From: Thermocrinis sp. | GTDB taxonomy: Bacteria; Aquificota; Aquificia; Aquificales; Aquificaceae | Length of the DNA: 64,000 nt | Direction of reading: 5' to 3' | Assembly (NCBI GenBank): GCA_020833645.1 | Contig: JAJHRQ010000001.1 | Location: 1 to 64,000 of the forward strand | Shown here: positions 1-64,000 of the stretch, one piece after another | Numbering within the stretch: position 1 is the stretch's first letter | How the letters are laid out: each line of letters begins with the position of its first letter | Notes under the pieces: generated by a model | The model's database searches: none | What the model saw: the letters and a program-made list of their open reading frames with translations, nothing else | Told to the model about the DNA's origin: nothing | Made by a program: the position numbers and the translations under genes

Positions 1-633
1 GGCTAAAAAGTGTCCGGGCTTTAGTTTACGGACATTTTCAAAGATAGAATAGGGGGCTGGTATGTAGCCGTATTTTAGGTATAGAGAAAGCCCAGTGATG
101 TTTAGCTTTTTTTCAAACTTTGGGTGTCTGTGAAAAGCTTTTAGCTCTGACGCAAACATAAAAAGTCCATCTTTATAGTAATAATACAGTGGCTTTACTC
201 CTATCCTATCCCTGCAAAGGATAAGTTTTTTATCTTTTTTGTCCCACATGGCAAGGGCAAACATGCCACGGAACTTATGGACTGCAGAAAGGCCCCATCG
301 GTGGAAAGCCTTAAGGATGACCTCCGTGTCTGAGTTTGAGATAAATTTATAGCCTTCTTTTTCAAGCTCTCTTTTTATTTCTTTGAAGTTATACACTTCT
401 CCGTTGTAGGTTATCACTAAATTTTCAAACTCCATGGGTTGATGCCCAAGCGGAGAAAGGTCAAGGATGGAAAGCCTCCTGTGTCCCAAAGCTACGGGAA
501 AGTCTTTATCTATAAAAATTCCCGCATCATCTGGTCCGCCATGAACAAGAGTATCACGCATAAGTGTAATTGTTTCTTCAAGGGAGTAAGAGTTTTTGAA
601 ATTAAAGTCAATGAAGCCTACTATTCGGCACAT
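1..633 (-). CDS. asnB: Asparagine synthetase (glutamine-hydrolysing), N-terminal part, truncated by window edge
   Basis: Minus-strand reading from ATG at 633 gives MCRIVGFIDFN...HGGPDDAG...LGHRRLSILDLSPLGHQPM...ITYNGEVYNF, the class II glutamine amidotransferase N-terminus; open to the window edge. Confidence 0.9.
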   Translation of the reverse strand, partial: MCRIVGFIDFNFKNSYSLEETITLMRDTLVHGGPDDAGIFIDKDFPVALGHRRLSILDLSPLGHQPMEFENLVITYNGEVYNFKEIKRELEKEGYKFISNSDTEVILKAFHRWGLSAVHKFRGMFALAMWDKKDKKLILCRDRIGVKPLYYYYKDGLFMFASELKAFHRHPKFEKKLNITGLSLYLKYGYIPAPYSIFENVRKLKPGHFLA

Positions 634-635
634 GG

Positions 636-1649
636 TTAATTGTATGGCTTCCTTGCTTGAAAATAAAGATTGGGTCCTTGGTGTTGGGCTTTTTTCATGT
701 ACCAAAAAGCAAAAGGAAAAAGTAAAACATTTCTCATTAGTCTAATACCTTTTAGAGTATATGCTCTGATTTTTTCAGAATACGAGGTAGAACTTGCCAC
801 TATGTCATCCACATAAGCGGTTGCTTTTCTTTTATCACCAAGCACAAGACCTTTAACTAAGTTCCTCAACTCATACAATTTTCCAAAGATTTTCATTTCA
901 ACATAAGGATAAAGTTCATCGTATGTTAATTCTACTACAAAAACATTAGTATCTTCAAAATTAGATAGTTTTAAAGTATTTTCAAGAGATTTCTGAGAAA
1001 ATCTCAAAAAATGATGAGGTGGCTTATCAGCGTCTGAAATTTTCCAATCTACTTCTCTCAAAAATCTTTCCCTATTCGGCACGCTTCCCGCTATGTATCC
1101 TCCTTCCTTCAAAAGTCCTTTTACCATTTCCAGAAATTCCCTTGGTTTGTCCTGATGTTCCAAAACCTCAAAAAAGGTGATTACATCAAACTTTAAATTT
1201 TTCTCCTTAGCATATTCATAGAACTCTTCCAAGCTCTTGGCAAAAACGGTGTCAATACCAAGGCTTCTTTTTACATTCTCTACAGATTTTTTGTCAAAAT
1301 CTATTCCCCATATTTCAAAGCCTTGTTCTTTAGCATGTCTTAAAAACCTTCCGTCTCCACAACCCACATCCAAAAGCTTACCTCTTACATTGGAAGGAAA
1401 GTGTTTAAAAAATGCTTTATGATATTCACGAAGCTTTGTTCCTATAACCTCGTGGAATGCAATGTAGTATTCAAAAACTTCACTTTCATAAAATTCCGGG
1501 ATTATCTTTAGTGGCTCCCACCAATGAACATCGCAGTTTGGACACTCATAGCGTTTATACTCTTGATTGTTATAAGGAGAAACATAAGTTTCTTTGAAAT
1601 TCCGTTCTTCAACCTCTGTGTAGCATATGGGACATTTGACCTTATCCAT
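636..1649 (-). CDS. Class I SAM-dependent methyltransferase with N-terminal zinc-ribbon-like CxxC pairs
   Basis: LLDVGCGDGRFLRHAKEQGFEIWGIDFD motif; CPIC/CPNC. Confidence 0.85.
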   Translation of the reverse strand: MDKVKCPICYTEVEERNFKETYVSPYNNQEYKRYECPNCDVHWWEPLKIIPEFYESEVFEYYIAFHEVIGTKLREYHKAFFKHFPSNVRGKLLDVGCGDGRFLRHAKEQGFEIWGIDFDKKSVENVKRSLGIDTVFAKSLEEFYEYAKEKNLKFDVITFFEVLEHQDKPREFLEMVKGLLKEGGYIAGSVPNRERFLREVDWKISDADKPPHHFLRFSQKSLENTLKLSNFEDTNVFVVELTYDELYPYVEMKIFGKLYELRNLVKGLVLGDKRKATAYVDDIVASSTSYSEKIRAYTLKGIRLMRNVLLFPFAFWYMKKAQHQGPNLYFQARKPYN

Positions 1650-1660
1650 TGCTTTTTATT

Positions 1661-2938
1661 TTAACCTACTTTTAGCTTCCGTGTTAAGATAACATAGGAT
1701 ACTCCGCAAAGAAAAGCATAAGCAAAAAAAGTCCCCAAGCATATCCCAGCTATTCCAAGCTTATAAACCACTACGAACATGTAGTTAAAAAAGCCGTTAA
1801 TTAATATACCAATCAAAGCAATAAAGAAAACAGGCAAAAGCCAGTTTATGATTTGAAAGGCTCTATATAAAATTGTCCAAGCAAGTACTAAAAACAAAGA
1901 AATTACATAATATTTGGTGGCTGTTGCAGTTAGTTCTACATCGGTTAGTGTAAATTTTCCATGTCCAAAGAGGAGTTTTACGGGAATCTCTGGGAAGAAG
2001 AACAGAAAAAGCATGACGGGTAGGGAAACAACTAAGGAAAACTTTAAAAACTTGTTCAAAGTTTGAATGCTTGCCTTTGTTTCAGAAAGGGATGTAATAG
2101 CCATATGTTCAAGTCTTAGAACACTTCGTAAGGCAAAGGCGACCATTGAACCATAAGTTAATGCAGACACGCCCTTTTCTCCAAGCAAAGAGGCAAAAGC
2201 CCTATCTACCAAGATAAAAAGGTGGAAAACTCCATACAGGGCAGAGAGAAAAACAAAGTGCTTTAGTATTTCCTTTGCCCTTTTGTCTATAAAAAAGCTA
2301 AAGTGTAAGAACTCCTTGCCAACGAAGATCATGTAAAGGGTTGCCACAAACTGTGAAAGGCTAAAGCTTATCGGGAGAACAAAGGGACTGTGGAAAAGGT
2401 AAAGCCCTAATGCTATAAAAAGAAAAGAGAAGAAAGAAAATATAAACTCTCCGATAAAGTATGGAGTAAAATACCTTAAGCTTCTTAAGACCGCACCAAA
2501 GTGATGGAAGAAGAAGTTTAAAAAAAGATAGGGAAGGAGTAATAAAAGGTGAAATTCTGTTGCTTCTTTTGCCTTCTGATCAAAGCCAACCGCTATTTTG
2601 GAAAGTAGAGGAATGCCCACTAAGGCTATAAAGGTTAAAGAAAAGGCTAATATGGTGGTAAATGTGAGGAGAAGTCCTGCAAGTTTTTTGAACTCCTCTT
2701 CGCTTTTCATTCTTGCAAAAACAAGCTGAGGAACTCCGATGGAGTCAAAGACATCTACAAAGATAAGGAAAATGCCAAGAAGGGACAAAGCCATAAAGAA
2801 GGCGTCCGTTTGATAGCTAAACCCAAGGAGTATTGCTATAGCTAACTGCCTTAGGTATCCAAAGCCTCTTGCAAGTAGGTTTATGGTGGAGGTTTTGATT
2901 ATGGCGTGCCTTATTGATTCGGGTTTTAGTTTAAGCAT
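1661..2938 (-). CDS. MurJ/MVF-type lipid flippase-like membrane protein
   Basis: Multi-TM, FGYLRQLAIAILLGFSYQTDAFFMAL N-terminus typical of MurJ-like flippases. Confidence 0.75.
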   Translation of the reverse strand: MLKLKPESIRHAIIKTSTINLLARGFGYLRQLAIAILLGFSYQTDAFFMALSLLGIFLIFVDVFDSIGVPQLVFARMKSEEEFKKLAGLLLTFTTILAFSLTFIALVGIPLLSKIAVGFDQKAKEATEFHLLLLLPYLFLNFFFHHFGAVLRSLRYFTPYFIGEFIFSFFSFLFIALGLYLFHSPFVLPISFSLSQFVATLYMIFVGKEFLHFSFFIDKRAKEILKHFVFLSALYGVFHLFILVDRAFASLLGEKGVSALTYGSMVAFALRSVLRLEHMAITSLSETKASIQTLNKFLKFSLVVSLPVMLFLFFFPEIPVKLLFGHGKFTLTDVELTATATKYYVISLFLVLAWTILYRAFQIINWLLPVFFIALIGILINGFFNYMFVVVYKLGIAGICLGTFFAYAFLCGVSYVILTRKLKVG

Positions 2939-2947
2939 GCATGTATT

Positions 2948-3982
2948 TTATTCTGAAGGGTATTTCCACAGCTCAAGGGCAGAGGAGATAAATTTCTCTA
3001 TATCTTGGTGGCTTTGTAGAACAACATTCCTCACCCAAGGGTGGTTGTGATAGGAGTAGGGAAAGTCTTTGACGAAGACGCCCAATGTAGGAACTTTGAG
3101 GGCTACGCTCATATGATAGGGTCCGCTGTCGGAGGATATAAAAAGCTTGCATGCCTTTATAAGACCCACAAGCTCTAGTATGTTGGTTTTTCCTGCCAAG
3201 TTTAGGGCGGGTAAGTGGTAGCCTTCCAAAAATCTTTCGTTTACATCCGCTTCAAAGTCCGCTCCGCTTAGGACTAAGAAGGAAGAGGTAGCTTGTTGGA
3301 CTTTGTGCACCGCTTCTCTGAGCAGTTCTAAATTGGGTCTTTTCCAGAGGGCGTCGGGGGTTCCACAGCCTATGTTCAAGCCCAAAAGGGGGACATCCTC
3401 CGGTATGGAAAATCTGCTTCTCATGGCTTCCCTAAATTGCCTACCCTCCTCGGTTTCCTCCAGCTCTATTGGTAGTCCTTCCCTTTCAATACCAAAAGCC
3501 TTTAGAACCACAAAATACCTGTCTGTATAGTCTTTACTCTTTAACACAACCCTACTGGAGGGAGCCTTGTGGGTGTAAAAGAGACCTCTGCCCGGGAATT
3601 CTGCAATGCCTACGGATGGAATTTTGTATTTTAGCCTTGCATACAGGCATAGCATGGAACTTTTTAAGCCGTGTGGCTCCATATCTACGATCAGGTCGGG
3701 ATTTAGCCCTTTGACTAGCTTATCAAAGCCTTTGAAAAACTCTATCCAATCCTTCAGACCTTTTAGCCTTTTATCTAAGGTATGAAAGGAAGCTAAAAGG
3801 TGGTGTTTTGATATTAATGTTTCGGACACATAGCCGGGGTCCTTGGTGAGGAATAGAAGATGCAAGTCTGCGGTTGGGAATTTGTTCTTTAGAGCCCTCC
3901 AGCTTGCGGAAGCCCTTAGCATGTCTCCTACGCCCGCAGAATGTCCCATAATGAGAAGTATTTTTTTAATGTCCTTCTCCAT
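2948..3982 (-). CDS. Glycosyltransferase family 9 (heptosyltransferase-like)
   Basis: GxGDMLRAS... N-terminus; LNIGCGTPDALWKRPN and SSDSGPYHMSVALKVPTLGVF motifs. Confidence 0.8.
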   Translation of the reverse strand: MEKDIKKILLIMGHSAGVGDMLRASASWRALKNKFPTADLHLLFLTKDPGYVSETLISKHHLLASFHTLDKRLKGLKDWIEFFKGFDKLVKGLNPDLIVDMEPHGLKSSMLCLYARLKYKIPSVGIAEFPGRGLFYTHKAPSSRVVLKSKDYTDRYFVVLKAFGIEREGLPIELEETEEGRQFREAMRSRFSIPEDVPLLGLNIGCGTPDALWKRPNLELLREAVHKVQQATSSFLVLSGADFEADVNERFLEGYHLPALNLAGKTNILELVGLIKACKLFISSDSGPYHMSVALKVPTLGVFVKDFPYSYHNHPWVRNVVLQSHQDIEKFISSALELWKYPSE

Positions 3983-5114
3983 GCCTTTCCACTACCCTAA
4001 ACATTATAAGGATCCAAGGAAGCATGGCATCCCAAAAGCCGGTGAATATGCTACCAATTAGCAAAACGGACAGGAAAGATAAGGAAGGTAAGAGTAAAAG
4101 GTCCTCCCTTTGCCTTATTTTGAAGCGGAAGAAGAAGGAGTAGTAGGCAAACCAGAGCCACAGAATGCCCGCAAGACCAAGAACGCCCTTTTCTATGGGT
4201 TCAGAAAGTAAAAACACAGATTCGTAGGTGCCACCCACGGGAGATTTGGGCTCCAGATAGTAGCCGGAGTTTATGCCGTGCCCTATCAAAAGCTCCAAGT
4301 AGTTCTTTTCCTTTATGTCTTTTTGCAACACCTCTAAACCCCTTTTGAAGATCTCCCACCTTAAGCTTGAAATAGAGTTGAGGGCTTGGTCGTCTAAGGC
4401 TCTTTTGCCCGTTATTAGCTCCCAAGCAATAGCAAAGCGGTGGTCTTTTTCCACCAAAATGCCAAAGGTCGAAGAGCTCGCAAAGGTAAAGGAAAGCAAA
4501 ACAAAGGCTAAGACCTTTTTAGAGACAAAACCTCTGAGTAGGTAAAGAAGGAAAATCAGCGTGATGACCAAGCCAAGCATGGCAGACCTTCTCATGCTAA
4601 AAAACACAAAGCCCACAAAGAGCAAAAAGAGTAAAAGGTAGAGTAAAAAGTAATAGATTCTCTTGGTATATAAAAGCATAGCAAAAGCACTTAGAGAAAA
4701 AAAGGAATAGAGCAGACCCACTTCAAACCAGCCACCCCAAAGGGGAGCGGGCTCTCCTATTTTGAGGAACTTATAGATAACCACAGGGATCAAAAGAACG
4801 CCCGCCATTATCAAAAAGAGGTTGAACTTTTTAAAAAACTCATAGCGGAGCTTTTCTTTGCCACCCAAAGGATACACAAGCAAAAACAGAGACCTTTCTA
4901 TACCCTTTCCCAAGTGGGAGGGGGTGTATAAAATGGTTGATAACAGGGTGGGGATGGCGTAAAGAAGCAGAGGGAAGAATAGTTTTCCATAGGGCTTTAG
5001 CCCACCTCTTGCGATGGAGTAGAAGGTATATGCGGTCAGGATTATAATTAGCCCTTCAAACAGAGATATGGACAGGAGCATAAAAAGGGTGGTTAAAAGG
5101 ATGAGCCTTTGCAC
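3966..5114 (-). CDS. O-antigen ligase-like polytopic membrane protein
   Basis: Multi-TM with large periplasmic loop containing LLIGHGINSGYY; in LPS/polysaccharide context. Confidence 0.65.
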   Translation of the reverse strand: MQRLILLTTLFMLLSISLFEGLIIILTAYTFYSIARGGLKPYGKLFFPLLLYAIPTLLSTILYTPSHLGKGIERSLFLLVYPLGGKEKLRYEFFKKFNLFLIMAGVLLIPVVIYKFLKIGEPAPLWGGWFEVGLLYSFFSLSAFAMLLYTKRIYYFLLYLLLFLLFVGFVFFSMRRSAMLGLVITLIFLLYLLRGFVSKKVLAFVLLSFTFASSSTFGILVEKDHRFAIAWELITGKRALDDQALNSISSLRWEIFKRGLEVLQKDIKEKNYLELLIGHGINSGYYLEPKSPVGGTYESVFLLSEPIEKGVLGLAGILWLWFAYYSFFFRFKIRQREDLLLLPSLSFLSVLLIGSIFTGFWDAMLPWILIMFRVVERHGEGH

Positions 5115-5117
5115 GTT

Positions 5118-5354
5118 CTAAACCTCATAGATCATATCCAAAAGCTCCTTTGCCTTGGTTTGGTCTATCTCCTTTAGCTTTTTGTATATCTCCCTTGCTT
5201 TGTCTGTTTGCTTGACCCTCACATAGCAGACGCCCAGTTTGAACAAAAGCTCAGGATCTTCTCCTTTTTCTTGGATCTCTTTTTTTAGGTCTTCAATGTA
5301 TTTTTCCAGCAACTGCTTTCCCATTTTGCTGAAGATACCTCTATAGTTTTTCAT
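5118..5354 (-). CDS. Small TPR-like protein
   Basis: DPELLFKLGVCYVRVKQTDKAREIYKKL TPR pattern. Confidence 0.6.
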   Translation of the reverse strand: MKNYRGIFSKMGKQLLEKYIEDLKKEIQEKGEDPELLFKLGVCYVRVKQTDKAREIYKKLKEIDQTKAKELLDMIYEV

Positions 5355-5860
5355 GGCGTATCTCCGTAAAATTTGTAGCTCAAGTCATTGATCCGTTCTA
5401 AGTTGGAGAGCAAAAGGTCCTCCAAGTAGGGGCTGTAAGATATTAAAACTACACTCAAGCCAAAGCCTTCCTCTTCTAAGGTCTTCCTTGCGGAGTTGAG
5501 AAATTCCCTTAGGATTTCGTCCTGTTCCAATTCAAAGGGTGCGCCCAAAAAGTGATGGCTTATACCCAAATAGCTGCCGGGATTTACCCTAACGGTTAGA
5601 CGCAAAGGGTTTAGGGCTTCTACGAGTTTGGCTTTGGAGTTGGCGTAGTCTAGCCCAAACATGAGCATAGCATCGGTAATTAGATACTTTGAACTCAAAG
5701 ACACAAACTGTCTAAAACCGCTTTCCTTGAAGTCAAGTTTTAGGTTGTCCTTTTGGGTTTCTATCCAGTGGGGATGTGGGCTATCCACAAGCCATAGAAT
5801 TTTCTCCGGAGAAAACCCTTCCCTCTCCTGCCTGCCCCACATCATACACGCAAGGACCAT
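5351..5860 (-). CDS. Hypothetical protein
   Basis: ORF tightly coupled (4-nt overlap) to 5118..5354. Confidence 0.6.
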   Translation of the reverse strand: MVLACMMWGRQEREGFSPEKILWLVDSPHPHWIETQKDNLKLDFKESGFRQFVSLSSKYLITDAMLMFGLDYANSKAKLVEALNPLRLTVRVNPGSYLGISHHFLGAPFELEQDEILREFLNSARKTLEEEGFGLSVVLISYSPYLEDLLLSNLERINDLSYKFYGDTP

Positions 5861-5880
5861 TAGGGAGTAAAATTTAACCC

Positions 5881-7275
5881 ATGTTTGGTTTGTTGAGTAA
5901 AAAACCGGTGGATAAGCTGATAGAGGTGCTTGGAAGGGAAAAGGTCTCCACTTCGTTGGTGGAGAGAAAGCTCTACTCTTACGATGCTACGCCTATACCT
6001 ATAGAAAGGGCTTTGCCCTCCGCGGTGGTCTTTCCTACCTCTCAGGAGGATGTGCAGAAGTTGGTAAAGGTGTGCTACGAGGAGGAGATCCCTATATTTC
6101 CCAGGGGTGCGGGCTCTGGTTTGACGGGTGGGGCAGTACCTACTTTGGAAAAGGGTGTGGTGGTCTCCTTTGAGAGAATGAACCGCTTTCAGATAGACGT
6201 GGATAATGCTACCGCAGTGGTGGAGCCGGGCGTTATAACCTACGAGTTTCAGCAGGAGGTGGAAAGGTTTGGTCTGTTTTATCCACCGGACCCATCTTCC
6301 TTTAAGTATTCCACCATAGGGGGCAACATTGCGGAGAACGCAGGGGGTCCAAGGTGTCTAAAGTACGGCGTTACAAGGGAGTATGTCTTGGGCTTGACCG
6401 CAGTTATAAAAGAGGGAGAGGTTATAAAAACGGGCAACCCAGTTATTAAGGATGTGGCGGGGTATGATATAACCAAGCTTTTTGTAGGGTCGGAGGGAAC
6501 CCTTGGGCTTATAACCTCCGCAGTGCTAAAGCTCATACCAAAGCCAAAGGCAAGGGGGACCGCACTGATCCTTTTTAATAACTTGGAGGATGTGGGAAGG
6601 GTGGTAACGAAGATCATGACCTCGGGTATATTCCCATCTGCCTTGGAGTTTATGGACAGGGATGCCATAAGGGCGGTGGAGGAGTTTAAACCCGTTGGTT
6701 TGCCAAAGGATGTTTCTGCGTTGCTTTTGGTGGAGGTGGATGGCTCTCCTCAGAGCGTTAAAGAGGACATAAAGGCGGTGGAAGAGCTGGCAAAGGCTAT
6801 GGGCTTGGAGGTAAAGGTGGCAGAGGACGAGGAGTCCGCGGAAAAACTCTGGACCGCCAGAAAGAGTTTGGGACCCGCCTTGGGGAACCTGAGAACTGGC
6901 AAGATCAACGAGGACGTGGTGGTGCCAAGGGTATATCTTTCGGAAGCCATAAGGGATTATCGGAAGGTGGCAGAAAAGTATGGGCTTTTGATGGTGATCT
7001 TTGGACATATTGGAGACGGTAATCTTCATGTAAATCTGCTCTACGATAAGAAAAACAAGGAAGAGGAAGAGAGGGCAGAAAGGGCGGTGGATGAGATCTT
7101 TGAGATCACCTTAAGGTACAACGGCTCTATTACGGGCGAGCATGGTGTGGGTTTAACAAAGAGGAAGTTTTTGGAGTATCAGTTCGGTCCCGTGGGCATG
7201 GAAATACTAAGGGGCATAAAAAAGGTCTTTGACCCGAAAAATCTATTCAACCCGGGCAAGGTTATAGCTCTATAG
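5881..7275 (+). CDS. glcD: FAD-linked oxidase, glycolate oxidase subunit GlcD-like
   Basis: PRGAGSGLTGGAVP FAD-binding motif; GHIGDGNLHVN; GEHGVGLTKRKFL C-terminus. Confidence 0.9.
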   Translation: MFGLLSKKPVDKLIEVLGREKVSTSLVERKLYSYDATPIPIERALPSAVVFPTSQEDVQKLVKVCYEEEIPIFPRGAGSGLTGGAVPTLEKGVVVSFERMNRFQIDVDNATAVVEPGVITYEFQQEVERFGLFYPPDPSSFKYSTIGGNIAENAGGPRCLKYGVTREYVLGLTAVIKEGEVIKTGNPVIKDVAGYDITKLFVGSEGTLGLITSAVLKLIPKPKARGTALILFNNLEDVGRVVTKIMTSGIFPSALEFMDRDAIRAVEEFKPVGLPKDVSALLLVEVDGSPQSVKEDIKAVEELAKAMGLEVKVAEDEESAEKLWTARKSLGPALGNLRTGKINEDVVVPRVYLSEAIRDYRKVAEKYGLLMVIFGHIGDGNLHVNLLYDKKNKEEEERAERAVDEIFEITLRYNGSITGEHGVGLTKRKFLEYQFGPVGMEILRGIKKVFDPKNLFNPGKVIAL

Positions 7276-7876
7276 AGGGGCAAAGGTCGTAAAGAGGGCA
7301 TTCGGAGTGCTTGGGCTTTTGGGCGGTGCATATGTATCTTCCGAGCAGAATGAGTAGGTTTGAGAACTTGCCCCACTGAGCCTTTGGTACCAGTTTCATA
7401 AGCTCCTGCTCTGCCTTTTCTGGTTTCTGCTGTTTGGTTAAACCGAGCCTTTGGCTGACCCTCAAAACATGCCTATCCACCGCTATCCCTTCGTTTATAC
7501 CAAAGGCGTTGTAAAGGATCATATTGGCGGACTTTCTGCCTATGCCAGGGAGCTTTTCTAACTCTTCTATACTCTTTGGCACTTCGCCCCCATGTTTTTC
7601 CACCAATATTTGGCTTATCTGTTTTATATACTCTGCCTTCTTTCTGTAAAAACTTATACTGCTTATTTCTTTTTCTATTTCCTCCAAGCTTGCGTTGGCA
7701 AACTGCTGGGGCGTGTTGAACTTTTTAAAAAGCTCTTTCGTGATTTCATTTACTTTGGCGTCCCTCTCTTGGGCGGAAAGAACCACCGCCACCACCAGCT
7801 CAAAGGGCGTGCTAAAGTTAAGCTCCAGCTTGTCCGGGAAGACCTTTTCAAGGCGTTTTATAATTTCCTCAACCAT
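7262..7876 (-). CDS. nth: Endonuclease III
   Basis: LPGIGRKSANMIL HhH, AVDRHVLRVSQRLGL, C-terminal 4Fe-4S CX6CX2CX5C. Confidence 0.93.
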   Translation of the reverse strand: MVEEIIKRLEKVFPDKLELNFSTPFELVVAVVLSAQERDAKVNEITKELFKKFNTPQQFANASLEEIEKEISSISFYRKKAEYIKQISQILVEKHGGEVPKSIEELEKLPGIGRKSANMILYNAFGINEGIAVDRHVLRVSQRLGLTKQQKPEKAEQELMKLVPKAQWGKFSNLLILLGRYICTAQKPKHSECPLYDLCPSIEL

Positions 7877-7883
7877 GCCTTTA

Positions 7884-8627
7884 TTATACCCTATCCACCA
7901 CCAGGCAAAACCAACCCTTCTTTGAGATGCGCCTTTTGACCTTTAGGGGATAGTTCCTTAAAAGCTTAAGTACTTCCCTCAGTTCGTCTTTTTTGTATAT
8001 GCCGGAAAGCACTGCCCTTTTTTCAAAGAGTTTTACCAGGTCCTCCATTACCTCAAAAAATATGTGGGTTTCCAAGTTTGCCACCATAAAGTCAAAGGTC
8101 TGGTTTATATCTTTGGGCTGTGCCCAATAAACCTCCAACTCCACGTGGTTTAGCTCTGCGTTGGCTTTGCACTCCTGAATAGCCTGCGGGTCTATGTCTA
8201 TGGCAACCACTTTGTTTGCACCCTTTAGCTTTAGGGCTATAGAAAGTATGCCCGACCCACAGCCCACGTCAATGGCAGACCAGCCCTCCAGAAAGAAATC
8301 CTCAATAGCCTTAAGACACATTTGGGTGGTGGGATGAAGTCCTGTGCCGAAGGCACTGCCGGGGTTTATAAAAATGGGCTTTAGCCAAGGGGGTAGAACC
8401 ACGAACTCGCCCAAAATTATGGGCTTAAAGCTCTCCTTTGGTGTTATGACTTTTATTTCCCTAACCTCAATTGGCTCAAACCCTTGCAAAGGCTCATAGA
8501 CCGCAAAGACCACATCCTCTTTCCTCTCCTCCAAAAGGCGCACACCCTTGCCATAGTCCAGCAGGAACTGGTAAAAGTCCTCCTTTCCCAACCTGTAAAT
8601 ATACTCTCTGTAGTCCATACTTTGCAC
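7884..8627 (-). CDS. prmA: Ribosomal protein L11 methyltransferase
   Basis: GSAFGTGLHPTTQMCL and AIDVGCGSGILSIAL motifs. Confidence 0.88.
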   Translation of the reverse strand: MQSMDYREYIYRLGKEDFYQFLLDYGKGVRLLEERKEDVVFAVYEPLQGFEPIEVREIKVITPKESFKPIILGEFVVLPPWLKPIFINPGSAFGTGLHPTTQMCLKAIEDFFLEGWSAIDVGCGSGILSIALKLKGANKVVAIDIDPQAIQECKANAELNHVELEVYWAQPKDINQTFDFMVANLETHIFFEVMEDLVKLFEKRAVLSGIYKKDELREVLKLLRNYPLKVKRRISKKGWFCLVVDRV

Positions 8628-8640
8628 ATAAAATTTTTAC

Positions 8641-9090
8641 ATGCTTTTTTTGATTTTTCTGCTGTTGGTAAATCTTAGCTTTGCCCTCAACTGCCAAGAG
8701 CTTGGCATCAGGCTGGAAAAGGTAAAGACTTATAACATATACGATGAGTTAGTTCAGTATGCGGAGGGACTGTTGAAAAACTGCCAAGAAAACGAAAGCT
8801 ACCCTTTAGCCTTAGATTACCTGCTCAACGCACTGGAGACCATCTACCAAGAGAAGGCTAAGGCTAACTCCAAGCTGTTAAAAAAGGTGGCAGACCAACG
8901 CACAAAAAACTCACTGCTTATGCTACAAAAAACCGCCAAATACAAGAAAAAGTATCCCCTTTTGTATTCATACCAACAGCTTTTTCATGTGGTGGCTATG
9001 GAAAACAGAAGGGTAGGAGACTATGAATACGCCCTAAAGTATGCCTACGCATCCACGCAGATAGGCAAAGCCATCCTCCAGCTTAAATAG
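8641..9090 (+). CDS. Hypothetical exported protein
   Basis: Signal-peptide-like N-terminus MLFLIFLLLVNLSFAL. Confidence 0.6.
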   Translation: MLFLIFLLLVNLSFALNCQELGIRLEKVKTYNIYDELVQYAEGLLKNCQENESYPLALDYLLNALETIYQEKAKANSKLLKKVADQRTKNSLLMLQKTAKYKKKYPLLYSYQQLFHVVAMENRRVGDYEYALKYAYASTQIGKAILQLK

Positions 9091-9649
9091 CCTTGGGGAT
9101 GATTATAGCACCATCCTCTCCCTCCAAGAGCTCAGCCCTTCCCTCCAAAAACATAATACCCGTAAGCAAACAGGCTATGGCATCTATCTCATCCTTAGTG
9201 TATTTTCTGTCCTCCAAGTTAAAGCCAAGCCTTCTGTAGAGCTCCAGTATAGCCTTCTTATCCTTCCGCCCCACCCCCATAACATCATAAAAAGCCCCCG
9301 GAAAAACCTCATAGACCACCTTTCCCCACCCTTCCATCACGGTTTTTAGCCTTATGCCCCTCTCCGTCAAAAGACGCATGGGACCCAAAGAAACCGGAAA
9401 GAACTTTATGCCCCTTTCCCTCAGCATCAGGTCGCAAGCCCTAAAGTGGGGACCCCTCTCCTGCAGGTTAACCCTCCCCTTTGGCAAAGACAAGGGAGCA
9501 TCTATGAAGATATGGGAAAAACCCTTAGAAAGTTCCAAGATCTCCTCATCCTTGTGCAACACAAAGCAGGTTAGCTTGCCATCCTCTAAGTATGCCACTC
9601 CCGAGTTTCTCCTTTCCGAACCCGCCAAGTCAATGCCAAGGGCTTTCAT
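9083..9649 (-). CDS. DUF429-family-like protein
   Basis: GIDLAGSERRNSGVAYL...FIDAPLSLPKG...EVFPGA...KDEIDAIACLLTG pattern. Confidence 0.65.
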   Translation of the reverse strand: MKALGIDLAGSERRNSGVAYLEDGKLTCFVLHKDEEILELSKGFSHIFIDAPLSLPKGRVNLQERGPHFRACDLMLRERGIKFFPVSLGPMRLLTERGIRLKTVMEGWGKVVYEVFPGAFYDVMGVGRKDKKAILELYRRLGFNLEDRKYTKDEIDAIACLLTGIMFLEGRAELLEGEDGAIIIPKAI

Positions 9650-10086
9650 CTTAATCCTTTGAAGAACTCTTTTAACATAAGCTTGGCTGGTTCCAGAGGC
9701 TTATAAACCCACTTTACCCTATGATTAAAGCTAAGATCATCCAAAAGGTTATACTGACTCATAACCGCCCCCGTCCTTTCATCCTGTGCCAAAAATACCA
9801 CCTTATCTATACGGACTAAAACCAATGCGTAAGCACACATAGCACACGGCTCCAAAGAAACGTACATGGTGCAACCATGAAGATATTTTTGGTTTAGCCT
9901 TTTTAGGGCTTTTTTTATTGCCAAAAGCTCCGCATGGGCAGTAGGGTCCCGCAAACTCTCCACCCTGTTGTGGGCTTTTGCGATAACTTTTCCGTCCTTG
10001 ACCACCACCGCACCCACCGGCACCTCTCCCGCATCAAAAGCCCTCTTTGCCTGCCTTAGGCACTCTTTTATCCACCGGTCTTCCAT
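9646..10086 (-). CDS. tadA: tRNA-specific adenosine deaminase
   Basis: DPTAHAELLAI (HAE) and SLEPCAMCAYAL (PCxxC) deaminase motifs. Confidence 0.92.
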   Translation of the reverse strand: MEDRWIKECLRQAKRAFDAGEVPVGAVVVKDGKVIAKAHNRVESLRDPTAHAELLAIKKALKRLNQKYLHGCTMYVSLEPCAMCAYALVLVRIDKVVFLAQDERTGAVMSQYNLLDDLSFNHRVKWVYKPLEPAKLMLKEFFKGLR

Positions 10087-10140
10087 GCTTTCAAAATGTT
10101 AAAGCCCTTTCTTTTTGTTTTCAAAAGTTTAAGAGAGGGA

Positions 10141-10307
10141 AAAGGTATCCCACACGGTGGGCTTGGAATTCGTAAGTGTTTGGGCTGTCAGGAAAGTGAT
10201 CAAACTTATGTCACCATCCCACACGGTGGGCTTAGAACATGAATTCATCTATCCATTTGAAGAGCGGGCTGGGGAAATGTCACCATCCCACACGGTGGGC
10301 TTAAAAC
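10141..10307 (-). CRISPR. Minimal/degenerate CRISPR array: three 29-nt repeats, two 40-nt spacers
   Basis: Repeats at 10141-10169 (5' part diverged), 10210-10238 and 10279-10307, exact 69-nt period; repeat strand read as GTTTTAAGCCCACCGTGTGGGATGGTGAC with CCCAC/GTGGG hairpin; spacers unrelated. Confidence 0.8.
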
Positions 10308-10596
10308 ATCTCATAAAAAACCTGAAAATCAAAACTTCCTCCCTCTCAAAATTGAAACAGCCCACCGAGAGGGCACACTAACCCCTATTCAGTTGCCAAG
10401 TTGACAAGGGTCCCAATGGAACCCTCAAAACAAAACCTTCTTTTATTATAAACCAGTTTTTGACTGTTGGATACAGACCTCGTTTCTTACCCAGGGCATA
10501 GACGCTGATCAAAAGTTTATGATTAAGAACAGTCATTTTTGTTTTGTGTGGTGTATAATATTTAGTCTCTAAAAATTTCCCGTTCAGGAGGTTTGT

Positions 10597-11016
10597 ATGA
10601 AGGTTAAGGTGGTCCAAAAGGAAGATTTTCACTTTGTAGGCATTGGTGAGGCCGGAAGAGAAGTGCCCATAGACGCTGCGGGTTATGTGGGTGGTAAGGG
10701 TAGAGGCATAAGACCTCCTGAACTGCTTTTTCATTCTATAGCGGGTTGTGTGGGAATACATCTTTATGAAGCCCTTCACAAAGAGGGCAAACACACGGAG
10801 CACATAGAAATAGAAACGGACGCAGAGAGGATCACAGAAGGCTATCCAAAGGTATTCACTAAAATTTATCTCTTTGTAAAAGTTAAAGGGGATGTGTCCG
10901 AGGAGGATGTGAAAAAAGCCCTTGATAAGACCATCTTTGACCCGGGCACATGTTCCATTGCATACATGATCAACAAAGTTGCACCAATTGAATACAAGAT
11001 TGAGATTGTGAGGTAG
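10597..11016 (+). CDS. OsmC/Ohr family protein
   Basis: GGKGRGIRPPELLFHSIAGCVGIHL...DPGTCSIAYMINKVAP; SD caggagg upstream. Confidence 0.85.
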   Translation: MKVKVVQKEDFHFVGIGEAGREVPIDAAGYVGGKGRGIRPPELLFHSIAGCVGIHLYEALHKEGKHTEHIEIETDAERITEGYPKVFTKIYLFVKVKGDVSEEDVKKALDKTIFDPGTCSIAYMINKVAPIEYKIEIVR

Positions 11017-11025
11017 GAGGCAGGT

Positions 11026-12444
11026 ATGTTTAAGAAGGTTTTGGTTGCCAACAGAGGAGAGATAGCCTGCAGGATCATAAGGGCTTGCAAGGAGCTGGGA
11101 ATACAAACGGTAGCCATATACAACGAGATTGAACCCACCGCAAGACATGTGAAGATGGCAGACGAGGCGTACATGATAGGGGTAAATCCCTTGGATACCT
11201 ACCTGAACGCGGAGCGGATCGTGGACCTGGCTCTGGAGGTAGGGGCGGAAGCTATCCATCCGGGTTATGGCTTTTTGGCGGAGAACGAGCACTTTGCAAG
11301 GCTCTGCGAGGAAAAGGGTATTACCTTTATAGGTCCCCACTGGAAGGTTATTGAGTTAATGGGAGATAAGGCAAGGTCTAAGGAGGTTGCCAAAAAGGCT
11401 GGTCTTCCCACTGTGCCCGGTAGCGACGGTATTTTGAAGGATGAAAAGGAAGCCCTTCACATAGCAAGGGAAATAGGCTTTCCTGTTCTGCTAAAGGCTT
11501 CCGCTGGTGGCGGTGGAAGGGGTATAAGGATCTGTAGAAATGAAGAAGAACTCTTAAAGAACTACGAACTTGCTTACAACGAAGCCCAAAAGGCTTTTGG
11601 AAGGGGAGACCTCCTGCTGGAAAAGTACATACAGAACCCTAAACACATAGAATTTCAAGTTCTCGGAGACAAATACGGAAACGTCATCCACTTGGGTGAG
11701 AGGGACTGCTCCATTCAAAGGAGAAACCAAAAACTGGTGGAAATTGCCCCCTCTCTACTGCTAACTCCAGAGCAAAGGGAGTACTACGGTTCGCTGGTGG
11801 TAAAGGCGGCAAAGGAGATCGGCTATTACAACGCAGGTACTATGGAGTTTGTAGCAGACGAAAAGGGAAACCTTTACTTTATTGAGATGAATACCCGTAT
11901 TCAGGTGGAGCATCCTGTAACGGAAATGGTCACGGGCGTGGATATAGTCAAGTGGCAAATACTCATCGCAGCGGGAGAGCGTCTACCGTACAAGCAGGAG
12001 GACATAAAGTTCAATGGCTACTCTATAGAGTGTAGGATTAACGCGGAGGACCCCAAAAAAGGCTTTGCCCCAAGCATAGGTACCATAGAGCGCTACTATG
12101 TGCCCGGTGGCTTTGGCATAAGGGTGGAGCACGCTGCGTCTCGCGGTTTTGAGGTAACTCCCTACTACGACTCTATGATTGCCAAGCTGATAGTTTGGGC
12201 TCCCACGTGGGAGGATGCGGTGGATAGAATGCGCGCAGCCCTTGAAACTTACGAGATCACGGGCGTAAAAACCACCATACCGTTGCTCATAAACATAATG
12301 AAGGACCCAGACTTTAGGGCGGGCAAATTTACCACTAAGTATTTAGAGGAAAAGCCACACCTCTTTGATTACCCAGAACACAGGGACAAAGAGGACTTTG
12401 TGGCTATAATTGCTTCTGCTATAGCAAGCTATCACGGTTTATAA
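11026..12444 (+). CDS. cfiB: Biotin carboxylase subunit (2-oxoglutarate carboxylase small subunit CfiB-like / pyruvate carboxylase subunit A)
   Basis: MFKKVLVANRGEIACRIIRACKELGI, ASAGGGGRGIR, EMNTRIQVEHPVTE; 472 aa and paired with 654-aa biotinyl carboxyltransferase. Confidence 0.8.
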   Translation: MFKKVLVANRGEIACRIIRACKELGIQTVAIYNEIEPTARHVKMADEAYMIGVNPLDTYLNAERIVDLALEVGAEAIHPGYGFLAENEHFARLCEEKGITFIGPHWKVIELMGDKARSKEVAKKAGLPTVPGSDGILKDEKEALHIAREIGFPVLLKASAGGGGRGIRICRNEEELLKNYELAYNEAQKAFGRGDLLLEKYIQNPKHIEFQVLGDKYGNVIHLGERDCSIQRRNQKLVEIAPSLLLTPEQREYYGSLVVKAAKEIGYYNAGTMEFVADEKGNLYFIEMNTRIQVEHPVTEMVTGVDIVKWQILIAAGERLPYKQEDIKFNGYSIECRINAEDPKKGFAPSIGTIERYYVPGGFGIRVEHAASRGFEVTPYYDSMIAKLIVWAPTWEDAVDRMRAALETYEITGVKTTIPLLINIMKDPDFRAGKFTTKYLEEKPHLFDYPEHRDKEDFVAIIASAIASYHGL

Positions 12445-12457
12445 AAGGAGGTTTAAC

Positions 12458-14422
12458 ATGCACGTAGTTGAAATAATTGAACAGATAAGAGAGGACCTAA
12501 AAAAGCTTGAAAAGGGAGGCTTTAGGAAGAGGATACTCATAACAGACCTTACGCCCCGGGATGGACAGCAGAGCAAGCTGGCAACCAGGGTGAGGACCGA
12601 CGACCTTCTGCCACTCTGTGAGAAGATGGACAAGGTGGGCTTTTACGCGGTGGAGGTGTGGGGCGGTGCCACCTACGACGTCTGTCTCAGGTACCTAAAG
12701 GAGGACCCTTGGGAGAGGCTCAGGCGTATAAAGGAGGTAATGCCCAACACCAAACTTCAGATGCTCTTTAGAGGTCAAAACATCGTAGGCTACAGACCAA
12801 AGTCCGACAAGCTGGTTTATAAGTTCGTGGAGAGGGCTATAGCCAACGGTATAACCGTCTTCAGGGTCTTTGACGCTTTGAACGACAACAGGAACATAGC
12901 AACCGCAGTTAAGGCAATAAAGGAGCTGGGCGGTGAGGTGCACGCAGAGATCTCTTACACAAGAAGCCCCATACACACCTACCAGAAGTGGATAGAGTAT
13001 GCCCTTGAGATCGCGGAGATGGGTGCAGACTGGCTGTCCTTCAAGGACGCCACCGGTATCATCATGCCCTTTGAAGTCTATGCCATCATAAAGGGTATAA
13101 AGGAGGCAACCCAAGGAAAACTCCCCGTGCTACTTCACAACCACGACATGAGCGGAACTGCCATAGTGAACCACATGATGGCGATCCTTGCTGGCGTAGA
13201 TATGGTGGATACGGTGCTATCTCCATTAGCCTTTGGTTCCTCCCACCCTGCCACCGAGTCCGTGGTTGCCATGCTGGAGGGCACACCTTTTGACACAGGA
13301 CTTGACCTAAAGCTCATTGACGAATGTGCAGAGATTGCCAGACAGATAAAGAAAAAATACAAAAAGTATGAAACCGAGTATGCGGGCGTCAATGCAAAGG
13401 TTCTCATCCACAAGATCCCCGGTGGTATGATCTCCAACATGGTAGCCCAGCTTATAGAAGCCAACGCCCTTGACAAGATAGAGGAAGCCCTAAAGGAAGT
13501 GCCCAACGTGGAAAGGGACCTTGGCTATCCACCCTTGCTGACACCATCCTCTCAGATTGTGGGCGTGCAGGCAGTTCTGAACGTGATAAGCGGAGAGAGG
13601 TACAAGGTGATCACCAAGGAAGTGAGGGACTACGTGGAAGGCAAGTATGGAAGACCACCCGGTCCCATCTCCAAAGAGTTGGTGGAGAAGATCCTCGGTC
13701 CTGGAAAAGAGCCGGACTTTTCTATTAGGGCTGCAGACCTGGCAGACCCCAACGACTGGGACAAGGCTTACGAAGAGACAAAAGCCCTGCTTGGTAGAGA
13801 GCCCACCGACGAAGAAGTTCTGCTCTATGCCCTCTTCCCCATGCAAGCCAAGGACTTCTTCATAGCAAGGGAGAAGGGAGAGCTCCATCCAGAGCCCATA
13901 GAAGAACTGGCGGAAACCGCAGAGGTCAAGCCCGGCACAGTGCCCGGCGCAGCACCTGTAGAGTTTGAGATCATCTATCACGGCGAAAAGTTCAAGGTAA
14001 AGGTGGAAGGTGTAAGCGCCCACCAGGAGCCCGGAAAGCCAAGGAAGTACTACATCAGAGTGGATGGAAGGCTGGAAGAGGTGCAACTTACTCCCCTACT
14101 GGAAGCCATACCCGCCGGTGGAGTATCTCAGGCGGTAGCACAGCAGTTAGAAGAAAAGGGCATTCCCAAGGCTACCCAGCCCGGAGACGCAACTGCGCCA
14201 ATGCCCGGTAGGGTGGTAAGGATCCTGGTGGAAGAGGGTCAGCCTGTCCAAGAAGGGCAAACGGTGGCAATAGTGGAAGCCATGAAGATGGAAAACGAGA
14301 TCCACGCACCCATAACTGGAGTGGTAAAGAAGATCTTTGCAAAACCGGGAGACAACGTCACACCGGAGGATGCCATTTTGAGGATAGAACCGGTTAAAGG
14401 TGATTCCGATACCTACGGTTGA
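12458..14422 (+). CDS. cfiA: Carboxyltransferase + biotin carboxyl carrier (2-oxoglutarate carboxylase large subunit CfiA-like / PycB/OadA-like)
   Basis: LTPRDGQQSKLATRVRTDDLLP; ENEIHAPITG with EAMKM biotinylation site. Confidence 0.8.
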   Translation: MHVVEIIEQIREDLKKLEKGGFRKRILITDLTPRDGQQSKLATRVRTDDLLPLCEKMDKVGFYAVEVWGGATYDVCLRYLKEDPWERLRRIKEVMPNTKLQMLFRGQNIVGYRPKSDKLVYKFVERAIANGITVFRVFDALNDNRNIATAVKAIKELGGEVHAEISYTRSPIHTYQKWIEYALEIAEMGADWLSFKDATGIIMPFEVYAIIKGIKEATQGKLPVLLHNHDMSGTAIVNHMMAILAGVDMVDTVLSPLAFGSSHPATESVVAMLEGTPFDTGLDLKLIDECAEIARQIKKKYKKYETEYAGVNAKVLIHKIPGGMISNMVAQLIEANALDKIEEALKEVPNVERDLGYPPLLTPSSQIVGVQAVLNVISGERYKVITKEVRDYVEGKYGRPPGPISKELVEKILGPGKEPDFSIRAADLADPNDWDKAYEETKALLGREPTDEEVLLYALFPMQAKDFFIAREKGELHPEPIEELAETAEVKPGTVPGAAPVEFEIIYHGEKFKVKVEGVSAHQEPGKPRKYYIRVDGRLEEVQLTPLLEAIPAGGVSQAVAQQLEEKGIPKATQPGDATAPMPGRVVRILVEEGQPVQEGQTVAIVEAMKMENEIHAPITGVVKKIFAKPGDNVTPEDAILRIEPVKGDSDTYG

Positions 14423-14434
14423 TGGGTTATAATT

Positions 14435-14905
14435 ATGGCTATGCTGAAGGAAGGAGATAAGGCACCGGACTTTTGCCTGGAGGGTATAGACGAAGAGGGC
14501 AAAGAGGTAAAGGTATGCCTCAAGGATCTGCTTGGGCAGAACCTGATAATATACTTCTACCCAAAGGACAACACTCCCGGTTGCACCCAAGAGGCTTGCG
14601 ATTTTAGGGATAACCTGCAAACCCTTATATCAAAAGGCTACAGGGTCCTGGGTATAAGCCCGGACCCCATCTCCTCCCACAAAAAGTTCAAAGAAAAATA
14701 CCAGCTGAACTTTCCCCTTTTGAGCGACCCCGACTGCACGGTGGCAAAGCTGTACGGAGCCTACGGCACCAAAAAGATGTACGGTAAAGAAACCACAGGC
14801 ATAATAAGGAGCACCTTTGTTATAAACCCAGACGGAACCATAAAAAAGGCATACTACAACGTAAAGGCAAAGGGACATGTCCAAAAACTCCTTCAGGAGT
14901 TATGA
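14435..14905 (+). CDS. bcp: Peroxiredoxin (BCP type)
   Basis: YFYPKDNTPGCTQEACDFRD. Confidence 0.93.
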   Translation: MAMLKEGDKAPDFCLEGIDEEGKEVKVCLKDLLGQNLIIYFYPKDNTPGCTQEACDFRDNLQTLISKGYRVLGISPDPISSHKKFKEKYQLNFPLLSDPDCTVAKLYGAYGTKKMYGKETTGIIRSTFVINPDGTIKKAYYNVKAKGHVQKLLQEL

Positions 14906-15843
14906 ACCATCCAAAACCCAAGCTTGTTGTAAGCGCCTGTCTTAACGGTGAGTTTGTCCGTTATAACGGTGGCAGCGTTGAAGACCCCTTCGTGGAAAAG
15001 CTTTTAAACTACTGCCAACCTATCAGTGTATGCCCGGAGGTTTCCATAGGTCTGGGAGTGCCAAGGGCAAAGGTTTTGATCTACTGGAAGGATGGCTATC
15101 CAAGACTCTTTCAACCCTTCACCCAGAGGGACCTAACGGAAGAGATGGAGAAGTTTTCCGAGGAATTTCTAAGTAGCCTCCCACAGGTGGATGGCTTTTT
15201 GCTAAAGGCTAAATCCCCCTCCTGCGGAGTGTCCAACAGCACTTTATCCTACAAGGACCCCGAGGGAAAGGTCTTTTCCCACCGCACAAAAGGACTTTTT
15301 GCGAAGAAGGTTTTGGAAAGGTTTGAGGACCTGCCCGTAGAGGACGAAAAAAGGCTTAGGAATGAACATATAAGAAGACACTTTCTGATTAGACTCTTTT
15401 CCTTGGCAAGACTCAGGGAATTTATGGAAACCGCCCAGCACATAAGCCAGCTTATGGACTTTCACAAAAGAAACAAATACCTTTTGATGCTACACTCTCA
15501 GGTAAAACTAAAGGAGATGGGAAGGCTGGTGGCAACCTCCAAAAACTTCCAAGAGACCCTCAAGGAGTACGCAAAGCTTTTTAGACTTGCCCTAAAGCGC
15601 TCCCCCTCCAAAGGACAATGGGTCAACACCTTTACCCACATCTTTGGATACTTCTCAAGCAGGCTAAACCAAAAGGAAAAGGAGCACTTTTTTAGCCTTC
15701 TGGAGGACTTTAGGAAAGACCTTATTGAAGAGAATGTGATCCTTGAACTTCTCAAAAACTGGAGCTTTAGGTTTGAGGAGGAATATCTTCAGTCCCAAAC
15801 GCTGTTTGAACCGTACCCAAAGACTCTTGAAAAGGACACATAG
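14902..15843 (+). CDS. DUF523-DUF1722 (YbgA-like) fusion protein
   Basis: VSACLNGEFVRYNG...CPEVSIGLGVPR...KSPSCGVSN then YbgA-like NKYLLMLHSQVKLKEMGRLVA. Confidence 0.85.
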   Translation: MNHPKPKLVVSACLNGEFVRYNGGSVEDPFVEKLLNYCQPISVCPEVSIGLGVPRAKVLIYWKDGYPRLFQPFTQRDLTEEMEKFSEEFLSSLPQVDGFLLKAKSPSCGVSNSTLSYKDPEGKVFSHRTKGLFAKKVLERFEDLPVEDEKRLRNEHIRRHFLIRLFSLARLREFMETAQHISQLMDFHKRNKYLLMLHSQVKLKEMGRLVATSKNFQETLKEYAKLFRLALKRSPSKGQWVNTFTHIFGYFSSRLNQKEKEHFFSLLEDFRKDLIEENVILELLKNWSFRFEEEYLQSQTLFEPYPKTLEKDT

Positions 15844-15864
15844 AAGGATTAAACTCATTAACTT

Positions 15865-17229
15865 ATGATAGACACCCATTGCCATTTGGACCTTCTCAAA
15901 AAGGAAGACTACGAGGAAGCTATAAAGGATAACTCCTTAGAGTATTTGATAACGGTGGGTTATGATCGGAAAACCATACAGAACGCCCTCAGAATTTCCC
16001 AAGAGGTGGAAAAGGTCTACTGTGCCATAGGCTTCCATCCCCACACCGCGGATAACGTAAAGGACGAGGACTTAGACTGGCTAAAGGAGCTGGTACAAAA
16101 GAACCCAAAGGTAAAAGCCCTTGGTGAGATGGGACTGGACTTTTACAAAGAATACTCCAACAGGAAAAAGCAAGAGGATATCTTCAGAAAGCAAATTCAG
16201 ATAGCGAGGGAGCTGGGCATTCCTATAGTTGTGCACTCAAGGAATGCGGAAGAGGAAACTTATAGGATACTTAAGGAAGAGAAAGCCTATGAGGTGGGCG
16301 GTGTGATGCATTGCTTTACCGGAAGCTACGAGTTTATGAAAAAATGCGTGGACCTTGGCTTTTACATATCTTACTCGGGCATAATTACCTACCCAAACGC
16401 AGACGCTCTCAGGGAGGTGGTAAAGAGGACCCCCACCCAACGCATACTTTTGGAAACAGACAGCCCCTTTTTGGCACCTCAGCCCGTCAGAGGCAAGCCC
16501 AACAAACCCACCAACATCTGGCATACCGCAGAAGTTATGGCTAAACTGATCCCAAACACCAACCTGGAGGATGTGGATAGGATGACCTCAGAGAACGCCA
16601 AGCTGATCTTCAACTTGAACACCAACGGTAAAAGGGAAACCATAACATACGTAATCAACAACAAGCTTTACATCAACCTAACCAACAAGTGCAACCTTCA
16701 CTGTGCCTTTTGTCAAAGGGAGAGGGAAAGGAACTTTATGGTAAAGGGCTACTGGGTGTGGGTGGAAAGGGACCCATCGGTGGAAGAGGTAATAAGAGAG
16801 ATAGGAGACCCCACCAAGTATGAGGAGATAGTTTTTTGTGGATACGGAGAGCCCACCTTGAGGTTCTCTGCCCTCAAGGAGATCGCAAGGTGGGTAAAGT
16901 CCAAAGGTGGAAAAGTGCGCGTAGATACCAACGGTCTTTTGCTTACCTTTATGCCAAAGGAGAGACTAAAGGAGCTTGTTGGTCTTGTGGATGTTTGGTC
17001 CGTTAGCCTGAATGCCCCCGATAAAGAGACATACGACAAGGTCTGCAGACCCACCCGACCGGATGCCTTTGAAAAGGTAATAGAGTTTATAAAGACCGCA
17101 AAAAGCTTGGGCTTTGAAGTGGTCGCCACTGCGGTAGATTACCCGGGTGTGGATATGAAAAAAACAGAAGAGCTGGCAAAGAGCTTGGGTGCCAAGTGGA
17201 GGGCAAGAATATACGAATCGGTCGGATAG
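15865..17229 (+). CDS. TatD-family hydrolase fused to radical SAM domain
   Basis: N-term MIDTHCHLDL...VVHSRNAEEET...LETDSPFLAP; C-term LTNKCNLHCAFCQRER (CxxxCxxC) ...FCGYGEPTLR. Confidence 0.9.
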   Translation: MIDTHCHLDLLKKEDYEEAIKDNSLEYLITVGYDRKTIQNALRISQEVEKVYCAIGFHPHTADNVKDEDLDWLKELVQKNPKVKALGEMGLDFYKEYSNRKKQEDIFRKQIQIARELGIPIVVHSRNAEEETYRILKEEKAYEVGGVMHCFTGSYEFMKKCVDLGFYISYSGIITYPNADALREVVKRTPTQRILLETDSPFLAPQPVRGKPNKPTNIWHTAEVMAKLIPNTNLEDVDRMTSENAKLIFNLNTNGKRETITYVINNKLYINLTNKCNLHCAFCQRERERNFMVKGYWVWVERDPSVEEVIREIGDPTKYEEIVFCGYGEPTLRFSALKEIARWVKSKGGKVRVDTNGLLLTFMPKERLKELVGLVDVWSVSLNAPDKETYDKVCRPTRPDAFEKVIEFIKTAKSLGFEVVATAVDYPGVDMKKTEELAKSLGAKWRARIYESVG

Positions 17230-17251
17230 GGCATAATATAATCTCCCTTTA

Positions 17252-20200
17252 ATGAGCCAGAACTTCATCACCAACACCCAAGAGAGGACTTTAGAGGGGA
17301 GGCTGAAAACTCTCACAAAACACAGCAAAGAGCTTAAGTTTTTGGTGGGCTTCTTTTACTTTTCCGGCGTGCAGGCACTGTATGAGACACTAAAGGAGTT
17401 GGAAAGGGAAGGAAGGCTAAAAGAAGAGCACATAAAGGTCCTTGTAGGCTTGAGCGTGGATAAGGGCGTCTATGGACTTTACGAGTTGGCGCATGGAAAT
17501 AAAAGCAAGGAAGAGGTGAAAAACAGCTTTTTGCAGTCCCTTGAGAAAGCCTTTACATCGGAGGAGCTTGACAAAAAGGAAATATACGAGCAGGTGGAGT
17601 TTTTCCTAAAGCTTTTGGAGGAGAAAAAGTTAGTCATAAGAAAGACCAGAGAGCCAAACCATGCAAAGCTTTATCTTTTCAAGCTTGAGGGAGACCTTCT
17701 ACAGCACACCTTTATCACGGGCAGTTCCAACCTAACCCTGGCGGGACTGAAAGGGCAAGAGGAGTTCAACGTAGAAATAAAGGATTACGGCTTTGAAAGC
17801 GCAGAAAAATACTTTGACGAAAGATGGGAAAGGGCGGTCCCTCTATCCCCGGAGGACATCATAAAAGTTTTCAAAACTCGGACCTTCTTTAAGGAGATCA
17901 CACCCTTTGTGGCATACGCTTACCTTCTGAAAAACTACTTAGAACTCCATCAGGGAAAGATCCCCATGTCTGAGCTTGAGGAGATAATGAAAAGGGCAGG
18001 ATACGAGCCCTACGACTATCAGCTTTCTGCGGTAGCCCAGGCGGTTGCCTGCTGTGAAGACCACGGAGGCGTAATACTTGCGGACGTGGTGGGACTTGGA
18101 AAAACCGTCATCGCATGCCTTACCGCCAAAGCTTTGGGAAAGAGAGGCATTGTTATATGCCCTCCGCACCTTGTGGGAGACGATTACGAAAAATCCGGGT
18201 GGAAAAAGTATATAGAGGACTTTGAACTTCATGGCTGGAAAGTCTTTTCTTTGGGAAAGCTGGAGGAGGTTAAAGAGTATGTAAAAGATAAAAACATAGA
18301 AGTGGTCATCATAGACGAAGCCCACCGCTTTAGGAACCAAAGGACAGAAAGCTATTTTTACCTTAGTGAAATATGCAGAGGAAAGACTGTTATACTTTTG
18401 ACCGCCACACCCTTTAACAACAGACCCGCAGACATCTTTGCCCTCTTAAAGCTTTTCACCATTCCCAAAAAATCCACACTGACCTTGGACGGAAACCTCG
18501 CAGACAGGTTTGACGAATACGACAACGAGTTCAAAAAACTGGCATACATCAACAACTATCACAATTCACCCGACAGTAAAAAAAGAGAGAAGGCTAAAAA
18601 GTATTACAAGGAGCTTTTTGGAGAAAGGGAAATAGATATTGAAAAGGTCTCCAAAAGGGCAAAGGAGCTTTCGCGAAAGATAAAGGCGGTCATTGAAAAG
18701 GTGGTCATCAGAAGGAACCGCCTGGACCTTAAATACTACAAAGACAAAATTGAAATGCCAAAGGTGAGGGACCCGCAGGAGTGGTTTTTTGAGTTGGACA
18801 AAAAACAGCTTGACTTTTACGACGAGGTGATAAAGGCTTTCTATGAGCCGGAGGAGGGCGGAAGATTTCACGGAGCCATATACATTCCCATAAAGTATGA
18901 AAAGGGCTATGTGCCCGAAGAGGATAACGCAGGGTCTCCCGAAGAGAGCTTTATATACCTTTATCAGAAAAACCTCTACGACTTTATGAGAAGACTTTTG
19001 GTAAAGCGTTTTGAAAGCAGTTTTAAGGCCTTTTATGAAAGCTTGAAAAACTTTAAAGACGTGCACCAGAGGGCTTTGAAATTTGCCGAGAAAACAGGAA
19101 AGTTCATCCTTGACAGAAAGCTAATGGAAAAGCTGGCAGATGCAACCGACGAGGAAATAGAAAAAGCCCTTAATGATTATAGACAGGCACTTGAAAGTGG
19201 AGAGATCAACAAGAAATACCACAAAATCTACGAAATTGACAAATTCAAAGAAAAGGAAAAGTTCTTCCGGCACATACAGGAGGACATAGAGCTTTTAGAA
19301 GAGCTAAGGCAAAAGGTGGAAGAGTTAAGGCTTTTGGAAGAGGACCCAAAGGCAAAAAGGCTTATTGAAGGTATAAAAGAGTTTTTGAAAAACAACATAA
19401 AGGTGGTGGTCTTTACCGAGTATGTGGATACCGCAAAGCACCTAAAGGAGTTGCTGGAAAGGGAGTTCAACGGCAAAGTCCTTTCCGCCATAGGACAAAT
19501 AAGCAAAAGAACACAGGAAGAAATCCTCAAAAACTTTGACGCCCAATACAAAGACCAAGAGGACAAATACCACATCCTTATAACCACCGACAAGCTTTCG
19601 GAAGGCATAAACCTAAACAGGGCTGGAGTGGTGATAAATTACGACATACCTTGGAACCCCGTGCGCGTGATCCAAAGGGTGGGAAGGATCAACCGCATAG
19701 GCAAAAAGGTTTATGATGAGATATTCATCGTTAATTTCTTCCCCACGGAGAAGGGAGCAGACATAGCCAAATCAAGGGAGATAGCCCAAACAAAGATGTT
19801 TATGATCCACCATGTTTTGGGAGAGGATGCCAAAATCTTTTCTCCCGAAGAGGAGCCCAAACCATCCGAGCTATACAAAAAGCTAAACACCTACCAAGAA
19901 GAAGAAGAAAGCTTTTTCTCAAAGGTCAAAAAGGAATACGAAGAGATCCTTGAAAAACATCCTTGGATAAAACAGGAGCTTGAAGAAATGCCACGCAGGG
20001 TAAAGGTAGCCAAAAAGGGAGAAAAGGACGAGCTTATGGTGTTCATAAGAAGAGGAAAAGACCTTTTTGTAGGATACAAGGACTACAGCCAAAACATGCC
20101 TGTAGAGGTTAGCTTTGAGGAGGTTTATGAAAAAATAAAGGCAAGCCCAGAGGAAAAGGGAAGGGAGCTTTCTCCGGAGTTTTGGGAGCATTACCAAAAG

Positions 20201-20548
20201 GTGCTTACAAGCCCTTCCTTTGTAATCAAAAGGGCAAGAAGTGAAAACAGCCTGGAAAGTAGGGCATTTAACATGGTCTCTACCCTTTTGAAGATGGATG
20301 AACTCAAAGAGGAGAGAAAATTTTTAAACGCTTTGATGGAGGACCTAACCGAATACCGAACCCTCCCCGAGTATGTGCTTTCGGAAATCACAAGTTGGGA
20401 GACGGTCTTAAACAAGCCAGAGGAGTTGAAAAAGAAAATACAAGAGCTAAAGGCAGACCTCGGAGAGGACTTCTTGGAAAAAACCAAAGCACGCTTTAAG
20501 GAAGAAAGCCAAGAGGTTATAATAGCAGTAGAAAACCAGCATGAGTGA
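17252..20548 (+). CDS. SNF2/DEAD-like helicase with N-terminal phospholipase D-like nuclease domain
   Basis: NHAKLYLF...[11 protein letters not shown] (HKD/PLD); [12 protein letters not shown] (Walker A); [60 protein letters not shown]. Confidence 0.93.
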   Translation: [1098 protein letters not shown]

Positions 20549-23500
20549 GGGAGAAAGGTTAGCCCAAAGGCTGGCAGAGGACTTTTCCCTTGAAAGATTA
20601 AAGGACTTTCTCTTTGAGAAGGACTTTACAGTAGAGGAAAGTCAGCCTCCCATTGAGCTAAAAGAGAAATTAAAAGAACAAGTCCGTTCCATAAGGCAGG
20701 TAGCATACAAAAAGCTTGAGGACGTGGGAAACTTCAATGTCTACGCAATAGAGCTAAAAGAAAACATCACAGAAAGGAGCAGTAAAAAAAGACAGTTTGA
20801 AATCGCCAAGGAAATTCTAAAATCGTCCCCAGCAACCGCAGGGCTTTTTGTTTTTTACCCGCAGGAGGGAAAATCCTTCCGCTTTTCTTTGGTCTTTACA
20901 GAACCCTATGGCACAAGGAGAGAGTATAGCCCATACAAAAGATACACCTACTTTGTGAGCCCAGGGCTACCCAACAAGACCTTTATAAAGCAAGTGGGTG
21001 GGTGTGGATTCAAAGACCTAAAGGAAATAAAATCCGCCTTTAGCATCCAACCGCTAACAAAGGAGTTTTACAAAGAAATTCAAACTTGGTTTTATCATGC
21101 GTTGGAAAACTACGAAAAGGAAATATTCTTCCCCGGAGGACAAAAGGAAGAAAACCTTATCCGCCTTATCACAAGGCTAATGTTTGTGTGGTTCATCAAA
21201 CAGATGGGACTTGTCCCCGAAAAGCTTTTTGACCCAAAGGAGTTAAAAAACATAGTCAAGGACTTTGGAAACGGGCACAACTACTACAACGCCATCCTTC
21301 AAAACCTATTTTTTGCCACTTTGAACAGACCCATAAACGAAAGAGGATGGGCAAAGGACGAGGGATTTCTCAAAAACAGGAACACCTTTGGAATAAAGAG
21401 CCTATACAGGTATGAAGACAAATTTTTGATAACGCCGGAGGAAGTCTTAGGGCTTTTTGAAAACATTCCCTTCATAAACGGAGGACTTTTTGAGTGTTTG
21501 GACAAAGACAGCCAATACATAGACGGCTTTTCAAGAAGACCCGACAAACAAGCCAAAGTGCCCGATAAATACTTCTTCCAAGAGGAGGAGCAAGAAACAG
21601 ACCTTTCAAAACATGGACTTGGAAAGGCAAAGTTCAGAGGACTAATATCCATCTTCAAAGACTACAACTGGACTACAGATGAGTCAAGCCCCATAGACCA
21701 AGAGATAGCCCTTGACCCAGAGCTTTTGGGAAAGGTCTTTGAAAACCTGCTTGCGTCCTACAATCCAGAGACCGCCACCACCGCCCGCAAGGCAACAGGA
21801 AGCTATTACACCCCCAAAGAGATAGTAGATTACATGGTGGAAGAAAGCCTAAAGGAGTACTTCAAAACAAAAACGAGCTTAAGCGAAGAAAAGATTGAAA
21901 AACTATTTTACCGAGAGGAACCCCAGCTTTCCGATGAAGAAAGAAAGGAGCTTGTCCAAGCTATAGCGGACGTAAAAATCATAGACCCCGCCTGTGGCAG
22001 TGGTGCCTTTTGCATGGGAGCCTTGCACAAGCTTGTGGAACTTCTTAACAAAATAGACCCATACAACGAACTTTGGAAGTCAGAACAGCAAAGAAGACTG
22101 CCCAACGAACTCTCCGAGCGATGGGAAGAGATGACCCAAGAGGAAAGAAACGAAGAAAGGGCATACCTTTTGGAAGTCTTCAACGAGCAAAGGAATTACC
22201 CCGACTACGGAAGAAAGCTTTATCTCATCCAAAACTGCATATACGGAGTGGATATCCAGCCCATAGCGGTGCAACTGACAAAGCTAAGGTTTTTCCTGTC
22301 TTTGATCCTTGACCAAAAGCCCAGCAACGACAAAAACAACAACTTTGGCATACTCCCATTGCCCCACCTTGAGACAAAGTTTGTATGTGCCAACACACTA
22401 ATAGGTCTGGAAAGTTCAAAGCAAATAAGTATAAAAAGCCAAGAGGTGATGAAAATAGAACGCGAGCTAAAGAGGATAAGGGAAAAATACTTCAGAGTTA
22501 GAAACAGAAAACAAAAGCAAGAATTGGAAGAAAAAGACAGAGAGTTAAGGGAAAAGTTAGCGGAGCTTTTGAAAAAGCAGGGATGGGACAGCAAAGATAT
22601 CCAAAAAATAATAAGCTTTGACATTTTGGATCCAACCGCAAAGGCAGATTGGTTTGACCCCGAGTGGATGTTTGGAGTGGTGGATGGGTTTGATGTAGTG
22701 ATTGGAAATCCGCCGTATGTGAGGCAAGAGAAAATTAAGAAAGATAAACCATTACTCCAAAAACAAAACTACGAAGTTTTCACATCCACCGCAGACCTTT
22801 ATGTGTATTTTTACGAAAAGGGTTATCAGCTTTTGAAACAACAGGGCGTTTTGGCATACATAACAAGCAATAAATGGATGAGGGCAAAGTATGGAGAAAA
22901 TCTGAGGAAGTTTTTAAAAGAAAAAACCACCATCATAAAGCTTATAGACTTCGGCGGTTATAGAGTTTTTGAGCAAACAGTGGATACGTGCATCCTTCTA
23001 TTCAAAAAAGAAAAACCACCAAAGGGACACACCTTTGAGTTTTTAACAGTGCCAAGCGATGTGAAAGACTTAGAAAGCTATTTGAGAAAAAGAAGCAAGT
23101 ATTTAATAGAACAAGAAACTGAAACAGTGCTTAAAAGGGTGGAGTCTTGGAGTGATGTTGAAACTTGGCAAGAGCTTAGGGACTGGCAGACCGCTTATGT
23201 TGGAAACTGGCAAACTATGTTGCAAGAAAAACTCTCCAACAACGGCTGGACGCTTGGAGATGACAAAGTTTTAAGCTTAAAAGAAAAGATTGAAAAAGTA
23301 GGAAAACCCTTAAAAGAGTGGGATGTAAAGATTTACAGAGGAGTTTTAACGGGCTACAACGACGCTTTTATCATAGACACGGAAACACGGAACAGGATTT
23401 TGGCAAATTGCAAGGATGAAGAGGAGAGAAAGAGAACAGAGGAAATAATAAAGCCAGTTTTGAGAGGTAGGGATATTGAGAGGTATAGGTATAAGTGGGC

Positions 23501-24125
23501 GGGATTGTGGGTAATATGCACTTTTCCATCTAAGAAAATAGATATAGAGCAATATCCAGCCCTTAAGGAATATTTGGCAAGCTTTGGAGAAAGGCTTTTG
23601 CAAGATGGGAAACCTGGACATCGTAAAAAGACACCTCATAAATGGTATGAAACACAGGATAATATTGCTTACTACCCAGAATTTGAAAAGGAAAAGATAG
23701 TGTGGCAAAGGGTAACTAAGCAGTTCTCTTTTTGTTTAGTTCCAGCAGGTTTATATATTTTAGATTCAATGGCTTTCTTGGTAGGTGAAAATCTGAAATA
23801 TATCTTAGGAATTTTAAATTCCAAGCTTATAGACTTTTATGTTAAGACTTATGTTCATTTATATGGTGATACAGGATTTTTATTATCCAATCAATATGTT
23901 GAACGTATTCCCATCCCTCCCATCACCCCCCAAACCCAACCCCTCGCAGACCAAATAGTCCAAAAAGTCCAAGAAATCCTCACGCTTACCCAATCCCCCG
24001 ATTTTGAGACCAGCCAAGAAAAACAGAAAAAAGTCAAAGAACTTGAAAGAGAAATAGACCAGCTTGTTTATAAGCTTTATGGCTTAACGGAGGAGGAGAT
24101 AAGGACTATAGAATTGGAAAAATGA
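20541..24125 (+). CDS. Eco57I/type IIG-like N6-adenine DNA methyltransferase (possible R-M/BREX-like specificity enzyme)
   Basis: DPACGSGAFCMGAL (motif I), VVIGNPPYVRQEK (motif IV NPPY); C-terminal target-recognition-like region; 8-nt overlap with helicase. Confidence 0.92.
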   Translation: MSEGERLAQRLAEDFSLERLKDFLFEKDFTVEESQPPIELKEKLKEQVRSIRQVAYKKLEDVGNFNVYAIELKENITERSSKKRQFEIAKEILKSSPATAGLFVFYPQEGKSFRFSLVFTEPYGTRREYSPYKRYTYFVSPGLPNKTFIKQVGGCGFKDLKEIKSAFSIQPLTKEFYKEIQTWFYHALENYEKEIFFPGGQKEENLIRLITRLMFVWFIKQMGLVPEKLFDPKELKNIVKDFGNGHNYYNAILQNLFFATLNRPINERGWAKDEGFLKNRNTFGIKSLYRYEDKFLITPEEVLGLFENIPFINGGLFECLDKDSQYIDGFSRRPDKQAKVPDKYFFQEEEQETDLSKHGLGKAKFRGLISIFKDYNWTTDESSPIDQEIALDPELLGKVFENLLASYNPETATTARKATGSYYTPKEIVDYMVEESLKEYFKTKTSLSEEKIEKLFYREEPQLSDEERKELVQAIADVKIIDPACGSGAFCMGALHKLVELLNKIDPYNELWKSEQQRRLPNELSERWEEMTQEERNEERAYLLEVFNEQRNYPDYGRKLYLIQNCIYGVDIQPIAVQLTKLRFFLSLILDQKPSNDKNNNFGILPLPHLETKFVCANTLIGLESSKQISIKSQEVMKIERELKRIREKYFRVRNRKQKQELEEKDRELREKLAELLKKQGWDSKDIQKIISFDILDPTAKADWFDPEWMFGVVDGFDVVIGNPPYVRQEKIKKDKPLLQKQNYEVFTSTADLYVYFYEKGYQLLKQQGVLAYITSNKWMRAKYGENLRKFLKEKTTIIKLIDFGGYRVFEQTVDTCILLFKKEKPPKGHTFEFLTVPSDVKDLESYLRKRSKYLIEQETETVLKRVESWSDVETWQELRDWQTAYVGNWQTMLQEKLSNNGWTLGDDKVLSLKEKIEKVGKPLKEWDVKIYRGVLTGYNDAFIIDTETRNRILANCKDEEERKRTEEIIKPVLRGRDIERYRYKWAGLWVICTFPSKKIDIEQYPALKEYLASFGERLLQDGKPGHRKKTPHKWYETQDNIAYYPEFEKEKIVWQRVTKQFSFCLVPAGLYILDSMAFLVGENLKYILGILNSKLIDFYVKTYVHLYGDTGFLLSNQYVERIPIPPITPQTQPLADQIVQKVQEILTLTQSPDFETSQEKQKKVKELEREIDQLVYKLYGLTEEEIRTIELEK

Positions 24126-24979
24126 AAAGCTTAAAAACAAGGCTAAAAAATTTAGTTAATTTGGTTGACACTACCACAAATAGATTAATAGCAATAGTGA
24201 TATTTCTACTATTAACCTATTGGATTTTAAAACCTTCACTAATTGAGGGCGTTTTAACAACTTTATTTGGTGCAATTTTGAGTATGCTTGTTGGTATATA
24301 CTCGGAAGAGATCAAATCCGAGAGAAAAATTAGGGAATTGAAACCGGCTATTTTATTGGAATTGAGGTATGTTCTTATTTCATTGATTGAAAACTTTGCA
24401 CGATTTTATGTAGCTTATTTTGCAGTTATAAGACTTTTTAAATTTGATTTAAAATGGTTTTATGAACTAACCGAAAAATATAGAAAACATTTCACTGAGC
24501 ATTTAATGAAAGAGATAAAAGTATGTATGGCTATCTATGAAAACTTTGGAAAATTGGAACCAAAAGATATTGAGAGAAGTATTAGGATTATAGAAGAAAT
24601 TATAATGGAAATACAATTAGGGTCGCAATATCCTACAATGGAAGACGTGCAACGCTACTTTGAAAAGCAGAAATCTATATGTAAAGAAAACAAGCCAAGC
24701 GTTAAACCTATTCACATGACACTATTAAATTCAATACTAAATAACCTATCAGCTTTGGATAAAGATTTTGCAGAAGATATATTTTATATATGGTATGAAA
24801 TTAACGAGCTTAACAAGGAATTTGAAGTTCTTAAAGAATCGTTGCGGATGGATCCTAAACTAATATTATCCATTCTAAAAAGGACTGAAAGAATAGCTAT
24901 TAAAATTGATGAAATCCTTGAGAAAGAAAGGGCTAACCTTTACACTGAACAAAAACAAATGCAATTCGTGAAAAGATAA
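24122..24979 (+). CDS. Hypothetical membrane protein, third gene of helicase-methyltransferase operon
   Basis: ATGA overlap with methyltransferase stop; two N-terminal hydrophobic segments (LIAIVIFLLLTYWIL; LIEGVLTTLFGAILSMLVGIY) then helical cytosolic domain. Confidence 0.75.
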   Translation: MKSLKTRLKNLVNLVDTTTNRLIAIVIFLLLTYWILKPSLIEGVLTTLFGAILSMLVGIYSEEIKSERKIRELKPAILLELRYVLISLIENFARFYVAYFAVIRLFKFDLKWFYELTEKYRKHFTEHLMKEIKVCMAIYENFGKLEPKDIERSIRIIEEIIMEIQLGSQYPTMEDVQRYFEKQKSICKENKPSVKPIHMTLLNSILNNLSALDKDFAEDIFYIWYEINELNKEFEVLKESLRMDPKLILSILKRTERIAIKIDEILEKERANLYTEQKQMQFVKR

Positions 24980-25003
24980 AAATAATAGAATCAAACTAAC
25001 CCC

Positions 25004-25384
25004 TTACTCCCCCTGCTTGTGAGGAACCTCTAAAACCTTGTAGAGAAGGAGCCTGATTTCTTTGATCTCTTCCTTCAGACCGCTAATCTCTCCTCTTAAC
25101 TCACCAAGCTTTCCATCCACATCACCCCTTAACTCACTAAATCTTCTATCCATATCACTCTTTAACTCACCGAGTCTTCTGTATACATCCTCAAACTTTG
25201 TATCCATATCATTCCTCAACTCACCAAGCCTTTTATCCATATTATCCCTAAAGTCATCAATTCTCTTATCCACCGTATCAATTCTCTTATTTATCTGTTG
25301 AACAAGCATTCCCATAACCCATATAAAGATAGCCAATATCCCAACAAGCCCGCTAAGTATTGCAATGTAATCCCTGAATTCCAC
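25004..25384 (-). CDS. Membrane-anchored coiled-coil protein, array paralog 1
   Basis: MEFRDYIAILSGLVGILAIF TM + heptads + EIKEIRLLLYKVLEVPHKQGE tail. Confidence 0.75.
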   Translation of the reverse strand: MEFRDYIAILSGLVGILAIFIWVMGMLVQQINKRIDTVDKRIDDFRDNMDKRLGELRNDMDTKFEDVYRRLGELKSDMDRRFSELRGDVDGKLGELRGEISGLKEEIKEIRLLLYKVLEVPHKQGE

Positions 25385-25459
25385 AAGGATAATTATAGGC
25401 GAAAGTTTTAAAAACGATAGCCCTGCCCCGCCATTTTGTGAAGGGATAAAACTAACCCC

Positions 25460-25741
25460 TTACTCCCCCTGCTTGTGAGGAACTTCCAAAACCTTGTAAA
25501 GAAGAAGCCTGATTTCTTTAATCTCTTCCCTCAAATCCTTAATGTACTCTTTCAATTCATTAAACCTTCTATCCATATCTTCTCTCAGTTCACCAATTCT
25601 CTTTTCCACTGAATCAATTCTTTTTTCCACCGTATCAGTTCTTTTGTTTATCTGTTGAACAAGCATCCACATAATCCCCGTAAAGGTAGCCAATATCCCA
25701 ATAAGCCCACCAAGTATCGCAACGTAATCCCTGAACTCCAC
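25460..25741 (-). CDS. Membrane-anchored coiled-coil protein, array paralog 2
   Basis: MEFRDYVAILGGLIGILATFTGIMWMLVQQINKR... EVPHKQGE tail. Confidence 0.75.
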   Translation of the reverse strand: MEFRDYVAILGGLIGILATFTGIMWMLVQQINKRTDTVEKRIDSVEKRIGELREDMDRRFNELKEYIKDLREEIKEIRLLLYKVLEVPHKQGE

Positions 25742-25816
25742 AAGGATAATTATAGGTAAAAGTTTTAAAAAGAATAGTCCTATCCTGTCATTTTGTGAAG
25801 ATATGAAAACAAACCC

Positions 25817-26194
25817 TTACTCCCTTTGCTTGTGAGGAAGTTTTATAACACTTACCCTGTAAAGCTTTCGCTTGTGAGGGACTTCTAAAGCCATGTAGTC
25901 CTTGAATTCTCTGATTTCTTCTTTTAACTCACTAAACTTTTTATTCACATCTTCCTTCAAGCCATCAACTCTCCTGCTTATCTCTTTGACTTCTTCTCTC
26001 AAACCCTTAATCTCCTCTCTCTGTTCGTCAATTCTCTTTTCCACTGAATCAATTCCTTTTTCCACCGTATCAATTCTCTTATTTATCTGCTGAACAAACA
26101 TCCACATAATCCCTGTAAAGGTAGCCAATATCCCAATAAGCCCGCTAAGCATTGCAACGTAATCCCTGAACTCCATAAGGATAATTATAGGCAA
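25817..26194 (-). CDS. Membrane-anchored coiled-coil protein, array paralog 3 (divergent C-terminus)
   Basis: MEFRDYVAMLSGLIGILATFTGIMWMFVQQINKR... ALEVPHKRKLYRVSVIKLPHKQRE. Confidence 0.72.
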   Translation of the reverse strand: MPIIILMEFRDYVAMLSGLIGILATFTGIMWMFVQQINKRIDTVEKGIDSVEKRIDEQREEIKGLREEVKEISRRVDGLKEDVNKKFSELKEEIREFKDYMALEVPHKRKLYRVSVIKLPHKQRE

Positions 26195-26251
26195 AAGTTT
26201 TAAAAACTATAGCCCTGTCCTGCCATTTTGTGAAGATATAAAAATAAACCC

Positions 26252-26509
26252 TTATTCCCTTTGCTTGTGAGGAACCTCTAAAACTTTGTAGAGAAGAAGC
26301 TTGATTTCTTTAATTTCCTCTCTCAATTCACCAAACCTTCTATCCATATCTTCTCTGAGTTCATCAATTCTCTTATCCACCGTATCAATTCTTTTGTTTA
26401 TCTGTTGAACAAGCATCCACATAATCCCCGTAAAGGTAGCCAATATCCCAATAAGCCCACCAAGTATCGCAACGTAATCCCTGAACTCCACAAGGATAAT
26501 TATAAGCAA
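26252..26509 (-). CDS. Membrane-anchored coiled-coil protein, array paralog 4
   Basis: VEFRDYVAILGGLIGILATFTGIMWMLVQQINKR...LLLYKVLEVPHKQRE. Confidence 0.72.
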   Translation of the reverse strand: MLIIILVEFRDYVAILGGLIGILATFTGIMWMLVQQINKRIDTVDKRIDELREDMDRRFGELREEIKEIKLLLYKVLEVPHKQRE

Positions 26510-26569
26510 AGGTAAGCAAAGGTTTAAAAAATAGTAGCCTTATTTGAGTGATGATATATTTTTAAAACT

Positions 26570-26965
26570 ATGCCAAAGGCAATAGACCTTGAACTTTTGC
26601 AACTCCTTGAGGACAAGCTTGGGAAAGGGGAGGCGAGAAAAGTAGCACAGGCAATAGAATTAGGACTTGAGATTATGGAAAAGAGGGCAGAAGAGCTTGC
26701 CATCCAGAAAAAGCTTGAGCTTAAAGATGAGCTTACCAAAGAGTTGGCAAGCAAGGCGGACATTCAAGTCTTAAAGGCAGAAATCCAGGCAGTTAGGGCA
26801 GAAGTACAAGCAATGGAAGCAAGGCTTGAAGCCAAAATTGAAAAAGAGATCCTGAGGCTTGACCGTAAATTTACCATACTGTTTATCATTCTCTCTTTTA
26901 CCCTGATACTCGTTAATCAAAACGCCCTTGAGTTTTTGTTGAAAGTTTTAAGAGTGATAAAGTGA
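26570..26965 (+). CDS. DUF1640/CCDC90-like coiled-coil protein with C-terminal TM
   Basis: MPKAIDLELLQLLEDKLGKGEARKVAQAIE... FTILFIILSFTLILVN. Confidence 0.7.
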   Translation: MPKAIDLELLQLLEDKLGKGEARKVAQAIELGLEIMEKRAEELAIQKKLELKDELTKELASKADIQVLKAEIQAVRAEVQAMEARLEAKIEKEILRLDRKFTILFIILSFTLILVNQNALEFLLKVLRVIK

Positions 26966-27072
26966 TATATTTTTAAAGCCATGGCAAGGGCAATAGACCT
27001 TGAACTTTTGCAACTCTTTTAGAACAGGCTTGGAAAAGAAAGGACATAAGATTATGGAAAAAAGGGCGGAAG
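26962..27072 (+). pseudogene. Truncated duplicate of the 5' end of 26570..26965
   Basis: gtgatatatttttaaagccatggcaagggcaatagaccttgaacttttgcaactctttTAG mirrors gtgatgatatatttttaaaactatgccaaaggcaatagaccttgaacttttgcaactcctt; premature stop; second matching block ttatggaaaaaagggcggaag. Confidence 0.75.
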
Positions 27073-27212
27073 TTCCAACTTTCCCAATCCTTCGCTTTGT
27101 TATCCATCAGAAATTGCTCGTAGCTCAACCCTTCCACATAATTTTCTATCCTTTTTATGCATTCCAGCACATCTAAAATATAAAGCCTCCAATCTTTTCT
27201 CTTCTTAGACAT
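26973..27212 (-). pseudogene. HepT-like (DUF86) toxin, truncated
   Basis: KDWRLYILDVLECIKRIENYVEGLSYEQFLMDNKAKD is a HepT N-terminus; homology stops there and the catalytic RxxxxxH region is absent. Confidence 0.65.
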
Positions 27213-27493
27213 AGATCAAATCTTCTTCTATACTCTCCCATAACAACGGCTTTTGTTTGATTGCATTAATGGATACCAAATCCATCTTAAGTCTAAGCAA
27301 ACGTTCTAATTCAAGCTTTGCGGTGATGAACTTTAAACCCAGAGGACGCTCAACTTTTACAAGAATATCCACATCGCTTGTTTCCTTTTGTTCTCCCCTT
27401 GCGTAAGAGCCAAAAACTCCAAGGATCACTATGCCATACTTTTGCCTTTTTATGTTCTGCAATTATCCTCTTTATTTCCTCAAGCGTCCGCAT
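27205..27493 (-). pseudogene. MntA-like nucleotidyltransferase antitoxin, frameshifted
   Basis: MRTLEEIKRIIAEHKK (frame 1) continues only in another frame as YGIVILGVFGSYARGEQKETSDVDILVKVE (GSxxxGxxxxxSDxDI); frameshift near 27440-27452. Confidence 0.65.
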
Positions 27494-27613
27494 GCTTTTC
27501 TCAAACAATTTTAAATTTAACTTCTTTCCGTAGCCTGTGAAGAACTTAGTGGTAAAATTGCTTATTAATTTTGGACTTGAATAAAGGCAGGGCAAAAGCC
27601 CCGCCCAAAGAAC

Positions 27614-28111
27614 TTACTTCACAATATCTATCACATTCCTTGCCACTTTGTCCGCAAGTTCTTTTATTCCACCTTTGAACTGATATGCATTGTTAAAGCC
27701 AATAGCCCTCAAACCAGTTACTACTGCTGCTGCCCTGTCTCCGGAGTGGCATACTACCACTATTTTCTTGTCTTTAGGTAGTCTGTTTAGGTTTTCTGGT
27801 TTGAAAACCTCATGCATGGGAATATTCAGTGTGTTCTTCCAAGTAATTCCCGTGATACTTTGCTCTTGCGGAGTTCTAACATCAAGGATTACAAAGTCCT
27901 CCTTTTTCTTGATCATCTCAAAGAGCTGGTTTGCGTCAATCTGACAAGGTCTTTGCTTTAATACTTCCGGCGTCATCTGGGAGAACATGGCGTCAAGCTT
28001 TTTGGCGAGTTCCGCATCGTAGGAAAAACCTACCGCTACAAAGCCAAGCAAAACACTTGCAACTAACAAACCTCTCCTCATGACAACACCTCCTTTCATG
28101 ATTTTAATCAT
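27614..28111 (-). CDS. Exported rhodanese-like protein
   Basis: Signal peptide; FVILDVRTPQEQ...VVVCHSGDRAAAVVTGLRAIGFNNAYQFKGGI. Confidence 0.88.
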   Translation of the reverse strand: MIKIMKGGVVMRRGLLVASVLLGFVAVGFSYDAELAKKLDAMFSQMTPEVLKQRPCQIDANQLFEMIKKKEDFVILDVRTPQEQSITGITWKNTLNIPMHEVFKPENLNRLPKDKKIVVVCHSGDRAAAVVTGLRAIGFNNAYQFKGGIKELADKVARNVIDIVK

Positions 28112-28161
28112 AATATTAAAATATATTCTTGTATTCCAAAGGCGTCAAGAGTGGAAAAGGT

Positions 28162-28193
28162 TGTTCTAAAAATACAAACTCATTGGTACACAA
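28162..28193 (+). repeat. Solo copy of the left-end sequence of the tnpB element
   Basis: tgttctaaaaatacaaactcattggtacacaa vs 42914-42945 tgttctaaaaatccaaacccattgacacacaa, 28/32 identical. Confidence 0.7.
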
Positions 28194-28209
28194 AGGATAA
28201 AATGATACT

Positions 28210-28959
28210 ATGATTTACATTCTCCTCTTTCTGCTTGGTGCGGTGCTTGGTTCCTTTTATAACGTGCTCATATACAGAATCCCTCGTGGTATGTCCATTG
28301 TTAATCCACCTTCCCACTGTCCAAGCTGTAAAACACCCATAAAGTGGTATAACAACATCCCAATAATTTCCTACGTCCTCTTGAGGGGAAAGTGTCCAAA
28401 CTGCTCTGCCAAAATATCCATCAGATACCCTCTTGTGGAGGCTTTTAGCGGTTTTCTGGCGGTTCTCTCCTATTACAAGTGGGGCTTTAGTATTACCGCC
28501 CTTGGGCTTTATGTATTCTTTTCCCTACTGCTGGTACTTAGCCTGATAGATTGGGATACCTTTAGCCTACCGGAGCCGTTGATGTTGGGTGGAACAGTCC
28601 TTGGTGTGATTACCTCCGTCTTTAGGGAGGACTTTAGCCTCTATGAGAGCCTTTTGGGAATATTGGCGGGTGCTTTGCCCTTTTTGCTTATATACCTTTA
28701 CTACAAAAAAGTCAGAAAGTTTGAGGGGCTTGGGTTTGGAGATGTGGAGCTTATGGCTCTCATAGGTAGTTGGACGGGCATATGGGGTGTGATTAGTGCG
28801 GTCTTTTTGGGCTCCCTCTTTGGGCTCCTTTATGTGCTTCCTATACTGATAAAACATAAAAGCGTGAACTTTGCTATTCCCTTTGGTCCCTTTCTTGCCC
28901 TTGGCTGTTTTGTTGGAGTTGTTTTTGATGGCTGGCGATTTTATCTAACAGGCTTTTGA
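28210..28959 (+). CDS. pilD: Prepilin peptidase
   Basis: GSFYNVLIYRIPRG; CPSCKTPIKWYNNIPIISYVLLRGKCPNCSAKISIRYPLVE; GFGDVELMALIG. Confidence 0.93.
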   Translation: MIYILLFLLGAVLGSFYNVLIYRIPRGMSIVNPPSHCPSCKTPIKWYNNIPIISYVLLRGKCPNCSAKISIRYPLVEAFSGFLAVLSYYKWGFSITALGLYVFFSLLLVLSLIDWDTFSLPEPLMLGGTVLGVITSVFREDFSLYESLLGILAGALPFLLIYLYYKKVRKFEGLGFGDVELMALIGSWTGIWGVISAVFLGSLFGLLYVLPILIKHKSVNFAIPFGPFLALGCFVGVVFDGWRFYLTGF

Positions 28960-29794
28960 GAGAAGAGGATATTTCCTTTAGCACTGGTTCAAAATAGTCT
29001 TTGAGTTCCATTAACTCTCTGTATAGGCTTTCCAAATCTATCTCCCAAGTGCTTATAAGCTTGTTTTTTAGGTTCATCATCTTAAGCAGAACTGGGTAAT
29101 ACTGAGGAGAGATTATACCGCCTTCCACCATCTTTAAAAGGCAATCATCACCGAATTTTTTTATGCCAAACTTTGGTGCAAGGTGTTTGCAAATGTCAAA
29201 GAGGGAATCGTAAGCCACCTGATAAAAGTATTTGACCCTGTCGTGATACATGGGCTTTTTTTTGAACTCTTCCAAGCCCACCGATAGGACGAAGTTTATT
29301 TTATTTACAGAATCCTTAACAAACTTTGCCTTTTCCTTTAGAAGTTCAAAGTCTATGAGAAGATAATTACCGGTAGTTTGTTTAACATACTCTACCACCG
29401 CCCTTGCATAATCCTTAAAAACATGTAGGTTCTTTTCCAAGAAATCGTACAGTTCCTCCGGCTGGACTGCCTCCTTTAGGTCCCTGTATTTAAAGTAAAA
29501 ATCTGTAAAGGCTTGGAGGGTTTCAAGGTCCTCGTAGCCCACCCTCTCTCCAAGTTTTACCAAACAATCCTTTGAAGAGGTCTTTAGACCAAGAACTACT
29601 GAGAGATGCCTACAGGGTCTCATACAGCTTTCAAAGGCTAAGTTGAAATCTACCCTAACCTTATCCTGGATAAGTTTGTTCTTAACAAACTCTTCCTTGC
29701 CTAAAGAGAGAAGCTTTTTTAGGTTTGCGTAAGCCTTCTCTAAATTGTGGAAGCTTTCCAAAAGGAGGCTTATGTTTATCTTTTTTTCCATCAA
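28874..29794 (-). CDS. Protein with two tandem HepT/DUF86-like HEPN domains, degenerate catalytic motif
   Basis: Two internal repeats: EEFVKNKLIQDKVRVDFNLAFESCMRPCRHLSVVLGLK... and EEFKKKPMYHDRVKYFYQVAYDSLFDICKHLAPKFGIK...MMNLKNKLISTW. Confidence 0.55.
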   Translation of the reverse strand: MMEKKINISLLLESFHNLEKAYANLKKLLSLGKEEFVKNKLIQDKVRVDFNLAFESCMRPCRHLSVVLGLKTSSKDCLVKLGERVGYEDLETLQAFTDFYFKYRDLKEAVQPEELYDFLEKNLHVFKDYARAVVEYVKQTTGNYLLIDFELLKEKAKFVKDSVNKINFVLSVGLEEFKKKPMYHDRVKYFYQVAYDSLFDICKHLAPKFGIKKFGDDCLLKMVEGGIISPQYYPVLLKMMNLKNKLISTWEIDLESLYRELMELKDYFEPVLKEISSSLKSLLDKIASHQKQLQQNSQGQERDQRE

Positions 29795-30667
29795 GGATAT
29801 AATATTAGCATTGTGTGGCTAAACAAGGTGTTTTTAATCACCTTTTTAAGGTTTTTGCTTTTTCTGTTTTTTATGCTCCATGCCCTCCTCTACCTTCCGG
29901 GATACGCCCAAAAGGCGGTGGTAGTGGTTATATCTTCCCTTTATCTTTCTACTGCCCTGGTGAATTATTTTTACTCTTTCAAGCTTAGAAGGCTAAACGA
30001 TTACATAGACTTTTTCTTCCTCATACCTTCGGCTTTACTTTTGGAAGAACCCTTGGCTATTTTTTCCCTTTTGGTGCCTTCCCTCTTTAGCTTTCCCAAA
30101 AATCTTGTGCCCTTTTTTATATCTGTTCTTTCTGCCACTGCCCTTAGCGTTTATAACTTTGGCTTGAAGGGACTTTTGGTTTTTCCTTTAACTTTGGCGT
30201 TGGGGATCTCTCCCTCCTCTGTGGAGTTGCTTAGGAGCCTTCAAAAGGATAGAAGGTATTTTCTGGAACTGAGGAGGGCATACAGAAGCATCCAGAAGGA
30301 ACTTTCAACCCTTGAAAGGGAAAAAAGGCAGAAGGAAACGCTACTTAAACTATTAGAGTTGCTTGACAGTAATGGACCGGAGGAATATCTTAAGGGTGTG
30401 AAGGAGATGTTCAAGCTTAAAGCTATAAAAGTTTTTTCTTTGAAGGACGGTTCTGTAAAAGAGTGCCTCATAGACGAAGGCAGTTTGACCATCTCTGTGC
30501 CAGTGGGCTTAGAAGAGGGCAGTGCCTTGGTTGTTTTCTACCTTAACCATCCTGCAGAACTTATGGATGCGGAGCTAAAGGAGAATTTAAGTAGATGTGC
30601 CAAGATGTTAAAGCTTTATATAGCAGGCTTTGAAGACAAAGAACAGGCAGTAAAGATCGCAGTGTGA
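29747..30667 (+). CDS. Hypothetical membrane protein with C-terminal GAF-like region (likely start GTG ~29812)
   Basis: Several N-terminal TM segments, coiled-coil linker, soluble C-terminal domain. Confidence 0.6.
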   Translation: MEAFQKEAYVYLFFHQGYNISIVWLNKVFLITFLRFLLFLFFMLHALLYLPGYAQKAVVVVISSLYLSTALVNYFYSFKLRRLNDYIDFFFLIPSALLLEEPLAIFSLLVPSLFSFPKNLVPFFISVLSATALSVYNFGLKGLLVFPLTLALGISPSSVELLRSLQKDRRYFLELRRAYRSIQKELSTLEREKRQKETLLKLLELLDSNGPEEYLKGVKEMFKLKAIKVFSLKDGSVKECLIDEGSLTISVPVGLEEGSALVVFYLNHPAELMDAELKENLSRCAKMLKLYIAGFEDKEQAVKIAV

Positions 30668-30676
30668 GGTGTTGCC

Positions 30677-31264
30677 ATGGAGGTTTTGGAAAGGGAAAAG
30701 GAAAAGGTTTTAGACCTGTCTGGTCTTATGTGCCCTTTGCCAATAGTGATCACATCCGAGAACATAAAGAGGCTAAAGGATGGCGAGGTTATAACAGTGA
30801 TATCCACTGACCCGGGCTTTGAGAGGGACATATTCAACTGGTGCAAGCAAACGGGTAATCAACTTCTTAGCTTGAAAAAGGAAGGGGACAAGGTCATAGC
30901 GCAGGTTAAAAAGGTCTCCACCGCAGTTGAGCCCTCCCTCTGGTATTGGATAAAGTTCCACTCTCTTGGAGTGAAGCTACACCTAAGGCACATTTTGATG
31001 ATGTTGAACCCATTTGCGGAAAAGCCAGATCACTTTATAACCTTTTCTACCATATCGGAGGGTACGAGGGCTGAGAAATATCTAAAGGGAAGGGCTAAGC
31101 TTATCCCAATTCCGGACGAAATAGACCCGAGATGCGGTGTAGTTCTTGCTGTAAAGGGAGAGGAAAAGGCAAGGGAAATCTACAAGGAGCTACAAGAGAA
31201 TGGCTTTTTTGTGGAAGCCATCTACAAAAAGGAAGGTAAAAACTACAGGAGGGTTTATCCCTGA
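30677..31264 (+). CDS. TusA-like sulfur carrier domain fused to DUF3343-like domain
   Basis: LDLSGLMCPLPIVITSENIKRLKDGEVITVISTDPGFERDI (TusA CPxP); C-term DHFITFSTISEGTRAEKYL...IPDEIDPRCGVVLAV. Confidence 0.75.
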   Translation: MEVLEREKEKVLDLSGLMCPLPIVITSENIKRLKDGEVITVISTDPGFERDIFNWCKQTGNQLLSLKKEGDKVIAQVKKVSTAVEPSLWYWIKFHSLGVKLHLRHILMMLNPFAEKPDHFITFSTISEGTRAEKYLKGRAKLIPIPDEIDPRCGVVLAVKGEEKAREIYKELQENGFFVEAIYKKEGKNYRRVYP

Positions 31265-32040
31265 GCTTTCTCGAAGAAGTACTCTCCTACAAAAGGCAAA
31301 CCCTCAGAAAGGATAAAGAATACGAAGAATTTCTTTGGGAGAAGGTTAAGAAAAGGGAAAGATTTTATAGCTTTGAGGATGCACTAAGGAGCTGTAGGAC
31401 AAGGATCATAGCGGAGGTTAAAAAGGCATCTCCCTCCGCTGGGCTTATAAAGGAGGTCTCTCCAAAGGAGCAGGCAAAACTTTACTGGGAGGGTGGCGCT
31501 GTTGCCATATCGGTTCTAACTGAGGATAAGTACTTCAAGGGTTCCTTGGAGGACCTGTGGGAGGTAAGACAAAGTTGCCCACTGCCACTGCTGAGGAAGG
31601 ACTTTATCTTTGACCCATTGCAAGTGCTTGAGGCAAAAGCCTTTGGTGCGGATGCGGTTTTGCTGATCGTCAGAGCCCTTGAGCAAAAAGCTTTGGAGGA
31701 GCTTATTAACTATACAAAGGAGCTTGGTATGTCTGCCCTTGTGGAGGTCTTTGATCTGAGGGAAGCAGAGAGGGCTTTAAAGGCTGGCGCTCACATTATT
31801 GGCATAAACAACAGGGATTTGGAAACTTTGAAGATAGACCTTAACCTATCAAGGACTTTGGTGCCAAAACTTAAGGAACTCGGTGCCAAGTTTGTGGTGG
31901 TGGAGAGCGGAATAGAAACAAGGGAGCAGGTGCTTGAGTTTGAAAACCTTGGTGCGGACGCCTTTTTGATAGGCACAAGCTTAATGAAGAGCCAAGACCC
32001 CGTAAAAAAGCTAAGGGAACTTCAGGGCTTTTGGGTTTAG
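31261..32040 (+). CDS. trpC: Indole-3-glycerol-phosphate synthase, apparent CTG start
   Basis: SFLEEVLSYKR...IIAEVKKASPSAGLIKE...AISVLTEDKYFKGSLEDL...LRKDFIFDPLQVLEAKAFGADAVLLI; in-frame TAA at 31237-31239 and no ATG/GTG/TTG before 31546. Confidence 0.88.
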   Translation: MSFLEEVLSYKRQTLRKDKEYEEFLWEKVKKRERFYSFEDALRSCRTRIIAEVKKASPSAGLIKEVSPKEQAKLYWEGGAVAISVLTEDKYFKGSLEDLWEVRQSCPLPLLRKDFIFDPLQVLEAKAFGADAVLLIVRALEQKALEELINYTKELGMSALVEVFDLREAERALKAGAHIIGINNRDLETLKIDLNLSRTLVPKLKELGAKFVVVESGIETREQVLEFENLGADAFLIGTSLMKSQDPVKKLRELQGFWV

Positions 32041-32058
32041 AAGATAAGCTATACAACG

Positions 32059-32763
32059 CTAAAGTATCTTTGAACCTCTAAGGCTAACCTCTCCTGCGTT
32101 GAACTTTAAAAGCCCTTGGGCGGTTCTTAGCAGTAGGCTACCCTCTTGGTCTATGTCCTCAAAGATGCCCACTATGGGCTCCTGAGAATAGACAACCACC
32201 TCCTCCCCTAAGAACATAAGCCTTTGCCTTATGGCAGGTCTAAATTTTTCAAAGCCAAAGTTCTTGAACTCCTCCAAAACCCTGTTAAGGATTTCCAACG
32301 TCTCAAGGAGAAAGTCTCTTTTTTCAAAGACTTCATTCCTCAGCATGTATAGAGATGTTGCCATAAGGTCCGAGGGAAATTCCTTCTGATTTAGGTTTAT
32401 GCCCACGCCTACCACTATCTTTTCTTTAGACCTTTCCACGAGCACACCGCAGACCTTTTTACCCGATATATACACATCATTGACCCACTTCAGCATGGGT
32501 TTAAATCCTTTTCTTTCAATTTGCAAAAGGACACCGTAGCCCACCACCAAGGGCAGTGGCAAAAGCTCTTTAAAATCTTTCGCCCTCAAAAGAAAGCTAA
32601 AATAAAGCCCACCCTCTTGTGAGTGCCACTTTCTTCCAAACCTTCCCCTGCCCTCCCTTTGCCTGTTTGCCACCACCACAGTGCGGTAGGGAAAAGGGAA
32701 CTCTTTGAGAACGTTTTGTGTTGAACCTGTCTCCTCAAGCCAGAGCATAAAGTCTCCTATCAT
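32059..32763 (-). CDS. birA: Biotin--protein ligase
   Basis: GRGRFGRKWHSQEGGLYFS; LKWVNDVYISGKKVCGVLVE. Confidence 0.88.
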   Translation of the reverse strand: MIGDFMLWLEETGSTQNVLKEFPFPYRTVVVANRQREGRGRFGRKWHSQEGGLYFSFLLRAKDFKELLPLPLVVGYGVLLQIERKGFKPMLKWVNDVYISGKKVCGVLVERSKEKIVVGVGINLNQKEFPSDLMATSLYMLRNEVFEKRDFLLETLEILNRVLEEFKNFGFEKFRPAIRQRLMFLGEEVVVYSQEPIVGIFEDIDQEGSLLLRTAQGLLKFNAGEVSLRGSKIL

Positions 32764-33338
32764 GTCAGCAGGGCAAAGAGGATCATTCTTTGAGAGGTTT
32801 TGTCCCTTCGGTGGGAGGGAAACTTTTCATTACATATGGTGCATTCGCGGTAAACAAAGAGCCTTTTTAGTCCGTAGTCCTTTAGCCTTTTTAGGACCTC
32901 CAGTTGGGTGTCCATGTAGAACTTTCCATTCTTGTAGTGCAGTATTCTAAAGTACTCTTTGAATTCCTTACCTACCTCATAACAGCAAGCTTTAGCGGAA
33001 GGTCCCACAAAAACAAAGGGTTCCTTCTCAATGGGCAAGAACCTTTCTAAAAATCTCTCCACAATGCCCGCCTTTATGCCCCTCCAACCCGCATGCACCA
33101 CACCCACCGCCCTCTCCCCCAAAAAGGCCAAGGGCACACAGTCTGCGGTCCTCACACCTATAGGAAAATTCTTTCTCGTGGTTATAATGGCATCTCCCTC
33201 CTCTTGTATTTCTTCATCCAAGAGGACCACCCTGTCCGAATGAATTTGCCTAAGTGTGAATATGCCATCCCTTGGGTCGTAGAGTTTTAGCCCTACCAAG
33301 GCATTCTTGAACCTAAAGCTTAGCCAAGCTGTTTGCAT
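32760..33338 (-). CDS. Laccase-domain / purine nucleoside phosphorylase family (YfiH-like); start at internal ATG
   Basis: RQIHSDRVVLLDEE...ADCVPLAF...GVVHAGWRGIKAGIVE. Confidence 0.85.
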   Translation of the reverse strand: MQTAWLSFRFKNALVGLKLYDPRDGIFTLRQIHSDRVVLLDEEIQEEGDAIITTRKNFPIGVRTADCVPLAFLGERAVGVVHAGWRGIKAGIVERFLERFLPIEKEPFVFVGPSAKACCYEVGKEFKEYFRILHYKNGKFYMDTQLEVLKRLKDYGLKRLFVYRECTICNEKFPSHRRDKTSQRMILFALLT

Positions 33339-34093
33339 CTGTTGGTGGTTTCCCTTATGCATTCCATTAAGATCCCTGAGAAAGCCTTTTCTTCCAAAAC
33401 CTTTATGCCCTCTATGGTGGTGCCAGAGGGAGAGGCCACCTTGCTGATCCACTCCTCCGGATGCCCTCCAAAGGTCCTAAGCATAAGGACTGTTCCCTCT
33501 ATGGTGTCCAAGACTACGTCCATTGCCTGTTGGTAGCTAAAGCCCTCTCTGACTCCCGCCAAGCAGAGGGCAGATATAAACTTCATCACAAAGGCAGGAC
33601 CAGAACCCGCCAGGGCGGTAAAGGCATCCATCAAGCCCTCTTCCACCTTGTGCAAACTTCCACACTTAGAAAAGCTCTCCTTGAAATTCTCTTCATCCCT
33701 TTCTTCCACAAGCTCGTTGCACACATAGGCGATGGCACCTTTACCCACCGCTACAGCCAAGTTGGGCATGCATCTTATGACCTTTTCCCTTCCCAAAAGC
33801 TCCTCAATCTTTTTTAGAGATAGCCCTGCCACAATGCTAACTAGGATCTTTCCCTCCATCTTCCCCCTTAGGTTTTCAAGGACCTTTCCCGCATCTTTGG
33901 GTTTAACCGCAAGCAGTAAAAGGTCCGAGTTTGCCACCAAAAATTCCAAGTCCTTTGCCCATCCTATTCCCATCTCCAAAGCCTTCTCTTTTTTGCTTGC
34001 GTCCGTGTCAAAGGCTACCACCTCTGCGGACTTTTTTAATCCCTCTCCAAAGGCACTTCCCATATTTCCAAAGCCTATTATTCCAATGCGCAT
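33320..34093 (-). CDS. proC: Pyrroline-5-carboxylate reductase
   Basis: IGIIGFGNMGSAFGEGL; ALAGSGPAFVMKFISAL; SPSGTTIEGIKVLEE. Confidence 0.93.
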   Translation of the reverse strand: MRIGIIGFGNMGSAFGEGLKKSAEVVAFDTDASKKEKALEMGIGWAKDLEFLVANSDLLLLAVKPKDAGKVLENLRGKMEGKILVSIVAGLSLKKIEELLGREKVIRCMPNLAVAVGKGAIAYVCNELVEERDEENFKESFSKCGSLHKVEEGLMDAFTALAGSGPAFVMKFISALCLAGVREGFSYQQAMDVVLDTIEGTVLMLRTFGGHPEEWISKVASPSGTTIEGIKVLEEKAFSGILMECIRETTNRCKQLG

Positions 34094-34105
34094 AGCTAAA
34101 ATTAT

Positions 34106-34555
34106 ATGGTGATGATAAAGGTAAGGGAAATGGAAAAGGAAGACCTACCGGAGGTCTTCAGAATCAACAAAGAGAACTTTACCACCGATGCGTGGACTAT
34201 GGAGGGCTTTGAAAGGGAGTTTAAGCTTCCTTACTCGGTTAGGTTTGTGGCGGAGGTGGAGGGCAAGCTTGTAGGATACTGCATCCTTTGGCTGATAGAA
34301 GACTGCGCCCACGTTATGACCTTTGCAATAGACCGGGCTTACTGGGGAAGAGGTATAGGAAAGGAGTTTTTAAGGGAAGTTTTAAACAGGCTTAAGGGCA
34401 AGGTTAAAAAGGTGCAATTGGACGTTAGAAAGTCAAACATAAGGGCTATTAGGCTCTATCAGGCTTTAAACTTTTACATCGTAGGAGAAAGGAGGCATTA
34501 TTATTCCGATGGCGAAAATGCTATTCAGATGGAGTATAGCTTTGATGGTCTTTAG
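34106..34555 (+). CDS. rimI: RimI-like GNAT N-acetyltransferase
   Basis: IDRAYWGRGIGKEFLREVL; LDVRKSNIRAIRLYQALNFYIVGERRHYY. Confidence 0.88.
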   Translation: MVMIKVREMEKEDLPEVFRINKENFTTDAWTMEGFEREFKLPYSVRFVAEVEGKLVGYCILWLIEDCAHVMTFAIDRAYWGRGIGKEFLREVLNRLKGKVKKVQLDVRKSNIRAIRLYQALNFYIVGERRHYYSDGENAIQMEYSFDGL

Positions 34556-34646
34556 CCTTTTTGCCTCTGGTTCTCCTTCTTTGCAAGAGGCAGAGGTTAT
34601 ATACCTTCCGGAGATCCACGACAACCTCATTACAGAGAACTACTAA
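34518..34646 (+). pseudogene. 5' remnant of an exported, possibly ChaN-like protein gene
   Basis: MLFRWSIALMVFSLFASGSPSLQEAEVIYLPEIHDNLITENY*; signal peptide then VIYLxEIHDN, then out of frame into tnpB-like sequence. Confidence 0.45.
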
Positions 34647-34933
34647 AGGACAAGGAGTTTTTGGCGTGCGCTATTGCCAAGGTAGATGAACGGATTAATA
34701 AGCTGAAGAGTGAGTTAAAGAAGGAGAAGAATGAATACAAAAAGAACGCACTCAAGGAGAGGGTTAAGCGGTTAAGGAAGTATTTAAAGTTATTGCTTTT
34801 CTATACACGGGACAGCGGGAAGAGTGAGCCAGCTACCCAACAAGCGGTCAATCGCTGGCGGAAACCGATGAGGGGTAGGGCAAAGACCCTACAAAAAAGC
34901 TGGCAAGTTCTTTCCGTATTGAGCAGGACATAA
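34626..34933 (+). pseudogene. 3' remnant of a TnpB-like gene (paralog of 42973..44529)
   Basis: HYRELLKDKEFLACAIAK...KKEKNEYKKNALKERV...SEPATQQA...KTLQKSWQVLSVL aligns with NYERLLKDKVYLEFALKR...IEKESNEYKRNALKSEL...SEPSSCEEA...KTTLQGVWQVLKV. Confidence 0.8.
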
Positions 34934-35037
34934 GGGACATAAGAACCGAACTAAAGGGAATGAGAAAGGAGATCACAGAGATCAAGGCCCTTCTTTACAG
35001 AGTTCTAGAAATTCCTCACAGAGAGGACAAAGGGTAA
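34921..35037 (+). pseudogene. C-terminal fragment of a coiled-coil protein of the 25004-26509 array family
   Basis: EQDIRDIRTELKGMRKEITEIKALLYRVLEIPHREDKG* resembles EEIKEIRLLLYKVLEVPHKQGE. Confidence 0.6.
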
Positions 35038-35113
35038 ATCTGCATATTTCACAGAAACTTCACGCAAAGGGCAGGAGGGTGGGTTAATCTAAAAATTGAA
35101 GAAGGAGGAGAAG

Positions 35114-35374
35114 ATGAGAAGGTTGATGCTTGGGCTAATACTATTTACTTTCTCCTTAGCTGGAGAGATCCTTCAGGGTCCTTTTGCAATAAAGGGGAAT
35201 CATCTTTATGCAAGGGATAAACTGGTTGGAACCTTGGCAAAGAGTGTGGCAATTATAAAGATCGACGGGTCTGCGGTAAACCCAGAATCCCTTCAGTTCG
35301 CCAGAATTGTGGAAATAGAAAAGGACCCTGCGGGAAACATTATCAAAATTAGGATTCTCGGCTGGGAGGATTAA
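35114..35374 (+). CDS. Small exported hypothetical protein at head of pilus operon
   Basis: MRRLMLGLILFTFSLAGE signal; SD gaaggaggagaag before ATG 35114; 2 nt before pilY1. Confidence 0.65.
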   Translation: MRRLMLGLILFTFSLAGEILQGPFAIKGNHLYARDKLVGTLAKSVAIIKIDGSAVNPESLQFARIVEIEKDPAGNIIKIRILGWED

Positions 35375-35376
35375 AG

Positions 35377-38300
35377 ATGCGAAAACTACTATTGTTGGTG
35401 CTTGTAATTTTGATGTCCTTTGGACTGCAAAGGTCTTACAGCGCCAACATGACTGACTATTGCTACATCCCACCGATCGCAGGGCTACAGGTTAAACCCA
35501 ATGTCTTGATCGTTATGGACTTCTCAGGTTCAATGCAGTTTCCAGCTTATGTGCCATGCAATTTCTACGGATACTCAAATTATAGTACAACAAATAGAAC
35601 GCTTAATGTAGCCCTGTGTGGAGCAAACACAGCAACATCTTCTTCCTCTTGGAAGTATGACCCTTCAAAGACTTACTATGGATACTTTGACCCAAACAGA
35701 TGCTATACGTATAATGGGTCTCTCGGAGCTTTCCAAGAAAACAGTTGCAACTGCTCCAATAGAATTGGGACATCTAGTTGTATCTCTGGCAATCTGCTTA
35801 ACTGGATAACAACCACACGTATTGATATAGCAAGGTGGGTGCTAACGGGTGGGAGAACAAGTCCCTCGAATCCAAACACCTTGGAAAGTGAAGGTGCAAC
35901 ATATACCATATATGACAATAATTTAAAGTGTAGCTTTACCGTAAGTGCGTCCACCACAACCAGCAGAGTACTTACCATCTCGAACTATAATGGCGCTTGC
36001 CCTATTTCAATAACAAACGCCAACATAAGAATCCGCCCATCTGACCCAAGCTCAATAAAAGGAGTCATACACTCTTTCTGCGACACTTCCGACCTAAACG
36101 GACAGATAAGTGAAAAGTGTCAGCTCATCATGGAATTTATGGTTTTTGCGAGTGATTCAAGATATGGATTAATTAGAGTAGGGAAAAACGCTACAATCTC
36201 AGACTTAATAAACGGTATAAACAGGGAAACTCCATACTGGGGGACACCTACCGGTGAAGCCCTATGGGAAGCCTACGATTATTACAAGCAAAGCAATGAC
36301 TACCCCTATGCATCAAACAGTAACCACATAAACAGAGGAAACGCCAACGCGGACCCATACTACGACGGTAGTGGTGGAAACAGCAAACCTGTTCCCTGTA
36401 GAAAGGGTTTTGTGCTTTTGATCTCTGACGGAGCTTGGAACGGAAGAGTAGACCCGGTGGTGCCTGCCAGAATTATGGCAACCCAAGACCTAAGGGCTGA
36501 CATTCCGGGCAAGCAAGATGTATATACCTACGCAATTTATGCCTTTGGCGACACAGACCCAACTACTGCCCTGCAGGGCAAACAGGCGATGATCACCACC
36601 GCCATATTCGGAGGTTTTGACGACAAAGATGGCAACACATGGCCTTATCCCTTTATCAATATACAATATCCAAACGGCTCTGGCATTTGTAGCAGTTTAG
36701 AAGGTACTGTTAGCATCAACATCCAAACTCCCACAACAACCTATTGCAACAGCAGGGGTGTTGTTTATCCTCTTCCTGAGTGTAATCCCTCTGGCACCTG
36801 GAATAGCCAATGTGCAGAGTGGGATACTGCGTTCAATTCTCCTAAAGACGGACTTCCTTATAACTTTTACGAAGCAAGCGATGCGCCCACTTTGAAAAGC
36901 GCACTTATAAGCGCACTTACTGACATCCTCCGCCGTGCGTCCTCTGGTGCCACCGTTGCCACCCTTACCTCAAGAACTAGTGTATCCTCCCTTATAGTCC
37001 AACCTTACTACTATCCCAAATACATAATGCAGGATGGCAAAGAGGTCTCTTGGCTTGGCTTTCTCAGGTCTTTTTGGATAGATACGACGCAAAACCTGAG
37101 GGAAGACACCACAAAGGACAGAATCTTGAACATAGCTGGCGCCGTTATTGACAAAATATTCCAATTCTTCTTTGATCCAAACGCAAATGAAACAAAAGTT
37201 GCCATACTGCAAGGCTCAGACACAACCTCCTCTTGTGTGATGGAAGGAACAAAATCCATAAATCAACTTATCCCTGTCTTTGATGCGGGTTGTCAGCTTG
37301 CCAACAGAGACCCATCAGACAGGAAAATTCTCTATAACAAAGATGGAACTCTTACTTCCTTTACCACCTCAGAGTCAAGCTACCTTAGCAACATATGGAA
37401 GGTTTGTTCCAACAACCCAGCGGTGCTTTGCACCAACAATGGAGATTGTGGTGGTGGGACTTGCCAACCAGCCGACGCCAGCTACATCATAAGATATCTA
37501 AGAGGTGAAAATCTATGTCCAGACCCCAAGAATTGTTCTTACCCTGATTATGTAAAAAGGACAAGGGAGGTGGATATAGCCAACTTCTGCCCAGGTGCGA
37601 GTGGATTGAAGACTTGGAAGATTGGAGATATAATAAACTCCACCCCCTCGGTGGTTAGCTATGAGCCAGTGAATATCTACCACCTACGCTATAACGACAC
37701 TACCTACCTTCAATACATACGCACAGACGCATACAAAAACAGAACAAGCTTTTTGTTTGTGGGTGCCAACGATGGTATGCTCCACGCCTTTAGGGTGGGC
37801 AGAACAGTCCAAACGGGGGACACAAACAGACCAACAAGGGTGGTAAATGCCTACAATGATATGTCCAGTGATTTAGTGGGCAGGGAAGAGTGGGCATTTA
37901 TTCCAAGGAATGCTTTGCCCTATTTGGTATGGTATGGTAATCCAAGCTATTGCAGGGTCCCAACGGTGGATTATAGAACCGTGATATTTGATGCATCAAT
38001 AGGCGGTCCTGCTAACGCAGACAAAACGGTAAGCAGTTGGAGAACCATCCTGATCGGCACAATGGGCTTTGGTGGCAAGGCTATAACAACAAGTGCAGGG
38101 ACCTTCTCTTCCTCTGTCTTTGCCCTTGACCTGACCGATTGGCTAAACGGCACAAGCGCCCAACCTACCCTTCTGTGGGAAGTATCTCTTCCTGATGGAA
38201 CGCTAACCACCTCTTACCCCGCAGTGGTGCGTCTTGGAGACCCCAACAAAAACGGCGAGTGGTATGTAGTTATAGGTAGCGGGCCGTTAAACCCTGAAGG

Positions 38301-39360
38301 AACAAGCTTTACAAGTCAGCCCAAGCTGTACTTTATAGACTTGAGGAGCGGGAACATTGTTAATCAGATAAACATTCCAGCCACTGGTGGTGTGAGCTTT
38401 GCAGTGGGAGATATTGCGGTGGTGGATGTGGATAACGATTATCAGGACGATTTAATTTACTTTGGAGCTTATGGAAAGACCAACACGGGCAATGTCTGGG
38501 GCAATTTCTACAGACTGAGTTTGAAGTCTGGAACCGTCTACAAATCTGTGTCTGCCCTGACCTCAAGCGATATATGCACCGCAATAGACCTTAGCACCTT
38601 TGCGACCGCGGGCAACACTCCTCCTGTCTTTGGTGCCCCCAGCTTTACGAAAGATGAAAACGGCAAACTGTGGGTATTCTTTGGAACGGGTAGGTATGTA
38701 ATGGACAGTTCCGATAAGGCTATATCTTACGATAACTACCTCATAGGCTTCAAGGATGAGAACTGGAACAGTGGCACATGTCCTACTGCATACACAAGAG
38801 CCCAGCTCACAGATATAACAAACCAGCCCCTCACGATAACAATAACCGAGGTAAAACAGGTCTGTATGTGTGATGCCAGCGGTTGTGGAATGCAAAATGT
38901 AGTCTATGATGCGTATAGTAGTAGCGTGCCTCCCGAACCACCAATAGGATGGTATTACAGGCTGACGGGAGAGGCTATTTACTCACAACCGCTTGTTATA
39001 GGTGGTATAGTGGATGCCCTAACCTATGTGCCACCGCAGGACATCTGTCAGATGGAAGGCAGTTCAAACTTAATATCTGTCTATTACAAGACAGGAAGAC
39101 CTTTCCCAAGACCTTCTGTGCTCTCTCCGAACGTGGTGAGCGGAACCATTGAAGTAGGACGGTCTGCCCAATTACTACAGAAGATCTCGGTGGGTCAAGG
39201 GATTCCACCCATAGGCAATCCCTTCCAAGCCTTGCAATCTTCTCAGGCAAGCCAACAGTTGGAGAAGTTCGCCCAAATATCCACTGGAGTGGTGCTTAGG
39301 ATGACACAGCAAAAGGCTACAACTGCGGAGGAGAAGTTCCTGCTATGGATAGAAAAGTAA
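35377..39360 (+). CDS. pilY1: PilY1/PilC-like type IV pilus tip adhesin
   Basis: VLIVMDFSGSMQFP (vWA MIDAS); C-terminal propeller with FVGANDGMLHAFR, WAFIPRNALPYL, DVDNDYQDDLIYFGAYG, FFGTGRYV. Confidence 0.9.
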   Translation: MRKLLLLVLVILMSFGLQRSYSANMTDYCYIPPIAGLQVKPNVLIVMDFSGSMQFPAYVPCNFYGYSNYSTTNRTLNVALCGANTATSSSSWKYDPSKTYYGYFDPNRCYTYNGSLGAFQENSCNCSNRIGTSSCISGNLLNWITTTRIDIARWVLTGGRTSPSNPNTLESEGATYTIYDNNLKCSFTVSASTTTSRVLTISNYNGACPISITNANIRIRPSDPSSIKGVIHSFCDTSDLNGQISEKCQLIMEFMVFASDSRYGLIRVGKNATISDLINGINRETPYWGTPTGEALWEAYDYYKQSNDYPYASNSNHINRGNANADPYYDGSGGNSKPVPCRKGFVLLISDGAWNGRVDPVVPARIMATQDLRADIPGKQDVYTYAIYAFGDTDPTTALQGKQAMITTAIFGGFDDKDGNTWPYPFINIQYPNGSGICSSLEGTVSINIQTPTTTYCNSRGVVYPLPECNPSGTWNSQCAEWDTAFNSPKDGLPYNFYEASDAPTLKSALISALTDILRRASSGATVATLTSRTSVSSLIVQPYYYPKYIMQDGKEVSWLGFLRSFWIDTTQNLREDTTKDRILNIAGAVIDKIFQFFFDPNANETKVAILQGSDTTSSCVMEGTKSINQLIPVFDAGCQLANRDPSDRKILYNKDGTLTSFTTSESSYLSNIWKVCSNNPAVLCTNNGDCGGGTCQPADASYIIRYLRGENLCPDPKNCSYPDYVKRTREVDIANFCPGASGLKTWKIGDIINSTPSVVSYEPVNIYHLRYNDTTYLQYIRTDAYKNRTSFLFVGANDGMLHAFRVGRTVQTGDTNRPTRVVNAYNDMSSDLVGREEWAFIPRNALPYLVWYGNPSYCRVPTVDYRTVIFDASIGGPANADKTVSSWRTILIGTMGFGGKAITTSAGTFSSSVFALDLTDWLNGTSAQPTLLWEVSLPDGTLTTSYPAVVRLGDPNKNGEWYVVIGSGPLNPEGTSFTSQPKLYFIDLRSGNIVNQINIPATGGVSFAVGDIAVVDVDNDYQDDLIYFGAYGKTNTGNVWGNFYRLSLKSGTVYKSVSALTSSDICTAIDLSTFATAGNTPPVFGAPSFTKDENGKLWVFFGTGRYVMDSSDKAISYDNYLIGFKDENWNSGTCPTAYTRAQLTDITNQPLTITITEVKQVCMCDASGCGMQNVVYDAYSSSVPPEPPIGWYYRLTGEAIYSQPLVIGGIVDALTYVPPQDICQMEGSSNLISVYYKTGRPFPRPSVLSPNVVSGTIEVGRSAQLLQKISVGQGIPPIGNPFQALQSSQASQQLEKFAQISTGVVLRMTQQKATTAEEKFLLWIEK

Positions 39361-39839
39361 AAGGTATAACCATAATGGAGGTGCTGGTGGTTATGGCTAT
39401 AATTGCCATACTTGCCAGCGCCAGCATATTGGGTTTAAGAAATCTTGTGGAGAGGCAAAGGCTTTATTCTGCGATGACCCAAGTTGCCAACGACCTAAAG
39501 GAGGCTCAGTTTAGGTCTATGTCCTCCAACATGATCTGGGGTGTGAGGTTCTGTGGGGGTGTAAGCCAATACAAAATCTTTGCGGTTGATCCTGCCACCG
39601 TCGGTAGTGGATGCCCAAGGGACGCCAATCCATCTTGCACAAACGATGCAACCACGCAGAGATTGGTCTCATTTCCACCCGGTGTTTTGCCTCAGGCGGA
39701 TTTTTATGTTCTCTTTGATAGAAGGGGTTATCCTCTAAACTGGAGCTGTGGCATAGGGGCTGGCAACATTACCCTAAGGAATAGCTACGGAAGTAGAACC
39801 GTGATCGTAGATAGCGTTGGGAGGATAAGGTATGAATAA
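39345..39839 (+). CDS. Minor prepilin, FimT/GspH-like
   Basis: [23 protein letters not shown] type IV prepilin leader. Confidence 0.82.
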   Translation: MDRKVKGITIMEVLVVMAIIAILASASILGLRNLVERQRLYSAMTQVANDLKEAQFRSMSSNMIWGVRFCGGVSQYKIFAVDPATVGSGCPRDANPSCTNDATTQRLVSFPPGVLPQADFYVLFDRRGYPLNWSCGIGAGNITLRNSYGSRTVIVDSVGRIRYE

Positions 39840-40494
39840 AAAAGGCTTTACCATAATAGAGCTTTTGGTTGCCTTTGTGATCCTTTTTATACTCATGACG
39901 GGCTTTTTGAAGGGGATACTGCTTTACATGGACTATCAAATAAACAACGGGCTAAAAAACAAGGCAAGCGAAATTGCCGTCAAGATGTCCTCCCAAATAC
40001 AAACTGCCAAGTTAGATACGAATGCCACATCTTGCTTGTCAAACAGCACAAATCCCTTTCTTTGCGATGCACGATACACCTATCCCTACAACTGGGGCTT
40101 CGCTCGGTGCGACAGTGGAAACTGCACCTTTGAGGTGCAAGACTTAGACGGTGATGGAATAGCGGACTTTTATGACCCCTACAATGGGCTGAATGGGAAT
40201 TTCAAAACAAACCCCACCGATACCGCAGGATGGTTGCGTATAAGACCATGCAATTGTGATGGGAGTAGATGTGGTTGTTGTTATGCAGATGGCACTCAAA
40301 TTAACAATGCCACCTTTACATGCGGTGAGAAGTATAGGGGAAGGTTCATATATGCTGGAACCACTTTGGCGAAGCTTATTAACCCTGCCACCAATTTAGA
40401 GGTGGGAAGGGTTGCTGGTGTGATAGTTTGGTATTTTGATACCAAGGGGAGATACAAGTATATTTCATTACCGGTTATGAGGGATACAAGATGA
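39832..40494 (+). CDS. Minor prepilin, PilV-like
   Basis: MNKKGFTIIELLVAFVILFILMTGFL. Confidence 0.8.
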   Translation: MNKKGFTIIELLVAFVILFILMTGFLKGILLYMDYQINNGLKNKASEIAVKMSSQIQTAKLDTNATSCLSNSTNPFLCDARYTYPYNWGFARCDSGNCTFEVQDLDGDGIADFYDPYNGLNGNFKTNPTDTAGWLRIRPCNCDGSRCGCCYADGTQINNATFTCGEKYRGRFIYAGTTLAKLINPATNLEVGRVAGVIVWYFDTKGRYKYISLPVMRDTR

Positions 40495-41399
40495 GAAGAA
40501 AAGGTATAACCCTTGTGGAACTTCTGGTGGTTATAGCCATAGTTGCCCTATCTGCGGGCGGAATTTTCTTTGCCTACAGAAGCTTGGTTAGAGAAACCAT
40601 AAGACAGTCTCTTTTTGCAAAGAACGAGCAGGATGTGGAAGTGCTTTTGACGAGCCTCAGGAAAGACCTTGAGGGTATAGGCTTTGGCGTCCCTGTGGAT
40701 AGGTTAAACTTGGGCACACCCGCCTGCAATGGGCTTACCGCTTTTGCTGGTTCCAACTCTGTTGTGGGTATTGCCCTTAACTGTCTCTCTGGAAGTGATG
40801 AACTTTACTTTTTGAACCTTGCCACCAGAAGCTTTAGAAATTCTGGCTGTTGGTGGGTAAGGGATGGTTCTGGAAACGTAGCAACTCAAGGGCGTAGATG
40901 GACCTTTGAGAACTGTCCTAACAACCCACCAACAGGAGAAAATCTTCTTTGTCTTAATATGGCAAGCAAGGCTACCACCAGTTGCAACTCACCGAACGTA
41001 CTGATATTTACCATGGGAAACAGGGCTTCAGTTGGCGACTTTGCGGTTAGATACTATCTAAGCAGTGCAAACCTGCCAAAGGAATGTGCACCAAACACCT
41101 TCAATTTACTAAAGCAAGTAAACGGTGATGCGGTTGGACAACCCATTGCATCCTGCATTGCGGTCTTTAGGGTTAGATACTTTGACGGTCAAGGCTACAC
41201 AACAACCATTGGTGATATAAACAATCTGCGTGCCATAAGGCTCTGCCTTTTGATGCAGGTGGGTGGAAAGATGGACACACCCATGGACCCACCTAACCGC
41301 TTTGAGCAGTGTGGATATATAACAATAAGCCCTGAGTGGAGGTGGTATAGATGGAAGCTCGTGGAAGAGGACATACCTCTAAGAAATATAAGAAAGTAA
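40491..41399 (+). CDS. Minor prepilin, PilW-like
   Basis: [26 protein letters not shown]; order within pilY1 cluster. Confidence 0.8.
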   Translation: MRRKGITLVELLVVIAIVALSAGGIFFAYRSLVRETIRQSLFAKNEQDVEVLLTSLRKDLEGIGFGVPVDRLNLGTPACNGLTAFAGSNSVVGIALNCLSGSDELYFLNLATRSFRNSGCWWVRDGSGNVATQGRRWTFENCPNNPPTGENLLCLNMASKATTSCNSPNVLIFTMGNRASVGDFAVRYYLSSANLPKECAPNTFNLLKQVNGDAVGQPIASCIAVFRVRYFDGQGYTTTIGDINNLRAIRLCLLMQVGGKMDTPMDPPNRFEQCGYITISPEWRWYRWKLVEEDIPLRNIRK

Positions 41400-41863
41400 G
41401 GGGTGTGGCACTTATATCCGTTTTGGTCACGGGCATAATGATAGCCATTGTTATCGGTGGGCTTTACTATATACTAACACGCACAATGCTAACCGGAGAA
41501 AGGGTAAGGGTCTATACATCCACAAGAGAGGCTGCAGCGGGTGGTGTTAATTATGCAGTTTTGCAGATAAAGAGCGGTCTTTTTGATACCATGGACCGGC
41601 TTGGGTGCCCTGCTGGTTGGACTTCTGATGGAAACTGCTGCACATCAAACCTAAACTACCGCCTTTCGGGAACAACGCAAACCTTTACAAACAAGATAAC
41701 AATCTGCCTGAAGGGTTATGCTCCTCCACCGGGAGAGGTTGTAGCTGGGGTTGCTTACTCCAGACCTCAAACGGGCGGAAGAGGATACATATACTTAATC
41801 ATCTCTGAGGCTGACGGTCCTCAAAGCTCAAAGTCAAGGGTTGAGGCGGTTTGGGTGAGATAG
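41351..41863 (+). CDS. PilX-like minor pilin
   Basis: RGVALISVLVTGIMIAIVIGGLYYIL without Glu+5; last of cluster. Confidence 0.7.
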   Translation: MEARGRGHTSKKYKKVRGVALISVLVTGIMIAIVIGGLYYILTRTMLTGERVRVYTSTREAAAGGVNYAVLQIKSGLFDTMDRLGCPAGWTSDGNCCTSNLNYRLSGTTQTFTNKITICLKGYAPPPGEVVAGVAYSRPQTGGRGYIYLIISEADGPQSSKSRVEAVWVR

Positions 41864-41867
41864 TCTT

Positions 41868-42290
41868 TCATTCAACAAAGCACCGAAAGGGTCTAACATC
41901 CACCTGACACACCAGCCTCTGCCCAGTGGCAGAAAAGTAAGCGTGTAGCTTTCCAGCAACCAACTGTCCCGTGTTTGAGCATTGGAAAGCCTCAACTACA
42001 GTAAAATAAACAGTCCCACCCGGAGTGGTGCGGTTTGCCACACAGTTGGGAAATGCAGAATTTCCGATTATTGAGTAGGTCTCCGTTCCAGCTGAGGGAG
42101 GGTCTGTAGAACAATAGGAAGCCACATCCGCCATACAAGCCCTTGCCATCGGAAGGGCATAAGACACAAGCCTTGCCCTTTCTGTGTAGTTTAGGTATTG
42201 GGGAACTGCAATGCTAACAAGGATGGCAATAATGGCAATAACCACCAAAAGCTCTACAAGGGTAAAACCCCTCCTCATAATTACCTCCAT
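41868..42290 (-). CDS. Type IV prepilin, PilA/PilE-like
   Basis: [36 protein letters not shown]. Confidence 0.88.
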   Translation of the reverse strand: MEVIMRRGFTLVELLVVIAIIAILVSIAVPQYLNYTERARLVSYALPMARACMADVASYCSTDPPSAGTETYSIIGNSAFPNCVANRTTPGGTVYFTVVEAFQCSNTGQLVAGKLHAYFSATGQRLVCQVDVRPFRCFVE

Positions 42291-42312
42291 AAAAAAGCCC
42301 CCAGAAGGGGGC
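42291..42312 (-). terminator. Intrinsic terminator/attenuator between two pilin genes
   Basis: Minus strand GCCCCC-TTCT-GGGGGC-TTTTTT immediately before SD (ggagg) of the downstream pilin. Confidence 0.75.
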
Positions 42313-42332
42313 TGGAGGGTTAGGTTATCTTA

Positions 42333-42749
42333 CTATGGCCTCTTCTCTACCGTGCATCTAACGGATTGGTTTTCTGGTTTGCACTTTGCCTGGTAGTCAT
42401 CTATACCTTGAATAGTTGCGATTACTTCAACGGTATCGGGAACTTGTCCATCAGGTTGGCAGTTAACGGTATCCGGTCGATTAAGATTCACCGTCTGACT
42501 TCCAGCTACCGTAATAGAAGTGTTTGCACAGTTAGCCAGCTGGTTAGTGTTTACGGTTTGACCTGCATTTTCCATACAATATGATGCTATATCCAGCATA
42601 CAACCCCTTGCTATCGGCTCCGCGTAGGAGCTTACCCTTGCCTTTCTTTGGTAGCTGAGATACTGCGGTATTGCCAAGGATGCCAAAATGGCTATGATGG
42701 CTATAACTACAAGCAACTCAATTAGGGTGAAACCCTTCCGTTGCCTCAT
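42333..42749 (-). CDS. Type IV prepilin, PilA-like
   Basis: [40 protein letters not shown] ggaggtg before ATG. Confidence 0.88.
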
Positions 42750-42972
42750 GGCTACACCTCCCATAAAGTTTTTCCCTCCCGGGACCGGTCCCATAGAGGG
42801 TTATGTTTAATTTTATTCCAGGCAAAACAAAAAAATCAAAGCTTCACAAATACTTCACAAAAACTCCCTATATTATATTCTCTATGGGAGACATCACCAG
42901 GGCAGGCTGAGACTGTTCTAAAAATCCAAACCCATTGACACACAAGAGTTTTAAAGTTAAAATTTAACCCTG

Positions 42973-44529
42973 ATGTTTGTTAGCCTTCAATTCAAGCTTG
43001 AACTGAAAAGGGAAGATAGAGAAAAACTCATAAAGCTGATGCGTAAGCAATCCTCTGCCATCCGAGTGGCATACAACATGCTAAAGGAGTTGGAAAAAGA
43101 GAAAACAAGAAACCCACATGCCCAAATATATCAAAGACTAAGACAACTATTCCCTGAACTACCAACCAGATATATTGACTCAGCCATATACAAAGCTAAG
43201 CAGTATCCCACAGATAAACCAGTGGTCTTTGGAGGCAAAAGACTTTTTGAAAAGCTTTGCAAAAATCATCTTTCAGGAAAGGCAAGAGAAAAACTTAAAA
43301 AGCAGTGGAGAGAACTAAGACAAGGAACTCTTGTAAGCATCGGGTCAAAGGCAGACAAAGGAAACAGACTAATGAGATTTGAAGACCTAAAAGGACAGAT
43401 TTACCTTAGAATTACCACAGGAAACAGAGAGTTTGTCTACGCAAAAGTGTTAAGAGAGCCAAGCAACAGCAAAGACAAGTGGCTCACCTTTATGGCTATG
43501 CTTTTAGAAAGTTGGCAAACTCAAAGCTACTTTCCTTACACAGTGGAGTTAAAACTAAGAGATGGAGAAGTTTATGGAAGTGTATCCTTTGAAATCCCAA
43601 CGCCTGAAGTTAGATACACCAAAGAAAACGGAGTAATAGCCATAGACACAAACGCATCACCCATACACTTAGCCATAGCGGGAGTCTCAAAAACTGGAGA
43701 ACTACTAAGCTATCAAACCATCAGCTTACACCACCTTTTAGGACTTTCCCAAAACAGCAAAGACCACCAAGAGTGGATATTAACCCATCAGTTAATAGAT
43801 TTAGCCATTCAGAAAGGTAAAGCTATAGCCATAGAGAACCTAAAGAAACTCAAAAAGGGAATGCGTGGAGATGGGAAAGCTGAGTTAAGAAAAAGGCTTC
43901 ATCACTGGAATGCCAAAAAGTTTATGCAAAAGCTAAAGAGGGTAGCAATGTTAAAGGGAGTGGAAGTGATAGAGGTAAATCCCGCCTATACATCAGTCAT
44001 AGGCATGCTAAAGTATGCACCGCAGTTAAGCGTAGATAAAGACGTAGCTGGTGCTTATGTGATAGGGAGAAGAGCACTGGGCTTTAAAGAGGACATGCCT
44101 GAGAATTACGAGAGGCTTTTGAAAGACAAAGTATATTTAGAGTTTGCTCTAAAGAGGTATGAAGAGGGGGAAAAGGACCTTGTGGAACTCATAGAGAAGG
44201 AAAGCAACGAATACAAGAGAAACGCACTAAAAAGCGAACTAAGGAGTGTAGAGAATTCAAAGAAACTTTTAGCTAATCTCATACAAAGCCTTCAGAGTGA
44301 GCCAAGCTCCTGCGAGGAAGCCAACGGAAGGAATCCCGAGCAGGGGAGGGTAGCAAAAACTACCCTTCAAGGTGTTTGGCAAGTTCTGAAGGTAGCCCTT
44401 CTCTTCCCTATCCTTGGAAAGGTCTTGCCAAGGGACCTTTCTCCTCTGAAGCCTGTGTTGGTGGAAGGGGTGTGGGATAGGGTGAGGAAAGGGTTAGTTC
44501 CCTTTGAGGCTAGGGGGACGTCCCGATGA
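42973..44529 (+). CDS. tnpB: TnpB/IS605 OrfB-like protein (RuvC-fold), no obvious zinc ribbon
   Basis: GVIAIDTNASPIHLAIAG (RuvC I D), AIAIENLKKLKKG (RuvC II E), VEVIEVNPAYTSVIG...SVDKDVAGAYVIGRRALG (RuvC III D). Confidence 0.82.
   Translation: MFVSLQFKLELKREDREKLIKLMRKQSSAIRVAYNMLKELEKEKTRNPHAQIYQRLRQLFPELPTRYIDSAIYKAKQYPTDKPVVFGGKRLFEKLCKNHLSGKAREKLKKQWRELRQGTLVSIGSKADKGNRLMRFEDLKGQIYLRITTGNREFVYAKVLREPSNSKDKWLTFMAMLLESWQTQSYFPYTVELKLRDGEVYGSVSFEIPTPEVRYTKENGVIAIDTNASPIHLAIAGVSKTGELLSYQTISLHHLLGLSQNSKDHQEWILTHQLIDLAIQKGKAIAIENLKKLKKGMRGDGKAELRKRLHHWNAKKFMQKLKRVAMLKGVEVIEVNPAYTSVIGMLKYAPQLSVDKDVAGAYVIGRRALGFKEDMPENYERLLKDKVYLEFALKRYEEGEKDLVELIEKESNEYKRNALKSELRSVENSKKLLANLIQSLQSEPSSCEEANGRNPEQGRVAKTTLQGVWQVLKVALLFPILGKVLPRDLSPLKPVLVEGVWDRVRKGLVPFEARGTSR
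44290..44440 (+). ncRNA. Candidate omegaRNA-like structured RNA overlapping tnpB 3' end
   Basis: Perfect hairpin AGGGTAG-CAAAAA-CTACCCT (44347-44366) with flanks CGAG.AGGGG and TGGCAAGTTCT shared with the decayed copy, where the stem is GTAGGG-CAAAGA-CCCTAC (34875-34892). Confidence 0.5.
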
Positions 44530-44825
44530 GGGATTTTTTAGAACAGCCTCAGGCGGGCTCAAACAGAGGAGACCTGGAAAGGGAGCTGGAAGATATTCTC
44601 CGATTTGCTAAGATAACCTATCAGAGGTATGTTTTAACCATAGAGGACTACACGCGGGAAGAGCTGGAAGGAGACCTGAAGGAATACACCCTACAGCTTG
44701 AAAACTTTGTTGCCCCTCTTCTGGAAAGGGCTGAAGAGGAGGGGTACGAGGATCTTGCCAAGGAGATAGAGGGCTACTACAAAAAGCTTATTGACGCAAT
44801 AAAGCAGAGGCTTTCGGAGATATGA
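44526..44825 (+). CDS. Hypothetical helical protein, N-terminus replaced by insertion element
   Basis: Native start apparently ATG 42884 (MGDITRAG) left of the element; now ATGA overlap with tnpB stop. Confidence 0.7.
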   Translation: MRDFLEQPQAGSNRGDLERELEDILRFAKITYQRYVLTIEDYTREELEGDLKEYTLQLENFVAPLLERAEEEGYEDLAKEIEGYYKKLIDAIKQRLSEI

Positions 44826-45547
44826 TCGTTTACGGTAAAAATCCCATTTTGGAAGCCCTCAGGGCAAACAGACCCATTGAGAAGGTTTTGGTAGCCCATG
44901 ATGGGCATCCTCCCCATCAGGTGGTAAAGCTCTGCAAAGAAAAGGGAATAAAGATCCAAAGGGTGCCAAGGCAAAAGATTGAGGAGCTGGCTGGCACAAA
45001 AAAGACACAGGGAATCGTTGCCATTATCAGCCCTGTGCCCTTGGTTCCCCCGGAGGAACTTTTTAAAAAAGCCTTTGAGAAGAACAGCTTCTTTTTGGTT
45101 TTGGACCACATAACGGACCCACAGAACGCAGGAAATCTCATAAGAACATGCGAAGTTTTTGGTGGGGTTGGCGTGCTTTTGCCCAAGGACCGGAGCGTTC
45201 CCATAAATCAAACAGTGGTAAAGGCAAGCTCTGGTGCGGTCTTTCACCTTACCTTTAGCAGGGTGCCAAGCCTAAGGAGGGCTTTGGAAGAGTTTCAAAG
45301 AATGGGTGGTTCAGTGGTGGTTGTGGAAAGAGGAGGAGAGGACATAAGGAAGGTGCAATTTCCTATGCCCTGTGCTTTGGTACTCGGTTCAGAGGGAGAA
45401 GGCGTCTCCAAAAGCGTCCTTGAAAGGGCAAACCTGGTGGTCTCCATTCCCATAGTGGGCAAGATCAACTCCTTGAACGTGTCCTCCGCTGGTGCCATTG
45501 CTATTTGGGAGGTCTTTAAGGCTTGCAAGCTGGCTCAAGGAGATTAA
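44822..45547 (+). CDS. rlmB: TrmH/RlmB-family 23S rRNA 2'-O-methyltransferase
   Basis: YGKNPILEALRANRP; LDHITDPQNAGNLIRTCEVFG; LGSEGEGVSKSVLERANLVVSIPIVGKINSLNVSSAGAI. Confidence 0.92.
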   Translation: MIVYGKNPILEALRANRPIEKVLVAHDGHPPHQVVKLCKEKGIKIQRVPRQKIEELAGTKKTQGIVAIISPVPLVPPEELFKKAFEKNSFFLVLDHITDPQNAGNLIRTCEVFGGVGVLLPKDRSVPINQTVVKASSGAVFHLTFSRVPSLRRALEEFQRMGGSVVVVERGGEDIRKVQFPMPCALVLGSEGEGVSKSVLERANLVVSIPIVGKINSLNVSSAGAIAIWEVFKACKLAQGD

Positions 45548-45557
45548 CTTAATTTCT

Positions 45558-46526
45558 ATGCTTACCTTTGAAATTGCCAAAGAGGAAACACTGAGCCCTA
45601 AGGATATAAAGGAACTTCAGGAAGAGATAAGGTCTTTAGCAAAGAAAAAGAACGCAGTGATCCTTGCCCATTACTACCAAAGACCGGAGGTGCAGGACGT
45701 TGCGGACTTCGTGGGAGATTCCTTAGAACTTTCCAGAAAGGCAAGCCAAACGGATGCGGACATCATCCTTTTCTGCGGAGTTAGGTTCATGTGCGAGACC
45801 GCAAAGATCTTGAACCCTACAAAGAAGGTGCTCCATCCAAACCCCGAATCAGGCTGTCCTATGGCGGACATGATAAGACCCGAACAGGTTTTAAAGCTGA
45901 AAGAACAGCATCCCGACGGCGAGGTGGTAGCTTACGTGAATACCTCCGCAGATGTAAAGGCGGTGTCCGACGTGTGCGTCACCTCCGCTAACGCAATAAA
46001 GGTTGTCCAAAAGTTGCAGAGCAAAAAGATCATATTCATACCAGACCAAGCCTTGGGCAATTGGGTAAAAAAACATGTGCCCGATAAGGAGTTTGTTATA
46101 TGGCAGGGTTTTTGTCCCCCACACTTTGAATTTACCGCCAAAGAGCTTGAAAGGCTAAAGCAACAGTTTCCAGATGCTAAAGTGGCGGTACATCCCGAGT
46201 GCCACCCCAAAGTCATTGAAATGGCAGATTTTGTGGGCTCCACCTCCCAGATCATAAACTACGCCACCACCTGCGATTCAGACCGGGTTATTGTCATCAC
46301 TGAGGTAGGTCTAAAGCATACCCTTATCAAGAAAAACCCTAACAAGGAGTATATATTCCCCCAATCTATGAACTATTGCGGAACTGTGTATTGTTGTACC
46401 ATGAAGGCTATAACACTGCCCTTGGTTTACAAAACCCTAAAGGAGGAGCTAAACGAAGTGGTACTGGACGAGGAAATAATAGCCAAAGCAAGAAGACCTC
46501 TAGAGAGGATGCTTGAGCTGTCTTAA
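45558..46526 (+). CDS. nadA: Quinolinate synthase A
   Basis: AVILAHYYQRPEVQDVADFVGDSLELSRKA; FIPDQALG; VHPECHP; start ATG 45558. Confidence 0.93.
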   Translation: MLTFEIAKEETLSPKDIKELQEEIRSLAKKKNAVILAHYYQRPEVQDVADFVGDSLELSRKASQTDADIILFCGVRFMCETAKILNPTKKVLHPNPESGCPMADMIRPEQVLKLKEQHPDGEVVAYVNTSADVKAVSDVCVTSANAIKVVQKLQSKKIIFIPDQALGNWVKKHVPDKEFVIWQGFCPPHFEFTAKELERLKQQFPDAKVAVHPECHPKVIEMADFVGSTSQIINYATTCDSDRVIVITEVGLKHTLIKKNPNKEYIFPQSMNYCGTVYCCTMKAITLPLVYKTLKEELNEVVLDEEIIAKARRPLERMLELS

Positions 46527-46541
46527 GCTTATAATTTTTAC

Positions 46542-47930
46542 ATGCGAGCTTTGATTCTTGCAGCGGGGTTGGGAAGTAGGTTCAAAAGCCAGAAGGCAAA
46601 GGTTCTGCACACCATCCTTGGCAAACCCATGCTCTGGTACGTGCTACGCACCTTGAGGGAGTTGAACTTTCGGGAAATTGGCGTGGTGGTTGGTCATCAG
46701 GCGGAGGAGGTAAAAAAGGTCTTTGAGGGAGAGGATGGCATCTCCTTCTTTCATCAGGAAAACCCAAAGGGTGGTACCGCAGATGCAGTGATCTCTGCCC
46801 TGGACTTTTGGAGGGATTACCAAGACTACCTTTTGGTGATAAACGGCGACAGCCCTTTGGTAAAAGTTCAAACCATAAAGAACATGCAAAGATACATACA
46901 GTTGGTGGAAGAATACGAGAACATAAAATTAAGTGCCCTGCTACTGTCGGGCTTTCTTCCGGATCCAACGGGCTATGGCAGGGTTATAAAGGACCAGAGG
47001 GGGAACGTGATAAAAATAGTGGAGGAAAAGGATGCTACCATTGAAGAAAAGCAGATCGGGGAGATAAACGGCGGTGTATATTTCTTTTACTGCCCTCATC
47101 TTTTGGATGTGATCTTTTCCGTCCAGCCCAGCCCAAAGAGTGGAGAGTTATACCTGACAGAGGCAATAGCCTTGATGCACAAAAAAGGTTATGTGGTTAG
47201 GAGCTTTATGGCGGAAGATCAGGCGGAGGTCATGGGTGTCAACAACCGATGGGAGCTCGCCATAGCAGAAAACGTGATAAGACTGAGAATTTTAGAAAGG
47301 CTTGCAGTGGAAGGCAACACTATCCACCAGCCAGAAACCGTATGGATAGAGCCCTCCGTGGTGCTTGAGGGGGAGGTGGAAATAGAGCCGGGCGTAGCCC
47401 TAAGAGGAAACACAAAAATAGGTAAAGGAGTGCGTATAGGTAGGGGAAGCGTTATAGAAAACTCAGTGGTGGAAGAGGGCGCGGTCATAGAACCCTACAG
47501 CATTATCAGAGACTCTCACATCAAGAGCGGGGCCATTGTGGGACCTTTTGCCCATCTCAGAAATCATTCCGTGATAGGGGAAGGCTCCCACATAGGAAAC
47601 TTCGTGGAGGTTAAAGCCTCCGAGATTGGTAGCCATGTAAACGCTAAGCATTTGGCATACATAGGTGATGCCCAAATAGGTGATCGTACCAACATAGGGG
47701 CGGGAGTGGTCTTTGCCAACTACGACGGAAAGCAAAAGCACCGGAGTAAGGTAGGTCAGAATGCCTTCATAGGTAGCAACTCCCTCATAATTGCACCAGT
47801 CACCCTTGGCGATTACTCCTACATTGCGGGAGGTTCGGTTATCAACAAGAACATAGAAGAGGGAGACTTGGCTATTGCAAGGGCAGAGCTTAGGATATTG
47901 AAGGGTAAGGGCAAAGAAAAGCTTTTGTAA
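46542..47930 (+). CDS. glmU: Bifunctional GlmU (UDP-GlcNAc pyrophosphorylase / GlcN-1-P acetyltransferase)
   Basis: LILAAGLGSRFKSQKAKVLHTILGKPM; left-handed beta-helix C-terminus. Confidence 0.95.
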   Translation: MRALILAAGLGSRFKSQKAKVLHTILGKPMLWYVLRTLRELNFREIGVVVGHQAEEVKKVFEGEDGISFFHQENPKGGTADAVISALDFWRDYQDYLLVINGDSPLVKVQTIKNMQRYIQLVEEYENIKLSALLLSGFLPDPTGYGRVIKDQRGNVIKIVEEKDATIEEKQIGEINGGVYFFYCPHLLDVIFSVQPSPKSGELYLTEAIALMHKKGYVVRSFMAEDQAEVMGVNNRWELAIAENVIRLRILERLAVEGNTIHQPETVWIEPSVVLEGEVEIEPGVALRGNTKIGKGVRIGRGSVIENSVVEEGAVIEPYSIIRDSHIKSGAIVGPFAHLRNHSVIGEGSHIGNFVEVKASEIGSHVNAKHLAYIGDAQIGDRTNIGAGVVFANYDGKQKHRSKVGQNAFIGSNSLIIAPVTLGDYSYIAGGSVINKNIEEGDLAIARAELRILKGKGKEKLL

Positions 47931-47932
47931 TG

Positions 47933-48006
47933 TGAGCCGGGAGGGATTTGAACCCTCGACCCACGGATTAAAAGTCCGTTGCTCTACCAGGCTGAGCTAC
48001 CGGCTC
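47933..48006 (-). tRNA. tRNA-Lys (TTT)
   Basis: GAGCCGGTAGCTCAGCCTGGTAGAGCAACGGACTTTTAATCCGTGGGTCGAGGGTTCAAATCCCTCCCGGCTCA; complete cloverleaf. Confidence 0.95.
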
Positions 48007-48032
48007 TAGTGTTATTTATTATAATACAAAAA

Positions 48033-48572
48033 ATGCTGTATTACAAGCTAAAAATTATCAAAGCAGGACAACTTTTGTACAAAGAAGGGCTTGTGGATGC
48101 AAGGGCGGGAAACATTTCCGTAAGGCTGGATGGGAGTGTGTTAATAACCAGAACGGGTAGGCATGTGGGAGAACTTTCTTTGGAGGACATAATAGAACTG
48201 CCCTTGTACGGCGAAAGCATCCTTGAGAAGAGGGCATCTTCTGAGTGGGTGGTGCACAGAGAAATATACCTGCAAACCTCCCACAGGGCGGTGGTTCATG
48301 CCCATCCACCAAGGGCGGTGATCCTTTCCATGTCTTTGGATCGGATAGAACCCATTGATTCGGAAGGAAAAGCCCTGTTAGGTAGCGTAAAAGTTCTGCC
48401 CGATTATCCTTCGGGTAGCCTTGAACTTGCCCGTGCGGTCTCAGAAGAACTAAAAAATTCAAAACTTGTGGTAGTAAGAGGACACGGCGTCTTTTCCGTA
48501 GGCAACGATCCCTTAGAGGGCTACAGTCTTATTTCTGTTCTGGAAAGGTCTTGTCATATTTTGCTAAGCTAA
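48033..48572 (+). CDS. Class II aldolase/adducin family protein (L-fuculose-phosphate aldolase-like)
   Basis: DARAGNISVRLDGSVLITRTG; SSEWVVHREIY; VVHAHPPRAV; VVVRGHGVFSVG. Confidence 0.88.
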   Translation: MLYYKLKIIKAGQLLYKEGLVDARAGNISVRLDGSVLITRTGRHVGELSLEDIIELPLYGESILEKRASSEWVVHREIYLQTSHRAVVHAHPPRAVILSMSLDRIEPIDSEGKALLGSVKVLPDYPSGSLELARAVSEELKNSKLVVVRGHGVFSVGNDPLEGYSLISVLERSCHILLS

Positions 48573-48648
48573 TCCCACCCAAGGTTTATACTCCATTACC
48601 TGCTCAAAGGTGTATGGGCACTCTTGAGGACGTTGTAATATATTTTCA

Positions 48649-49254
48649 ATGCTCAAGATAGCCCTAACTGGCAACATAGGCTCTGGAAAATCCACTGTAG
48701 CGGAGTTTTTCAAAGAATGCGGTTTTTATGTTTTTGATGCAGACCGCATAATAAAGGGATTTTATGAAGAGAGGGGAAAGGTGTACGAAGAGGTTCTGAA
48801 AGCCTTCGGGAATGAAATATTAGACCAAGGGGGAAACATAAACACGAAAAAGCTTGCGGACATTGTGTTTGCAGACAGAGAAAAGCTATTGCTTTTGGAA
48901 AGGATCACCCACTCTGCCCTTTATGAGCGATTGGAGGAGGAGTTTAAAAAACTTCCCGAGCACGCCATAGCAGTGGTGGAGGCTTCCCTGGTTTTGGAGA
49001 AAAAAACACAAGGCAGGTACCACTTTGTGGTTTTGGTTTATGCACCCTATGAGCTTTGCAAACAGAGGGTCCTCGCCAAGGGTATGTACTTGGAGGACTT
49101 CGAAAGAAGGTGGCAAAAGCAACTTCCACCCGAAGAGAAGTTAAAAAGAGCCCACTATGTGATAGACAACAGCCAAAGCCTTGAAAGGACAAGGGAGAGG
49201 GTCCTTGAGCTGTGTAAAGTCTTTAGGAACCTTGTCCTTTTCCAGAGAGGGTGA
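48649..49254 (+). CDS. coaE: Dephospho-CoA kinase
   Basis: IALTGNIGSGKSTVAEFF; FDADRIIKGF. Confidence 0.93.
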   Translation: MLKIALTGNIGSGKSTVAEFFKECGFYVFDADRIIKGFYEERGKVYEEVLKAFGNEILDQGGNINTKKLADIVFADREKLLLLERITHSALYERLEEEFKKLPEHAIAVVEASLVLEKKTQGRYHFVVLVYAPYELCKQRVLAKGMYLEDFERRWQKQLPPEEKLKRAHYVIDNSQSLERTRERVLELCKVFRNLVLFQRG

Positions 49255-50137
49255 GCCTTTGTTTTAGCCTACAAACAGTGCATACGTCTGCAGAAGTGGG
49301 CTCACCACAAATAGAACATGGCTTTAGCTCAAGTTTTTCCTCCCGCCTGAGAAGGGGCTGGATTTTTCTCAAAAACTCTAAGTAGAACCTAAGCTTGGTG
49401 CCGGGACTCTTTTCCTCTATCTGAGAGAGCAAAAGCTTATACTCAATTGAAGAGGCATCTACTGAGTAGGGACATTCTTCCTCCACAAAGTCTATGCCGG
49501 AAAGAAGGGCATACAGGGCGCTTTCCTTCTCTGTAATAAGGCACAGTGGTTTTACCTTTTTCACAAAGCCATTGCCCTCTTTTAAAACCGGATACTGCCT
49601 TTGCAGGTAGCCTAAGTTCCAAGAGAGGACGTTTCCCATGAGGGTGGCGCTTTCGTCATCTAAGTTATGCCCTGTGGCGATCACCGAAAAACCAAGCTCT
49701 TTGGCACTTTTGTTCATGTAATACCTTTTGAGATTTCCACACACAGAACAGGCAGGCCTTTTCTCTATCTCTTTTATGGTTGGTATATCCTCCACCAAAT
49801 CCTTGAGCCTTATTACATGCAGGGTCCTTCCTAAGCTCTGGGCAAACTTTTTGGCTTTTTCCTCCGATAGGTTGGAATACTCTCCTATGCCCAAGTTTAT
49901 GTAGAGCCCATCCGCTTGGTAGCCGAGTCTATGAAGGGCATGCCAGAGGGAAAGGCTGTCTTTTCCACCAGATACCGCCACTAAAACCCTATCATCTTTT
50001 GAAAACATCCTAAACTCTCTTATTGTCCTTTCCACCCTCCTTTCAAACCACTCAATGTAATGCTCTTTACACAGGGCAATCCTATGGTGGGGCAAATAAA
50101 CAACCGCCTTTTGGGAACACTTAGCACATCTTTTCAT
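49223..50137 (-). CDS. ttuA: TtuA-like tRNA 2-thiouridine synthetase
   Basis: CAKC..C zinc ribbon, VLVAVSGGKDSLSLWHAL PP-loop, CSVCGNLKRYYMN, ATGHNLDDESATLMGN, C-terminal CSICGEPTSADVCTVC. Confidence 0.88.
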   Translation of the reverse strand: MKRCAKCSQKAVVYLPHHRIALCKEHYIEWFERRVERTIREFRMFSKDDRVLVAVSGGKDSLSLWHALHRLGYQADGLYINLGIGEYSNLSEEKAKKFAQSLGRTLHVIRLKDLVEDIPTIKEIEKRPACSVCGNLKRYYMNKSAKELGFSVIATGHNLDDESATLMGNVLSWNLGYLQRQYPVLKEGNGFVKKVKPLCLITEKESALYALLSGIDFVEEECPYSVDASSIEYKLLLSQIEEKSPGTKLRFYLEFLRKIQPLLRREEKLELKPCSICGEPTSADVCTVCRLKQRLTLSGKGQGS

Positions 50138-50149
50138 AAGTTTTTAATC

Positions 50150-50359
50150 TTAACCCCACCCTCCCGAAATGGCATTTATCACCCGCACTTGGTCTCCCTC
50201 TTTTATGTAATAGTCCTCCTCCACCACTTCTCCATTGACCACCACAAAGGCATACTCCCTTGAGAGATTCATAGCCTTTAAAAGGTCTCTTGCCTTTACC
50301 TTGTCCCCTTCAAACTCCAACTCCAACTCCTTTCCTCTGTACTGAACCCGCAGTTTCAT
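50150..50359 (-). CDS. ThiS/MoaD/TtuB-like beta-grasp sulfur carrier, C-terminus SGGWG
   Basis: VQYRGKELELEFEG...YAFVVVNGEVVEEDYYIKEGDQVRVINAISGGWG; adjacent to ttuA. Confidence 0.78.
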   Translation of the reverse strand: MKLRVQYRGKELELEFEGDKVKARDLLKAMNLSREYAFVVVNGEVVEEDYYIKEGDQVRVINAISGGWG

Positions 50360-50395
50360 AATGAATATTTTCACCTAAAAGGCTGTTGCATCATA

Positions 50396-50412
50396 TGTTG
50401 CAAAATGCAACA
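50396..50412. promoter_or_regulatory. Candidate upstream activator palindrome TGTTGC-AAAAT-GCAACA
   Basis: Perfect 6+6 inverted repeat 63 nt upstream of the -24 element. Confidence 0.5.
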
Positions 50413-50433
50413 CTATCTGAAAGGGTGCCCTCT

Positions 50434-50460
50434 TAAAAGGCTTGAAAATAAAGCCTTTTA
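50434..50460. promoter_or_regulatory. Second inverted repeat TAAAAGGCTT-N7-AAGCCTTTTA
   Basis: Perfect 10+10 inverted repeat 14 nt upstream of the -24 element. Confidence 0.5.
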
Positions 50461-50474
50461 AAACTGTACCCTTT

Positions 50475-50490
50475 TGGCACCATTTTTGCA
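50475..50490 (+). promoter_or_regulatory. Sigma-54 (-24/-12) promoter
   Basis: TGGCAC-CATTT-TTGCA, matches TGGCAC-N5-TTGCW consensus. Confidence 0.85.
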
Positions 50491-50564
50491 TGTACATGTA
50501 TATTAAGTGAAAAACCTTTAGGGAGGTGTAAGCCAAGGCAACACTAATCAAGCTAAAAGAGCTT

Positions 50565-50876
50565 ATGTCCATACCCGGCGCTGTTGCAGCTGGGATATTT
50601 TCAGATGATGGTAGGCTGATTGCCTACTACGGCGACATTAACGAAAAGGCTGCGGAGATAGCAGCCATGATGTGCGCTGCCAACAAGCTCATGGCCAACA
50701 TGCAGGCAAAGGGCTGGAGTGCATACACCGGTCAAGAAGGCTTTTACCCTGTGTACGGCTTTGCGGTAGCCGGTGGAAAATACGCCGCCTGCATAATGGG
50801 CAATGTGGGTGTTTTTGTGGAGCTTGATAAGGCAGACTTTGACAAAACTTTTGAAGTATTGTCCAAATATATTTAA
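50565..50876 (+). CDS. DUF2173/roadblock-LC7-like protein, copy 1 (native start possibly AAG at 50535)
   Basis: IPGAVAAGIFSDDGRLIAYYGDI...MMCAANKLMANMQAKGWSAYTGQEG...IMGNVGVFV; paralog of next gene. Confidence 0.8.
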   Translation: MSIPGAVAAGIFSDDGRLIAYYGDINEKAAEIAAMMCAANKLMANMQAKGWSAYTGQEGFYPVYGFAVAGGKYAACIMGNVGVFVELDKADFDKTFEVLSKYI

Positions 50877-50891
50877 AAGGAGGTGAGTGCC

Positions 50892-51227
50892 ATGGCAGAC
50901 TTGGACAGGCTTATGAGCGTAAAGGGCGTTTGGGCTGCGGGAGAGTTTTCTCCCGATGGTAAGCTAATTGCCTACAAGGGCAACATATCTGAAGAGCACG
51001 CAGCGATGGCTGCGATGATGTGTGCAGCTAACACACTGATGGCAGAGATGGAAACTCAGGGCTGGACAGCTTTCTCTGGTCAAGAATGGACACCTCTGAT
51101 AGGCTGGGCTCTGACCGGTCCCAAGTATTCGGTTTGCGTGGTGGGCAATGTGGGCGTCTTTGTTAACAACGAGGAGGTGTCCTTTAACGAAGTATTTAAG
51201 GTTTTAAGGGAAGTGGCAGGTAAATAA
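50892..51227 (+). CDS. DUF2173/roadblock-LC7-like protein, copy 2
   Basis: VKGVWAAGEFSPDGKLIAYKGNI...MMCAANTLMAEMETQGWTAFSGQEW; SD ggaggtg. Confidence 0.82.
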   Translation: MADLDRLMSVKGVWAAGEFSPDGKLIAYKGNISEEHAAMAAMMCAANTLMAEMETQGWTAFSGQEWTPLIGWALTGPKYSVCVVGNVGVFVNNEEVSFNEVFKVLREVAGK

Positions 51228-51234
51228 AACCATG

Positions 51235-51259
51235 CGGGGGCACGCCCGCCCCCTTTTTA
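51235..51259 (+). terminator. Intrinsic terminator/attenuator inside DUF2173-SCP2 operon
   Basis: GGGGGC-ACGCCC-GCCCCC-TTTTT, 6 nt before SD of next gene. Confidence 0.7.
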
Positions 51260-51271
51260 AAGGAGGAGAAA

Positions 51272-51661
51272 ATGTACAAGTTCCTTTCGGAAGATTGGAT
51301 AAAGGCTTACAAAGAGGAGTGGAACAAAAACCAAAAGCTCAAAGAGGAATTGAAGGACTTTTCCGCCAGCATAAAGTATTACATAGAGGGGAAAGAAGGA
51401 GACGCAGTTCATCTTATAGTGAAAAACGGAGAGGCTGTTGAAGCAGGGAAGGCGGACTCAAAGGATTACGACTTTGAACTTTGGGCAAGCTTGGATAACT
51501 GGAAGAAGCTTGCAACAGGAGATATAGGACCAAAGGCTGCCCTGCTAACAAAAAGGCTAAAGTTCAAGGGCTCCATGATCACCGCCATGAAGTATATGTC
51601 CGCCTTTGAGGGTAGTTTAAAGATGATGGGCAACATTCCCACCGACTGGGACATAAAATAA
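51272..51661 (+). CDS. SCP2 sterol-binding domain-like protein
   Basis: HLIVKNGEAVEAG..DYDFELWASLDNWKKLATGDIGPKAALLTKRLKFKGSM pattern. Confidence 0.75.
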   Translation: MYKFLSEDWIKAYKEEWNKNQKLKEELKDFSASIKYYIEGKEGDAVHLIVKNGEAVEAGKADSKDYDFELWASLDNWKKLATGDIGPKAALLTKRLKFKGSMITAMKYMSAFEGSLKMMGNIPTDWDIK

Positions 51662-51667
51662 AACCTG

Positions 51668-53188
51668 ATGGACTTTGAGGTCTTTGAAAACTTTTTTGAG
51701 GGGGTCCTTGTTATAGACCAAAAGTTTAGGGTCGTTTATGCAAACCCATCTGCCAAAGAGATTTTAGGAGACAAGTTAAAAATAGGGGAAGGGTGCAGGG
51801 GGCTCTTTTCTATCTGCGAAAGCTGTCCTGCAAAGTTTGTAAAGGAGGAGGGAGAGGGTGTTCAGGTTTATGATGTGGAGACTGCCTCTGGCAGGCATGT
51901 GTGCTGGAGCATGAGCTTTGTAAAGAATGCCTACTTTGTGGAAACCTTCAGGGATGTTAGCAATGTGGTCCATTGTATAGTGGAGGCAGAAAGGCAAAGG
52001 GCGCACAAGGAAGCCATACTTAACTCCATAGTGGAAGCAATCCTTGTGGTGGATAAGGAGGGCTATGTGCTGGAGCACAACAAAACAGCCCATAGGATGC
52101 TATGCAGGCAAGAGGAAGAGAGCTTGGTAGGTAAGAACATAAAGGAGCTTATAGAACTCTCCTTGGAGGAGTTACCGCCGGAGGGTGAAAGGGCGGATGT
52201 TTATGTGGAAACACCCTGCGGAAAGCAGAAGGCTTCTGTGCTGGTGTCCCCCATGAGCTCCGGCTTTGGGTATGTAGTATCTTTGCATCCCATTCAGGAG
52301 GTACTGAGCTGTACCATCGGGGAAGAAAACGCTATTGTTTTCAAAAGCAAGGCTATGCAAAAGGTCCTTGAGCTTGCCCAAAGCGTGGCGGAGTACGATA
52401 CCAACGTGTTAATAGAGGGAGAGACGGGAACGGGTAAAAACCTTCTGGCTAAATACATACATTACCTCTCTCCCAGAAGGGACAAACCCTTTGTGAAGAT
52501 CAACTGCAGTGCAATACCGGAGGGACTCTTAGAGGCGGAGCTCTAAAGGACAAGTCCGGAAAGGTAGAATTGGCAGAGGGAGGAACGCTACTTTTGGATG
52601 AAATAGGAGACATGCCCCTGAGCCTTCAGGCAAAGATTTTGCATTTAGTTCAAGACAGGGAGTTTGAGAGGCTCGGAGACACCAAATTTCGCAAAGCCAA
52701 CGTCCGGATCATAGCCAGCACCAACAAAAACCTATGGGAGTTGGTTCGAAGGGGCAAATTTAGGGAAGACCTATACTACAGGCTGAGCGTGATAAAGATA
52801 ACCATTCCACCTCTGAGGGATAGAAGGGAGGACATTCCCATATTGGTGGAACACTTTCTTCAGAAGTTCTCCAAAAAAATACAACGGAAGGCTAAAGGGC
52901 ATCTCCCCCGAGGCAATGAAAATGCTACTTTCTTATCCCTTTTACGGAAACGTAAGGGAGCTGGAGAACATAATAGAGAGGGCGGTTATTACCGCAAAGG
53001 GTTCTATGATAAGGGTGGAGGACCTCCAGTTGGACCACCAAGGTAAGGAAGAAGAGGAAAAGGAGAGGATCAAAAGGGTTTTAGAGCAAGTGGGAGGAAA
53101 CAAGAGTTTGGCGGCGAAAATACTTGGCATACACCGAACCACTCTCTGGCGTAAGATGAGGGAGTACGGTTTGGAAAATTTGGTATAA
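51668..53188 (+). pseudogene. PAS-domain sigma-54-dependent response activator, disrupted by deletion and frameshift
   Basis: IEGETGTGKNLLAKYIHYLS...INCSAIPEGLLEAEL* | KDKSGKVELAEGGTLLLDEIGDMPLSLQAKILHLVQDREFERLG... | YNGRLKGISPEAMKMLLSYPFYGNVRELENIIERAV...HRTTLWRKMREYGL; three frames. Confidence 0.88.
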
Positions 53189-53200
53189 TTTTATATTGCA

Positions 53201-53273
53201 TCCGGGGTAGCTCAACGGGCAGAGCGGGTGGCTGTTAACCACCAGGTTGGGGGTTCGAGTCCCTCCCCCGGAG
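53201..53273 (+). tRNA. tRNA-Asn (GTT)
   Basis: TCCGGGGTAGCTCAACGGGCAGAGCGGGTGGCTGTTAACCACCAGGTTGGGGGTTCGAGTCCCTCCCCCGGAG. Confidence 0.95.
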
Positions 53274-53286
53274 CATTGAAAAAAAG

Positions 53287-53850
53287 ATGATTGAGATAAA
53301 GGGTATAACTTTACCAGTGCTCTTGATCAGGATCTCTGAGGGGGCTGAGGAATCGGTAGTTTTTGAACAGTTAGAAAAATTGTTCAACTCTAAACTCTCT
53401 GAGGGTGCCTACTTCTTGGTGGAGGGGAACTCCCCCTTGGTAAAGAAAGTTGAAGAGTATTTAACGAAGAAGGATGTAAGGAACATTAAGAAGCTTGAAA
53501 AGGCTTTAGAAAAGAGGGCTCCGGAACCAAGGCTTTTGGTCATAGAAAAGCATCTCCGGTCGGGGCAAAGGATAGAGCACAATGGGGACGTGTTAGTGCT
53601 TGGGAATGTGAATAAGGACGCCCAAATTGTGGCAACGGGAAACATAATAGTCATGGGTACTCTCAGAGGCATTGCTATAGCTGGAGCCCTCGGAGATGAA
53701 AGCGCAGTGGTGGTGGCCTTAAGGATGGAACCACAACAGATAAGAATAGGTAGAAAGATAGCCATATCTAACGAGGAGGAGAGGATATCCCCCGGCTATC
53801 CTGAGATTGCAAAAGTGGAAGATGGTGCTATAATTCTTGAAAGGGTGTAG
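53287..53850 (+). CDS. minC: Septum site-determining protein MinC
   Basis: LRSGQRIEHNGDVLVLGNVNKDAQIVATGNIIVMGTLRGIAIAG; followed by minDE. Confidence 0.93.
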   Translation: MIEIKGITLPVLLIRISEGAEESVVFEQLEKLFNSKLSEGAYFLVEGNSPLVKKVEEYLTKKDVRNIKKLEKALEKRAPEPRLLVIEKHLRSGQRIEHNGDVLVLGNVNKDAQIVATGNIIVMGTLRGIAIAGALGDESAVVVALRMEPQQIRIGRKIAISNEEERISPGYPEIAKVEDGAIILERV

Positions 53851-53852
53851 AG

Positions 53853-54638
53853 ATGACAAAGGTTTTTGTGGTTACATCAGGCAAAGGCGGTGTAGGAAAG
53901 ACAACCATGGTCGCAAACATCTCGGTAGCACTTGCAAAAATGGGAAAGAAGGTCTTATGCATTGATGCAGACATAGGGTTGAGAAACCTGGACATGATCC
54001 TGGGTCTGGAAAACAGGATTGTCTATGATGTGCTGGATGTCCTTGAAGGAAGGGTAGCTTTTCAAAAGGCTTTGGTCAAGGACAAAAGGGGCTTTAGCCT
54101 GTGGCTTTTGCCCGCCAATCAAACCAAAAACAAGGATGCTGTGGACCCAGAAAAGTGGCTAATGCTTGTTAAGGGTATAAAAAGTTCAGTGCAGTATGAT
54201 TACATATTCATAGACTCTCCAGCGGGAATAGAGAAGGGCTTTCAGCTCGCAGCTTCCCCAGCAGACACTGCATTAGTGGTGGTAAATCCTGACGTATCCT
54301 CTGTAAGGGATGCGGATAGGGTAATAGGACTGTTGGAAAACATGGGAAAGACCGACTACAAGCTTATAATAAACCGAATAAGATGGGATGCGGTGGAAAA
54401 GGGTGAAATGCTTTCTGTAGAGGACATAGTAGAAATTCTAAGGGTACCCCTCTTGGGTGTTGTGCCCGAAGAACCAAAGCTTGTAGATTTTACCAACAGA
54501 GGAGAACCCATTGTTTTGGAAGACTATCCCGCGTCAAGGGCACTCATGGATATAGCAAGAAGAATAGCGGGAGAAGAGGTTCCCATGGTATATTATGGGC
54601 AGAAGAAGGGAATTCTTCAAAAATTGTTTGGAGGATGA
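53853..54638 (+). CDS. minD: Septum site-determining ATPase MinD
   Basis: VVTSGKGGVGKTTMVANISVALAKMGKKVLCIDADIGLRNLDMILGLENR; C-terminal amphipathic helix GILQKLFGG. Confidence 0.95.
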   Translation: MTKVFVVTSGKGGVGKTTMVANISVALAKMGKKVLCIDADIGLRNLDMILGLENRIVYDVLDVLEGRVAFQKALVKDKRGFSLWLLPANQTKNKDAVDPEKWLMLVKGIKSSVQYDYIFIDSPAGIEKGFQLAASPADTALVVVNPDVSSVRDADRVIGLLENMGKTDYKLIINRIRWDAVEKGEMLSVEDIVEILRVPLLGVVPEEPKLVDFTNRGEPIVLEDYPASRALMDIARRIAGEEVPMVYYGQKKGILQKLFGG

Positions 54639-54883
54639 CAATGATCTTGGACTTTTCATTTGGAAACAGTAAAAGCAAAGACGAGGCAAAAAGGAGGCTT
54701 ACCCTTGTGCTTGCCTACGAAAGGAAAGGACTACCGCCCAATTTTATAGAAAGGCTGAAAGATGAATTGGTTTATATTTTCTCTAAATACCCCCAATTTG
54801 ATGTTAGTAGAATTGAAATAGATATAAAAGAGGGAAATGATGACTTTGAAGAGGTCTGGATCGGCATACCTTTCAAGCAATGA
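54635..54883 (+). CDS. minE: Cell division topological specificity factor MinE
   Basis: SKDEAKRRLTLVLAYERKGLPPNFIERLKDELVYIFSKY. Confidence 0.9.
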   Translation: MTMILDFSFGNSKSKDEAKRRLTLVLAYERKGLPPNFIERLKDELVYIFSKYPQFDVSRIEIDIKEGNDDFEEVWIGIPFKQ

Positions 54884-55677
54884 AGGGGAAGATTTTTTTG
54901 ATAGACCTTGATGGCGTTCTGGTAGGAGACAAAAAGCTTAACCCTATAAAAGGGGCAAAGGAGTTCCTTGAAGTATTAAGGTCCGAAGGTATCCCTTTTA
55001 GGGTAGTATCCAACAACTCCACAAGGCCACCCTCTGAAATTATGAAGATTTTAAGGGAAAAGGGTTTAGAGTTGGAAGAGGGGCGCCTTGTGAGCCCCCT
55101 TAAAGTTCTGCCAAAGTATCTGATGTCAATGAACATCAAAAGGGTCTTACTCATAGGTATGGAACCAGTGAAGAGGTATCTTATGGAAGAGGGTATTGAG
55201 GTAGTTGAAGACCATCGGGTTCAAGGAGTCGTGGTAGCCCAGGACAGGAGCCTTGACTTTCATAAGCTAAAGCTGGCTGTCTCTGCGGTCTTTTTGGCAT
55301 CCGCCAAGATCATTCCAGTGAACCTGAGCAGGATCGTAAAGGATGACGATGGGCTTTATTTCCCCGGTGCGGGCAGTGTGGCATTAATGCTAAAGCACGC
55401 CACCAACTACCCAGATGAACTTCCAAACCTTGGAAAACCTTCAAGGGAATTTATAGACTATGCCCTAGATGGGCTTGAGGGAGAGGAAGTTTATCTCATA
55501 AGCGACGACATATACACAGACCTCTTGGGTGCCAAGGCGTTAGGTATAAAGACCATCTTTATGACCACAGGCAAATATACAAGGGATGAGTTAAAGAGGG
55601 CGAACTTTGAGCCAGACCTTACCTTTGATAGCCTTGAGGAGTTGATGGAACATTTTGGTTTAAAATCTTCCTTTTAA
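54880..55677 (+). CDS. HAD-IIA family (NagD-like) hydrolase
   Basis: FLIDLDGVLVGDKK; VVSNNSTRP; LISDDIYTDLLGAKALGIKTIFMTTGK. Confidence 0.88.
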   Translation: MKGKIFLIDLDGVLVGDKKLNPIKGAKEFLEVLRSEGIPFRVVSNNSTRPPSEIMKILREKGLELEEGRLVSPLKVLPKYLMSMNIKRVLLIGMEPVKRYLMEEGIEVVEDHRVQGVVVAQDRSLDFHKLKLAVSAVFLASAKIIPVNLSRIVKDDDGLYFPGAGSVALMLKHATNYPDELPNLGKPSREFIDYALDGLEGEEVYLISDDIYTDLLGAKALGIKTIFMTTGKYTRDELKRANFEPDLTFDSLEELMEHFGLKSSF

Positions 55678-57278
55678 TGAAAGTTATCATTCTTGGCAGT
55701 GGTCCAAACCGAATAGGTCAGGGTATAGAGTTTGACTATGCCTGCGTCCAAGCCATCTTCGCCCTAAAGGAAGAGGGTGTTCAGACGGTTATGGTAAATT
55801 GCAACCCGGAGACCGTCTCCACCGACTACGATACCGCAGACAGGCTGTATTTTGAGCCCATAGTCCTGGAAAATGTCCTTGAGATAATAAGGAGGGAAAA
55901 GCCTGACGGACTTCTGATCCAGTTTGGAGGGCAAACACCCTTAAAGCTTTCCATACCTTTGAGAAACTTAAAAGTTCCCATCTTGGGTACGGACCCAGAG
56001 AGCATAGACATAGCAGAGGACAGGGAAAGGTTCAGGGACCTTATAAACCAACTTGGATTAAAGCAACCCGAGAGCCTGACTGCAAGAACTAAAGAAGAAG
56101 CCCTGACGCGTGCAAAGGAGCTGGGCTACCCACTGCTTGTGCGACCTTCCTATGTACTCGGAGGCAGGGCCATGAGGATCGTCTATGAAGAGGGGGAGCT
56201 AGTTGAGTATTTGCAAGAGGCGGTGGAGGTTAGCTACCAAAGACCCATCCTTTTGGACAGGTATCTCTCCGACAGCGTGGAAGTGGATGTGGATGCCATC
56301 GGGGATGGTGAAGACTTTTTGATAGGTGCGGTTATGGAACATATAGAAGAAGCTGGTGTCCATTCGGGAGATAGCGCCGCCTCTATTCCTCCCTACACCC
56401 TTGGAAAGGATACGGTGGAGGAGATAAAGAGGCAAACCAGACTAATAGCCAAAGCCCTAAAGGTAAAGGGGCTTATTAACCTTCAGTTCGCGGTAAAGGA
56501 TGGAGAGGTGTATGTTTTGGAGGTTAATCCGAGGGCTTCTCGGACTGTGCCCTTTGTTAGCAAAAGCATAGGGTATTCTTTGGCAAAGCTTGCTGCCAAG
56601 GTGTGCGTGGGAAGAAAACTAAGGGAACTTGTGCCAGAGGTGTTTGAAAGGCTTGAAAAAGGCAATGTCCATTACTGCAGTGATTTCCTGCCAAAGGATT
56701 GGAATTACTACACCGTTAAGGAAGTGGTTTTTCCATGGAACAGGTTTCCTGAGGTGGACCCCCTTTTGGGTCCGGAGATGAGGAGCACGGGGGAGGTGAT
56801 GGGCATAGACAGAAAGTTTGGTCTTGCATATTACAAAGCCCAGCTTGCAGCCGGTAGTAGGTTGCCCACAGAGGGCAGAGTTTTCATAAGCGTGGCAGAC
56901 AGAGACAAGCCCAAAGTGTTTGAGCTGGCAAAGGGATTTTTGGACCTTGGCTTTGAGGTACTTGCAACTGCAGGAACCTACAGATTTTTAAAGGAAAGGG
57001 GGTTGAATGTTAAGCAGGTTTTAAAGGTCTCCGAGGGAAGACCAAACATAGTGGATATGATCAAAAACGGAGAGGTACAGGCGGTTATAAACACACCCAC
57101 CGGCAGAAGGGCAAGGTCTGATGCCTACCACATCCGCAGGGCGACAGTCCAGCAGGGCATTCCCTACACTACCACCGTAAGAGGAGGCTACGCTATGTTA
57201 GAGGCGATAGGGTGCTATTTAGAACACAACAAAAGCCTTGAGGTCTATTCCCTGCAGGAGGTTTTTGGTGAGGTATAG
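55677..57278 (+). CDS. carB: Carbamoyl-phosphate synthase large subunit, C-terminal half (split carB)
   Basis: ILGSGPNRIGQGIEFDYACVQA...EVNPRASRTVPFVSKSIG...MGS-like C-terminal domain. Confidence 0.93.
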   Translation: MKVIILGSGPNRIGQGIEFDYACVQAIFALKEEGVQTVMVNCNPETVSTDYDTADRLYFEPIVLENVLEIIRREKPDGLLIQFGGQTPLKLSIPLRNLKVPILGTDPESIDIAEDRERFRDLINQLGLKQPESLTARTKEEALTRAKELGYPLLVRPSYVLGGRAMRIVYEEGELVEYLQEAVEVSYQRPILLDRYLSDSVEVDVDAIGDGEDFLIGAVMEHIEEAGVHSGDSAASIPPYTLGKDTVEEIKRQTRLIAKALKVKGLINLQFAVKDGEVYVLEVNPRASRTVPFVSKSIGYSLAKLAAKVCVGRKLRELVPEVFERLEKGNVHYCSDFLPKDWNYYTVKEVVFPWNRFPEVDPLLGPEMRSTGEVMGIDRKFGLAYYKAQLAAGSRLPTEGRVFISVADRDKPKVFELAKGFLDLGFEVLATAGTYRFLKERGLNVKQVLKVSEGRPNIVDMIKNGEVQAVINTPTGRRARSDAYHIRRATVQQGIPYTTTVRGGYAMLEAIGCYLEHNKSLEVYSLQEVFGEV

Positions 57279-58581
57279 GTATAGACCTTACTCCTATGAG
57301 CGTCCTAAAAGACCCCTTTTCTTAAAACTCATAAGAAGGCTCGCGATCCTCTCTTTGCTACTTTTGAGCTTCTATGCCCTCTTTTTCTCCCTTGGGGGAA
57401 GACCTCAGTTGGAGGGTGTGGAGTCTTTAAAGTTCATCCCAGCGGAGGGCGAGTATAACCTAAAGGTGAAAAACGGCAAAGTAAAATCCGCCAGGCTCTA
57501 TGTAGAGCAGGAAGGAAAGAACTGCAAAGTTTTTGAGGGAAATTTCCCAGAGGGGACAGATTCTTTGAAGATAAGCATAAACGCCAAAGCCTTGGGAATA
57601 AAGGAGGGAGATGCCAAGGTCAAGCTATGGGTAAGCGCAGGCTTCCTTAGAGAAAGGGAATACACCATTGACGCAAAGGTAGACCTAACCCCGCCTTCTC
57701 TTGAAATTCTTTCCTATCCTGCAAGCTTGAAGGAAGGTTCCGTGGGCGTTTTGAGGGTAAAAAGCAATGGTGTGGAGGTATCTTTGGAATGGAATGGTAA
57801 AAAGGTTTTAATGACTCCAGTTTCTCCGGAGGGTTATGTTGCCCTTTTCCCTGCTCCTCTAGATGCGGGGGGCATAGACCTACTCATAACTGCCAAAGAC
57901 CAGGTGGGCAACTCAGCCCAAAAAACTTTAAGGATAGCCATCAAAAGGGCAAACTTTAAAAAGGAAAGGATAGAGATAACTGATGACTTTATAAACTCGG
58001 TGATCTATCCTCTCTTGGGAGAACAAGCCAAAGGGTTAGACCCCATCTCCGCCTTTAAGATGGTAAACGAAGAGTGGAGAAAGAAGGATGTAAAGAAGCT
58101 CTCTGAGATAACTCAAAAGAGCGAGCCTGTAAAACTCTGGAAGGGTGCCTTTTTACGGCTAACCAATAGTAAGGTGCTCTCAACCTATGGCGTTGAGAGA
58201 TTCTATTACTACAAAGGAGAACTGGTTAGCCAGAGCAGGCACATGGGTTACGATTTTGCCTCGGTAGAAAGGGCACCTGTTCTAGCTTCCAACGATGGCG
58301 TTGTGGTCTTTGTAGGCACATTGGGTATATACGGCAACGTGGTTTTGATAGACCACGGGCTTGGGCTCTTTAGCCTTTACGGACACCTTTCGGAGAGTTC
58401 CGTCAAGGAAGGACAGTATGTAAAGAAGGGGGACGTCATAGGAAGGACGGGCAGAACGGGGCTTGCGTTGGGGGACCATCTTCACTTTGGGATCTTGGTG
58501 CATGGGCAAGAGGTGGACCCTATCTACTGGTTTGATCCCAAGTGGCTCAAAAACAACATAGACATTGCCTTTGAAAAATGA
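57268..58581 (+). CDS. M23 peptidase (LytM domain), membrane anchored
   Basis: HMGYDFAS...VLASNDGVVVFVGTLGIYGNVVLIDHGLGLFSLYGHLSE...GRTGRTGLALGDHLHFGI; GTG start overlapping carB stop. Confidence 0.9.
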   Translation: MRYRYRPYSYERPKRPLFLKLIRRLAILSLLLLSFYALFFSLGGRPQLEGVESLKFIPAEGEYNLKVKNGKVKSARLYVEQEGKNCKVFEGNFPEGTDSLKISINAKALGIKEGDAKVKLWVSAGFLREREYTIDAKVDLTPPSLEILSYPASLKEGSVGVLRVKSNGVEVSLEWNGKKVLMTPVSPEGYVALFPAPLDAGGIDLLITAKDQVGNSAQKTLRIAIKRANFKKERIEITDDFINSVIYPLLGEQAKGLDPISAFKMVNEEWRKKDVKKLSEITQKSEPVKLWKGAFLRLTNSKVLSTYGVERFYYYKGELVSQSRHMGYDFASVERAPVLASNDGVVVFVGTLGIYGNVVLIDHGLGLFSLYGHLSESSVKEGQYVKKGDVIGRTGRTGLALGDHLHFGILVHGQEVDPIYWFDPKWLKNNIDIAFEK

Positions 58582-59222
58582 TAAGAAAACTTAGAAGGGA
58601 ACTTGTTATACTTCTTTTGCCCTTCATATCCTTACTTCTCAGGTTGTGGGCAAGGACCATAAGGTGGCAAAACAGGCACGACTTTGATAAGGACAAAAGG
58701 AAAATATACGCCCTTTGGCACGGATACGCCTTAGCCTTGGCTTTTTTTGGCATAGACAGGGGTATAGTGGTCTTGGTTAGCCGGTTCAGGGATGGAGACA
58801 TAGCGGACGGTCTTCTAAAGAGATTTGGCTTTGAGACTGTTAGGGGTTCCACGGAGGAAGGAAGGGAGGAAAAGGGAGGAAGGTCTGCACTTTTAAAGCT
58901 AATGAAGCTATTGAAAGAGGGTAAAAACGTAGCCATAACGGTAGATGGTCCCAAGGGACCGCCCTTCAAGGCAAAGGATGGGGTCATTTTCTTAGCCCAA
59001 AAGACCGGTGCGGTGATACTCCCCGCCTGTGTAAAGTTTGAAAAGTTCTTCCGCCTCAACACCTGGGACAGACTTGTAATTCCCTATCCCTTCACAAAAG
59101 CCCAACTTTTAGTGGGCAAAGAGATAAAGGTAAATCCAGAAGACACTTTAGAAGATAAAAGAAGGGAGTTAGAGGAGGAACTATTGAGGTTAGAAAGAAT
59201 AGCTTCTGGCAATCCTGGATAA
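58578..59222 (+). CDS. DUF374-type lysophospholipid acyltransferase-like protein
   Basis: IYALWHGYALALAFFGI...VSRFRDGDIADGLLKRFGFETVRGST...VDGPKGPPFKAKDGVIFLAQKTGAVILP. Confidence 0.88.
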   Translation: MIRKLRRELVILLLPFISLLLRLWARTIRWQNRHDFDKDKRKIYALWHGYALALAFFGIDRGIVVLVSRFRDGDIADGLLKRFGFETVRGSTEEGREEKGGRSALLKLMKLLKEGKNVAITVDGPKGPPFKAKDGVIFLAQKTGAVILPACVKFEKFFRLNTWDRLVIPYPFTKAQLLVGKEIKVNPEDTLEDKRRELEEELLRLERIASGNPG

Positions 59223-59623
59223 GCCTTTATGAACCTACCCTTTTCGTCAAAAAGATAGGTGGAGGGAAGAAAAACGATCCGGTAGTAATCGTTGAACTTC
59301 ACCTCCGGGTCAAGAACGGTAATAAATTTAGGGCTTATGCCTATATCTCTGTAAGACTTGACCACATCCTCCCGCACCATGGCTACCGCATAAGATATGA
59401 TGTAAAGGTCCTTTCTCTTCTCTGTGAGCTCGTTGAGAAGTTTTAACTGCTCCGAGTGTCCCGCACAGGTCCTACTCCACACGTAGAGAACTACCTTCTT
59501 TCCCTTAAACTTATTTAGAGATAACTCACTCCCGTCTAAGGTCTCAAGGGAGAGGGGAGGAATAACCTCCCTTTGGGCACAAGAAACAAAAAGCAAGGTC
59601 AAAAAAAGCCCAAGTAGTCTCAA
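59084..59623 (-). CDS. Thioredoxin-like/TlpA-type lipoprotein
   Basis: LFVSCAQRE lipobox; LNKFKGKKVVLYVWSRTCAGHSEQLKLLNEL; FLPSTYLFDEKGRFIKAYPG. Confidence 0.78.
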   Translation of the reverse strand: MRLLGLFLTLLFVSCAQREVIPPLSLETLDGSELSLNKFKGKKVVLYVWSRTCAGHSEQLKLLNELTEKRKDLYIISYAVAMVREDVVKSYRDIGISPKFITVLDPEVKFNDYYRIVFLPSTYLFDEKGRFIKAYPGLPEAILSNLNSSSSNSLLLSSKVSSGFTFISLPTKSWAFVKG

Positions 59624-60849
59624 GCCCTAACCAAAATCTTCTCTTTGAAGTCCGAAAGGGTCGGCTTGATCCTTATTGTTTCCTTTACATGTCCTTCCAA
59701 GACCTCCAAGGTTTTGTAGCCGTTGCCCGTGATGTATGCTACTACTACCTCATCCTCTTTGAAGGCACCCCTTTCTGCCAACTTCTTGAGGACCGCAATG
59801 GTAGTTCCTCCTGCGGTTTCGGTGAAGATACCCTCCGTTTCCGCCAGCAATTTAATGCCTTCTATGATCTCTTCGTCTGTGGCAGTTTCCCAATCTCCCC
59901 TGCTTTCTTTGGTAACTTGAAGGGCATAGATGCCGTCCGCCGGGTTGCCTATAGCTATGGACTTAGCTATGGTGTTGGGTTTTACGGGCTTTATGTAATC
60001 TCTGCCTTCCTTCCAAGCTTGGGCAATGGGACTACAACCTTCCGCCTGGGCACCATACACTCTGGTGTTCATTTCATCTATTAGACCCACGAGCTTTAAC
60101 TCCTTCAGCCCTTTCCATATTTTTGTTACTAAAGAGCCAGATGCAGCAGGAGCAACTACCGCATCCGGTGCCCTCCAACCCAGCTGTTCTACCACCTCAA
60201 AGGCAAGGGTCTTGGAACCCTCCGCATAGTATGGTCTTATGTTTATGTTGACAAAAGCCCAGTATAGCTCGTTGGCGATCTCAGAACACAGCCTATTCAC
60301 ATCGTCGTAGTTGCCCTCCACCGCCACCACCGTGGGGGAGAAAACCAAGCTACCATAGATCTTTTGAGATTCAAGGTTTGCAGGTATGAACACAAAACAG
60401 TTCAGTCCAGCTTGGGCACAGTGCGCTGCAACTGAGTTGGCAAGGTTGCCCGTAGAGGCACACGCTGCGGTGTCAAAGCCGAACTCCACCGCCTTTGAAA
60501 GGGCAACGGAGACCACCCTGTCTTTGAAGGAAAGGGTAGGATGGTTCACAGAGTCATCCTTTATGTAGAGGTTCTTAAGACCGAGGACTTTACCTAAATT
60601 TTCAGCCTTCTTCAGAGGTGTGTATCCAGCGGTAAGCCCTACCTTGGGCTCCTCCACGGGCAAAAGGTCTATGTATCTCCAAAGGCTCTTTGGTCCTCTT
60701 TCTATCTTCTCTCTGGAGATGTTCTTCTTTATTTCTTCGTAATCATAAACCACCTCCAAGGGCCCAAAGCAAAACTCACAAACATGGATAGGTTCAGCAG
60801 GATACTCCTTTCCACACTCCCTGCACTTTAAACCCTTCACCTTTGCCAT
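59620..60849 (-). CDS. thrC: Threonine synthase
   Basis: N-term zinc ribbon CRECGKEYP..CEFCFGP; HPTLSFKDRVVSVALSKA; ACASTGNLANSVAAH. Confidence 0.93.
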   Translation of the reverse strand: MAKVKGLKCRECGKEYPAEPIHVCEFCFGPLEVVYDYEEIKKNISREKIERGPKSLWRYIDLLPVEEPKVGLTAGYTPLKKAENLGKVLGLKNLYIKDDSVNHPTLSFKDRVVSVALSKAVEFGFDTAACASTGNLANSVAAHCAQAGLNCFVFIPANLESQKIYGSLVFSPTVVAVEGNYDDVNRLCSEIANELYWAFVNINIRPYYAEGSKTLAFEVVEQLGWRAPDAVVAPAASGSLVTKIWKGLKELKLVGLIDEMNTRVYGAQAEGCSPIAQAWKEGRDYIKPVKPNTIAKSIAIGNPADGIYALQVTKESRGDWETATDEEIIEGIKLLAETEGIFTETAGGTTIAVLKKLAERGAFKEDEVVVAYITGNGYKTLEVLEGHVKETIRIKPTLSDFKEKILVRA

Positions 60850-60858
60850 GGGATAAAA

Positions 60859-61731
60859 TTATAACTTCTTTTCTGTTTTGTAGGGCACGGGTATATACTG
60901 CACAGAAGGCACCTGAGCACCCATAGGCTGAGGGTAAAGCTCCATCAGTTGATAAACCTCTTCTGGCACTTCGGTGGATACATTCAAGCCAAGCTCCCTC
61001 AGTTTATCAACCCCTAGGGGAAAATCGTGGGTGTACTTGCCAGTGGCGAGCTCTTGGGCTATAGCCTTAGCCCTTTCCTCCTCCATACCATTTTCCATCA
61101 AAAGCCAAACCACATAATTCACCATCTGCTCTATTGCCTTTTGGGCTACGTCTGCCATTATCAAGGTATGGTCTTCTATGTCTTTTATATCCTTCTTCTC
61201 CAAAACCTTTAGTATGGACGCAGCGGGTATGCCCTGCAGTTGTGGGTCCACGGGACCGAGCACCGCGTTGGGGTCCATTATGATTTCGTCCGCTGCGAGG
61301 GCTATTAGAGTGCCACCAGACATGGCATAGTGGGGAACTATTACCCTCACGGGACCTTTGTGCCTGACGAGGGCGTTGGCGATCTGGGTGGATGCAAGGG
61401 CTAAACCTCCAGGCGTGTGAATGATAAGGTCTATGGGCATATCTGGCGGTGTAAGCCTTATAGCCCTCAGAACCTGCTCTGAGTCCTCAATGTTTATATA
61501 CCTTATGAAAGGTATTCCAAAAAAGCCTACGCTCTCTTGTCGGTGTATGAGGGTTATCACCCTGCTGTTTCTTTTCTCCTCAAGGGTGGAGATGAGGGCT
61601 TCCCTTGCCTTGTTAAGGCTGTACCTGCGTAAAGCGGGCATCAAAAAGAGGAAAAGGAATATGAACCAAAAGATAAGGCTCAGAAGGCTGTATATAAGGC
61701 TGTATATGGGGTTAATGACACCCGGCTCCAT
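60859..61731 (-). CDS. SDH-family/ClpP-fold membrane serine protease
   Basis: TM N-terminus; IDLIIHTPGGLALASTQIANAL; VPHYAMSGGTLIALAADEIIMDPNAVLGPVDPQLQG. Confidence 0.85.
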   Translation of the reverse strand: MEPGVINPIYSLIYSLLSLIFWFIFLFLFLMPALRRYSLNKAREALISTLEEKRNSRVITLIHRQESVGFFGIPFIRYINIEDSEQVLRAIRLTPPDMPIDLIIHTPGGLALASTQIANALVRHKGPVRVIVPHYAMSGGTLIALAADEIIMDPNAVLGPVDPQLQGIPAASILKVLEKKDIKDIEDHTLIMADVAQKAIEQMVNYVVWLLMENGMEEERAKAIAQELATGKYTHDFPLGVDKLRELGLNVSTEVPEEVYQLMELYPQPMGAQVPSVQYIPVPYKTEKKL

Positions 61732-61807
61732 GACTGTAATTTTAACAAATAAAACCCCCGGGGTATAATACGATATGATATAATGAAAGTATAACAGGGA
61801 GGATGGG

Positions 61808-64000
61808 ATGAATACTTATAAGCTTGCAGGAAAGATAGTGCAGGGTAAGTTAATTATCGTGTTTTCCCTTTTGCCATCAGCGATCCTTTTTGCTAAAGAA
61901 AAAAGCCCAACTTACCAAAGAGGTGCTCCATACAAAACAGAGGAAAAATACTACCAGTCTTTAGTTCAGAGCCTTTTGGGTGCCAACGACCTACAAAACG
62001 CCCTAAGGGTGCTTGAGGATGCGGTTAAAAGATTTCCACAAAATCCCAAGTGGTGGGAGCTATACGGACAGGTGCTAATTTGGAACAATATGGGAGACAA
62101 AGCGGGGGAAGCTTTTTACGAAGGTTACAAAAACACAAAAAACAAAGAACTTGCCAAAAAAGCCTTTGAAATCTCCCTCGCCTTTAATAGGATAGATATT
62201 GCCAAGGAACTTATGGAAGTAGTTTCCGTTCCTCCCAATGTAAAGGTCTATATCTACGACCAATTGGGAGATGTGGAAGGGCTTTTAAAGCTTTTATACA
62301 CTCTAAAAACCAAAGACATGCTTTTAATGAGGGCACAAATACTCAATGCGTTGGGAAGAAAAAGAGAGGCAGAAGAAACTATTGATGAATATATAAAACT
62401 ATATGGAAAGGATGAAAAAAGTGTGCTACTTCTGGCAAACATCTATTATTCGGGCAGGAGGTTTGAACAAGCCTTAAAGGTTTTAAAGGACTTTTTGCCA
62501 AGTGTCAAAGAGGATAATGTGGAATTTTACAGAACCCTAAGCGACCTTGCCTGGATGCTACAAGATTACGACGCCACAGCTTTAGCTTCCGAACAGTTAA
62601 TTAGCCTTTCCAAGGGTGAGGTGGCGGATTACATCAGACTATCTGAAATATACTTTAGAAGAGGTTCAAAAAGGGCGGTTTCCCTTGCGCTGGAGGGCTA
62701 CAAAAAGTTTGAGGATCTAATACTTTTGAAAACCGCTTTTTACTATTCTTACGCTTTGGGATTATACGATCAAACCGTTGCCATCTTTAAAGACCACAGA
62801 GACAAGCTACAGGATGACGTAAACACTGTGCTTTCCTATCTGCTTGCTCTACAACAGCTTGGTAAAAAGGAAGAAGCCCTTGAAGAGTTAGAAAAAATTT
62901 TGGCAAAGGCTAAAACTCCTGAGCTTGTCTCCTTCTACATCTACTCCCTGGTGGAAGCCCAACGGGTGGAAAAGCTAAAAAGTGCCCTAAAGGAGTATGA
63001 AGCATACGCAAGGAATCCTTCAGTAGCCCAAGCTTATGCAGTAGCGTACATATTCTTACAGCAGGGTCAAACCGCCCTAAGCTATTACAAACTATCCGGT
63101 TCCAAGGATCCATTACTCTATGCAGACATTATTAACGTGATGGGTCTGGAGGAGGAAGCCAAAGCTATAAAGCTAAAAGCGTACAGAGAGCTAACGAGCA
63201 GTGAATTACCTCTGGATGACCTTGAGAAAGTGAGGTTATACCTCTCTTTGGCTATGGAGTTTGAAAATCCAGAGGTCTTTGAGAAAAAACTCCAAAGGGC
63301 GAAGAGAGTTCTCTCTGATGCAGTTTGGAAAGATATATATTTTGCCTATCTCTTTTCAAAAGAGCAAAGGGAGAAGGCAATTATACAGCAAAGGTTATAC
63401 AAATATCCACTAAAGCCTTGGATGTGGCTAAATTTAGCCCTCTGGCAGGACGATAGGTATCTGGCACTGCAACTCTTAGAAAGTAAGTTAGAAGCCCTTC
63501 CCATAAGGGATAGGGTGGAAGCCCTAAAACGAGTAGGTCAGCCAAGGAGAGCCTTAGAGCTTGCCTTCAAGGGCCTGGAGGAAAACCCATATGACTACCA
63601 GCTTTATAAACAGTTCAGAGACTTGGCGGTACAAGAATCAAACAAAGCAAGCTTGGAAGTATCCCATCAAAAGAGAGACGCTTACGGACAGTTTGTTGAA
63701 AGACTAGAGGTAGAAACTAAATTGGGAGACACCAATTACTCCGTTGGGTTTAGGTCTTCCACCTTTCAACCCACATATAAAGATGATCAAGTCATAAGAC
63801 AAAAGGTAGGGGGTTATCAAGCAGAGATCTACCTACGCAGGCGGTTTGATAGGGGATACCTTGGCTTTGGAATAGGACAGTTGGAAAGGCTCAGGTCGGT
63901 GGCGAATTTCCGTCTCTTTGGAGAGTCCTACCTATTTAGCGGATTATCGGCGGGTTTTGAGGTAGGATACAGACAGCCCAGCACAGAAAGCCTTTACCTT
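61808..64000 (+). CDS. Large TPR protein with C-terminal outer-membrane beta-barrel-like region (PelB/BcsC-type), truncated by window edge
   Basis: No stop to window end; TPR-like repeats (QNALRVLEDAVKRFPQNPKWWELYGQVL) then FVERLEVETKLGDTNYSVGFRSSTFQ...YLGFGIGQLERLRSVANFRLFGESYLFSGLSAGFEVGYRQ. Confidence 0.65.
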   Translation, partial: MNTYKLAGKIVQGKLIIVFSLLPSAILFAKEKSPTYQRGAPYKTEEKYYQSLVQSLLGANDLQNALRVLEDAVKRFPQNPKWWELYGQVLIWNNMGDKAGEAFYEGYKNTKNKELAKKAFEISLAFNRIDIAKELMEVVSVPPNVKVYIYDQLGDVEGLLKLLYTLKTKDMLLMRAQILNALGRKREAEETIDEYIKLYGKDEKSVLLLANIYYSGRRFEQALKVLKDFLPSVKEDNVEFYRTLSDLAWMLQDYDATALASEQLISLSKGEVADYIRLSEIYFRRGSKRAVSLALEGYKKFEDLILLKTAFYYSYALGLYDQTVAIFKDHRDKLQDDVNTVLSYLLALQQLGKKEEALEELEKILAKAKTPELVSFYIYSLVEAQRVEKLKSALKEYEAYARNPSVAQAYAVAYIFLQQGQTALSYYKLSGSKDPLLYADIINVMGLEEEAKAIKLKAYRELTSSELPLDDLEKVRLYLSLAMEFENPEVFEKKLQRAKRVLSDAVWKDIYFAYLFSKEQREKAIIQQRLYKYPLKPWMWLNLALWQDDRYLALQLLESKLEALPIRDRVEALKRVGQPRRALELAFKGLEENPYDYQLYKQFRDLAVQESNKASLEVSHQKRDAYGQFVERLEVETKLGDTNYSVGFRSSTFQPTYKDDQVIRQKVGGYQAEIYLRRRFDRGYLGFGIGQLERLRSVANFRLFGESYLFSGLSAGFEVGYRQPSTESLYL

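What the first reader, a model, noticed from the sequence alone, without database searches (positions are those of the whole stretch)
42884..44570. TnpB-like element caught inside a host gene, with reconstructable empty site and a re-made start codon
Left of the element the host reads ATG GGA GAC ATC ACC AGG GCA GGC then TGA (MGDITRAG*). Right of it, in the frame of the next ORF, it reads GCG GGC TCA AAC AGA GGA GAC CTG GAA (AGSNRGDLE). Joining them gives MGDITRAGSNRGDLERELEDILRF..., so the element appears to sit at codons 8-9. Its ends are imperfect inverted repeats (ggctgagactgttctaaaaatcc / gcctgaggctgttctaaaaaatcc). The right end supplies a new ATG (44526) overlapping the tnpB stop as ATGA, so the interrupted gene may still be translated by coupling to tnpB. 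There is no tnpA nearby.
Basis: partly seen in the sequence, partly recalled or inferred. Interest (0 to 1): 0.78.

Follow-up and report, generated by a model that had tools for sequence, protein, structure and literature searches.

The report
RNA-guided nuclease riding a cut-and-paste transposon
A bacterial gene has been split by a mobile element that carries only an RNA-guided DNA-cutting enzyme (TnpB) but has the ends, and leaves the duplicated target, of an ordinary cut-and-paste (DDE) transposon; the insertion geometry would make the enzyme's guide RNA match the empty site exactly, a combination so far described mainly in eukaryotes (Fanzor).

Summary
The element is 42909-44550, in a gene that is intact in four sibling species. 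It is one of 27 tnpB matches (8 full-length and open within TIRs) in a Thermocrinis-like MAG. It is not an IS605/IS607 decay product: copies have 17-bp terminal inverted repeats (GAGGCTGTTCTAAAAAT) and 9-12 bp target duplications. The same TIR bounds a 935-bp IS with a DDE (PF01609) transposase in the same genome; no Y1 TnpA or serine recombinase was found there. TnpB is under purifying selection (dN/dS 0.13), keeps RuvC D225/E288/D357 and folds like Cas12f/TnpB. Its 3' end overlaps a covarying RNA that a model also finds in 25 of 26 related tnpB loci. A [G]NCA motif abuts the duplication on the tnpB left side (36/51 versus 1/55 on the right). DDE-only copies carry it on either side. The 20 nt right of the element match the empty allele, directly 3' of the motif, in sibling species (20/20 for the window). 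Best reading: a DDE transposase moves the element, its target preference supplies the TAM, and duplication plus flank form the guide. The remade ATG is real but incidental. Guide use, TAM and mobilisation in trans are inferred, not assayed.

The parts
42884..42908 (+). 5' stump of the interrupted host gene (MGDITRAG, then stop) including the left copy of the target duplication GGGCAGGCT (42900-42908)
   Evidence: aligns with the uninterrupted gene of G002/G004/G005/G006
42909..42925 (+). left terminal inverted repeat GAGACTGTTCTAAAAAT
   Evidence: same 17-mer at both ends of many copies and of the DDE IS
42935..42963 (+). element-borne sigma-70-like promoter TTGACA-17-TAAAAT, conserved in the left end of many copies
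   Evidence: (11 of 12)
42973..44529 (+). tnpB-like ORF, 518 aa, RuvC D225/E288/D357, no zinc ribbon seen in the sequence
   Evidence: (TIGR01766 1.4e-15)
44286..44550 (+). putative omegaRNA scaffold overlapping the tnpB 3' end and the right TIR
   Evidence: synonymous rate halves; covariation; z -5.3; model finds it in 25 of 26 related tnpB loci
44519..44533 (+). terminal hairpin of the RNA (TCCCGATGAGGGA), replaced by a different paired stem (ACTCTAC/GTAGAGT) in G015/G022; this copy's loop supplies the ATG 44526
44534..44550 (-). right terminal inverted repeat GAGGCTGTTCTAAAAAA (minus strand)
44551..44559 (+). right copy of the target duplication AGGCGGGCT, identical to the empty site of three sibling species
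44551..44570 (+). predicted 20-nt guide AGGCGGGCTCAAACAGAGGA; matches the empty allele of G002, G004 and G006 20/20 directly 3' of ACCA
   Evidence: inferred guide function
44526..44825 (+). remainder of the host gene, now opening with an element-supplied ATG (MRDFLEQPQ + AGSNRGDLE...)

Best explanation
The element is a non-autonomous cut-and-paste transposon whose only protein is a TnpB nuclease. Its TIRs are recognised by a DDE (PF01609) transposase supplied in trans by a 935-bp IS with the same TIRs. That transposase inserts next to an NNCA (mostly G[TGC]CA) motif and duplicates the following 9-12 bp. The tnpB transcript carries an omegaRNA ending at the right TIR, so the guide is the right copy of the duplication plus host flank. 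In the empty allele that sequence lies directly 3' of the motif, so motif = TAM and TnpB-omegaRNA would cut only sites that lack the element, favouring its retention by repair from a filled copy. At the filled left junction only 9-12 nt of guide match remain next to the TAM, which should spare it. Shown by sequence: TIR, duplications, motif position, empty sites, selection on TnpB, RNA covariation. Inferred: trans-mobilisation, RNA processing, TAM recognition, cleavage and retention.
For: TIR 66 hits versus 5 control. The same TIR and a 10-bp duplication bound the DDE IS L016:1863-2797, whose protein is PF01609 1.1e-12. Duplications of 10-12 bp in L010, L016, L017, L019, L020, L078, L085 and L014. 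GNCA 9-12 nt upstream of the left end 36/51, right end 1/55 (Fisher 7e-15); DDE-only ISs 6/20 and 11/22; orientation differs p = 1.4e-6. Empty alleles at 10 loci carry motif | duplication | flank, with the predicted guide matching 20/20 in a sibling at 7 loci. dN/dS 0.133, median pN/pS 0.147 within the genome; pS falls to 0.18-0.22 over the last 85 codons. Covariation: 102 double-change cells versus 30.7 shuffled, 0/500. The RNA model hits 25 of 26 related tnpB loci, the weakest at 2e-4. Deletion derivatives of about 307 bp keep TIR, promoter, RNA and TIR only (z -6.7). AlphaFold pLDDT 82; top folds Cas12f, and TnpB and Fanzor2 also matched. No Y1_Tnp in 8 genomes and no resolvase in the window's genus or G012.
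Against: No activity, RNA or transposition data. Only one intact DDE IS was found in this MAG, and the closed sibling G002 has tnpB elements but no PF01609 transposase, so mobilisation may be past. The left-side bias could come from end asymmetry instead of TnpB. One G029 copy (L253) has the motif on the right side. Five of the full-length copies in this genome show no clear duplication. Rfam has no matching family. The protein scores below NCBIfam's guided_TnpB cut-off (46.9 versus 100 bits).
Confidence: 0.74

Rival explanations
1. TnpB is a passive passenger: the DDE transposase moves the element, its own end asymmetry fixes orientation, and the guide geometry has no function.
For: DDE-only ISs show the same motif next to the duplication, so the motif is a transposase preference and not made by TnpB; the right-left difference among DDE-only copies is not significant.
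Against: TnpB under strong purifying selection with an invariant catalytic triad; the RNA is conserved by covariation; miniature derivatives keep a promoter and the RNA; orientation is nearly fixed in tnpB elements but mixed in DDE-only ISs that share the TIR.
Confidence: 0.15
2. A decayed IS605/IS607/IS1341-type element that by chance has inverted repeats; mobilised by a lost TnpA.
For: The nearest non-TIR relatives (45%) end without TIRs and look IS607-like, and their RNA is homologous; TnpB clearly descends from such elements.
Against: TIR shared with a DDE IS and 9-12 bp duplications at many loci; IS605 and IS607 make no such duplication (established knowledge); no Y1_Tnp or resolvase in the genus.
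Confidence: 0.04
3. The TnpB protein itself, or an unrelated transposase not found here, catalyses the transposition.
For: Closed genomes G002 and G029 hold TIR-tnpB elements but no PF01609 transposase.
Against: The TIR, duplication length and target motif are shared with a DDE IS in the same genome; loss of the transposase after invasion is ordinary.
Confidence: 0.07

Closest known systems
Fanzor1 / Fanzor2* elements of eukaryotes and their viruses (Bao and Jurka 2013, PMC3627910; Yoon et al. 2023, PMC10711439)
   Same: TnpB-like RNA-guided nuclease carried by a TIR-bearing DDE (mariner, IS4-like) transposon, sometimes as the sole gene, with target duplications
   Different: Here the host is a bacterium and the protein is a bacterial TnpB. 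In Fanzor reRNAs the TIR and duplication are read as scaffold; here the duplication is variable and the only conserved motif lies outside it, so the duplication should be guide
IS607-type TnpB elements of Aquificaceae (L098, L103, L116, L117 and others)
   Same: Homologous TnpB (43-48% identity) and homologous 3' RNA
   Different: No TIR, no duplication, RNA ends at other sequences
IS200/IS605 ISDra2 TnpB (PMC8612924)
   Same: Predicted fold, RuvC triad, 3' overlapping guide RNA, TAM on the left and guide on the right
   Different: No HUH TnpA, TAM separated from the left end by the duplication, no zinc ribbon
IS4/IS5-superfamily insertion sequences with PF01609 transposase
   Same: TIRs, duplication and target motif are shared with such an IS in the same genome
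   Different: The element carries TnpB and no transposase; the IS family is unassigned (NCBIfam scores below cut-offs)

Membership tests
RNA-guided TnpB nuclease | RuvC D-E-D triad | tested here: met
   D225, E288 and D357 invariant in 29 sequences
RNA-guided TnpB nuclease | TnpB/Cas12 fold | tested here: met
   Foldseek: 8dzj 3.9e-9, 8h1j 1.3e-5, 8iaz, 8exa; whole-length TM-scores are modest (0.3-0.4)
RNA-guided TnpB nuclease | NCBIfam guided_TnpB (NF040570) cut-off | tested here: not met
   46.9 of 100 bits; TIGR01766 met (57.5 of 32)
RNA-guided TnpB nuclease | C4 zinc ribbon between RuvC-II and RuvC-III | tested here: not met
   no CxxC pairs at 340-357 in any of 29 rows
RNA-guided TnpB nuclease | structured RNA at the 3' end of tnpB | tested here: met
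RNA-guided TnpB nuclease | guided DNA cleavage | not testable with these tools
   needs biochemistry
DDE cut-and-paste transposon (non-autonomous) | terminal inverted repeats | tested here: met
DDE cut-and-paste transposon (non-autonomous) | target-site duplication with empty site | tested here: met
DDE cut-and-paste transposon (non-autonomous) | same ends as an autonomous element with a DDE transposase | tested here: met
   L016:1863-2797
DDE cut-and-paste transposon (non-autonomous) | mobilisation by that transposase | not testable with these tools
   needs a transposition assay
IS200/IS605 or IS607 element | Y1 TnpA or serine recombinase available | tested here: not met
   0 of 8 genomes Y1_Tnp; no resolvase in G000, G001, G002, G006 or G012
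IS200/IS605 or IS607 element | no TIR and no target duplication | tested here: not met
   TIR and 9-12 bp duplications present
Fanzor | rearranged RuvC signature and eukaryotic or viral host | not tested
   host is an Aquificota bacterium; the signature was not compared

The most novel reading that the evidence does not exclude
A bacterial TnpB lineage has been taken over by a DDE transposon whose target preference doubles as TAM, so that each insertion writes its own guide from the duplicated target. The roughly 307-bp derivatives (TIR, promoter, omegaRNA, TIR) are mobile guide-RNA genes served by TnpB in trans. The 9-12 nt guide match left beside the TAM at every filled left junction may let TnpB bind there without cutting and repress its own promoter about 30 bp away.
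Probability: 0.3. Interest if true: 0.87.

Novelty: new variant of a known kind. Interest (0 to 1): 0.74.

Why it matters
In the papers I could search, bacterial TnpB is placed in IS605, IS607 or transposase-less IS1341 elements, while capture by DDE transposons is described for eukaryotic Fanzor. Here the same combination arises in bacteria, with dozens of copies, empty alleles in sister species, a sister DDE IS and a testable rule (motif + duplication = TAM + guide seed). It would make the question of how an RNA-guided nuclease adapts to a new transposase directly testable, and gives a thermophilic, zinc-ribbon-less TnpB with a predicted TAM and guide.

Tried and rejected
Rfam at a permissive threshold: three chance hits only. 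Sequence search of the PDB with TnpB: no real match; the fold search succeeded. A first automatic classification of end types missed many left ends and was redone. The first coordinates for the RNA ends were wrong and were replaced. The idea that the motif itself was made or chosen by TnpB was dropped, because DDE-only ISs have it too. Two independent captures (window clade and G029 clade) were considered: the tree needs two changes, but one clade is not rejected (p-AU 0.505), so the number is open. The conserved-restart-codon idea was dropped because the ATG is not conserved in the family. Literature searches for bacterial TnpB in DDE elements found none; only open-licence papers are held, so this is not proof of absence.

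Full report
Observation. The left part of the host gene reads MGDITRAG then stop, tnpB occupies 42973-44529, and the right part continues as AGSNRGDLE. The ends carry an inverted repeat. Relatives G002, G004, G005 and G006 hold the whole gene; G002 reads MGDITKAGSNRGDLERELEDILRF, so the join is right. Comparison with other copies puts the element at 42909-44550.

What the element is. The 18-nt end pattern occurs 66 times in the window's own genome at up to 3 mismatches, against 5 for the reversed control. Many instances pair into elements of 1637-1648 bp that are 87-91% identical to the window's. The protein search finds 27 matches in this genome and further copies in G001, G002, G004, G005, G006 and G012 at about 69-90% identity. 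A named-collection scan gives the close ones as Thermocrinis and Hydrogenobacter MAGs, so the window is probably a Thermocrinis MAG (inference).

The mobiliser. The same 17-bp TIR bounds a different, 935-bp element at L016:1863-2797 with a perfect 10-bp duplication (gcgaaacagt). It encodes a DDE transposase (PF01609 1.1e-12). NCBIfam's best model is IS5-like but below cut-off, so I leave its IS family open. Related, mostly broken copies lie in G001, G006 and G012, among other relatives. The tnpB copies and miniature derivatives carry duplications of 10-12 bp at L010, L016, L017, L019, L020, L078, L085 and L014, and slightly decayed ones at L081, L082, L088 and the window. Y1 TnpA is absent from eight genomes tested with positive controls and serine recombinases are absent from the genus members tested and G012. 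The element is therefore a non-autonomous DDE-type transposon carrying only tnpB. Trans-mobilisation is inferred.

The motif. A GNCA motif lies 9-12 nt outside the left end in 36 of 51 tnpB-type left ends and 1 of 55 right ends (Fisher 7e-15). Where the duplication is clear, the motif touches its outer edge exactly, and it tracks duplication length. DDE-only ISs have the motif too, at 6 of 20 left and 11 of 22 right ends, so it is a target preference of the transposase. The orientation difference between tnpB elements and DDE-only ISs is significant (p = 1.4e-6). In the separate G029 lineage six copies have an NCA motif on the left and one (L253) has it on the right, so the rule is strong but not absolute.

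Empty alleles. I joined the flanks of 13 insertions and searched the sibling genomes. At ten loci an uninterrupted allele could be read. In each the order is motif, duplication, right flank, and the 20 nt that follow the right TIR in the filled allele match the empty allele at 20/20 in at least one sibling at seven loci (window, L010, L016, L019, L078, L085, L014) and 17-19/20 at the other three. For the window the predicted guide AGGCGGGCTCAAACAGAGGA matches G002, G004 and G006 perfectly, 3' of ACCA. This is the arrangement a TnpB needs: TAM, then guide-matched target, in the allele without the element.

The nuclease. D225, E288 and D357 are invariant in 29 sequences, and no zinc ribbon is visible. 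The model (pLDDT 82) matches Cas12f best and also ISDra2 and ISFba1 TnpB and Fanzor2. Across 22 copies dN/dS is 0.133, and within this genome the median pN/pS over the first 445 codon columns is 0.147, so the copies are not drifting.

The RNA. Synonymous divergence drops from 0.29-0.50 to 0.18-0.22 over the last 85 codons, as expected for an overlapping RNA. Forty aligned right ends support a two-domain structure: 98% of cells pair, with 102 double changes against 30.7 in shuffles and at most 36 when partners are slid. The terminal hairpin is kept in G015/G022 by a quite different stem. Single sequences fold with z -5.3 (window) and -6.7 (miniature element). A covariance model of the first 108 positions finds one match in 25 of 26 related loci, including IS607-like tnpBs without TIRs. 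Protein coding contributes to that similarity, but the covariation and the non-coding miniature elements do not depend on it.

Miniature derivatives. About 307-bp elements (L014, L020, L022, L023, L156, L168, L178 and others) lack tnpB but keep TIR, a TTGAAA-TATAAT promoter, the RNA and TIR. They look like mobile guide-RNA genes. Whether TnpB serves them in trans is not known.

Evolution. In a 49-row tree the TIR-bearing tnpBs fall in two groups (27 rows around the window, 2 in G029) among IS607-like rows without TIRs. A single origin is not rejected (p-AU 0.505). So a TnpB of IS607-like ancestry acquired DDE ends once or twice within this family. A phylum-wide search found close relatives only in the window's order.

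The re-made start codon. ATG 44526 sits in the loop of the terminal RNA hairpin (CCCGATGAGGG). Many copies read CCCAATAAGGG. The restart gives the host protein a new nine-residue N-terminus, MRDFLEQPQ. It is possible, but incidental and untested.

Known and new. Fanzor1 in mariner, IS4-like and other DDE elements of eukaryotes is established (PMC3627910), as is Fanzor2 captured by TIR transposons with TIR and duplication read as reRNA scaffold (PMC10711439). A survey of bacterial tnpB elements lists only IS605, IS607 and IS1341 (PMC9956272). I found no paper on bacterial TnpB in a DDE element in the open-licence library. The difference from Fanzor is that the duplication is variable and the fixed motif lies outside it, so the duplication should be the guide seed. 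I rate this a new variant of a known kind.

Noticed in passing
window 28157-28210: Solo left end (TIR plus promoter remnant, preceded by gtca|agagtggaa) directly upstream of a prepilin-peptidase-like ORF that starts near 28212; the element's promoter may serve that gene.
   Followed up: partly
window 34600-34930: 3' remnant of an IS607-type tnpB (reads KSEPATQQAVNRW..., like L116/L117) with an RNA-model hit at 34812-34919 (43 bits).
   Followed up: partly
G002 (closed genome, L081-L089): Several TIR-tnpB elements but no PF01609 transposase in a complete genome: stranded elements with tnpB still open.
   Followed up: partly
L028:1785 and L175:714: What looks like the same host locus in two sibling species bounded by a right end in one and a left end in the other; inversion or independent insertion.
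   Followed up: no
L215: An 85%-identical copy on a contig labelled Candidatus Caldipriscus (another phylum): transfer or binning error.
   Followed up: no
L120 (G048:C1:827532): DDE-transposase-like match inside an 1879-aa open frame in a distant relative.
   Followed up: no
window 44526-44825: Host gene: about 96-aa protein with no Pfam or NCBIfam match, found in 23 of 37 genomes searched; in the window it lies directly upstream of rlmB.
   Followed up: partly

Follow-up and report, generated by a model that had tools for sequence, protein, structure and literature searches.

The window, a 64,000-nt stretch of a Thermocrinis sp. contig, carries on its + strand a tnpB open reading frame of 518 aa (42973–44529), which lies within a TIR-bounded element of 1642 bp (42909–44550). 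The element ends were placed by a pattern scan and by flank comparison of ~45 copies, giving 17-bp TIRs (GAGRCTGTTCTAAAAAT): the left TIR, GAGACTGTTCTAAAAAT, spans 42909–42925 by flank comparison and the right TIR 44534–44550. A promoter-like TTGACA-N17-TAAAAT was read from the sequence just inside the left TIR (42935–42963). The RuvC residues D225, E288 and D357 are invariant in 35 homologues, and Foldseek matched the protein to Cas12f (E 6e-8) and TnpB 8h1j (E 1e-5), although the TM-scores were low (~0.35–0.5). TIGR01766 scored over its own cut-off and the NCBIfam TnpB model under its cut-off (46.9 of 100 bits). The protein is predicted to have a TnpB/Cas12 fold with an intact RuvC D-E-D triad. 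No CxxC..CxxC zinc finger was found between RuvC II and III, as the only cysteines are 96 and 447 and residues 97–446 contain none. The closest named relatives are from Thermocrinis and Hydrogenobacter MAGs. Pfam DUF2192 scored above cut-off on residues 354–426, the same region as a weak match to PDB 2g8l, hinting at an archaeal protein family derived from, or sharing, this part of TnpB.

The same genome contains ~25 copies, full-length or partial, with ~90% DNA identity, and many more were found in relatives, with several TIR copies degraded; the plasmid collection yielded no related DNA. An exact or near-exact 10-bp duplication was detected in 13 of 52 flank pairs, other lengths being few, and 10-bp TSDs were seen in young copies. 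For one copy (L009), inserted in what looks like a flagellar gene (NMANVNTVGFKK), empty sites that match the joined flanks without a break occur in G004 (95%) and in G002 (93%), whereas G000 gave split matches with an overlap of exactly 10 bp. IS200/IS605 elements have neither TIR nor TSD and use a Y1 transposase, and IS607 elements, also free of TIRs and TSDs, encode a serine recombinase TnpA. The first-pass annotation had invoked IS200/IS605 TnpB, a membership that fails on the 17-bp TIRs, the 10-bp TSDs and the absence of PF01797 from the sampled genomes (G000, G001, G002, G004, G012, G015, G022 and G029). IS607 membership of the window element was also rejected, given the TIRs and TSDs and the absence of the serine recombinase domain PF00239 from five genomes (G000, G002, G012, G015 and G022).

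A candidate for mobilization in the same genome is a 934-bp element (L141) that encodes a PF01609 DDE transposase, has TIRs (GAGGCTGTTCTAAAAAT) identical to those of the tnpB element and is flanked by the 10-bp TSD GCGAAACAGT. Fragments of this type occur in several relatives, and no relative of the transposase was found in G002, G015 or G022. A DDE transposase with the same TIRs probably mobilizes the tnpB element in trans. A second candidate partner in G029 (L142) was rejected, since it is an IS982-like IS of ~24 copies of which this copy alone was seen between such TIRs, probably because it had landed in a TIR element. The −35 box-like motif TTGNCA adjoined the 10-bp TSD, on either side, at ~26–30% of TIR insertions versus 5–7% of controls. 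TTGNCA was rejected as a TAM and looks like transposase target choice, because it is about as frequent on the left as on the right (12 left and 14 right of 46 elements, one element having it on both sides).

Toward the 3′ end of tnpB lies the hairpin on which the first-pass annotation had focused. The two hairpins it described were confirmed by sequence read-out, AGGGTAG-CAAAAA-CTACCCT at 44347–44366 and GTAGGG-CAAAGA-CCCTAC at 34875–34892; the complete stem of the former (GGAGGGTAG/CTACCCTTC, 44345–44368, + strand) has 9 bp with one G·U pair. The second had been assigned to a decayed copy of the same element, which proved incorrect: 34629–34918 (+ strand) is 88–90% identical to the IS607-type TnpB relatives L102–L104, the proteins of which are ~41–44% identical to the window TnpB, and is instead a 3′-end tnpB fragment of a different, IS607-type element with its own RNA 5′ domain (34815–34917). 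The proposed conservation of structure over sequence was borne out among the homologues. A 6–11 bp stem is located between conserved blocks in all alignable copies that retain the arm, and at least six unrelated stem sequences occupy the same location. Variants in the aligned tails include GAAGGGTAG/CTACCCTTC, GAGAGACT/AGTCTCTC, GGGAGAGGCA/TGCCTCTTCT, GGAAGAGGT/GCCTCTTCT and GAGAAGTAG/CTACTTCTC, and the MITE version is AAGGATT/AATCCTT. Every variant retains a stem; shuffle frequencies were 0 to 0.046 per variant, and the hairpin is far above chance expectation. On the order-wide alignment A5, which was fitted to the structure model R2, the hairpin is 93% paired with two-sided changes in 7/7 pairs. 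The stem is therefore a swapping cassette within a variable RNA arm, and this arm is optional, being missing from L036/L037 and the tnpB copies of G029.

The hairpin belongs to a putative omegaRNA-type scaffold of ~265 nt (44286–44550, + strand) that covers the last ~80 codons of tnpB and extends to the transposon end. In covariance model R2, the 5′ domain (44288–44393) comprises two closing helices (44288–44298/44383–44393 and 44301–44307/44374–44380), the fixed arm A (44309–44344) and the variable hairpin. The 3′ domain (44394–44495) includes the helix 44407–44413/44475–44481 and the hairpin 44417–44424/44434–44441, both covarying, and is followed by the end hairpin H8 (44497–44519) and the last hairpin H9 (44520–44534), which has the tnpB stop codon in its loop and precedes the TIR core. 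The window RNA (44286–44534) folds with −121.6 kcal/mol and a folding z of −5.7. Using the MAFFT alignment A1, which was not structure-fitted, a 51-pair structure (drawn up with RNAalifold output for these sequences as a partial guide) was 97.2% paired, with two-sided changes in 22 of the 51 pairs. None of 500 shuffles reached this count, and slid structures gave 5–11 such pairs at only 39–66% pairing. Order-wide, on the model-fitted A5, the hairpin domain has two-sided compensatory changes in 17/20 pairs (equaled in 0/500 shuffles) and a covariation score of 0.641, compared to 0.206 when shuffled and ≤0.161 when slid; because the copies share ancestry and shuffling ignores relatedness, the shuffle counts are not probabilities. 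The 510 G·U cells versus 48 A·C cells point to the + strand and are to be read as supportive, the structure having been chosen on that strand. The models R1 and R2, trained solely on TIR-type copies and their MITEs and with rough E-values, were run on relatives with proteins ~36–54% identical, and nearly all of these gave an RNA match at the 3′ end of tnpB. An Rfam search at gathering and loose thresholds gave no relevant family match. Covariation across homologous copies, the check proposed at the outset, is thus strong, and the hairpin is best read from these comparisons as one arm of a structured guide-type RNA overlapping tnpB.

The coding properties of the tail were compared to those of the protein core. 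Among near copies, pS drops from 0.40 (codons 1–425) to 0.21 (codons 436–510) and pN/pS rises from 0.14 in the core to 0.43 in codons 436–510; toward the G001 copies, pS changes from 0.74 to 0.33 and pN/pS from 0.26 to 0.48. With pS halved and pN/pS raised, the tail does not follow ordinary synonymous-biased codon evolution. Codons 431–465 are without the coding pattern (0.51/0.36/0.49 by codon position), while codons 466–512 retain it (0.38/0.30/0.51, with 0.36/0.26/0.54 in the core), and AlphaFold gave pLDDT <50, a prediction of disorder, at residues 442–464 and moderate, partly confident helices at 462–508. On these grounds, the tnpB tail is dual-coding. The suggestion that the last ~90 codons are largely non-protein holds for the first third to half of the tail and not for 466–508, where a coding signature persists and helices are predicted with partial confidence. 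Intact copies from all lineages have the frame open through nearly the whole RNA, with stops located where most of the RNA domain ends or further 3′, a test that is partly circular as the interval was set from the stop codon. This open frame, together with hairpin length changes in multiples of three, would fit protein drift in a GC-rich C-terminal tail with coincidental pairing. That explanation is refuted by the compensatory changes and is further opposed by the pS drop and by RNA-only MITEs in which the structure is kept, so that we give it virtually no credence.

The H8 loop GAGGCU (44506–44511) is complementary to the final six transposon bases, AGCCTC (44545–44550), which form the predicted 5′ and 3′ strands, respectively, of a pseudoknot. 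Near copies alone are too invariant to inform on this pairing, and a cross-lineage test was needed. Loop and end co-change by lineage, as GAGGCU/AGCCUC, GAGGUU/AACCUC, CCAGGU/ACCUGG, CAGGG/CCCUG and CCUGGU or CUUGGU/ACCAGG. Each loop was complementary to its own end at 5/5 positions in 52/52 read-outs (about 51/52, as the end of L050 was misassigned), compared to a match in only 12% of pairings with ends of other lineages. In the MITE subfamily of L145, L146 and L149, ~3 of 6 pseudoknot positions pair, and in L008 five do. A candidate end-proximal pseudoknot, a hallmark of omegaRNAs that is found in the solved TnpB omegaRNA and in Cas12 guides (PMC10097598), is present here. Since the loop pairs with the transposon end, the RNA would reach the last base of the transposon, and the next bases would be a host-derived guide. 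By this reach and by analogy with TnpB omegaRNAs (PMC8612924, PMC10278001), the guide segment is expected at 44551–44570 (+ strand).

A cis-acting RNA or DNA element, such as a structure acting in mRNA stability or termination, or a palindrome bound by the transposase, could produce some of the same features without a guide RNA. In the window copy H9 is followed by TTTTT, resembling an intrinsic terminator, and DNA-level constraint at the ends is expected if a DDE transposase moves the TIR-type elements, as it probably does. The U-run is, however, missing in L036/L037 (AAATTTAG), and the multi-helix fold, with its G·U bias to the + strand, is far larger than a terminator. The structure is also conserved in IS607-type relatives with other ends, and the loop changes in step with the transposon end over four end sequences, a pattern accounted for by neither a terminator nor a DNA palindrome. 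A cis-acting element in place of a guide RNA is therefore very improbable.

Elements of ~300 bp with the same TIRs and TSDs carry the full folded RNA but no tnpB. In these MITEs, a promoter-like TTGAAA-N15/16-TATAAT is positioned ~10 nt upstream of the RNA, and the RNAs keep and covary the structure, which is independent evidence that the RNA itself is the selected product. An unrelated MITE in G029 (L143) has TTGCCA..TATAAT followed by an RNA of different sequence, which nevertheless has its own closing helix and variable arm as well as the end hairpins and the pseudoknot strand. Together with covariation and the pseudoknot, the RNA-only MITEs lend good comparative support to the initial proposal of an omegaRNA-type scaffold overlapping the ORF end. 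Another group of MITEs with the same TIRs (L147, L148, L150, L151 and L159) derives from the DDE element and not from the tnpB element.

Relatives without TIRs are flanked by GGAGG on the left and end in ACCAGG on the right, and the G075 tnpB is immediately preceded by a serine recombinase gene, as in IS607; by these features they look IS607-type. In the protein tree, TIR-type sequences fall into two separate clades, each with full support, which indicates that TIR-type TnpBs arose twice from IS607-type TnpBs. Many of the IS607-type relatives (L045, L048–L054 and L101–L123) are inserted right after a Shine–Dalgarno-like AGGAGG, often just before a start codon, a context that fits the known IS607 TAM AGGAG (PMC11061315). 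No conserved TAM was found upstream of TIR-type insertions by flank comparison, in contrast to the GGAGG left of IS607-type copies. This difference, along with the degraded TIR copies, would be expected if the omegaRNA had worked in IS607-type ancestors and guide-dependent homing had been lost in the TIR type, with TnpB kept for another role, for example regulation, or as a passenger. Such a loss is unlikely in view of the invariant RuvC residues and the low core pN/pS. In addition, both TIR lineages appear to have adapted the pseudoknot to their new TIR end, which argues for continued selection on an RNA whose end coincides with that of the transposon.

The reading that we consider very probable is that the hairpin is an arm of an omegaRNA (reRNA) scaffold derived from the last ~80 tnpB codons and the right end, and that TnpB binds this RNA, uses the flank as a guide and cleaves matching DNA. 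The + strand tail of tnpB plus the right transposon end would encode the scaffold, which would fold as a closed 5′ domain, followed by a 3′ domain and then by an end module (H8, H9 and then the TIR). Pairing of the H8 loop with the last five to six transposon nucleotides would form the pseudoknot and put the following ~16–20 nt, a copy of host DNA, in the guide position. Once bound to the RNA, TnpB would cut matching DNA without the element, favoring retention or spread of the element. Transcription, TnpB binding, the guide role of the flank, cleavage and action in trans are all predicted here from sequence comparison. A broader scenario, to which we give even chances, is that Aquificales DDE-type TIR transposons twice captured an RNA-guided TnpB, each time giving rise to promoter-bearing RNA-only MITEs; these would be mobile guide-RNA genes that gain a new guide with every insertion and are served in trans by TnpB encoded elsewhere. 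The RNA-only MITEs make omegaRNA self-spread and trans action directly testable.

Among known systems, the ISDra2 TnpB reRNA (IS200/IS605; PMC8612924, PMC10097598) similarly derives from the tnpB 3′ end plus the right end, overlaps the C-terminal codons, has a pseudoknot beside the guide and contains a flexible stem (the unresolved 3b in ISDra2). The ISDra2 C-terminal residues overlapping the RNA are disordered and dispensable (PMC10097598). In contrast to ISDra2, the scaffold here is ~265 rather than 116 nt, zinc-finger cysteines are absent, and the element combines TIRs with 10-bp TSDs and lacks a Y1 transposase. The RAGATH-18-derived reRNA of the IS607 TnpB ISFba1 (PMC11061315) is also a long scaffold with pseudoknots, and the nearest non-TIR relatives of the window element resemble IS607 in the G075 serine recombinase and in a GGAGG flank close to the AGGAG TAM. 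However, the ISFba1 reRNA lies outside the ORF, whereas the window RNA overlaps it, and the window RNA had no RAGATH-18 match in Rfam. The TIR transposons that carry Fanzors in eukaryotes and in eukaryotic viruses likewise unite a TnpB homologue and its guide RNA on a cut-and-paste element with TIRs and TSDs, and one of the described cases is non-autonomous (PMC10711439). The present elements differ in being bacterial, in their apparent origin from IS607-type TnpB within Aquificales and in the accompanying RNA-only MITEs. It was already known that some TnpBs are associated with transposases outside the Y1 and serine recombinase types, and these had been excluded from study (PMC10278001); ends, TSD, probable partner and RNA are now described for one such family. 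The locus thus presents, in thermophilic bacteria, a deeply covarying putative omegaRNA overlapping the ORF of a TnpB lineage without zinc-finger cysteines. By its sequence features it looks like a bacterial counterpart of Fanzors, in which an RNA-guided nuclease would have shifted into TIR elements and its pseudoknot been re-matched to the new end.

Further observations concern other parts of the window and one other contig. The adjoining region of the window (35377–42794) holds a type IV pilus-like cluster with a large adhesin-like protein and prepilins. A left-TIR remnant (AAGGTTGTTCTAAAAATACAAACTCATTGG..) at 28157–28193 immediately precedes a prepilin-peptidase-like gene, whose promoter it may provide. 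A TnpB that is 85% identical (L240) was found on a contig filed as Candidatus Caldipriscus (LBFQ01000001.1), reflecting either cross-phylum transfer or misbinning.
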